Below are positions 1-37,346 of a stretch of DNA of 37,346 bases, piece by piece. Source of the stretch: an uncultured Acetobacteraceae bacterium (GTDB lineage Bacteria; Pseudomonadota; Alphaproteobacteria; Acetobacterales; Acetobacteraceae); NCBI GenBank assembly GCA_937873205.1, contig CALMVO010000036.1:1501-38846 (forward strand), read 5' to 3'. Below the pieces are notes generated by a model, which saw only the letters and a program-made list of their open reading frames with translations, was not told the DNA's origin and made no database searches. The number at the start of each line of letters is the position of its first letter. Position 1 is the stretch's first letter. The position numbers were made by a program, and so were the translations under genes.

Positions 1-1
1 C

Positions 2-772
2 CGCGGGCCCGGGGCGGGCGCCACCCGCAGCTGCCCCGCCGGGCGCCGCGCGCCGCGGTGGGCGGCCGTGAGCCGCGCCGCCCGCGCCGCGCGCACCGCC
101 GGACCGATGCTGTTGGTGGGCCTGCGCGCCGGCAACCGCACCATCGACGGGCAGGAGGGCTTCGTCGAGCGGCTGATCGCCCTGCTCGCCGCCGAGCTCG
201 GCTCGCTCGCCGTGGTGCTGGACGGCCAGAACGGCACCGGCCGCAGTGGCGTCAGCTACGCCAGCTTCGGCGACACCCAGGACGCGGCCGAGGGCGGCCA
301 GTCGGCGTTCCTGAGGCAGGAGGCGGCGATCGCCGGCCGCCTCGCGCGCCGCTATGCCGGCGGCCCGGTGCGGATCGTGAGCCTGATCGGCCGCCCGGTG
401 CAGGAGAGCGTGATCTGGTGCGGCGAGTGCGACCTGTTCGTGGCCCCCTGGGGGGCGGCGCTGGCCAAGTATCGCTGGGTCTGCAACCGCCCCGGGCTCG
501 CCACCATCGGGCGCTGGAATCTCGAGCACCGGAACGACCTCGACATCTACCACCACCCCCGCGCCATGGACGAGCCGACGCCGATGCTGCTGAACGAGGC
601 GGACGCCACCGTGGACGTCGAGGAGCCGGTGCCCGGCGACCGCGAGCGCGCGAACTACCGGCTGGACGAGGACCGGGTGTTCGCCCAGATCCGCAGCCTC
701 CTCGCCCTGCACGTGCCTTCGAAACCGCCCGTGAAGGCTCCGATCCGGCGCAAGACGGCTCGTCCGGCATAG
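2..772 (+). CDS. C-terminal part of an unrecognised protein, paralogue of the next gene (cut by window edge)
   Basis: The frame is open from base 2 without a stop, so this is the 3' end of a gene that starts outside the window; the internal GTG at 68 is unlikely to be the true start. From about base 107 the product aligns closely with the last 220 residues of the next gene. Shared blocks include LVGLR-GNRT, YASFGDT, VSLIGRPV-ESVIWC, APWGAALAKYRWVCNRPG, GRWNLEHR, PTPMLLN and RANYRLDE. I do not recognise the family. The Rossmann-like alternation and the Gly/Ala-rich APWGAAL block vaguely recall the donor half of GT-B glycosyltransferases such as GT61, but that is only a hint. It is a tandem paralogue separated from its copy by about 100 bases, and the two may be co-transcribed. 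Confidence 0.75.
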   Translation, partial: RGPGAGATRSCPAGRRAPRWAAVSRAARAARTAGPMLLVGLRAGNRTIDGQEGFVERLIALLAAELGSLAVVLDGQNGTGRSGVSYASFGDTQDAAEGGQSAFLRQEAAIAGRLARRYAGGPVRIVSLIGRPVQESVIWCGECDLFVAPWGAALAKYRWVCNRPGLATIGRWNLEHRNDLDIYHHPRAMDEPTPMLLNEADATVDVEEPVPGDRERANYRLDEDRVFAQIRSLLALHVPSKPPVKAPIRRKTARPA

Positions 773-874
773 CGCCCTCGTCTTGCATCGACAGCGAGGC
801 CGGGCTTCGTCAGACTTGTTCCGGGGCCGTGGCGATCATTGCGCGGCGGCCGGATGCCGGATCAGGATACCGCC

Positions 875-3277
875 ATGTTGACCCGTGAACAGCAGGCGGT
901 CCTGGCCCCGGTGCTGCGTGATCCGGTCGTCAACCGGAACGGCATGGTTCACCTGCGCCTGTCGGCTGACCTGGAGCTTCCACTCTCGAATATGGGCGTG
1001 CCGGTGCGCAGCTTCATCGATGGCTGGACGCCGAACCTCGTGCTGACCGTGTTCGCGCCGCTGCTGGTGCTGGAGTTCAGCCATCGGGGCGACCACGGCG
1101 GCTTCTGGCTGATCGACGGGGAAGGTCGCTTCCTTGGACACGACCTGCGCGCGCTGCCGTCGGCCGTGATCGAGACGGTGCGGCGCCGCGCGTTGCCGGC
1201 CCTGGGCTGGCTGGTCGCCATGCAGCGGCCGGGCTTGGATTGCGTGCCGCCGACGGTGGCCGCAGCCCTGGCCCAGACCCACCCCGACGTCCGGCGCGCG
1301 ATCGCGCGGGCCGTGCTGGAGCCAGGTGACCCGCGGCTGGCCGCCGACCGGCTGCCGGCTGTCCCGTCGTCCGCCCTGTCCAGCCCTGCGGCCGTCCCCC
1401 CGGATCCCGGCCAGGTCCTGAAGCGGGGAGCACCGGAGCTCGGCCCGGGCTGGCGGATCGCACGCGTGCAGACCCGGCTCGCGCCGGTGATCGTGCTGGA
1501 GCTGCAGCATGAGGACGGTGACGAAGGCATTTGGTACAGCGACCGTGACGGCACGTATCTGGGCAACGCGGCCGATCAGCTGCCTCACCCCCTGCGCCTC
1601 CATCTTTCGGCATACTGTGCCGCCGTGTTCGAGGATCTATGGGAGCGGCTGCTGATCGCTCCGGCGCTGGCGGCGACACCTGACCTCGCCGCCTTCCTGT
1701 CGTTCTTCCTCGGCACCCGCCGCGAACTGGTGCAGTTCCACGTGGCCTGGGGCGATGCCATGCAGCGCGACGCGCTGGGCTGGGCTCTGACCGACCCACT
1801 GCCACCCGCCATGAGCTACACGGTGCCGACCCCGGCTGGCCGCGTTATCCTGGAGGCCGGCCACGTCCTGGCCGCCTGCGACCAGATGCTGCGTGGGGAG
1901 CTGTTCCGGCAGGTCGAGACCGGCCTGATGTCCTGGCCATCCCCAGTCGACGGGCGGCGGATCGAGGCGCCGGGGCGGCCGCTCTACATCAACGACGACA
2001 TGTTCGCCTACAAGATCCACGACGAGCGTCACGACCTGACGTTCTACGCCGTGGCCCAGGCCAACTTCTTCCGGACCTTCGGGCTCTACTTCCCATCGGC
2101 CGATCTGGTGGCGGCCCGCGACCACGGCGCGCTCGCGGCGATCACCGGCAGCTACCCCCGACTTCGCGAGACGCTGCTGCGTCACGCGGTCCAGTTCGGG
2201 CCAGACCTTGTGCACGCCCTGCTGCACGAACCCGGCGAGGTCGTGCACGCGTTCCGCGGCTATTCGGCAATCCATGTCGGCCATTTCGTCTGGCAGGATC
2301 TGAGCGGCGTGTCCTGCCTCGTCGAAGCCTGCAAGCCCGAGCGCCTGCCGCGCTTCTACGTCTTCGATGCCGTGCACCACCCGGAGATGTATGGCCCGAT
2401 CGACGAGATCTTTCCCGAGCTCGCCGGCAAGGTCGTGCGGCTGGACCACGCGTTCGGCCAGCATGTGTCGCAATTCTACCGGGAGCGGCAGGTGGTCATC
2501 AAGTCGACCGGGATCTCGGTGCCGGCCCAGGTCGGCATCCGGATCGTGGCAGCCCTGCGTCGATCGGCGCGATGGTCCGTGCCAGTCGCCGAGGCGGCCG
2601 ATGCCCGCGCACGGGGGCCGGTGATCCTGGTGGGCCTGCGGATCGGCAACCGCACAGTCGCGGACATGCGCGGCTTCGCGATCCGGCTGGTGCAGATGCT
2701 GGCGGACTCGCTGGATCGGGTGACGGTCGTGATCGACGGTCACAACAGCCAGTCCGACACGCCCGGCACCACGTATGCCAGCTTCGGCGACACGCGTGCC
2801 GGGGGTTCGACCTTCCTGCAGCGCGAGACCGAGATCGCAGACGAGATCGCGCGGCGTTTCGAGAGCGAAACCGTCCGGGTCGTGAGCCTGATCGGCCGGC
2901 CGGTGGCCGAGAGCGTGATCTGGTGCAGCCAGGCCGACTTTTTCGTGGCCCCTTGGGGGGCGGCACTGGCGAAATACCGCTGGGTGTGCAATCGGCCGGG
3001 CCTCGTCACGGCCGGCCGCTGGAACCTCGAGCACCGCCACGACCTCTCGATCTACGACCACCCGGCGGCGATGGAGAGTCCAACGCCGATGCTGCTCAAC
3101 GCCGTCGAGGCGGTCGAGGACGTCGATCATCCCGAGGCGCCGGACCGTGCGAACTATCGGCTGGACGAGGCGATGGTGTTCCTCCAGGTCCGCGGCCTGA
3201 TCGCGAGCCACGTGACCCGTCCGCCGTCCCGCCCGCCGAGCTTCACCCGGGAGCGCGCGCTGCAGGCCGGATCCTGA
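875..3277 (+). CDS. Large unrecognised protein with a duplicated N-terminal module and a conserved C-terminal domain
   Basis: The product is about 800 residues and I do not recognise the family. I prefer ATG 875 because AGGA lies 7 bases upstream; ATG 854 and TTG 839 are in-frame alternatives with poorer ribosome sites. Residues about 57-110 and 197-255 look like copies of one module (APLLVLEFSHRGD-GGFW-DGEGRFLG versus APVIVLELQHEDGDEGIWYSDRDGTYLG). A middle region follows (PLYINDDMFAYKI, YSAIHVGHFVWQDLSG). The C-terminal domain from about residue 583 is shared with the truncated gene to the left. No signal peptide or membrane helix is evident, so a cytoplasmic location is likely. A sugar-transfer role is conceivable from the APWGAALAKY block but unproven. 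It ends 6 bases before the convergent aminotransferase gene. Confidence 0.75.
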   Translation: MLTREQQAVLAPVLRDPVVNRNGMVHLRLSADLELPLSNMGVPVRSFIDGWTPNLVLTVFAPLLVLEFSHRGDHGGFWLIDGEGRFLGHDLRALPSAVIETVRRRALPALGWLVAMQRPGLDCVPPTVAAALAQTHPDVRRAIARAVLEPGDPRLAADRLPAVPSSALSSPAAVPPDPGQVLKRGAPELGPGWRIARVQTRLAPVIVLELQHEDGDEGIWYSDRDGTYLGNAADQLPHPLRLHLSAYCAAVFEDLWERLLIAPALAATPDLAAFLSFFLGTRRELVQFHVAWGDAMQRDALGWALTDPLPPAMSYTVPTPAGRVILEAGHVLAACDQMLRGELFRQVETGLMSWPSPVDGRRIEAPGRPLYINDDMFAYKIHDERHDLTFYAVAQANFFRTFGLYFPSADLVAARDHGALAAITGSYPRLRETLLRHAVQFGPDLVHALLHEPGEVVHAFRGYSAIHVGHFVWQDLSGVSCLVEACKPERLPRFYVFDAVHHPEMYGPIDEIFPELAGKVVRLDHAFGQHVSQFYRERQVVIKSTGISVPAQVGIRIVAALRRSARWSVPVAEAADARARGPVILVGLRIGNRTVADMRGFAIRLVQMLADSLDRVTVVIDGHNSQSDTPGTTYASFGDTRAGGSTFLQRETEIADEIARRFESETVRVVSLIGRPVAESVIWCSQADFFVAPWGAALAKYRWVCNRPGLVTAGRWNLEHRHDLSIYDHPAAMESPTPMLLNAVEAVEDVDHPEAPDRANYRLDEAMVFLQVRGLIASHVTRPPSRPPSFTRERALQAGS

Positions 3278-3283
3278 GCGTCC

Positions 3284-4471
3284 CTATCCCAGATGCCGCT
3301 CCAGCGCGTCGAGTCCCGCGGCCAGACCATGGCAGCCGAAGCCCACCCGGAAGCGGTCGTCCGGCAGCTCCAGCAGGCGGGAGCGGAACATGCTGGCCGG
3401 CAGCAGCAGCACGCCGGCCACCTGCGCCATGCGACGCGCCCAGGCCTCGACGCCGTCCGCGCCGCGGTAGCGGACGTAGCCGACCATGCCGGCCTCGGGC
3501 AGTGTCCAGTCGAACAACCCGGCATGGCGCTTCAGGAAGCCGCACACCAGGGCCAGGTTGTCCTCGGCGATGCGGCGGTTGCGGGCGATGATGGACGGCG
3601 CCGCCCGGATCGCGATGCAGCCCAGCACCTCGCTGGGCCCGGCGCTGCAGGTGGACAGGTACTGCCGCTTCATCGCCATCCGGGCCGCCAGCTCGGGATC
3701 GCGGCAGGCCGCCCAGCCGATCCGCAGGCCCGGCAGGCCGTGCGCCTTAGACACCGCGCCGAGCGAGATGCCGCGCTCGTAGATGTCGGCCACCGGCGGC
3801 AGCCGGCGCGCCGGGTCGCGCTCGGTCAGGCGATAGACCTCGTCGCTCAACAGCCAGATCCCGTGCTGGCGGCATAGCGCCACCAGGGCGGCCAGGCTGC
3901 CCCGCGGAAGCACGTGGCCGGTCGGGTTGTTCGGGAAGCTGATCGCGACGAGGCGGGTGTCCGGCCGGATCGCGCGCGCCACGGCGTCGATGTCGAGCGA
4001 CCAGCCGTCGGCGGCGTCGAGCGCCACGCCCGACACGTTGCACAGGCTGAGCGCCAGCGCCTCGACGGCGGGATAGTTCGGCAGCACCACGATCGCGTGG
4101 TCGCTCCGCCCCAGCAGCGCGTGCAGCACCGCGAACAGCGCCTCCTGCGCGCCGGCGAAGCAGACCACGTCCGCGTCCTGCGCGGCGCCGTAGCCGGCGG
4201 CGATCGCGCGGCGCAGCCAGGGAGCACCCAGCGGGTCGGTATAGCCCAGCTGCAGGGTCCGCCAGCGCTCGAGGTCCTCGCCGTCGCCGAGCTCCAGCAG
4301 CTCGGCGACCGTCATGGTCTCCGACTGCGACGCGCTGATGTGGTGGCGCGTGGTGCCGTGCCAGCAGGACAGGTAGCTGGCCAGCGCCAGCTCATGCTCG
4401 GGGGTGCCGGCCGCGCGGACTCCGTGGCCGCTGGTGCGTGCATCCTGATGCAGCTGCTCGTTCTCCACCAC
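3284..4471 (-). CDS. Fold-type I PLP-dependent aminotransferase (class I/II)
   Basis: A 395-residue enzyme of the aspartate-aminotransferase superfamily, cytoplasmic and PLP-dependent. Visible landmarks are the QEALF segment near 109-113 at the cofactor phosphate site, SFPNNPTGHV around 178-187 (Asn contacts PLP), SDEVY at 209-213 (Asp pairs with the pyridine nitrogen), the SKAHGLPGLRIGW block with Schiff-base Lys242 and Arg250, and a C-terminal FRVGFG segment with the probable carboxylate-binding Arg. The substrate cannot be read from sequence. The length and SKxxGLPGLRIGW block resemble VioD/capreomycidine-synthase-like and aspartate-type members. The start is GTG 4471, with a second GTG directly after it. 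The gene stands alone on the minus strand, convergent with the unrecognised protein and divergent from the metallophosphoesterase, so no partner pathway is suggested. Confidence 0.88.
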   Translation of the reverse strand: MVENEQLHQDARTSGHGVRAAGTPEHELALASYLSCWHGTTRHHISASQSETMTVAELLELGDGEDLERWRTLQLGYTDPLGAPWLRRAIAAGYGAAQDADVVCFAGAQEALFAVLHALLGRSDHAIVVLPNYPAVEALALSLCNVSGVALDAADGWSLDIDAVARAIRPDTRLVAISFPNNPTGHVLPRGSLAALVALCRQHGIWLLSDEVYRLTERDPARRLPPVADIYERGISLGAVSKAHGLPGLRIGWAACRDPELAARMAMKRQYLSTCSAGPSEVLGCIAIRAAPSIIARNRRIAEDNLALVCGFLKRHAGLFDWTLPEAGMVGYVRYRGADGVEAWARRMAQVAGVLLLPASMFRSRLLELPDDRFRVGFGCHGLAAGLDALERHLG

Positions 4472-4741
4472 GCAACTAGTATGGCACTAAAAGGTGGCAG
4501 GATGATGTTTCGTGCGCGCATCACGTCTTCCCGCGCACCGGGACGCGGGACCGGTCGCGAGGCGACGAAGCCCGTGCCGCGACATCCGTTCGGGCAACGA
4601 TCAGCCTGGAACTGCAAGGACCCGTGAGCCGGATCGTCGCGCATGACCTGAAGGGCTGCGGCTGATCCTGCCTTCGAAATGTCACACCGCCGCCGATCGC
4701 CGCCCGTTAGAAACAGCCGAACCAAAACGGTCGAGCAATCA

Positions 4742-6610
4742 ATGATCCGGCGTCTCCTCTTCGGTTGCGTTCTGCTGGCGACGTGCCTGGTCGGCCGAAC
4801 GGCCCCGGCGACGGCGACGCCGGGCGTCCATGCCCTGCAGCTGCTGGCCCAGCGCTACGGCATCACTCAGGGCGAGATCGCCGGCTTCCTCGCCTCCCTG
4901 CCGGCACCGCAGATCGCCCTGCTGCAGCAGGACCTGGCCGAGATCCAGGCGCTCGCCCCGGCGCAGATCCAGCTCCTGCTCGACGGCGCGGTCGGCGCAC
5001 AGGGCCAGGCCGGCGGCAGCGGCCAGACCGTGGCCCGCTGGATCCAGATGGCGCCCGGCAGCTCGGTCGACGCCATCCTGGCGGGCTCCTGGGGCGACCA
5101 GCCCACCAGCATCTTCCCGACCATCCTGGCCCGTGCGGTGATCTCCGGCGGCGCCTGCCCGGTGGTCCGGCTGGACCGCGGCATCGTGGTGCCGATGCGG
5201 GTCCGCTTCACCGGTGCCCAGCTCACGAATGTCCCCGGCCACGCCGGCTCCACCAACGGCGCGGCGGGCTACCCGCAGTACTTCGTGCAGAACACCGCGC
5301 CGGCGAACTTCGCCAGCGGCGTGCCGATGGCCACCACGAGCTGGGCCGAGTGCGAGACCGTGCTGCCCTATGGCTTCAAGACCGCCAGTGTGGATGGCGT
5401 CGACCTGAAGCTGCCGGTGCTGTTCCCCAAGACGATCCTGGTCACCGCCGACACCGGCTGTCGCATGAACGGGGCGGTGGCCACCAACGGCGGCAACCAG
5501 CAGAACTGCTCGAGCCCGACCGCCTTCCCGTGGGCGTTCCTGGCCAGCTGGGAGGCGACCTTCAAACCGGACCTCATCGTTCATGTCGGCGACTGGTTCT
5601 ATCGCGACACCAACTGCAACAACACCTTCCCCGGCTGCCTCGACGCCACCAGCCCGAACTACGAGACCTGGGGCGACACCTTCGACAGCTGGAACGCCGA
5701 CGTGCTGTTCCCGGCCAACCCGCTGCTGGCCGCCGCCCCCTGGGTGATGACCCGCGGCAACCACGAGAGCTGCGGCCGCGGCGCTCGCGGCTGGTACGCG
5801 CTGCTCGACCCGTATCCCTACAACTACGCCAGCGTGTCCTGCGCCCCGTCCTCGCCGGCGACGCCCGCAAACGGGGTCGCCAACCACACGCCCGACTTCG
5901 AGCCGAGCTACGTGGTCCCGGCCGGCGGCGTGAACTTCCTGGTGCACGACAGCAGCCTGGCCAACGACAGCGCCGTCGCCACCGCGCTGGCGCAGAACTA
6001 CGACCTCGACCTCACCAACCTCATCAACGCAGTCGGCCCGAACTCCATCAACGTGTTCACCACCCACAAGCCGAGCTTCGGCCTCACCTATGGCGCCCAG
6101 GGCACCGCTTCCGCCCCGGACGACACCGCCGGCGACTATACCGAGCAGGCCGTCGTGGCCGGCGGCACCTATGCCGCCAGCGCCTTCGCTCAAGGCGTGC
6201 CGGCCAATATCGGCCTGTTCCTGTCCGGCCACATCCACCAGTTCGAATACGTGAACTTCGCCGACACCGCCCACTACGCGCCCCAGATGATCGTGGGGCA
6301 GGGCGGCACGCTGCTCGATCCGGACCTCAACACCGGCCTGGTGCCGGCCAACGGCACGCTCGATCCGGCCGCCTACGCGCAGACCGACGCGCCGTTCTCG
6401 GTCAACCAGATCACCGGCGGCGTGCTGACGGCGCTGGCGGCGAAAACCTATGGCCACGACGAGTTCGGCTTCGCGCTGCTGACCGTGCAGCGCGGCGCCG
6501 GCGGCGCGGTGACCGGCTTCGACGCCGCGGTCTACAAGGCCAGCTCGACGCTGGCCGGCCATTGCGCGATAGCACTCCGCCCGTCGCGCAACATCACGTG
6601 CGACTTCTGA
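4742..6610 (+). CDS. Secreted calcineurin-like metallophosphoesterase
   Basis: A 622-residue exported phosphoesterase. I chose ATG 4742 because it begins an evident signal peptide (MIRRLLFG, a Leu/Cys-rich core, then an Ala-x-Ala type site near residue 25); ATG 4679 would add 21 polar residues before it. An Ala/Gln-rich N-terminal region of about 100 residues precedes the catalytic domain. Metal-ligand motifs are in order: ADTGCR (Asp237, with a Gly-Cys pair instead of the usual D-x-H His), HVGDWFYRD (283-284), TRGNHESC (339-342), THKP, and SGHIHQFE. The D-T-G-C-R variant with GNHE-C-R-G-GW is a recognised bacterial branch of the superfamily. Many Cys residues fit an oxidising periplasm. It ends 19 bases before the SPFH gene cluster and may share its transcript. 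The substrate is unknown. Confidence 0.85.
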   Translation: MIRRLLFGCVLLATCLVGRTAPATATPGVHALQLLAQRYGITQGEIAGFLASLPAPQIALLQQDLAEIQALAPAQIQLLLDGAVGAQGQAGGSGQTVARWIQMAPGSSVDAILAGSWGDQPTSIFPTILARAVISGGACPVVRLDRGIVVPMRVRFTGAQLTNVPGHAGSTNGAAGYPQYFVQNTAPANFASGVPMATTSWAECETVLPYGFKTASVDGVDLKLPVLFPKTILVTADTGCRMNGAVATNGGNQQNCSSPTAFPWAFLASWEATFKPDLIVHVGDWFYRDTNCNNTFPGCLDATSPNYETWGDTFDSWNADVLFPANPLLAAAPWVMTRGNHESCGRGARGWYALLDPYPYNYASVSCAPSSPATPANGVANHTPDFEPSYVVPAGGVNFLVHDSSLANDSAVATALAQNYDLDLTNLINAVGPNSINVFTTHKPSFGLTYGAQGTASAPDDTAGDYTEQAVVAGGTYAASAFAQGVPANIGLFLSGHIHQFEYVNFADTAHYAPQMIVGQGGTLLDPDLNTGLVPANGTLDPAAYAQTDAPFSVNQITGGVLTALAAKTYGHDEFGFALLTVQRGAGGAVTGFDAAVYKASSTLAGHCAIALRPSRNITCDF

Positions 6611-6629
6611 CCCGGCCGGCCGAGCGGGC

Positions 6630-8504
6630 GTGAACCGCACGCCGCTCCTGCTGCGTCGGCTCTGCCTCTCCACCCTCGGCCTCGCCGCCCTGCTGGCGGT
6701 GGCGCTGCTGGCCTGCCTGCTGGCGCCCCCGGCCGCCTTGGCAGCCGTCGCCGCAGCGATGCGTCAGTCCGGCGTCCCGGCGCTGCCGCTGGCCGCCCTG
6801 CTGCTGGCGGCCGGCCCGATGCTGGCCAGCCTCTTCGTCGCGCGGGCGCGGCCAGACGGCGCGCTCCCGCCGCATCCGGTCCCCGCCGGGGAGACCGCCC
6901 GGCGTAGCGCGCTGCTGCTGGTGCTGCCGCTCGCGCTGGCCGGCCTGGCGCTTGCGGCCTGGGTCGCGCGCCTGCCTCCCGACCCGGCCGCCGCTGCGGC
7001 GATGCCGATCGGGCTCGCCGTCGCCGCCACCGTGCTGGCGTTCCCGATGCTGGTCGGCGAGCGCCTGCGGGCTGCCGCCCCCCCCGCGGCGCTGCCGGAG
7101 GCGCCGGCGCTGCGCCGACTGGCGCTGGCCGCCATGCTCGTCGCCTTCGCCACCGGCCTGGTGGCGGTCGCCGCCGCCCTCGGCCTCGCCTGGGCGCCGA
7201 TCGCCCGGCGGGCGCTGGCGATCCCGGTGCTGCTGATCGGGGCCGAGCTCTCGCTGCGCGCCCTCGGCCGCCGCTTCCTGCCGCCCGGTCCGCCCGCCGC
7301 CGCCCGCGCCGTCGCCGACAGCCTGGCCGCCCGCCTGCTCGCCTCGCTCGCCCGGCTCGAGACCGGCGGTGACGGCTCCGCCGCCGCCCTGCTGCGCGAC
7401 CAGCTCGGCATCGACGTCTCGCGTTCCTGGGCGCTCGGCTTCCTGCGGGCCGCCGCCCTGCCGCTGGGGCTGGTGCTGCTGCTCTGCGCCTGGGCCCTGA
7501 GCGGGCTGGCGGTGGTGCCGATCGACGGCCGCGCGGTCTACCTGCGCCTCGGCGCTCCGGTCGCGGTGCTGCGGCCGGGCCTGCACGCCATCCTGCCGTG
7601 GCCGCTGGGCCGTGTCCGGCCGCTCGATGGCGGCGTGGTGCACGAGCTCGCGCTGGGCGAGGTCTCCCCTGGTGGCGCAACCGCCCCGGCCGCGGCCGGG
7701 GCCGAAGACGCCGACCCGGTCGGGGCCGACCGGCTGTGGGACCAGCCGCATCCGGGCGAGCTCACCCTGCTCGTCGCCAGCACCGCCGCGCGCGGCGTCG
7801 AGGACGCCGGCGATCCGGGGACCGAGCGGCAGCTGTTCCAGAGCGTCGCCGCCGACATCCGCGTGCTCTACCGGGTCGGTCTCGACGACCGTTCGGCGGT
7901 CCGCGCCACCACCGGCGTGCTGGACCCGGCGCGGCTGCTGCGCGCCGACGCCGACCAGGTCGTCGGCAGCGTCTTCGCCGGCAGCACGCTGGCACAGGTG
8001 CTGGGCGCCGACCGCGAGCGCCTGGCCTCCGCCCTGCGCGACCGCCTGCAGCGCCTGCTCGACCGCCAGCGGGTCGGGCTGGAGGCGGTGGCGCTGGTCA
8101 TCGAGGCGATCCACCCGCCCGCCGGCGCCGCCGAGGCCTACCACGCCGTCCGCGCCGCCGAGATCTCGGCCGACGCCTCCATCTACGCCGAGCGCGGCCG
8201 CGCCGCGACGGTGATGGCGCAGACCCGGCAATATGCCTTCGGCCAGAGCGCGGCCGCGGCTGCACGCGCCGCCGAGACCGCCGGCGAGGCGCGCTCGCTG
8301 CTGACCCGCTTCTCGGCCGACGCCGACGCGCATCGCCGCGACGGACCCAGCTTCCTGCTGGAGCGCCGGCTGACCGACCTCGCCGCCACGCTGGGCCGCA
8401 CGCCCATGACCATCCTCGACGCCCGCCTCGACGCCTCGGGCGCCACCACGCTGGACCTGCGGCCGATGCCGGGTGTGGCCCCCACCACCGGCGACGGCGA
8501 ATAG
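6630..8504 (+). CDS. SPFH/band-7 membrane protein with a polytopic N-terminal domain
   Basis: A 624-residue inner-membrane protein starting at GTG 6630. Residues 1-290 hold about six or seven hydrophobic segments rich in Ala and Leu; the last (near 275-292) leads directly into a band-7 start reading VVPIDGRAVYLRLGAP followed by RPGLHAILPWPLG, the usual HflK/prohibitin entry. An Asp/Glu-rich insertion follows, then the SPFH core (VAADIRVLYRVGL) and an Ala/Glu/Arg-rich coiled-coil tail (AEISADASIYAERGRAATVM). HflK and HflC form a membrane complex that modulates FtsH, but the large multi-span N-terminus is not part of classical HflK. It is the first of three adjacent SPFH genes, separated from the next by 2 bases, and lies upstream of a P-type ATPase. 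Confidence 0.82.
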   Translation: MNRTPLLLRRLCLSTLGLAALLAVALLACLLAPPAALAAVAAAMRQSGVPALPLAALLLAAGPMLASLFVARARPDGALPPHPVPAGETARRSALLLVLPLALAGLALAAWVARLPPDPAAAAAMPIGLAVAATVLAFPMLVGERLRAAAPPAALPEAPALRRLALAAMLVAFATGLVAVAAALGLAWAPIARRALAIPVLLIGAELSLRALGRRFLPPGPPAAARAVADSLAARLLASLARLETGGDGSAAALLRDQLGIDVSRSWALGFLRAAALPLGLVLLLCAWALSGLAVVPIDGRAVYLRLGAPVAVLRPGLHAILPWPLGRVRPLDGGVVHELALGEVSPGGATAPAAAGAEDADPVGADRLWDQPHPGELTLLVASTAARGVEDAGDPGTERQLFQSVAADIRVLYRVGLDDRSAVRATTGVLDPARLLRADADQVVGSVFAGSTLAQVLGADRERLASALRDRLQRLLDRQRVGLEAVALVIEAIHPPAGAAEAYHAVRAAEISADASIYAERGRAATVMAQTRQYAFGQSAAAAARAAETAGEARSLLTRFSADADAHRRDGPSFLLERRLTDLAATLGRTPMTILDARLDASGATTLDLRPMPGVAPTTGDGE

Positions 8505-8506
8505 CC

Positions 8507-9616
8507 ATGGACGGCCTGCACCATCCTCCCCCGCTCCACGACCATCCGTACGACCACGACCACGACCACGACGACAACGGGCACGGGCATGCCCATCACC
8601 ACCATCACGGTCCGGCCGGTCGGCTGACGCCGGCGGCGCGAGCGCGGTTCCTGCTCCGCGCCGCCGTCGCCAGCCTGGTCGTCGGCGCCGCCGTGCTCGC
8701 CACCACCGCCGTCACCGTCGAGGCCGGCCAGGCGGACATCATCACCCGATTCGGCGCCCCGGTGCGCGTCATCACCACCCCCGGCCTCGGCTGGAAGCTG
8801 CCGGCGCCGGTCGAGGCGGCGCTGCCGGTCGACCTCAGGCTGCGCACCACCGCGTCCGGGCTGCAGGATGTCGGCACCCGCGACGGCCTGCGCATCCTGG
8901 TGCGGGCCTACGTCGCCTGGCAGGTGCCGGCCGACGCGCGCGACATCCGGGTGTTCGTGCGCTCGGTGCGCGACGACCCGGACGAGGCGGCGCGGCAGCT
9001 GCGGTCGCTGGTGGGGGCGGCGCTGCAGGTGACCGCCAGCGGCTTCGACCTCGCCGACCTAGTGAACACCGATCCCGGCCGAGTGCGGCTCGACCGGTTC
9101 CAGCAGGTGCTGCGGCGGCAGGTCGAGGCCCAGCTGCGCCAGACCTACGGCATCGCCGTGCGCGAGGTCGGCATCGAACGGCTGGGGCTGCCGGAGACCA
9201 CGCTTGCCGCCACGGTGTCGCGGATGCGCTCCGAGCGCGAGACGGTGGCCGCCGAGCGCACCGCCGAGGGCCTGCGCCAGGCGGCCGAGATCCGCGCCGA
9301 CGCCGCCCGCGACAGCCGCATCGAGGTCGCGCGCGCCAACACCGAGGCGGCCGCGATCGAGGCGGCGTCGCGGCGCGAGGCCGCCGACATCCAGGGCCGC
9401 GCCTACGCGCTCGACCCGCAGCTCTATCTGATGCTGCGCAGCCTCGACACGCTGGGCGCCATCATCGGCCCCAACAGCCGTATCGTGCTGCGCACCGACG
9501 CCGCTCCCTTCGATGTGCTGACGCGCTTTCCCGGTGCCCCCACCCCGGCCGCCGCCCTCGCTCCCGCCGCCGGCGGGTCCGGCCTCGCTCCCACCGCCGG
9601 CGGGTCCGGACGGTGA
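8507..9616 (+). CDS. SPFH/band-7 protein, HflC-like, with a His-rich N-terminal tail
   Basis: A 369-residue protein starting at ATG 8507, two bases after the previous stop. The first 34 residues contain 14 His and several Asp, including HDHDHDHDD and a run of five His at 30-34, a likely cytoplasmic metal-binding tail. One membrane helix follows (AAVASLVVGAAVLATTAVTV), then the SPFH domain (ADIITRFGAPVRV, PGLGWKLPAPVE, DGLRILVRAYVAWQV) and an Ala/Glu/Arg-rich coiled coil (residues about 245-305) close to HflC in pattern. Near the C-terminus a 27-base tandem repeat encodes two Gly-Ser-rich units. The His tail next to a metal ATPase suggests metal sensing or delivery; this is inference. The stop overlaps the GTG start of the next gene. 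Confidence 0.85.
   Translation: MDGLHHPPPLHDHPYDHDHDHDDNGHGHAHHHHHGPAGRLTPAARARFLLRAAVASLVVGAAVLATTAVTVEAGQADIITRFGAPVRVITTPGLGWKLPAPVEAALPVDLRLRTTASGLQDVGTRDGLRILVRAYVAWQVPADARDIRVFVRSVRDDPDEAARQLRSLVGAALQVTASGFDLADLVNTDPGRVRLDRFQQVLRRQVEAQLRQTYGIAVREVGIERLGLPETTLAATVSRMRSERETVAAERTAEGLRQAAEIRADAARDSRIEVARANTEAAAIEAASRREAADIQGRAYALDPQLYLMLRSLDTLGAIIGPNSRIVLRTDAAPFDVLTRFPGAPTPAAALAPAAGGSGLAPTAGGSGR
9556..9609 (+). repeat. 27-base tandem repeat, two copies
   Basis: Units 9556-9582 and 9583-9609 differ at a single base and lie in frame at the 3' end of the His-rich SPFH gene, encoding two Leu-Ala-Pro/Gly-Gly-Ser units. It looks like a recent slippage duplication of a disordered tail. Confidence 0.8.
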
Positions 9617-10611
9617 GCGTGGCTGCGGAGAGGATCGCCTCGCCGGCGGACAGCCCGCTGCTGCAGTCTGTGGACATCGGCTTCCGGGTGCTGCGCGCCG
9701 CGACCGCGCTGCTCTTCGCGGCCTGGCTGCTCGGCAACGGCCGCATGGTCAGCCCCGGCAGCCAGGCCGTGGTGCTGCGCTTTGGCGCCGTCAGCCGAGT
9801 GCTGCCGCCGGGGCTGGCGCTGGCCTGGCCGCGCCCGTTCGAGCGGATGGTGATCCTGCCCGGCCCCGACCGGCAGATGCTGCTGCCGGTGCGGGCGACG
9901 GCGTCCGGCGAGCCGGGCACCTTCCTCTCCGCCGACGGCGAGGTGGTGCTGCTCGACGCGACGCTCGGCTGGCGCATCGGCGATCCCGCCGCCTACTATG
10001 TGGCGCAGGACCACGTCGCCGCGGTGCTGCGCCGCGTCCTTCTCGCCATCGCCACCGAGGCCGCTGCGCGGCACCCGCTCGACGACTTCCTGGCCGTCCG
10101 GCCGGAGCGCGCGCACGAGCCGGCGGCGCAGGACGCCCGCGTGGCGATCCGCGCCGAGCTGGTGCGGGCGATGAACCGCCGCCTCGCGGCGCTCGCCGCC
10201 GCCGGTGCCCCGCTCGGCGTCGAGGTCACCCGCGCCGACGTCACCCCGCTGCTGCCGCCGCTGGCCAAGCCGTCCTTCGACGCGGTACTGGACGCCGCCC
10301 AGCAGGCCGACGAGGCCACCGCGGCTGCCCGCACCATGGCGGTCCACCTGCGCCAGCAGGCCGACCATGACCGCGACCGCGTGCTGGCCGAGGCGCATGC
10401 GAGTGCCGCCGAGCGCATCGGCGCCGCGCGCGCGCAGACCGCCACGGTGACCGCGCTGGAGACCCATGCCGATGCCGCCGGCCGCCCGGCGATGCTGCTC
10501 GACCTCTACCGCACCCGGGTCGGCGCGGTGCTGCGCCAGGCCGGCAGCGTCACCACGGTCGGCGCCGGCGACGGCCGCGTGCTGTTGCCCGGCCCCGGCA
10601 ACGGCCGATGA
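9613..10611 (+). CDS. SPFH/band-7 membrane protein, HflK-like
   Basis: A 332-residue protein starting at GTG 9613, which overlaps the previous stop as GTGA, a sign of translational coupling. A single N-terminal hydrophobic segment (LRAATALLFAAWLLGNG) is followed by the band-7 domain: SPGSQAVVLRFGAVSRVLPP, PGLALAWPRPFERMVILP, then LLDATLGWRIGDPAAYYVAQ, the pattern typical of HflK. The C-terminal half is Ala/Glu/Arg-rich and probably forms a coiled coil (residues about 225-290). A cytosolic or periplasmic face cannot be decided from sequence alone. It is the third SPFH gene in a row; one HflC-like and two HflK-like members suggest a hetero-oligomeric membrane ring. Its last bases overlap the start of the P-type ATPase gene (ATGA). 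Confidence 0.82.
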   Translation: MSVAAERIASPADSPLLQSVDIGFRVLRAATALLFAAWLLGNGRMVSPGSQAVVLRFGAVSRVLPPGLALAWPRPFERMVILPGPDRQMLLPVRATASGEPGTFLSADGEVVLLDATLGWRIGDPAAYYVAQDHVAAVLRRVLLAIATEAAARHPLDDFLAVRPERAHEPAAQDARVAIRAELVRAMNRRLAALAAAGAPLGVEVTRADVTPLLPPLAKPSFDAVLDAAQQADEATAAARTMAVHLRQQADHDRDRVLAEAHASAAERIGAARAQTATVTALETHADAAGRPAMLLDLYRTRVGAVLRQAGSVTTVGAGDGRVLLPGPGNGR

Positions 10612-12569
10612 GCGCCACCGCGCTCCCGTCCGCCGCCGGCCTGGCGCGGCCGGCCGCGGCCGCTCCCTCGGCCGAGCGGGATGCTGGCGACAGCCTGCTC
10701 GGCCGCGCCGAGCGGCTGGTGCTGGCGGCCCGGCTCGTCGTGTCGATGCTGGCGACCGGTCTGCTGGCGATCGCCCTGCTCTGGCGCTGGCTGGTGCCCG
10801 GCGGTGCCGCGGTCGCCGACATCGCGTCGGGGATCGCGGCGCTGATGGTCAGCGTGCCGGTGCTGGTGGCGGCCTGGCACAGCCTGCGCCACCCGAGCCT
10901 GCACGGCGTCACCGACCGGCTGGTGGCGCTGGCGCTGGTCGGTGCCTGGGCCAGCGGCGACCTCGCCACCGCGGCGATCCTGCCGATCGTGATGACCGCG
11001 GCGCACGTCCTGGAAGAGCGCAGCCTGATCGGCTCGCGCGACGCCATCCGCGCCCTGCGGCGGCTGTCGCAGACCGCGGTGCGGCGGATCGTCGGCGACG
11101 GCCACGAGATCGTGCCCACCGCCGCGCTCTCTCCCGGCGACCGCATCGAGCTGCGCGCCGGCGACCGGCTGCCGGCCGACGGCATCGTGCTGGACGGCGA
11201 GGCCAGCCTCGACATGGCCAGCCTCACCGGCGAGTCCGTTCCGGTCGAGGCCGGCCCGGGCAGCGCCGTCTGCGCCGGCGCCATCGACCTCGACGGCCGG
11301 CTGGTGGTGGAGGTCACCCGGGTCGGCCGCGACTCCACGCTGGGCCGGATCATCGCGCTGATGCGCACCGCCGAGCACGCCAAGCCGCCGGTGACCCGGA
11401 TGCTGGAGCGCAACGCCGGCCGCTACTTGGCCTTCGTGCTGACCGTGGCGGCGGCGACCTGGTTCGCTACCGGCTCGGAGGCGGACACCCTCGCGGTGCT
11501 GGTGGCCTCCTGCCCCTGCGCGCTGGTGCTGGCCGCGCCCGCGACCGCGATCGCCGCCATCGCGGTCGCCGCCCGCCACGGCATCCTGATCAAGGGCACC
11601 GGCTTCCTGGAGCACCTGGCCGACGTCACCTCGGTGGTGTTCGACAAGACCGGCACGCTCACCACCGGCGAGCTGTCGCTGGACCGCGTGCTGCCCACCG
11701 CCCCCGACACCGACGCGGCGCTACTGCGGCACGTGGCCGCCTCGCTCGGCATCGGCTCCAACCATCCGGTCAGCCGCGCCGCGGTGCGCGCCGCCGGGGC
11801 GGATGGCGCCATGCCGGAGCGGGCGTCGCACCTGCGCGAGGCCGGCGGCTTCGGAATGACGGGCGAGGTGGGGGGCGAGCCGGTGGCGTTCGGCCGGCCG
11901 GAGCTGTTCGAGCGGCTGGGCATCGCACCGCCGCCGGCGCCGCCGCATGACGGGCCGATCGCCGGCGTGTCGCGCGGCGGCCGCTTCCTCGGCTGGCTGC
12001 TGTTCGCCGACCCGGCCCGGCCGGAGGCGGCCGCGGCGCTGACCGCCCTGCGGCGCCTGGGGCTCGGTCGCCAGATGCTGCTGACTGGCGACCGTGCGCC
12101 CGTCGCTTTGCGGATCGCCGCCGCACTCGGCATCGACGACGTCGTTGCCGAGGCGCTGCCGGAGGGCAAGATGCGCCACGTGCTGGCCGAGGTGGCTCGC
12201 GGCGGCAGGCCGCTGGTGGTGGGCGACGGCATCAACGACAGCCTGGCGTTGAAGGCGGGCGCGGTCGGCATCGCCATGGGCGCCCAGGGGACCGACGTGG
12301 CGCTGGCCTCCTCGGACCTGGTGCTGCTGACCAGCGACCTCGGCCGCCTCGGTACCGCGATCCGGCTGTCCCGCCGCTGCCGTCGCACCATCGGCGTCAA
12401 CGTGGCGCTGGGTCTCGGCTGGACGCTGCTGCTGATGGCGCTGGCCGCTCTGGGGGTGCTGGGCGCGGAGGGCGCCGTGATCGCCGCCCTGCTGCACAAC
12501 CTCTCGACCTTTGCCGGCCTGGCCAACTCCGGCCGCCTGCTTCTCTTCGACGAAACCAAGCCCTCCTAA
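10608..12569 (+). CDS. P1B-type heavy-metal-transporting ATPase
   Basis: A 653-residue ATP-driven metal transporter of the inner membrane. Motifs in order are TGES 207-210 (actuator), CPC 302-304 (metal site in a membrane helix), DKTGT 346-350 (phosphorylated Asp), NHP 385-387 (P1B-specific His-Pro in the nucleotide domain), TGD 493-495 and GDGIND 539-544. There is no N-terminal CxxC metal-binding domain. The last helix reads HNLST (630-634) rather than the Met/Ser pattern of Cu+ pumps or the Asp-Gly pattern of Zn/Cd pumps, so the cation is not assignable. The ATG overlaps the preceding stop. It closes a four-gene unit with three SPFH proteins; the His-rich tail encoded two genes upstream may act as its metal-binding domain in trans (inference). 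Confidence 0.9.
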   Translation: MSATALPSAAGLARPAAAAPSAERDAGDSLLGRAERLVLAARLVVSMLATGLLAIALLWRWLVPGGAAVADIASGIAALMVSVPVLVAAWHSLRHPSLHGVTDRLVALALVGAWASGDLATAAILPIVMTAAHVLEERSLIGSRDAIRALRRLSQTAVRRIVGDGHEIVPTAALSPGDRIELRAGDRLPADGIVLDGEASLDMASLTGESVPVEAGPGSAVCAGAIDLDGRLVVEVTRVGRDSTLGRIIALMRTAEHAKPPVTRMLERNAGRYLAFVLTVAAATWFATGSEADTLAVLVASCPCALVLAAPATAIAAIAVAARHGILIKGTGFLEHLADVTSVVFDKTGTLTTGELSLDRVLPTAPDTDAALLRHVAASLGIGSNHPVSRAAVRAAGADGAMPERASHLREAGGFGMTGEVGGEPVAFGRPELFERLGIAPPPAPPHDGPIAGVSRGGRFLGWLLFADPARPEAAAALTALRRLGLGRQMLLTGDRAPVALRIAAALGIDDVVAEALPEGKMRHVLAEVARGGRPLVVGDGINDSLALKAGAVGIAMGAQGTDVALASSDLVLLTSDLGRLGTAIRLSRRCRRTIGVNVALGLGWTLLLMALAALGVLGAEGAVIAALLHNLSTFAGLANSGRLLLFDETKPS

Positions 12570-12581
12570 AAAAACGGATCG

Positions 12582-12625
12582 CAAAGGCTCGCCTTTGCTG
12601 GGGTCAAGGGGCAAAGCCCCTTGCC
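12582..12625 (-). repeat. Two-hairpin palindromic repeat, family A copy 1
   Basis: Hairpin one is CAAAGGC/GCCTTTG (12582-12597) and hairpin two is CAAGGGGC-AAA-GCCCCTTG (12605-12623), linked by a short GGGT-type spacer. It lies between the convergent ATPase and GGDEF-EAL genes and could act as a bidirectional terminator. The GGDEF-EAL stop codon (12604-12606) and its last residues, ARGFAP, are encoded inside the repeat. Confidence 0.8.
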
Positions 12626-14802
12626 TCCGCCTCGGCCGCGACGTCCGCCCGCCGCCTGAGCACGGCCTCGTGCTGCTTTCCCAGCATTGGGGCGACATCC
12701 TCCGCCGCCATCGGGCGTCCCAGCAGGAACCCCTGCACGATGCCGCACCCGGCCGTCCGCAGCGCCTGCAGCTGGACGTCGTCCTCGACCCCTTCGGCCA
12801 CCACGACGAGCCCCATCTCGTGTCCGAGCCGCACGATCATCTGCACGATGGCGGTCGCACTCGGCCGGTCCTGCAACCCGCTCACGAACGAGCGGTCGAT
12901 CTTGATGGTATCGACCCGGTAGCGGTCCAGGTATCCGAGCGACGAGTAGCCGGTGCCGAAATCGTCGAGCGCCACGCGGATGCCGGTGCGGCGGATGCGC
13001 TCCAGGATCTCGCCGATGCGCTCGGGGTGCTGCAGGAAGACGGTCTCGGTCACCTCCAGCTGCAGCAGATGCGGGTCGAGGCCGGTGCGGTCCAGCGTCT
13101 CCAGCACGTCGGCGGTGTAACGGGCGTGCATCAGCTCGCTCCCGGAGCTGTTGACGTTGAGGTAGAGCTCCAGCCGCGGGAACTGCTCGCGCCAGCTCCG
13201 CATCTGCCGGCACGCCTGGTCCATCACCCAGCCGTCCAGCTCGCGGATCAGTCCCATCTCCTCGGCGATCCGCACGAAGGCGTCCGGCGGCACCAGCCCG
13301 CGCCGCGGATGCTGCCAGCGCACCAGCGCCTCCAGGCCGAGAATGCGCCGGCTCACGGCGTCGCAGATCGGCTGGTAGTGGACGCGAAGCTCCGCACGCG
13401 CCAGCGCCTGCCGCAGGTCGGTGCGCAGCGCGAACGCCTCCAGCGCCTCGCCGCGCATCGCCTTGGTGAACACGACGCAGCCGGTGTCGCCAGGGCCGCC
13501 GCGGGCGCGATACGTCGCGATGTCGGCGTCGCGCAGCATCCCCTCCGGCGAGCCGTCGCCATCCGCCACGTGCGCCAGCCCGAGCCGACCGGACGAGAAC
13601 ACCGTCTGTCCCATGAGCCGGAACGGCCTGCGGATGCTGGCCGCGACCCGCTCGGCGAGGCTGGTCGCCGCCTGCAGGTCGCCGCGCAGCAGGATGGCGA
13701 ACTCGTCGCTGTCGAGCCGGGCCAGCGTCGCGTCCAGAGGGCGGACGCAGGCCTGCAGGCGCCGCCCCACCTCGATCAGCAGCGCGTCGCCGGCATCGTG
13801 GCCGAGGCTGTTGTTGACCAGTTTGAAGCGGGCCAGCGCGAGCCGCAGCACGGCGCAGCCGCGGCCGCGTTCGGCGGCACCCCAGTCGAGCGCCTCCCGC
13901 AGCCGCGCGATCAGGCAGGCGCGGCTGTGCAGCCCGGTGAGCGAGTCGTGGTGCGCCTCGAACAGCAGTCGCGCCTCCGTCCGCTGCCGCTCGCGCACCT
14001 CCTGCTCAAGCGCCCGCGCGTGGCGCCCCGCCTCGGCCAGCATCTCTTGCTGTCGCTCCTGCAGCTGCCGCAGATCGTGCACGTCGGTGGTCGAGCCGAG
14101 CCATTCGACGATCCCGCCGGCGGCGTCGCGGACCGGCAGGGCGCGCGTCCGATGCCACAAATGGGCGCCGTCGAGCTGCCGCCGGACCCGGAACGTGGCA
14201 TCGAGCTGGCCGTGCGGCCGCGCCTCCTCCCAGGCGGCGAGCGCGCCCGCGCGATCGTCCGGGTGGAGGGCGCCGAGCCAGCCGCGGCCATGGCTCTGCG
14301 CCTGGGTCTGGCCGGTGAAGTCGAGCCATTGCGGGCTGGCCCAGCACCAGTCGCCGAGATCCGACGATCGCCACAGCAGCTGCGGCACCCCCTCGATGAA
14401 GCCGCGCAGCCGCTCCGACTCCTCGTCCGATCGCAGCAGGCGCAGATGCAGCTCGTCCAGATCGTCCGAGCCGCCGATCCATCCGGAACCGCCGTCCGCG
14501 GCGGCCGCGACGGTGCGATGCCAGCGATAGGCGCCGTCGGTGGCGCGGCGGATGCGGTGCTCGACGCAGCACCGGCCGGACACCGGCGCAGGCGCCCACG
14601 CCTGCAGGCTGGCCCGGCAATCGTCCGGATGGATCGCGTCCAGCCAGCCGAGCCCGAGGCTGGCCGCGTCGGAGAGCCCGGTATAGGCGCTCCACCCGGC
14701 ACCGGACCAGCTGCGCTCGCCCGCCGCGTCGCACGCGAAGACGAGGTAGGGCAGCGCCGCGATCAGCTCGCGCGGCAGGGCAAGGTCGTGTCCGTTGCTC
14801 AA
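12604..14802 (-). CDS. [14 protein letters not shown] cyclic-di-GMP signalling protein
   Basis: A 732-residue soluble sensor protein. Two PAS domains (residues about 12-110 and 130-243, both with HPDD and W-RT/R-type PAC signatures) precede a short coiled coil (245-282), a GGDEF domain (283-450) and an EAL domain (462-715). The GGDEF signature is degenerate, LDSDEF at 363-368, so cyclase activity is doubtful. The EAL side keeps EALVRW (491), DDFGTGYSSL, KIDRSFV, VAEGVE and QGF, so c-di-GMP phosphodiesterase activity is likely. The start is TTG 14802, supported by AGAGG six bases upstream. The C-terminal ARGFAP tail and stop codon come from the adjacent palindromic repeat. No membrane helix is seen. 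The 251-base gap upstream suggests its own promoter. Confidence 0.9.
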   Translation of the reverse strand: MSNGHDLALPRELIAALPYLVFACDAAGERSWSGAGWSAYTGLSDAASLGLGWLDAIHPDDCRASLQAWAPAPVSGRCCVEHRIRRATDGAYRWHRTVAAAADGGSGWIGGSDDLDELHLRLLRSDEESERLRGFIEGVPQLLWRSSDLGDWCWASPQWLDFTGQTQAQSHGRGWLGALHPDDRAGALAAWEEARPHGQLDATFRVRRQLDGAHLWHRTRALPVRDAAGGIVEWLGSTTDVHDLRQLQERQQEMLAEAGRHARALEQEVRERQRTEARLLFEAHHDSLTGLHSRACLIARLREALDWGAAERGRGCAVLRLALARFKLVNNSLGHDAGDALLIEVGRRLQACVRPLDATLARLDSDEFAILLRGDLQAATSLAERVAASIRRPFRLMGQTVFSSGRLGLAHVADGDGSPEGMLRDADIATYRARGGPGDTGCVVFTKAMRGEALEAFALRTDLRQALARAELRVHYQPICDAVSRRILGLEALVRWQHPRRGLVPPDAFVRIAEEMGLIRELDGWVMDQACRQMRSWREQFPRLELYLNVNSSGSELMHARYTADVLETLDRTGLDPHLLQLEVTETVFLQHPERIGEILERIRRTGIRVALDDFGTGYSSLGYLDRYRVDTIKIDRSFVSGLQDRPSATAIVQMIVRLGHEMGLVVVAEGVEDDVQLQALRTAGCGIVQGFLLGRPMAAEDVAPMLGKQHEAVLRRRADVAAEAEARGFAP

Positions 14803-14983
14803 ACGAAACCTCTACACGCCGGGCCGGTTCGAGGACTCCTGGTCGCATCCGCTCCGCACGATCACGTCGATCGTCTCGGGTTGCGCGGCCGAAACCTCCC
14901 GTCTCGGACCAGAACGATCGCGTCGAAACCGAAATCGGCGATGCAGGCGGCGAGCCCGGAAAGGCCGACGTCCCGGCCACCGG

Positions 14984-15002
14984 CCTTGCGCGAAGTGCAA
15001 GG
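14984..15002. terminator. Weak hairpin downstream of the small metallophosphoesterase
   Basis: CCTTGC and GCAAGG form a six-base stem with a seven-base loop, about 50 bases beyond the stop of the minus-strand gene at 15054. No T-run follows on that strand, so this is only a possible terminator. I see nothing else in the gap 14803-15053. Confidence 0.2.
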
Positions 15003-15053
15003 AGGCTATCGCTCCCCGGTTCTGCCGGAAGGCGAAAACCGCAGTACCTGAAA

Positions 15054-15578
15054 TCACAACTTAGCGACCCTCATCGCCTTTACGGTCGGAGACCGTAACA
15101 AGCCGGGCAGGGTGACCGGCCGGAACGCCCGGCCATCGACGCCGACATCGTGCTGTCGTGTCATGCGAGCCAGCCGGCCGTGCGAGTGGCCGTGCAGGTT
15201 GAGCCAGCCCCGGTGCATGTTGCGCCAGCTCCGGAACGGATAGTGGCACAGCACGAGCCCGGTGCCGTCTAGCATCAGCTCCGCATAGGCCTGCACGCTG
15301 CGCCAGCCGGGCAGCCTGCGCACCGCTTCCGGATCATTGTTGCCGGTAACCAGGTGCTTGATGCCGGCCAGCCGATCCAGCAGCGCTGCGACCCGATCCG
15401 GACTTGGCCCCACCGCGAAATCGCCCAGGTGCCAGATCTCGTCCTCGGGGCCGACGCAGCCGTTCCAGCCCGCCACCATCGCCGCATCCATCTCCGCGGT
15501 GCTGGCGAACGGCCGGCGATACAGGCCGCGTGCGCCGCCATGGCCGAAATGCGTGTCGGCGGTGAAGAGGACCGCCAT
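15054..15578 (-). CDS. Small calcineurin-like metallophosphoesterase
   Basis: A 174-residue cytoplasmic phosphoesterase. It has the whole minimal motif set: TADTHFGH (Asp8, His10), LGDFAVG (Asp53), TGNND (Asn80/81), CHYPF (His112) and HGHSHG (His131, His133), with two metal ions expected. The length is typical of the single-domain branch seen in bacteria and phages; the substrate is unknown and could be a phosphodiester or nucleotide. No signal peptide, unlike the phosphoesterase at 4742. It starts at ATG 15578, 24 bases after the aldo/keto reductase stop, so it probably sits at the end of the transcript running from pdxA. Confidence 0.87.
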   Translation of the reverse strand: MAVLFTADTHFGHGGARGLYRRPFASTAEMDAAMVAGWNGCVGPEDEIWHLGDFAVGPSPDRVAALLDRLAGIKHLVTGNNDPEAVRRLPGWRSVQAYAELMLDGTGLVLCHYPFRSWRNMHRGWLNLHGHSHGRLARMTRQHDVGVDGRAFRPVTLPGLLRSPTVKAMRVAKL

Positions 15579-15602
15579 GCCGGCAGGCGGACGGCGGCGG
15601 AA

Positions 15603-16583
15603 TCAGAACCCGGCGACGGCGTGCGGCACGTAGTCGGCCTCCAGCCGCCGGAGGTGCTCCGGCGCCAGGGTGAGCTCCAGCGCCGCCAGCGCCTCGTCCA
15701 GATGGTGCGGCTTCGACGCGCCGATGATCGGCGACGCCACCGCCGGCCGGGTCAGCAGCCAGGCCAGCGCCACCGCCGCCCGGCTGGCGCCCAGCTCCTC
15801 GGCCACCGCCCCCACCGCGTCGATCACGCGCACGTCCGCCTCCTGCGTCGCGTCGTACAGCTTGGCCTGGAACGCGTCGGTGCGGGCGCGGTCGGTGCCG
15901 CCGGCGCCGCTCGGCCGCGCCAGCCGGCCGCGGGCGAGCGGGCTCCATGGGATCACGCCGACCCCCTCCTCGGCGCAGAGCCCTAGCATCTCGCGCTCCT
16001 CCTCGCGGTAGATCAGGTTGACGTGGTTCTGCATCGACACGAACCGCGCCCAGCCGTTCTCCCGCGCGAGGTAGAGCGCCTTTGCGAACTGCCACGCATA
16101 CATCGACGAGGCGCCGACATAGAGCGCCTTGCCCGCGCGCACCACGTCGTCCAGCGCCTCCAGCGTCTCCTCGATCGGCGTCTGCGGATCGAAGCGGTGG
16201 ATCTGGTAGAGGTCCACGTAGTCGGTGCCGAGCCGGCGCAGGCTGGCGTCGATCTCGGTCATGATCGCCTTGCGCGACAACCCACGCCCGTTGGGGTCCG
16301 GACGCATCGGGCTGCACACCTTGGTCGCCAGCACGATCTCGTCGCGGCGGGCGAAATCGTGCAGCGCCCGGCCGACGATCTCCTCGCTGGAGCCCGCCGA
16401 ATACACGTTGGCGGTGTCGAAGAAGTTGATGCCGGCCTCGAGTGCGGCCCGGATGAACGGCCGGCTCGCCTCCTCGCCCAGCGTCCATTTGTGGTCGCCA
16501 CGATCGGGTTCGCCATAGGTCATGCAGCCGAGGCAGAGGCGAGAGACCTTGAGGCCGGTCCGGCCGAGGCGCACGTGCTCCAT
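15603..16583 (-). CDS. Aldo/keto reductase
   Basis: A 326-residue NADPH-dependent oxidoreductase with the (beta/alpha)8 barrel of the AKR superfamily. The catalytic tetrad is visible: Asp56 and Tyr61 in FFDTANVYSAGSSEE, Lys88 in LATKV and His129 in LYQIHRFDP. SMQNHVNLIYREEE and the later GASKPHHLDEAL segment fit the cofactor-binding side. The overall pattern (VRLGRTGLKVSRLCLGCMTYG at the N-terminus, TPIEETLEALDDVVRAGKALYVGAS) resembles the YajO/Tas-like group that reduces aldehydes; the physiological substrate is not predictable. It lies 15 bases downstream of pdxJ, so co-transcription with the vitamin B6 genes is likely. Some AKRs reduce pyridoxal, but nothing in the sequence establishes that here. 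Confidence 0.9.
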   Translation of the reverse strand: MEHVRLGRTGLKVSRLCLGCMTYGEPDRGDHKWTLGEEASRPFIRAALEAGINFFDTANVYSAGSSEEIVGRALHDFARRDEIVLATKVCSPMRPDPNGRGLSRKAIMTEIDASLRRLGTDYVDLYQIHRFDPQTPIEETLEALDDVVRAGKALYVGASSMYAWQFAKALYLARENGWARFVSMQNHVNLIYREEEREMLGLCAEEGVGVIPWSPLARGRLARPSGAGGTDRARTDAFQAKLYDATQEADVRVIDAVGAVAEELGASRAAVALAWLLTRPAVASPIIGASKPHHLDEALAALELTLAPEHLRRLEADYVPHAVAGF

Positions 16584-16598
16584 GAAGGCTCTCCGAGG

Positions 16599-17309
16599 TC
16601 AGGCGGCGTCGATCGACGCCCGCATCCGCCGTACAACGGCCGGCAGCCCGTCCAGGATCGCCTGCCCCATCAGGAAATGACCGATGTTCAGCTCCGCCAC
16701 CTCCGGGATGGCGGCGACGGCGCCCACGTTGCCATAGGTGAGGCCGTGCCCGGCATGCACCTCCAGCCCGGACGCGGCCGCCAGCGCGGCGCCGGCGCGC
16801 AGCCGCTCCAGCTCGCCGGGATGCCCCTCGGCATAGGCGCCGGTATGCAGCTCCACCACCGGCACGCCGAGCCGCACCGCGGCGGCGATCTGCTCCGGCG
16901 CGGGGTCGATGAACAGCGACACCCGGATGCCGGCCTCCCGCAGCCCGGCCACGATCGGCGCCAGCTTCTCCTGCTGGCCCGCGGCGTCGAGGCCGCCTTC
17001 GGTGGTCACCTCAGCCCGCCGCTCCGGCACGATGCAGGCCGCATGCGGCCGTGCGGCGCGGGCGATCGCCAGCATCTCCGCCGTCGCCGCCATCTCCAAA
17101 TTGATCGGCGCCGCCACCCCGGCACGGATGCGGGCCAGGTCGTCGTCCCGGATGTGGCGGCGGTCCTCGCGGAGGTGCAGCGTGATGCCGTCGGCGCCGG
17201 CCGCCACCGCCGCCAGCGCCGCGTCCAGCGGGTCCGGGTGCGAGCCGCCGCGGGCGTTGCGCACCGTGGCGACGTGGTCGATGTTCACGCCCAGCCTGAT
17301 CACGCGCAT
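16599..17309 (-). CDS. pdxJ: Pyridoxine 5'-phosphate synthase PdxJ
   Basis: A 236-residue TIM-barrel enzyme that condenses 1-deoxy-D-xylulose 5-phosphate with 3-amino-2-oxopropyl phosphate to give pyridoxine 5'-phosphate, the last ring-forming step of the DXP-dependent B6 route. All family blocks are present: [56 protein letters not shown] and [11 protein letters not shown] chose ATG 17309 because the family begins with the [10 protein letters not shown] segment; the longer open frame upstream is only the shadow of pdxA. It overlaps the pdxA stop by 10 bases, so translation is probably coupled. Length is normal for the family. Confidence 0.97.
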
Positions 17310-18250
17310 GACGGCCTCCGGATGCGGGCGATGCGGGCGGCCATCTCGATCGCCGCCACCAGGCTGGTCGGATCGGCCGCGCCCTGGCCCGCGATGTCGA
17401 ACGCGGTGCCGTGGTCCGGCGACGTCCGAACCAGGTCCAGCCCCAGCGTCACGTTGACGCCGTGGGCCATGTCGAGCGTCTTCAGCGGGATCAGCGCCTG
17501 GTCGTGATACATGCAGATCGCCGCATCGTAGCGCGCTCGCGCCGGCGCCGTGAACATCGTGTCGGGCGGCATCGGCCCCACCACGTCGAGCCCGTGCGCG
17601 CGCAGCCGCTCGATCGCCGGCACGATGAGCGTGCGCTCCTCGTCCCCCATATGGCCGGCCTCGCCGGCATGCGGGTTGAGCCCGGCTACCGCCAGCCGCG
17701 GCGTGGCGATGCCGAAATCCCGACGGAGCGCGGCGGCCGTGGTCAGCGCCACCCGCACGATCTCGTCGGTGGACAGCGTGTCGAGCGCCCGGCGCAGCGA
17801 GACGTGGATGGTCACCGGCACCACCCGCAGGCTGGGGCCCGCCAGCATCATCACCTCCCGGCCTGGCTGACCGCACAGCGCCGCGAGGTACTCGGTGTGG
17901 CCGGGATGAGCGAAGCCCGCCGCCTTCAGCACCGACTTGGCGATCGGGTTGGTGACGATTCCGTCCACCTCGCCCGCGCGCGCCAGTCGCACCGCCGCGT
18001 CGATGCTGCCGAGGATGGCGGGCGCGTTGGCCGGGTCGGGCCGTCCTGGCACCACCGCCACAGACAGCGGCGTCGCCGCCAGCACGGGCAGCCGTTCGGG
18101 GAACACCCGGCGCGCCTCGGCCAGCGAGCCCACCGTCGCCCCTGGCCCCATCAGGACGAAACGCAGCTCCGAGTGCCGCAGCAGGCGCCAGGCCGCCTCG
18201 GTGATCTCGGGGCCGATGCCGGAAGGGTCGCCCAGGGTCAGCGCCAGCAT
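17300..18250 (-). CDS. pdxA: 4-hydroxythreonine-4-phosphate dehydrogenase PdxA
   Basis: A 316-residue NAD-dependent, divalent-metal enzyme that oxidises 4-phosphohydroxy-L-threonine to the unstable ketone used by PdxJ. Signatures are [12 protein letters not shown] at the N-terminus, GHTEYLA (metal His), [29 protein letters not shown] (metal His) and [24 protein letters not shown] near the C-terminus. Length is slightly below the common 325-340. Its product feeds the overlapping pdxJ. Between it and the upstream lpd lies an inverted pair of palindromic repeats (18270-18377), which may separate or attenuate the two transcripts. ATG 18250 has only a G-rich stretch upstream as a possible ribosome site. 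Confidence 0.97.
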
Positions 18251-18261
18251 GGAACCCCCGG

Positions 18262-18314
18262 AAGGAAGGCCAGGGGCTCTGCCCCTGGACCCCGCTAGGG
18301 CCGGCGGCCCTAGG
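18262..18314 (+). repeat. Two-hairpin palindromic repeat, family A copy 2
   Basis: CCAGGGGC-TCT-GCCCCTGG (18270-18288) is followed by CTAGGGCC-GGC-GGCCCTAG (18295-18313), both perfect eight-base stems. The spacer GACCCCG matches the other copies. The second hairpin has a different arm sequence from the usual AAAGGC stem yet keeps perfect pairing, which suggests compensatory change. It is oriented opposite to copy 3, which lies 22 bases away. Confidence 0.75.
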
Positions 18315-18335
18315 ACCCGATCTCTAGAGTGGTTT

Positions 18336-18384
18336 CCAAAGGCGAGCCTTTGGCGGGATCCAGGGGCAGAGCCCTGGCCTTCTT
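18336..18384 (-). repeat. Two-hairpin palindromic repeat, family A copy 3
   Basis: CCAAAGGC-GA-GCCTTTGG (18336-18353) and CCAGGGGC-AGA-GCCCTGG (18360-18377, one base missing in the stem) follow the lpd stop directly on the minus strand. Together with copy 2 it forms a head-to-head pair in the lpd-pdxA gap. It may serve as a terminator or a 3'-end stabiliser for the suc-lpd transcript. Confidence 0.75.
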
Positions 18385-20178
<1,794 letters not shown>

Positions 20179-20200
20179 GGCGTCCAGTCCTGTCGCGGTC

Positions 20201-21502
20201 TCAGAGATCCAGCAGCAGCCGGCGCGGATCCTCGATGGCGTCCTTCACCCGGACCAGGAAGCTCACCGCCTCCTTGCCGTCGATGACGCGGTGGTCGTAC
20301 GACAGCGCCACGTACATCATCGGCCGGATCACCACCTGGCCGCCGACGGCGATCGGGCGGTCCTGGATCTTGTGCATGCCCAGGATTGCCGATTGCGGCG
20401 GGTTCAGGATCGGCGTCGACATCAGCGAGCCGTAGATGCCGCCGTTGGTGATCGAGAAGGTGCCGCCGACGAGCTCGTCGATCTTGAGCTGGCCGTCGCG
20501 GGCCCGGCGGCCGTATCCCGCGATCGACCGCTCGATCTCGGCGAAGCCCATGCGGTCGGCGTCGCGCAGCACCGGGACCACCAGCCCGCTCGGACCGCCG
20601 ACGGCGATGCCCATGTGCACGAAGTTGCGGTAGACGATGTCGTCGCCGTCGATCTCGGCGTTGACGGCGGGGAACTCCTTCAGCGCGGTGACGCAGGCGC
20701 GCACGAAGATCGACATGAAGCCGAGCCGGGCGCCGGCGTGCTTCTTCTCGAACGCGTCCTTGTAGTCGGCGCGCATCTTCATCGCCGCCGACATGTCGAC
20801 CTCGTTGAAGGTCGTCAGGATCGCCGCGGTGTTCTGCGCGTCCTTGAGCCGGCTTGCGATGGTCTTGCGCAGCCGGGTCATCCGCACCCGCTCCTCGCGC
20901 GGGTCGTCGGTGCGGGCCGGAGCCTTGGCCGGAGCGGGCTTGGCCGCCGGCTCCGTCGGCCGCTCCAGGAACGCCATGACGTCGCCCTTGGTGACGCGCC
21001 CGTCCTTGCCGGTACCGCTGCCGATCGCCTGGGCGCTGACGCGCTGCTCGGTCATCATCTTCTGCGCCGCCGGCAGCGGCGCATGACCCTCGCGGGCGAT
21101 GTCGGCGGGCGGCGTCGCCGGACGCGCCAGCGGTCCCGCGGTCGGCTTCGGCTCCTGGATGCCGCCAGTCGGGGCCACGACGGCTGCTGGGGCTGCGGGC
21201 GCCGGAGCTGTGGCTGCCGGGGCAGGGGCAGGGGCAGGGGCGGCCGGCTTCGGCGCCGTGCCGGTGCCGGCCTCGACCACCGACAGCAGCGCGCCGACCT
21301 CGACCTCGGCGCCCTCTTCCACCTCGTGCGGCCCCAGCACGCCGGCCTCGGGGCTCGCGACCTCGACGCTGACCTTGTCGGTCTCGAGCTCGACCACCGG
21401 CTCGTCGGCCGACACGCTATCCCCGGGCTGCTTCAACCAGCGGGCGATCGTCGCACTGCTGACGCTCTCGCCCAGCGTCGGAACCTTGATCTCGGCAGAC
21501 AT
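20201..21502 (-). CDS. sucB: 2-oxoglutarate dehydrogenase E2, dihydrolipoyl succinyltransferase
   Basis: A 433-residue core subunit of the 2-oxoglutarate dehydrogenase complex that transfers succinyl groups to CoA. The lipoyl domain (residues 1-78) carries Lys43 in [12 protein letters not shown] long Pro/Ala linker follows, then the E1/E3-binding domain (about 140-180, [11 protein letters not shown] and [11 protein letters not shown]), and the catalytic domain from about 205 with [31 protein letters not shown] and the active-site [13 protein letters not shown] His-Asp. It sits between sucA (128 bases upstream) and lpd. Overall length is normal for the family, and all catalytic elements are present. 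Confidence 0.97.
21219..21242 (-). repeat. Six-base tandem repeat in the sucB linker
   Basis: Four GGGGCA-type units on the plus strand (the last imperfect) encode the alternating Pro-Ala part of the flexible linker between the lipoyl and binding domains of the E2 protein. Such slippage-prone linkers vary in length between strains. Confidence 0.55.
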
Positions 21503-21630
21503 CGGCTTCCTCGGTCTCTCTCTTGTCCGCGGCGCGGCGTGGTCCGCCGGCCGCCGGGCCGGAGCCAGGCGAACGACGTCCTCGCGCTACGGGATCAGGT
21601 TCTAATCGCGGCGGCCGGTGGTGACCAGGG

Positions 21631-24615
<2,985 letters not shown>

Positions 24616-24808
24616 GGTGTTCTCCTCTCGTCCCCGCAGTCAGATGGCGACCCGGCCGCGGGAGGGACGCAAGCGGCGGTCGGGCCCTGGGATGTGCCGG
24701 ACGCATGGCGGGACACGTCATCCGCCGGATGGCACGGCCGCGGTGAAGCGGCGGTTAACGACCTCGACGACGCAAGGCCCGTGCCATGGCGCCGGGAGCT
24801 GCCGTCCG

Positions 24809-27074
<2,266 letters not shown>

Positions 27075-27082
27075 CGGTCGTC

Positions 27083-27111
27083 AGATAGAACGCACCACTT
27101 GCTTGATCAAT
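27083..27111 (-). promoter_or_regulatory. Candidate promoter for zapE
   Basis: On the minus strand ATTGAT (27106-27111) and CTATCT (27083-27088) are separated by exactly 17 bases, close to the alphaproteobacterial housekeeping pattern CTTGAC-N17-CTATAT. The start point would fall near 27076, only a few bases before the zapE ATG. This region is noticeably more AT-rich than its surroundings. Confidence 0.3.
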
Positions 27112-27271
27112 GGTTTATGCTGCAGCGCGACATTGAACCGGCCTGTCCCAACCGGATCCAAACCGTTTCATTCCGTCATGAGTTCAACGAAACGCGAGCG
27201 ATGTAACCATTCCAGCGCGTTGTCCATTGATCCTGAGACGGCTTGATGATGAAGGACGGAGGATGCGCGGC

Positions 27272-27535
27272 ATGAGAACGATCCTGGCAGTCTCGACGAT
27301 GCTGGCGCTGACCGGTTTCGCGGCACACGCCTCGGAACTGCGCATGACTGTCGAGACGCCGCACTTCACCTGCGAGGGCCGCTCGACGCTGTCCCACGTC
27401 GCCTACGTACCGGGCGAGGAGCGCCGCCGGGTCCTTGCCGACGCGCCGCTTCCCTGCTGCGACGGACAGATCGGCTGTGCCCAGTTCCTCTCCACCAGCA
27501 CTATCCTGCATCCCGACCATCCGCAGCGCGGCTGA
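27272..27535 (+). CDS. Small secreted Cys-containing protein, unknown function
   Basis: An 87-residue protein. I chose ATG 27272 because GGAGG (27258-27262) lies nine bases upstream; ATG 27263 would abut that site. The N-terminus MRTILAVSTMLALTGFAAHA is a clear Sec signal peptide with an AHA cleavage site. The mature part of about 67 residues has four Cys (FTCEG, LPCCDG, IGCAQ), enough for two disulfides in the periplasm. I do not recognise the family. It lies alone between divergent zapE and the downstream oxygenase-like gene (84 bases away, same strand). Its ribosome site is stronger than most in this window. Confidence 0.7.
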   Translation: MRTILAVSTMLALTGFAAHASELRMTVETPHFTCEGRSTLSHVAYVPGEERRRVLADAPLPCCDGQIGCAQFLSTSTILHPDHPQRG

Positions 27536-27619
27536 TCGAGCCGTCGCGCCGCGGCCGTCTTGCTTGCCCGCACCCGGTCCCGGTTCTAGGTAGGCCAGCC
27601 CCGTCGCGGACAGCGCCCC

Positions 27620-28282
27620 ATGCCAGACAACCTCGCCCCGACCGGTTCCGCCGCCGAAGCGCTCGACTATGCCGCCTTCGACCGCGAGCCCGCTGCCGCC
27701 AACCCGTTCCCGCACCTTGTCGTCCGCCACTTCGTGCCCTCCACCCGGCTCGCCGCCGTGGTGGCTGACCTGCCCGCGATCGGCGGCGGTGGTTCCTACC
27801 CGCCCTCGGCGCTGCGCCTCGGTGCCGCCGCCCGCGCCCTGGTCGACGAGCTGGAGGGCTCCCGCCTGCGCGACGCGGTGGCCCGCCGGTTCGGACTCGA
27901 CCTCGCCGGCAGCCGGACCATGCTCACGCTGCGCGGCCGGACCCGCGCGAGGGACGGCCAGATCCACCGCGACTCGACCGCCAAGCTGGTCACCGTGCTG
28001 CTCTACCTGAACCCGACCGGCGCCGACTGGGCTGGCCAGGACGGCTGCCTGCGCCTGCTGCGCGGCCCGAACGACCTCGAGAACTACGCCGTCGAGGTGC
28101 CGCCGGTGGATGGCACTCTGCTGGTGTTCCCGAACGGCTCCGACGCCTATCACGGCCATAGGCCCTTCGTCGGGCGCCGCTACGCGATCCAGCTCAACTA
28201 CATGGCGACCGGCGCTCGCGCCCGCCGCGAGCTGCGCCGGCATCGCCTTTCGGCGCTGCTGAAGCGGCTGCGGCCAGGCTGA
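27620..28282 (+). CDS. 2-oxoglutarate/Fe(II)-dependent oxygenase-like protein
   Basis: A 220-residue protein with the double-stranded beta-helix signature of the prolyl-4-hydroxylase-like group. The iron ligands are HRD (His116, Asp118), inside GQIHRDSTAKLVTVLLYLN, and a distal His at 178 or 180 in AYHGHRPFVGRRYAIQLNY, where Arg187 would bind 2-oxoglutarate. DGCLRLLRGPNDLEN and GTLLVFPNG lie between, as expected for the fold. The substrate is unknown; relatives hydroxylate proteins, sugars or small molecules. The C-terminus is Arg-rich. It precedes two long hairpins that separate it from the convergent zwf gene. Confidence 0.8.
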   Translation: MPDNLAPTGSAAEALDYAAFDREPAAANPFPHLVVRHFVPSTRLAAVVADLPAIGGGGSYPPSALRLGAAARALVDELEGSRLRDAVARRFGLDLAGSRTMLTLRGRTRARDGQIHRDSTAKLVTVLLYLNPTGADWAGQDGCLRLLRGPNDLENYAVEVPPVDGTLLVFPNGSDAYHGHRPFVGRRYAIQLNYMATGARARRELRRHRLSALLKRLRPG

Positions 28283-28297
28283 GTGAAGGCGAAGCTA

Positions 28298-28344
28298 GAG
28301 CATCATCCGATCGAACGGACTCGTTCGATCGGATAAAGATGCTC
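28298..28344. repeat. Long palindrome, family B hairpin 1
   Basis: A 13-base perfect stem ATCCGATCGAACG/CGTTCGATCGGAT (28305-28317 and 28322-28334) with a GACT loop is extended by an outer seven-base stem GAGCATC/GATGCTC beyond a three-base bulge. It lies just after the oxygenase-like gene. The sequence resembles GATC-rich dispersed palindromes of alphaproteobacterial genomes and could also terminate transcription. Confidence 0.75.
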
Positions 28345-28358
28345 GTCAAGACAACAAG

Positions 28359-28402
28359 CTAGAGGATGATCCGTGAGCCTAAGCGATCGGATCATCCTCT
28401 AG
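28359..28402. repeat. Long palindrome, family B hairpin 2, overlapping the zwf stop
   Basis: CTAGAGGATGATCCG (28359-28373) pairs perfectly with CGGATCATCCTCTAG (28388-28402) around a 14-base loop. The zwf TAG stop (28399-28401) is inside the right arm. It shares GATGATCCG-type sequence with hairpin 1 and is probably a bidirectional terminator between the convergent genes. Confidence 0.75.
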
Positions 28403-29949
28403 CCGTCGTCGCGGTCGAGCGGCATCCATTGCCGCCCGTCGCGCTTGAGCAGCGCGTCGGCGCCGGCCGGTCCCGCCGTGCCGGCCGCATAGGGCTCCGG
28501 ACCCGACGCGTCCGCCGCCCATGCCTTCAGCGCCGGATCGACCACGCGCCAGGCCGCCTCGATGTTGTCGGCGCGCTGGAACAGCGTGGCATCGCCGATC
28601 AGCACGTCGTACAGCAGTGTCTCGTAGCCGACGTTGGGCGTCAGGCTGAACGCGTCCTCGTAGCGGAAGCTCATCTGGACCGCGCCCAGGTCCATCTTCG
28701 GTCCCGGGATCTTGGCGCTGAGCCCTAGCGTGATGCCCTGCCGCGGCTGGATGTTCAGCGTGAGGTTGTTGGGCGCCAGCTTGTCGATCGGCGTGTCGGC
28801 AAAGACCGCGAGCGGCGCCTGGCGGAAATGCACCACCACCTCGGTGAGCCGCCCGGTCAGCGACTTGCCGGTGCGCATGTAGAACGGCACCCCGGACCAG
28901 CGCCAGTTCTCGATCTCGAGCTTCAGCGCCACGTAGGTCTCGGTCACGCTGTCGTGGGCCACGCCCGGGCTGTCGCGATAGGCCTGCACCTCGCGGCCCT
29001 GCACGCTGCCGGCGGTGTACTGGCCGCGGATCGCATTCTCCGGCCGCACCGGCTGCACCGCCTCGAACAGCTGCTCCTTGGCCGTCCGCACGGTCTCGGC
29101 CGAAAAGGAGTTCGGCGGCTCCATCGCCACCATCGACAGCAGCTGGAACAGGTGGTTCGGGATCATGTCGCGCAGCGCCCCGGTCGGCTCGTAGAACGCG
29201 CCGCGCCCCTCGACGCCCACGGTCTCGCAGGCGGTGATCTGCACGTGGTCCACGTATTCGCGGCGCCAGAGCGGCTCGAAGATGCCGTTGCCGAAGCGCA
29301 TCGCCAGGATGTTCTGCACGGTCTCCTTGCCGAGAAAATGGTCGATCCGGTAGATCTGCGTCTCGTCCAGCACCGCCAGCAACCGCGCGTTCAGCTCCTG
29401 CGCGCTCACCAGGTCGGAGCCGAACGGCTTCTCGACCACCACCCGGCGGAACGCGCCGTCCTCCTCCTTCGTCATTCCGGCCTTGCCGATGTTCTCGACC
29501 ACCGTAGCGAAGAACCGGGACGCCACCGCCATGTAGAACAGCACGTTGCCCGAGACGTGGGCCTTCAGCCCCTCCAGCTGGCCGATGTCGGTGAAGTCGG
29601 CCTTATAATAATGCATCCGGCCGGACAGGCTCTTCCACCAGTCCTGGTTGATCTCGGGCGTGTAGAACTCCGCGTCCGGGTCCTTCGTGAACTCCTGCAT
29701 GGTCTGGCCGAGCTCGTCCCGCCAGCTCTCGTCCGAGCCGTCCACCCGGTCGACGCCGATCACCTTGAAGCCGTCGTCGAGCAGCCCGGCGCCGACCAGG
29801 TTGTAGAGTGCGGGGGTGAGCAGCCGCTTGGTCAGGTCGCCATGCGCGCCGAAGATGATCAGCGTGCAGGGCGGCGCCTTGGCGCTGGCCGACGCGGCCA
29901 GCTTCTGGCGCGGCTGCGGGTCGGACGAGACGACTTGCTTCGGGTCCAT
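28399..29949 (-). CDS. zwf: Glucose-6-phosphate 1-dehydrogenase
   Basis: A 516-residue enzyme that oxidises glucose 6-phosphate to 6-phosphogluconolactone, making NADPH and feeding the pentose-phosphate or Entner-Doudoroff routes. The nucleotide site is FGAHGDLTKRLL (His in place of the common Ser/Thr), the substrate and catalytic block is YRIDHFLGKETVQN, and VVVEKPFGSDL, NHLFQLLSMVAMEPP and YMRTGKSL are all present. The first 25 residues are a non-conserved extension. The stop codon lies inside a long palindrome. A GH15 glucoamylase-like gene is 77 bases upstream on the same strand, so the two may be co-transcribed for glucan-derived sugar use. Confidence 0.97.
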   Translation of the reverse strand: MDPKQVVSSDPQPRQKLAASASAKAPPCTLIIFGAHGDLTKRLLTPALYNLVGAGLLDDGFKVIGVDRVDGSDESWRDELGQTMQEFTKDPDAEFYTPEINQDWWKSLSGRMHYYKADFTDIGQLEGLKAHVSGNVLFYMAVASRFFATVVENIGKAGMTKEEDGAFRRVVVEKPFGSDLVSAQELNARLLAVLDETQIYRIDHFLGKETVQNILAMRFGNGIFEPLWRREYVDHVQITACETVGVEGRGAFYEPTGALRDMIPNHLFQLLSMVAMEPPNSFSAETVRTAKEQLFEAVQPVRPENAIRGQYTAGSVQGREVQAYRDSPGVAHDSVTETYVALKLEIENWRWSGVPFYMRTGKSLTGRLTEVVVHFRQAPLAVFADTPIDKLAPNNLTLNIQPRQGITLGLSAKIPGPKMDLGAVQMSFRYEDAFSLTPNVGYETLLYDVLIGDATLFQRADNIEAAWRVVDPALKAWAADASGPEPYAAGTAGPAGADALLKRDGRQWMPLDRDDG

Positions 29950-30026
29950 GATCGCTCCTGCAGGGTGGCCGGAGCGCTCCCCGGCCCCGCTTCAACTCGC
30001 CCGGCCCGGGGCGGTTCGTCGCCGGC

Positions 30027-32237
30027 TCAACGAACCGTGACGTGGTGGTCGACGCCGAGCCAGGCGCCGCTGCCGCGTTCGCGCCAGGTGAACACCACGT
30101 CGCTGCCCGGCGCCAACGCCGCGGTCGGCAGCTCGGCCACGAACAGTCCCGGCCCCGCCTGCGCCACCGGCGTGTCCTGCACCACCGCCCAGCCGTCGCT
30201 GCTCCAGTGCAGGTCGGCCGCCACCGGCAGCTCGATGCGCAGCGGCCGCCCCCGCGGCATCTCCCGCAGCTCGCCGTCGTGGCGCCAGCGTGCGACCCGG
30301 GCCGCCCGCCCGCCGCCGTAGCGGCCCGCGGGCTGCGGCGGCCGGTCGAACGGCGCCCCGTCCGCGACCGAGCGCAGCAGGATGACGTGCTCGGCATGGG
30401 TCCACAGGTGCGGCATCACGGTGCCGCCGCGCCCGTCCGGCCCATCGGCTCGCTCGGGCAGCATGCCGCCGACCCCGGCACAGGCCTCCGCTGCCCGCAG
30501 CAGCGCCCGCGCCTCCGCGGGCTCGCCCGCCGCCACCGCCAGCATCGCCCGCTCCAGCGCCAGCACTGGTCGCGGCGCCAGGCCGGCCTCGCCGCGCGCG
30601 CACCAGGCGGGACCGCCGGGCATAGCCGTGCGCAGCCCGGCATCGACCGCCGCCAGCACCCGCCGCACGCGGACGTCGTCCGGCTCCAGCACGCCGAAGC
30701 GCACCAGCGAGACGATGTCGGGATCGGGCTCGACCTCCGCTCCTGATTCCGCCTCGTCCAGCACCTGCCCCAGCAGCTCCTGGAGGCAGTCGGCGGTATC
30801 GCCCAGGAACTGGTCCAGCTCCGGCTCGCCGGCGCGCCCGGCCCACCCGGCCGCTGCCAGCAGCGCCGCGATCACGGCGCCCAACGTACCCAACCGCGGC
30901 CCGTCGTCACGCCCCCAGCGGTCCTGCCCGGCCAGCGGATGGTGCCGCACCAGCGCCAGCGCCGCCGCTCGCACCATCGGCCAGACCCGCGCCGTCGCCG
31001 CCGCGTCGAGCCATCCGCCGCGCCAGGCGAGGTCGGCCAGCAGTACCGGGTGCGCGGTCTCGTCCAGTTGCAGCCCCTGCCAGGCGGTCATGCCGTCGAG
31101 CCAGAAGTTCTTCGGCCAGTGCCCGTCCGCCTCCTGCACCGTCTGCAGGTAGGACAGCGCCGGCCCGAGCCCGTCCGGGTCGCCCGCCGCCAGCAGCGCC
31201 ACGGCCCCGGCCACCACGTCGCGCGGCCGCACCAGATGGCAGGCGGAAGGCTCGTCGCTGCTCTGCAGCGCCGCCCACGGTACGCCCAGGCTGCCGATCC
31301 GCGCCCCCGGTATCGACGGGCATTCGTGGCTGCGCAGCACCATCAGGCTGGTGCGCAGCATCGGAAACGGGCTCTCCGGCAGGTGGTCCAGCCAGCCGCT
31401 CCAGCCGGCGACGTAGCCGGCCTCGAGCTCCTCGAACCGGTCCAGCAGGCTGGCGCGGGCGCGCATCGCCGCCTCTGTCCAGATCCGGCCGAACGCCAGG
31501 CACACCACGAAGCCGTCCGCCGCGTCCCGCAGGTCGAGCTCGCCGGTCAGCGCCACGGTGCCGTTCAGCGCCCGCTCGTACTGCCACCGCATCTCCCCGT
31601 GCCGCGACAGGTCCTGCCAGCCGTCGCTGATCCCGGCGTAGCCGGCCGAGCGCGCGCGCCAGCCGCACCCGGCGGCCATCGCCACCGCGGTGCCCTGCGC
31701 GTCGGCGAACAGCATCTCCTGGCCCTTGTAGTCGCCGATCCAGGCGGTTCCGGTGCCGCCGGCGTTCACCAGATGCGGCGCCAGCAGCGCATGCACGCGC
31801 AGCGGCGCCAGCCCGTGCGGCGGCGCCAGCCCGTGCAGCGACGCCAGCCCGTCCCGATCGCCGCGCAGGTCCTCGACCCGCACCCGCAGCAGCACCGCCG
31901 GCCGCCGCGGGTCGACGATCAGCCGCTTGTGCAGCCGGAACAGCCCGCCCTGGTGAGTGCCGGTGATGTGATAGGCCGGCACGCCGGGCGCCGCCGAGAC
32001 GGTCTCGGCGTCGCAGTCGCGGCGCTCCTCGGCGAACAGCCCGGCCCCGTCGGTCACGATCAGGCCGAAGTCGCGCACCGCCGTCTGCTCGATCCGGGGA
32101 TAGGCGATCTCGTTCAGGATGCCGCGGCCCAGCGTGAACCAGACCCGGGCGTCGTCGCTCAGGCTGCGGCCGACCCCGTCCTTGCCGGTCGCGACCCAGC
32201 GCGGCGGCTGTCCGGGTTCGCCTGGAGCATCCACCAT
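30027..32237 (-). CDS. Glycoside hydrolase family 15 glucoamylase-like protein
   Basis: A 736-residue protein with a beta-rich N-terminal glucodextranase-like domain (about 1-275) and an (alpha/alpha)6 barrel. GH15 enzymes release glucose from the non-reducing ends of alpha-glucans. The barrel shows DGHWPKNFWLDG and WQGLQLDETAHPVLLADL (general acid Glu in QLDE) and HLWTHAEHVILLRS (general base Glu in THAE). The usual DRWEE segment between them reads DRWGRDDG, so substrate contacts may differ. Residues near 134-152 form a small HGLAP repeat. I see no signal peptide, so it is probably cytoplasmic and acts on storage glucans or trehalose-like substrates. It is divergent from asd. Confidence 0.85.
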   Translation of the reverse strand: MVDAPGEPGQPPRWVATGKDGVGRSLSDDARVWFTLGRGILNEIAYPRIEQTAVRDFGLIVTDGAGLFAEERRDCDAETVSAAPGVPAYHITGTHQGGLFRLHKRLIVDPRRPAVLLRVRVEDLRGDRDGLASLHGLAPPHGLAPLRVHALLAPHLVNAGGTGTAWIGDYKGQEMLFADAQGTAVAMAAGCGWRARSAGYAGISDGWQDLSRHGEMRWQYERALNGTVALTGELDLRDAADGFVVCLAFGRIWTEAAMRARASLLDRFEELEAGYVAGWSGWLDHLPESPFPMLRTSLMVLRSHECPSIPGARIGSLGVPWAALQSSDEPSACHLVRPRDVVAGAVALLAAGDPDGLGPALSYLQTVQEADGHWPKNFWLDGMTAWQGLQLDETAHPVLLADLAWRGGWLDAAATARVWPMVRAAALALVRHHPLAGQDRWGRDDGPRLGTLGAVIAALLAAAGWAGRAGEPELDQFLGDTADCLQELLGQVLDEAESGAEVEPDPDIVSLVRFGVLEPDDVRVRRVLAAVDAGLRTAMPGGPAWCARGEAGLAPRPVLALERAMLAVAAGEPAEARALLRAAEACAGVGGMLPERADGPDGRGGTVMPHLWTHAEHVILLRSVADGAPFDRPPQPAGRYGGGRAARVARWRHDGELREMPRGRPLRIELPVAADLHWSSDGWAVVQDTPVAQAGPGLFVAELPTAALAPGSDVVFTWRERGSGAWLGVDHHVTVR
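31800..31853 (-). repeat. 18-base tandem repeat, three copies, in the GH15 gene
   Basis: Units at 31800, 31818 and 31836 differ at one to three bases and encode three six-residue Gly-Leu-Ala units in the N-terminal domain. It is an in-frame slippage expansion, probably a surface loop. Confidence 0.75.
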
Positions 32238-32414
32238 GCCGCGTCATCCCCCACTGCCCGACTGCCAACGCGCGCGCCGTCCGCCGTTTCACCTCCAGGC
32301 CGTCCGGCATGGCTCTCGACATCGATTGCACGACACCGCCGTGCCGGGGTAGCAGACCCTTCGCCAGACCGCAGCGCCCGCTGCCGTTCCCCGCCACCAT
32401 CGAGGACCAGGATC

Positions 32415-33446
32415 ATGGGCTACCGCGTCGCCGTCGCAGGAGCCACCGGAGCCGTCGGCCGCGAGATCATCAAGACGCTGGCCGAGCGCGACTTCCCCGT
32501 CGACGACATCGCGGTCCTGGCCTCGGCGCGATCGGTCGGTCAGGAGATCTCGTTCGGGCCCAAGCGCGTGCTGAAGGTGCGCAACCTCGACACGTTCGAT
32601 TTCGCCGGCTGGGACATCGGCCTGTTCAGCCCGGGTGCGGCGGTCTCGGCGATCCACGCTCCCCGCGCGGCGGCCGCCGGTTGCCTGGTGATCGACAACA
32701 CCAGCCATTTCCGCATGGACCATGACGTGCCGCTGGTGGTGCCCGAGGTGAACCCGGAGGCACTGCAGAAGGCCCGCCGGCGCCGCATCGTCGCCAACCC
32801 GAACTGCTCGACCATCCAGATGGTGGTGGCGCTGAAGCCGCTGCACGACCTCTTCACGGTGAAGCGCGTGGTGGTCTCGACCTACCAGGCGGTGTCCGGC
32901 GCCGGCAAGGAGGGCATGGACGAGCTGTTCACCCAGTCCAAGGGCAGCTTCGTCGGCGACCCACCGACCTCCGAGCAGTTCACCCGGCCAATCGCCTTCA
33001 ACGTGATCCCGCACATCGACCGCTTCATGGACGATGGCTTCACCAAGGAGGAGTGGAAGATGGCGGTCGAGACCCGCAAGATCATGGGCGGCGACATCCG
33101 TGTCGTCGCCACCTGCGTCCGGGTGCCGGTGTTCGTTGGCCACTCGGAGTCGGTGGTGGTGGAGTTCGAGGAGCCGGTCGACCTGGAGCAGGCGAGGGCG
33201 GTGCTGCGCGAGGCGCCCGGCGTCATCCTGCACGACCGCCGCGAGGATGGCGGCTACGTCACCCCGATCGACTGCGTCGGCGAGGACGCCACCTATGTAA
33301 GCCGGCTGCGCATCGACCCGACGGTCCCGAACGGCCTGGCGTTCTGGTGCGTGTCCGACAACCTGCGCAAGGGGGCGGCGCTGAACGCGGTGCAGATCGC
33401 CGAGACCATGATCGCGCTCGACCTGCTGGCGAAGAAGGCTGCCTGA
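32415..33446 (+). CDS. asd: Aspartate-semialdehyde dehydrogenase
   Basis: A 343-residue NADPH enzyme that reduces aspartyl phosphate to aspartate semialdehyde, the branch point to lysine/diaminopimelate, threonine and methionine. The cofactor loop is GATGAVG (10-15), the nucleophile Cys131 is in ANPNCSTIQM, the YQAVSGAGKEGMDEL block follows, and VRVPVFVGHSE carries the catalytic His. Start is ATG 32415 with AGGA nearby upstream. Length is typical of the shorter alphaproteobacterial/Gram-positive-like class. The next small gene begins at or just beyond its stop codon and is probably translated by coupling. Confidence 0.97.
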   Translation: MGYRVAVAGATGAVGREIIKTLAERDFPVDDIAVLASARSVGQEISFGPKRVLKVRNLDTFDFAGWDIGLFSPGAAVSAIHAPRAAAAGCLVIDNTSHFRMDHDVPLVVPEVNPEALQKARRRRIVANPNCSTIQMVVALKPLHDLFTVKRVVVSTYQAVSGAGKEGMDELFTQSKGSFVGDPPTSEQFTRPIAFNVIPHIDRFMDDGFTKEEWKMAVETRKIMGGDIRVVATCVRVPVFVGHSESVVVEFEEPVDLEQARAVLREAPGVILHDRREDGGYVTPIDCVGEDATYVSRLRIDPTVPNGLAFWCVSDNLRKGAALNAVQIAETMIALDLLAKKAA

Positions 33447-33895
33447 GCCCGGTCCCGCCCGCATCCCGGCCGCCGCTCTATCCGCGCTGGAGCCCGGAGC
33501 CGCAGAAGGCCGAGCAGCGCGCGGCGCTGGAGAAGCCCGACCCCAGGGTCCCGCCGCCGCCGAAATCCAATTGGGTGCCCGGCGGCGCCCGCCCGGAGCC
33601 GCAGCCCCACGTGGTCTGGCCGCGGATCATCGGCATCGCGATCGCCGTCGCGGCGCAGGCCGGTCTCTATCTCGGCCTGCGCCAGATCTCCAACGTCACG
33701 ATGCCCGCCTGGGCTCACCATCACGCCCGTCCGGCCCTGCTGCCTTGGCCGGCCCTGGTGCCCGTCGCCGTCGTGGGGGAAAAGGACCCGACCGCCGCCG
33801 CAGTCCCGGTCCTGCCACCGCCTGTCCTGACCCCGCCGGCCCCGATCGCCGAGCCGCCGCTGCCCGCCTTGCTCCTCCAACCTAGCCGACGCTGA
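33443..33895 (+). CDS. Small Pro-rich membrane protein, possible CTG start
   Basis: The frame encodes a Pro-rich N-terminus (RPPLYPRWSPEPQKAEQ, then PPPPKSNWVPGG), one membrane helix (IIGIAIAVAAQAGLYLGL) and a Pro/Ala-rich tail, about 150 residues. Third codon positions are almost all G or C from base 33443 onward, which indicates coding before the first GTG (33575). The only start candidate at the asd stop is CTG 33443, overlapping as CTGA with GAAGG four bases upstream; GTG 33575 would give 106 residues. I do not recognise the family; the layout suggests an inner-membrane protein with a periplasmic Pro-rich tail. The last 14 bases overlap the convergent gene at 33882. Confidence 0.5.
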   Translation: MSPVPPASRPPLYPRWSPEPQKAEQRAALEKPDPRVPPPPKSNWVPGGARPEPQPHVVWPRIIGIAIAVAAQAGLYLGLRQISNVTMPAWAHHHARPALLPWPALVPVAVVGEKDPTAAAVPVLPPPVLTPPAPIAEPPLPALLLQPSRR

Positions 33896-34367
33896 TCTTC
33901 TCGTTGTCGCCACCCTTCGGCGGCGTCCTGGTGAGCTTCGCCTTCAGGTACCCGTAGGCATGCAGCATCTTGGAGTTCGGCGCGTCCCAGTATTCAGCGC
34001 CGGACACGTCAACCCGCAGCAGCGCCAGGTCCGGGTCGTCCTTACCCTTCGGGAACCACGTGGTCAGGATCTCGCTCCAATGCGCGTCGATCGCCACGCC
34101 GTCGCGCACCACCGTGGCCGTGCCGGAGAACGACACGTAGTTCTGCGAGCCTGGATCGGCATAGGTGACGCCCACCTCATGCTCCGCCCGCACCTCGCCC
34201 ACCTTCGGCGCGTGCTCGCGCGTGAAGAACCACAGCGTGCCGTCGAATTCCGTCTGGCTTGCCGCCATCGGCCGCGCCCGCAGGTGGCCGTCATCCTCGG
34301 TGGTCAACATGGCGATCTTGGTCGACTTCATCATCGACCACAATTTGTCCCGCTGGTCCTGGTCCAT
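33882..34367 (-). CDS. PPOX-fold flavoprotein, general-stress-protein-26-like
   Basis: A 161-residue cytoplasmic protein of the pyridoxamine-phosphate-oxidase-like split-barrel family, FMN or F420 binding. Visible features are KIAMLTTEDDGHLRARPMAA at the N-terminus, GTLWFFTREHAPKVGEV, NYVSFSGTATVVRD and a C-terminal W/Y-rich segment (SGAEYWDAPNSKML). I chose ATG 34367 because GGAG lies six bases upstream; the long upstream frame is low-complexity shadow. General-stress 26-like proteins are mostly uncharacterised, so no reaction is assigned, and a true pyridoxamine oxidase is unlikely given the divergent sequence. It is divergent from the DUF2141 gene and overlaps the upstream membrane-protein gene tail to tail by 14 bases. 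Confidence 0.85.
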   Translation of the reverse strand: MDQDQRDKLWSMMKSTKIAMLTTEDDGHLRARPMAASQTEFDGTLWFFTREHAPKVGEVRAEHEVGVTYADPGSQNYVSFSGTATVVRDGVAIDAHWSEILTTWFPKGKDDPDLALLRVDVSGAEYWDAPNSKMLHAYGYLKAKLTRTPPKGGDNEKISVG

Positions 34368-34491
34368 TCTCGGCTCCTTCATCCGTAATAGAAAAGCCGG
34401 GGCCGGCGAAGGTTGCGCCCGAACGTTGCGCCGAGCCCCGATCCGGGGGACGGTGCGGCCGCGCATGGACCAGGAAGGCAAGCCCCCAGAG

Positions 34492-34995
34492 ATGTTTCGG
34501 AGATCGTCCCGGCTCGCGGCGGCCCTCCTGCTGTCGGCCGCCCTCTCGGCCCCGGCCCGGGCCGACGCTCCGGCACCCGCCCCCGTGCACGCCGCCGCCT
34601 GCGACGCACCCGTCGTCACCGCCGCCTGGCCCCGCATCCACATCCTGGCGACCGGCGCCCGACGCGTCGCCGGCAACGTCACCTTCACCCTCTACGGCGA
34701 CGACCCAAAAACCTTCCTGAAGCACGCCGGCTCGCTGCTGGTGACCCGCGTGACCCTGACCGGCCCCTCCGCCGAGGGCTGCATCGCCGTCTCCGCCCCC
34801 GGCACCTTTGCCCTCGCCATCTATCACGACGAGAACGACAACCACCATTTCGACCGCACCCTGCTCGGCCTCCCGGCCGAGGGCTACGGCTTCTCCAACG
34901 ACGCGCCGACGCTGCTCGGACCGCCCGCCTTCGCCGCCACCCGCTTCGCCGTGCCCGCCGCCGGCACCCGGCTCAGCATCCGGCTGCGCTACTGA
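34492..34995 (+). CDS. Secreted DUF2141-type protein
   Basis: A 167-residue exported protein. ATG 34492 begins a clear signal peptide (MFRRSSRLAAALLLSAALSA, then PARADA); ATG 34465 would add nine polar residues. The mature domain contains GTFALAIYHDENDNHHFDRT and GLPAEGYGFSNDA, the hallmark of DUF2141, a beta-sandwich with a likely metal or ligand loop at DENDN. Members are periplasmic or surface proteins of unknown function, often beside envelope or polysaccharide genes. It lies 16 bases upstream of the GT4 glycosyltransferase, so the two are probably co-transcribed. Confidence 0.82.
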   Translation: MFRRSSRLAAALLLSAALSAPARADAPAPAPVHAAACDAPVVTAAWPRIHILATGARRVAGNVTFTLYGDDPKTFLKHAGSLLVTRVTLTGPSAEGCIAVSAPGTFALAIYHDENDNHHFDRTLLGLPAEGYGFSNDAPTLLGPPAFAATRFAVPAAGTRLSIRLRY

Positions 34996-35011
34996 CCGCC
35001 GCCAGGCGACG

Positions 35012-36259
35012 ATGAAGATCCTGTTCGCGTTCGAGAACCCGCTGCCGAGCCCGCAGGCGGATGCCGAGGTGTTCGTCGCCACCGCGCGCGCCCTGGCCCC
35101 CCTGGCCACCCGGGCCTGGCTGCACCTCCCCGTCGCCTGCATTGCCAACGCCGACGCCCATCCCCCCGGCCTCGCCATCCTGCCCGCCTGGGCCCCGCTG
35201 CGACCGGCCGCCCTCCGCCACCTCTGCTGCGGCCTCACCCTCGTGCTGCGCCCCGCCTTCCGCCAGGCCGACCTAGTCTACACCCGCAACCTCTGGGTCG
35301 CCTGGATGGCGATCCTGTTCGGCCAGCGCGTGGTGTTCGACCACTACCGGCCCTGGCCCGACCAGATCCCGCCGCTGCAGCGCTGGCTCCACCGCCTGAT
35401 GGGCCGCCGCCGCTTCCTGCTCAACATCTGCCATTCCGACTACACGATGGAGAAGTACCGGGCGCTCGGCATCCCGCCCGGCCGCCTCGCCTGCGTCCGC
35501 AACGGCCACGAGCCGACGCGCCTGCAGGCCCTTATCCCGGCCGACGCCGCCAAGCGCGCACTCGGCCTCGACCCCGCCCGCACCACGGTCGTCTATACCG
35601 GCCGCCTCAACCACCGGAAGGGCCTGGCGCTGGCTCTCGGGGCCGCCGCCCTGCTGCCCGACATCCTGTTCCTGCTGGTCGGTTCCGCCGGCGACGGCCC
35701 GATCGAGCGCCTCGCCGCCGCCCACCCCAACGTCCGCATCGTCGGCTGGCAGCCGCCCGACCGCCTCGCCGCCTACCTCTTCGCGGCCGACATCCTGCTG
35801 ATCCCGCCCTCCTGGAAGCCGCTCGCCGAGTTTGGCTCCACCGTCCTGCCGCTGAAGCTGTTCCTCTACATGGCCGCCGAGCGCCCCATCGTCGCCGGCG
35901 AGACCCCCGACGTGCAGGAGCTGCTCACCCACGGCCGCAACGCCCTCCTCTGCCGCCCCGACCATGCCCCCGCCCTGGCTGACGCGATCCGCACCCTGGA
36001 TGCCGACCCCGCACTCGGCGCCCGCCTCGCCGCCACCGCCCGCGCGGACGGCGCCACCCAGACCTGGGACGCCCGCGCCCACCGTATCGCCACGCTCATC
36101 GAGCAACGCCTGCACACACCCCCGGCCCCAAAGGTCGCCTGGAACCACGCCCAGTCCCGCACCTGGCGAAGGCAATCCTGGCGCTGGCTCTCCCATCTCC
36201 TCCACACCAGATCCTGGGTGCTGCCGCCCGAAGGCAAGGCAAGGGGCGCTGCCCCTTGA
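35012..36259 (+). CDS. GT4-family glycosyltransferase
   Basis: A 415-residue GT-B enzyme that transfers a sugar from a nucleotide donor, probably to a growing surface glycan on the cytoplasmic face. The acceptor half has VYTRNLWVAWMA, the linker VRNGHEP, and the donor half VVYTGRLNHRKGLALAL, VGSAGDGPIERL and AAYLFAADILLIPPSWKP. The C-terminal block reads PLKLFLYMAAERPIVAGETPDVQELL; the usual Glu of KLFEYMA is Leu here, while the second Glu remains. The last residues KARGAAP and the TGA stop are encoded by a palindromic repeat, so the native C-terminus may have been replaced. It follows the DUF2141 gene and leads into a flippase. Confidence 0.9.
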   Translation: MKILFAFENPLPSPQADAEVFVATARALAPLATRAWLHLPVACIANADAHPPGLAILPAWAPLRPAALRHLCCGLTLVLRPAFRQADLVYTRNLWVAWMAILFGQRVVFDHYRPWPDQIPPLQRWLHRLMGRRRFLLNICHSDYTMEKYRALGIPPGRLACVRNGHEPTRLQALIPADAAKRALGLDPARTTVVYTGRLNHRKGLALALGAAALLPDILFLLVGSAGDGPIERLAAAHPNVRIVGWQPPDRLAAYLFAADILLIPPSWKPLAEFGSTVLPLKLFLYMAAERPIVAGETPDVQELLTHGRNALLCRPDHAPALADAIRTLDADPALGARLAATARADGATQTWDARAHRIATLIEQRLHTPPAPKVAWNHAQSRTWRRQSWRWLSHLLHTRSWVLPPEGKARGAAP

Positions 36260-36282
36260 CCCCGCCAAAGGCGGAGCCTTTG
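36233..36282 (+). repeat. Two-hairpin palindromic repeat, family A copy 4
   Basis: CAAGGGGC-GCT-GCCCCTTG (36240-36258) and CAAAGGC-GGA-GCCTTTG (36266-36282) repeat the arrangement of copy 1 on the opposite strand. The glycosyltransferase stop (36257-36259) is inside it, and both possible TTG starts of the flippase are too. Confidence 0.8.
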
Positions 36283-37346
36283 AAATCCATCAATTCAGAT
36301 CATCACCAGCGGCTGGGCAGGGGGTTCAACTGGCTCGGCGGGGCGACCGTCGTCGCCAGGCTCGTCGACTTCGCCACCATCGTGCTCATGCTGCTCTATT
36401 TGACCAAGCAGCAGCTCGGCGTCGCCTCCCTGGTGGTCTCGATCGGCATGGTGGTGGAGGCCCTGAACGGGCTCGGCACCAGCGAGGCCCTGATCCAGGC
36501 CCGCAATGTCTCCCGCGACCAGCTCGACACCCTGTTCTGGTACGTGACCGGCGCCGCCCTGCTCTCCGGCGGCGCACTCCTGCTGGTCGCCCCTGCGATC
36601 GCCGCCGCCTACGGCGTCGCCGGCATGGCCGGATACTTCGTGCTGATCGCCGCCAAGCAGCCTCTGGTCGGCGCAGCCCTGATCCCGCTCGCCCTCATGA
36701 GCCGCGCTCTGCAATACGAGCGCATCGCCCTGGTCAATGTCGGCGCGACACTCGCCGCCGCCGCCACCCGCCTGGGCCTGGGGGCTGCCGGCGCCGGCAC
36801 CTGGGCCCTGGTCGCGGGCTTCGCCGCCAGCGGCCTGTTCACCCTGGCCGGCGCCACCCTGGCCCACCCCTTCCGTCCTCGGCTGCGCGTCCACGCCAGG
36901 CAGATCGCCCCCATGGCCCGCTTCGGCCTGCACGCCGCCAGTGCCAACATCGCCGAGCAGATGTTCAAGAACATCGACTACCTGCTGATCGGCTGGTTCT
37001 ACGGTGCGGCACCCTTGGCGATCTACCGCGTCGCCTTCGACATCGCGATGGAGCCGGCGATGGCCGTCGGCACCCTGGTCAACCGCACCATGCTCCCGGT
37101 CCTCGCCCGCATCGCGACGGCCGGGCAGGATCTCGCGCGGACGCTCGCCTGGTCGCTCCGCCGCATCGCCCTGCTGGTCGCCCCCCTGATGGCCGCCATC
37201 GTCCTGGCCGCCCACCCGCTGACCGCCCTCCTGCACGACCACAACGGCAACAGCTACGCCGCCGCGGCCGGCCCGCTGCGCCTGCTCGCCGTCGCCGCCC
37301 TGCTGCGCGTGACCATGCTCCTGCTCACCACCGCGATGATCGGCAC
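36280..37346 (+). CDS. Polysaccharide flippase of the MOP family (incomplete at right edge)
   Basis: The frame runs to the window edge, giving about 355 residues of an expected 450-500. It is a polytopic inner-membrane protein with an N-terminus RLGRGFNWLGGATVVARLVDF, regular hydrophobic helices, and the FGLHAASANIAEQMFKNIDY and GWFYGAAPLAIYRVAFDIA blocks typical of Wzx/WzxC-like lipid-linked oligosaccharide flippases. No ATG is available before the first helix; TTG 36280 has GGAG three bases upstream, and TTG 36256 overlaps the preceding stop as TTGA. Both lie in the palindromic repeat. With the GT4 gene just before it, it marks the beginning of an exopolysaccharide or O-antigen locus that continues outside the window. 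Confidence 0.85.
   Translation, partial: MKSINSDHHQRLGRGFNWLGGATVVARLVDFATIVLMLLYLTKQQLGVASLVVSIGMVVEALNGLGTSEALIQARNVSRDQLDTLFWYVTGAALLSGGALLLVAPAIAAAYGVAGMAGYFVLIAAKQPLVGAALIPLALMSRALQYERIALVNVGATLAAAATRLGLGAAGAGTWALVAGFAASGLFTLAGATLAHPFRPRLRVHARQIAPMARFGLHAASANIAEQMFKNIDYLLIGWFYGAAPLAIYRVAFDIAMEPAMAVGTLVNRTMLPVLARIATAGQDLARTLAWSLRRIALLVAPLMAAIVLAAHPLTALLHDHNGNSYAAAAGPLRLLAVAALLRVTMLLLTTAMIG

Follow-up and report, generated by a model that had tools for sequence, protein, structure and literature searches.

Which client do three SPFH (band-7) proteins serve when the gene following theirs encodes not a protease but a metal pump? Most bacterial SPFH proteins have, to our knowledge, no known client, and a locus of an uncultured Acetobacteraceae bacterium raises this question. 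The window, that is the whole stretch of 37,346 nt that we analysed, carries at positions 6630-12569 a four-gene unit (g1 to g4, all on the + strand) in which three SPFH genes are followed by a P1B ATPase gene at close spacing, with a 2-base gap between g1 and g2 and 4-base start/stop overlaps at the g2-g3 and g3-g4 junctions.

4679..6610, + strand: calcineurin-like metallophosphoesterase (PF00149, 3.7e-10), ending 19 bases before g1
6630..8504, + strand: g1, GTG start, 624 aa, SPFH protein, HflK-like
8507..9616, + strand: g2, ATG start, 369 aa, HflC-like SPFH protein with one span
8519..8608, + strand: His-rich N-terminal tail of g2 (residues 5-34), ahead of the membrane span, read from the sequence
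9613..10611, + strand: g3, GTG start, 332 aa, third SPFH protein, HflK/HflC-like, with one span
10608..12569, + strand: g4, ATG start, 653 aa, P1B-type metal ATPase, HmtA-type
11511..11519, + strand: CPC metal-site motif of g4 (residues C302-P-C304), conserved across at least 95% of the 32 sequences aligned
11643..11657, + strand: DKTGT motif of g4, site of phosphorylation (residues 346-350), conserved across at least 95% of the 32 sequences aligned
12495..12509, + strand: HN..T motif near the g4 C-terminus (residues 630-634), conserved across at least 95% of the 32 sequences aligned

The original prediction of three distinct, tightly coupled band-7 proteins and a P1B ATPase was borne out by Pfam and NCBIfam matches and by the ORF coordinates. 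All three SPFH proteins exceeded the Band_7 cut-off (E-values of 1.5e-13 for g1, 8.9e-26 for g2 and 3.8e-18 for g3), the g1 match lying at residues 404-524. Hydropathy of the window copy of g1 revealed seven hydrophobic spans, the last immediately ahead of the SPFH domain, and so confirmed the extra multi-span domain that had been claimed for this protein; an N-terminal multi-span part (approximately residues 1-298) is followed by the SPFH domain and a long helix. By a crude count, g1 has seven spans in 20 of the 41 units considered below, six in 15, five in three and four in three. The low-confidence AF2 model of g1 (mean pLDDT 57.7) renders the spans as helices, with a pLDDT of 67-89 in the SPFH stretches 301-340 and 401-490 and of 32-53 in the insertion 341-400. 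Foldseek matched this poor model best to HflK/HflC, prohibitin and stomatin and the similarly low-confidence g2 model (mean pLDDT 54.9) to HflK/HflC, results that tell "SPFH" only.

By sequence and by model, HflK-HflC are the nearest solved structures, and a profile search with g2 matched HflC chains in the PDB. They share with g1-g3 the SPFH domain, with g2 and g3 the single span before it, and with the g1 and g2 models the long helix after it. However, g1 (9e-11, 41.7 bits) and g3 (2.1e-14 over residues 45-313, 53.6 bits) both fell below the 159.4-bit cut-off of the hflK model TIGR01933 and are not assigned as HflK, and g2 (7.8e-24, 84.1 bits) fell below the 134.4-bit cut-off of the hflC model TIGR01932. 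Furthermore, HflK-HflC consist of two proteins and have FtsH as their partner, whereas the unit has three, with the additional g1 spans and the His-rich g2 tail, and a P1B ATPase as the partner gene.

The ATPase g4 matched the Pfam E1-E2_ATPase family (1.1e-46) and exceeded the cut-offs of the heavy-metal P1B model TIGR01525 (494 versus 346.25 bits) and of the cadmium subfamily TIGR01512 (441 versus 313.5 bits), but not those of the copper subfamily TIGR01511 (334.5 versus 397 bits) or of the ZntA models NF033775 and NF008262 (266 versus 1240 and 297 versus 1005 bits). The TIGR01525 score together with the DKTGT and CPx motifs identifies it as a P1B ATPase. It is 53-68% identical to the ATPases of other units; the motif alignment comprised 32 g4 sequences, including those of the window and of a second copy in the same genome. 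In overall P1B sequence and motifs g4 resembles ZntA (4umv) and the P1B ATPase of 7qbz/7qc0. ZntA shares the CPC motif but has a D-containing stretch where g4 has HN..T, whereas 7qbz has HEGST at the HN..T position and SPC in place of CPC.

This type of unit is already known, since it corresponds to the hmtA cluster PA2434-PA2439 of Pseudomonas aeruginosa, described in the literature as comprising three HflK/HflC-like genes and a P-type ATPase for zinc/copper with a link to Zur (PMC4542158, PMC8531726). The window unit has the same composition as HmtA with PA2437, PA2438 and PA2439, and is orthologous in sequence to units at named Pseudomonas loci (L059-L062 and L064); it is almost certainly an hmtA-type operon. 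We identify the SPFH trio of the HmtA cluster with PaFlo5-6-7 of strain PA14. According to a 2026 survey of nine P. aeruginosa SPFH proteins, PaFlo5-6-7 form one operon; its main text contains none of the words HmtA, ATPase, copper, transporter and PA2435. A triple SPFH deletion is reported not to impair growth in rich medium. Among our loci, L074 presumably is a near relative of the PA2434-PA2439 cluster, judging by its neighbouring genes. Its g4 is 60.7% identical to that of the window but carries a His-rich tail that the window ATPase lacks, and, in contrast to the window, L074 and nine further loci (eight distinct) have an extra gene of approximately 150-160 codons between g3 and g4.

Is the arrangement more than a local accident? 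All 41 units, of which 40 are distinct, had the complete gene order g1-g2-g3-g4; they were located through g2 or, in the case of the window unit and copy 2, by means of Band_7, which makes the presence of g2 a matter of construction. This count includes L078 and L060, which are one contig, and the broken locus L105; L065 and L066 (31% and 29% identity) had been excluded beforehand as non-orthologues. The neighbourhood check proposed with the original prediction thus found the order recurring, and the claim that a pump gene takes the position of FtsH also held, as an FtsH gene was absent from all 41 neighbourhoods searched. A canonical HflK/HflC set with FtsH is ruled out as the identity of the unit by these neighbourhoods and the hflK/hflC cut-offs. 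In a phylum sample of 299 genomes, g2 and g4 orthologues occurred in an identical set of nine, and in an order sample of 299 genomes again in one identical set of nine, both sets including the source genome; at the thresholds used, neither sample contained a g2 orthologue without g4 or the reverse. This test rests on searches for g2 and for g4, with a query of two sequences, in which the best four to six candidates per genome were scored. In the phylum sample, g2 orthologues had E-values of at most 2.2e-125, against 4.5e-41 for the next best match listed, and g4 orthologues of at most 2.1e-246. A shared function had been considered doubtful should the order be unique to this genome or the SPFH proteins occur mostly without the ATPase; judged by g2 and g4, neither is the case. 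An identical set of ten plasmid records, two of them typed as conjugative, carries both orthologues, with only the g2 and g4 positions compared in six of the ten. Distribution is patchy, and the unit travels together between many proteobacteria.

Some details of this census depend on how loci were found. A peptide-pattern scan of genome contigs returned at least nine loci with poor patterns, one of them a His-rich stretch, and GCV_T served as a landmark in one of 13 genomes (G308). Automatic start choice made some lengths, gaps and tails doubtful (for example in g2 of L079 and L109 and g4 of L054). For the genomes of family f34 we use the name Pseudomonas on grounds of kinship, as L078 matches a P. 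citronellolis contig and the nearest relatives are named Pseudomonas loci.

The source genome contains a second complete unit, copy 2. Its seven Band_7 matches belong to the two units and to one other protein, which we label stomatin-type. That a second full unit exists in the same genome and that the order is kept in all 41 units argue that the arrangement is more than chance. Tree distances of the four genes, calculated without L078 and L105, correlated at 0.956-0.983, versus a permutation maximum of 0.425 (1000 permutations per pair), and g1-g4 have one common history. Judged by nearest neighbours, the window unit and copy 2 fall in two different sub-lineages in all four genes, which rules out a recent duplication as the source of the two copies and indicates that they have not been shuffled.

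We also examined the surroundings and the putative control of the unit. A metallophosphoesterase gene 43% identical to that of the window immediately precedes the unit at L063, and the remaining 39 unit loci retrieved, some of them ending a short distance from the unit, gave no match; it is ruled out as a general member, but is possibly a lineage-specific fifth one. The downstream PAS-GGDEF-EAL gene is ruled out as a partner, with two matches elsewhere, not at that position. A Zur-like box was present upstream of 19 of 20 Pseudomonas-type units (L078 being left out of this group) compared with 15 of 972 control windows. It was absent from the eight loci scored in the order sample, two of them ending close to g1, and from L058 and L063; the group of 17 other units omits L105, L008 and the window. 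In contrast to the hmtA-type Pseudomonas units, the search at the window unit found no such box (no site matching at least 8 of 10 positions), which leaves room for a different or distant site, and Zur control was not retained for it. Elsewhere in the source genome, a Fur-family gene adjoins znuA with a Zur-like box between them. For P. aeruginosa, the literature describes induction of the cluster in a znuA mutant, an increase of some of its proteins upon zinc depletion and a shift of the PA2439 promoter by Zur plus Zn. One study reports no fall of hmtA mRNA upon zinc addition, and one review excepts hmtA from the Zur-bound promoters.

The recurring pairing suggests an SPFH assembly that houses the pump, a reading that has to be weighed against three others. 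The trio might instead modulate the zinc protease FtsH during zinc limitation, with the pump co-transcribed only through a shared metal response. The hflK and hflC matches of g1, g3 and g2 are in line with this, the source genome has one FtsH above cut-off and no other HflK/HflC-like pair among its seven Band_7 matches, and a zinc proteomics preprint mentions a link to FtsH (HflB). We consider it quite improbable, with all three proteins under the curated cut-offs, FtsH in none and the ATPase in all of the 41 neighbourhoods, and a three-SPFH operon listed in addition to HflK-HflC in a P. aeruginosa SPFH paper. A general function is also conceivable, in which the SPFH proteins organise microdomains and the pairing reflects co-regulation and joint horizontal transfer with no complex. 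A general role is assumed for many SPFH proteins, the patchy distribution and plasmid carriage favour linked transfer, and joint inheritance is also expected from linked transfer alone. However, at the thresholds used neither sample showed g2 and g4 apart, and the two units of one cell have not swapped genes; we regard a microdomain function with no complex as quite improbable too.

The direction of transport is a separate matter, since the unit could be a metal-efflux (resistance) system, with g4 as an exporter of Zn/Cd/Cu that the SPFH proteins would stabilise within the membrane. Such a function would agree with the g4 score above the cadmium-family cut-off, with the units on plasmids, including the two conjugative ones, and with the missing Zur box in the window; moreover, the literature describes most P1B pumps as exporters, and the review already mentioned calls import by HmtA unusual and in need of confirmation. 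On the other side stand the induction of the P. aeruginosa cluster by zinc depletion and the Zur-plus-Zn shift of its first promoter, as well as the Zn/Cu hypersensitivity and higher cellular Zn and Cu upon HmtA overexpression (from the same review, citing Lewinson 2009), and we judge efflux to be unlikely.

As a whole, we favour, with moderate confidence, an hmtA-type operon with SPFH partners around an inward pump. That g1-g3 are dedicated functional partners of g4 is probable; that they physically enclose it has, in our estimate, somewhat less than an even chance. This enclosure is suggested by the strict g2/g4 pairing, the kept order, the joint inheritance and the precedent of stomatin, which forms a dome enclosing AQP1 (aquaporin-1) and UT-B (urea transporter-B) and is likewise an SPFH assembly around a transport protein (PMC12407830). 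The stomatin dome is eukaryotic, built from stomatin around a channel and a facilitator, whereas the present case concerns a bacterial pump driven by ATP and three SPFH proteins that differ from one another. We know of no structure of an SPFH complex around a bacterial ATP-driven pump.

In the proposed mechanism, g4, a member of the HmtA clade, would transport Zn(II)/Cu through the inner membrane, most probably into the cell, and g1, g2 and g3 would form, in the manner of HflK/HflC, a ring or dome facing the periplasm. This dome would surround the membrane part of the pump, while the ATPase domains would lie outside it in the cytosol, comparable to the AAA part of FtsH, which protrudes from the HflK/HflC cage. 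In g2, the His-rich tail would be expected on the cytoplasmic side, judging from HflK/HflC and the charge count. Basic residues before and after the span number 4/1 in g2, 2/2 in g1 and 1/1 in g3, so that the charge rule favours this topology for g2 and is uninformative for g1 and g3; with these 2/2 charges and span counts that vary across units, the SPFH domain of g1 might lie on either side of the membrane. Many such g2 tails would surround the pump and may bind metal at its cytosolic mouth. Copy 2 also has the g2 tail, which occurs in 33 of the 41 units, while g4 has a His-rich tail in 20 and neither protein has one in seven. Our literature search found no paper on the g2 tail or on strict SPFH/ATPase pairing.

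The strict pairing provides the PaFlo5-6-7 trio with a probable client, the pump, and with a test condition, zinc limitation. More tentatively, and with the odds somewhat against it, the units could represent a widespread, horizontally moving class of caged importers, in which a periplasmic dome surrounds a P1B pump and His-rich cytosolic tails collect the ions. If true, this would be, as far as we know, the first bacterial SPFH assembly with a transporter, not a protease, as its obligate client. Such a cage may allow a P1B ATPase to load periplasmic metal and run inward, and the pairing may contribute to an explanation of how HmtA could import metal when its family consists mostly of exporters.

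The four genes stand at the coordinates of the original prediction and have the content expected there, with Pfam returning an SPFH domain for three products and an E1-E2 ATPase for the fourth:

6630-8504: g1, SPFH/Band_7 protein (Pfam)
8507-9616: g2, SPFH/Band_7 protein (Pfam)
9613-10611: g3, SPFH/Band_7 protein (Pfam)
10608-12569: g4, E1-E2 ATPase plus a HAD hydrolase region (Pfam)

Tight coupling was confirmed by one 2-base gap and two 4-base overlaps, and the multi-span extra part ascribed to g1 was recovered as seven hydrophobic spans, the last immediately ahead of the SPFH domain. g4 scored above the heavy-metal P1B and cadmium-subfamily cut-offs and did not reach that of the copper-subfamily model, while all matches of g1-g3 to the hflK and hflC models were below the cut-offs. 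AF2 modelling from eight sequences gave poor models (mean pLDDT 57.7 for g1, 54.9 for g2); for both, Foldseek ranked HflK/HflC top, followed by prohibitin and stomatin chains. A calcineurin-like metallophosphoesterase gene lies directly ahead of the unit in the window (4679-6610) and in the related unit L063 (248-1804), the two being 43% identical, and is a possible extra member of the unit in this lineage. Directly downstream, on the opposite strand, a PAS-GGDEF-EAL protein is encoded (12604-14802), which was found at this position in none of the other units. GC skew is -0.216 at 34001-36000 and about -0.01 to -0.13 in the rest of the window.

The order g1-g2-g3-g4, searched for in other genomes, was kept in all 41 units compared (the window, L008, L050-L057, L058-L064, L070-L080, L091-L094 and L101-L109; L060 and L078 being the same contig, 40 of these are distinct). 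Acidisphaera sp., Pseudomonas citronellolis and P. akapageensis are among the named hosts. With automatic starts, the distance from g1 to g2 is at most 30 bases in 38 of 40 units measured, that from g2 to g3 in all 40 and that from g3 to g4 in 26; four of the other 14 g3-g4 junctions have a 40-55-base gap, and ten loci (nine distinct) carry an inserted gene, PA2436-like by position, without a Pfam match for its L070 copy:

L050, L060, L070-L074, L078-L080 (e.g., L070:11155-11607): inserted g3-g4 gene of ~150 codons with a signal-like N-terminus

By a crude count, g1 has seven spans in 20 units, six in 15, five in three and four in three. The g4 of L105 (G585:C34) is a partial ATPase match containing TGA, which may reflect either gene decay or a mistake in the assembly. 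Across 39 units, pairwise distances taken from the trees of the four genes have correlations of 0.956-0.983, compared with a maximum of 0.425 over 1000 permutations for each pair, and show that the four genes are inherited jointly; since the permutation control keeps shared ancestry, the correlation speaks for joint inheritance, not for contact.

The g2-pair search of 299 genomes of the phylum found nine, this one included, at E <= 2.2e-125, followed by a clean gap, the other matches listed all being 4.5e-41 or weaker; some g2 match at 1e-25 occurs in 182 of the 299. The g4-pair search (same-size sample, same hit genomes, E <= 1e-140) returned the same nine, the weakest at 2.1e-246. In the order-level sample, also of 299 genomes, g2 (E <= 1e-60) and g4 (E <= 1e-100) once more share one set of nine, including this one, and three congeners in that sample have neither gene; in both samples, scoring covered the top 4 to 6 candidates of each genome. 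Within the genus of genome G058, g2 occurs in 13 of 25 genomes. Ten plasmid records (seven Rhizobium and one each of Burkholderia, Paraburkholderia and Klebsiella) contain g2 (E <= 1e-20), and the same ten contain g4 (E <= 1e-60). All four records examined hold the four genes by tblastn; the annotation of three of them names three HflK/HflC/SPFH genes plus a P-type ATPase, and the fourth has no annotation. The plasmids that carry units L092 (Klebsiella aerogenes pYD-K10_1) and L091 (a Burkholderia ubonensis plasmid) are typed as conjugative, and transposase genes lie a few kilobases or less from the unit. The order is thus not confined to this genome, and instead of SPFH genes without the ATPase we found g2 and g4 in identical genome sets in the phylum and order samples.

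In the 3.73-Mb genome from which the window comes (155 contigs), Band_7 matches number seven: three in the window, one on C31 and three on C47, where a separate P1B ATPase gene comes after the trio:

G000:C47, about 42012-47701, minus strand: L008, a second complete three-SPFH and P1B unit

L008 reaches to ~15 bases from the contig end, so that its promoter would lie beyond it, and is 45, 54, 43 and 59% identical to the window unit in g1, g2, g3 and g4. It belongs to a different sub-lineage: for each of the four genes, L063 is the closest to the window copy and L101-L103 are the closest to L008, so that, judged from these sequences, separate acquisition of the two units is the simplest reading, with no gene exchange between them.

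Ahead of the only span of g2 a His-rich tail (at least 5 His in 30 residues) is present in 33 of the 41 units; g4 has such a tail in 20, and seven (L058, L104-L109) have none on g2 or g4. HflK/HflC is oriented to the periplasm (PMC2636767), and the g2 span has four basic residues before and one after it, from which the g2 tail is expected on the cytosolic side and the SPFH part in the periplasm; applied to g1 (2, 2) and g3 (1, 1), the charge test showed no lean. In g4, C302-P-C304 and H630-N631-x-x-T634 are conserved in at least 95% of 32 sequences, the latter aligning with HEGST of 7qbz and with a D-containing stretch of ZntA.

The unit is of the kind already known as the hmtA cluster of Pseudomonas aeruginosa. 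Unit L074, a presumed near relative of that cluster, lies ~3 kb downstream of a GCV_T gene, and the L074 g4 is 60.7% identical to that of the window. A 2015 study reported that expression of PA2434-PA2439 rises in a znuA mutant (PA2435 HmtA 5.6-fold, PA2437 14.4, PA2438 10.6, PA2439 9.0) and described a putative Zur site, a weak one (PMC4542158); in proteomics, zinc depletion raised HmtA and PA2437-PA2439, significantly for PA2438 and PA2439 (PMC11761036), and HmtA rises under calprotectin treatment (PMC8557868). The three-SPFH operon PaFlo5-6-7 of PA14, presumably PA2437-PA2439, could be deleted with rich-medium growth unimpaired; the discussion of that paper gives slightly lower biofilm and attenuated larval virulence, its abstract that SPFH proteins are not essential for either (PMC13086221).

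The most economical reading of our analysis is that the SPFH trio would be a dedicated assembly for the pump, which has three main rivals. The SPFH proteins may modulate FtsH, of which this genome has one above the family cut-off (on C65); no further HflK/HflC-like pair was found in it. The unit may be an efflux system; HmtA is described as a Zn/Cu importer in one review (PMC8456098), and a second wants import confirmed and does not count hmtA among the Zur-bound promoters (PMC10393844). Co-regulation without a complex is the third. Zur shifts the PA2439 promoter, and hmtA mRNA was low throughout, with no fall upon zinc addition (PMC8531726). In the 300 bases ahead of g1, a Zur-like box scoring at least 8 of 10 is present in 19 of 20 Pseudomonas-type units (control windows, 15/972) and in 5 of 17 others (28/827). 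The window has no box of 8 or more anywhere, so zinc control is only a possibility for its unit; elsewhere in this genome a Fur-family gene adjoins znuA with a Zur-like box between them, and a second site (9 of 10) lies nearby at G000:C30:45905.

In open PMC papers no literature linking HmtA with SPFH proteins was found: among the matches listed, HmtA with HflK gave the two zinc papers cited above, and PA2437-PA2439 gave the same two and PMC9431628; SPFH and P-type ATPase with HflK or cage gave none on the pairing by title or abstract start. As far as these searches reach, the strict pairing seen in alpha-, beta- and gammaproteobacteria as well as on plasmids, the joint inheritance of the four genes and the His-rich tail on an SPFH protein are new. 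HflK/HflC encloses FtsH. The two form a complex by PDB structure titles, and stomatin encapsulates AQP1 and UT-B (PMC12407830), so there is a precedent for enclosing a transporter in an SPFH dome. The predicted partnership of the SPFH proteins with a metal pump is supported in part, by the g2/g4 pairing and the order; in this unit the SPFH proteins would form a dome with the g4 pump inside, and what the His-rich tail does, which metal is moved and in which direction are likewise what we infer.
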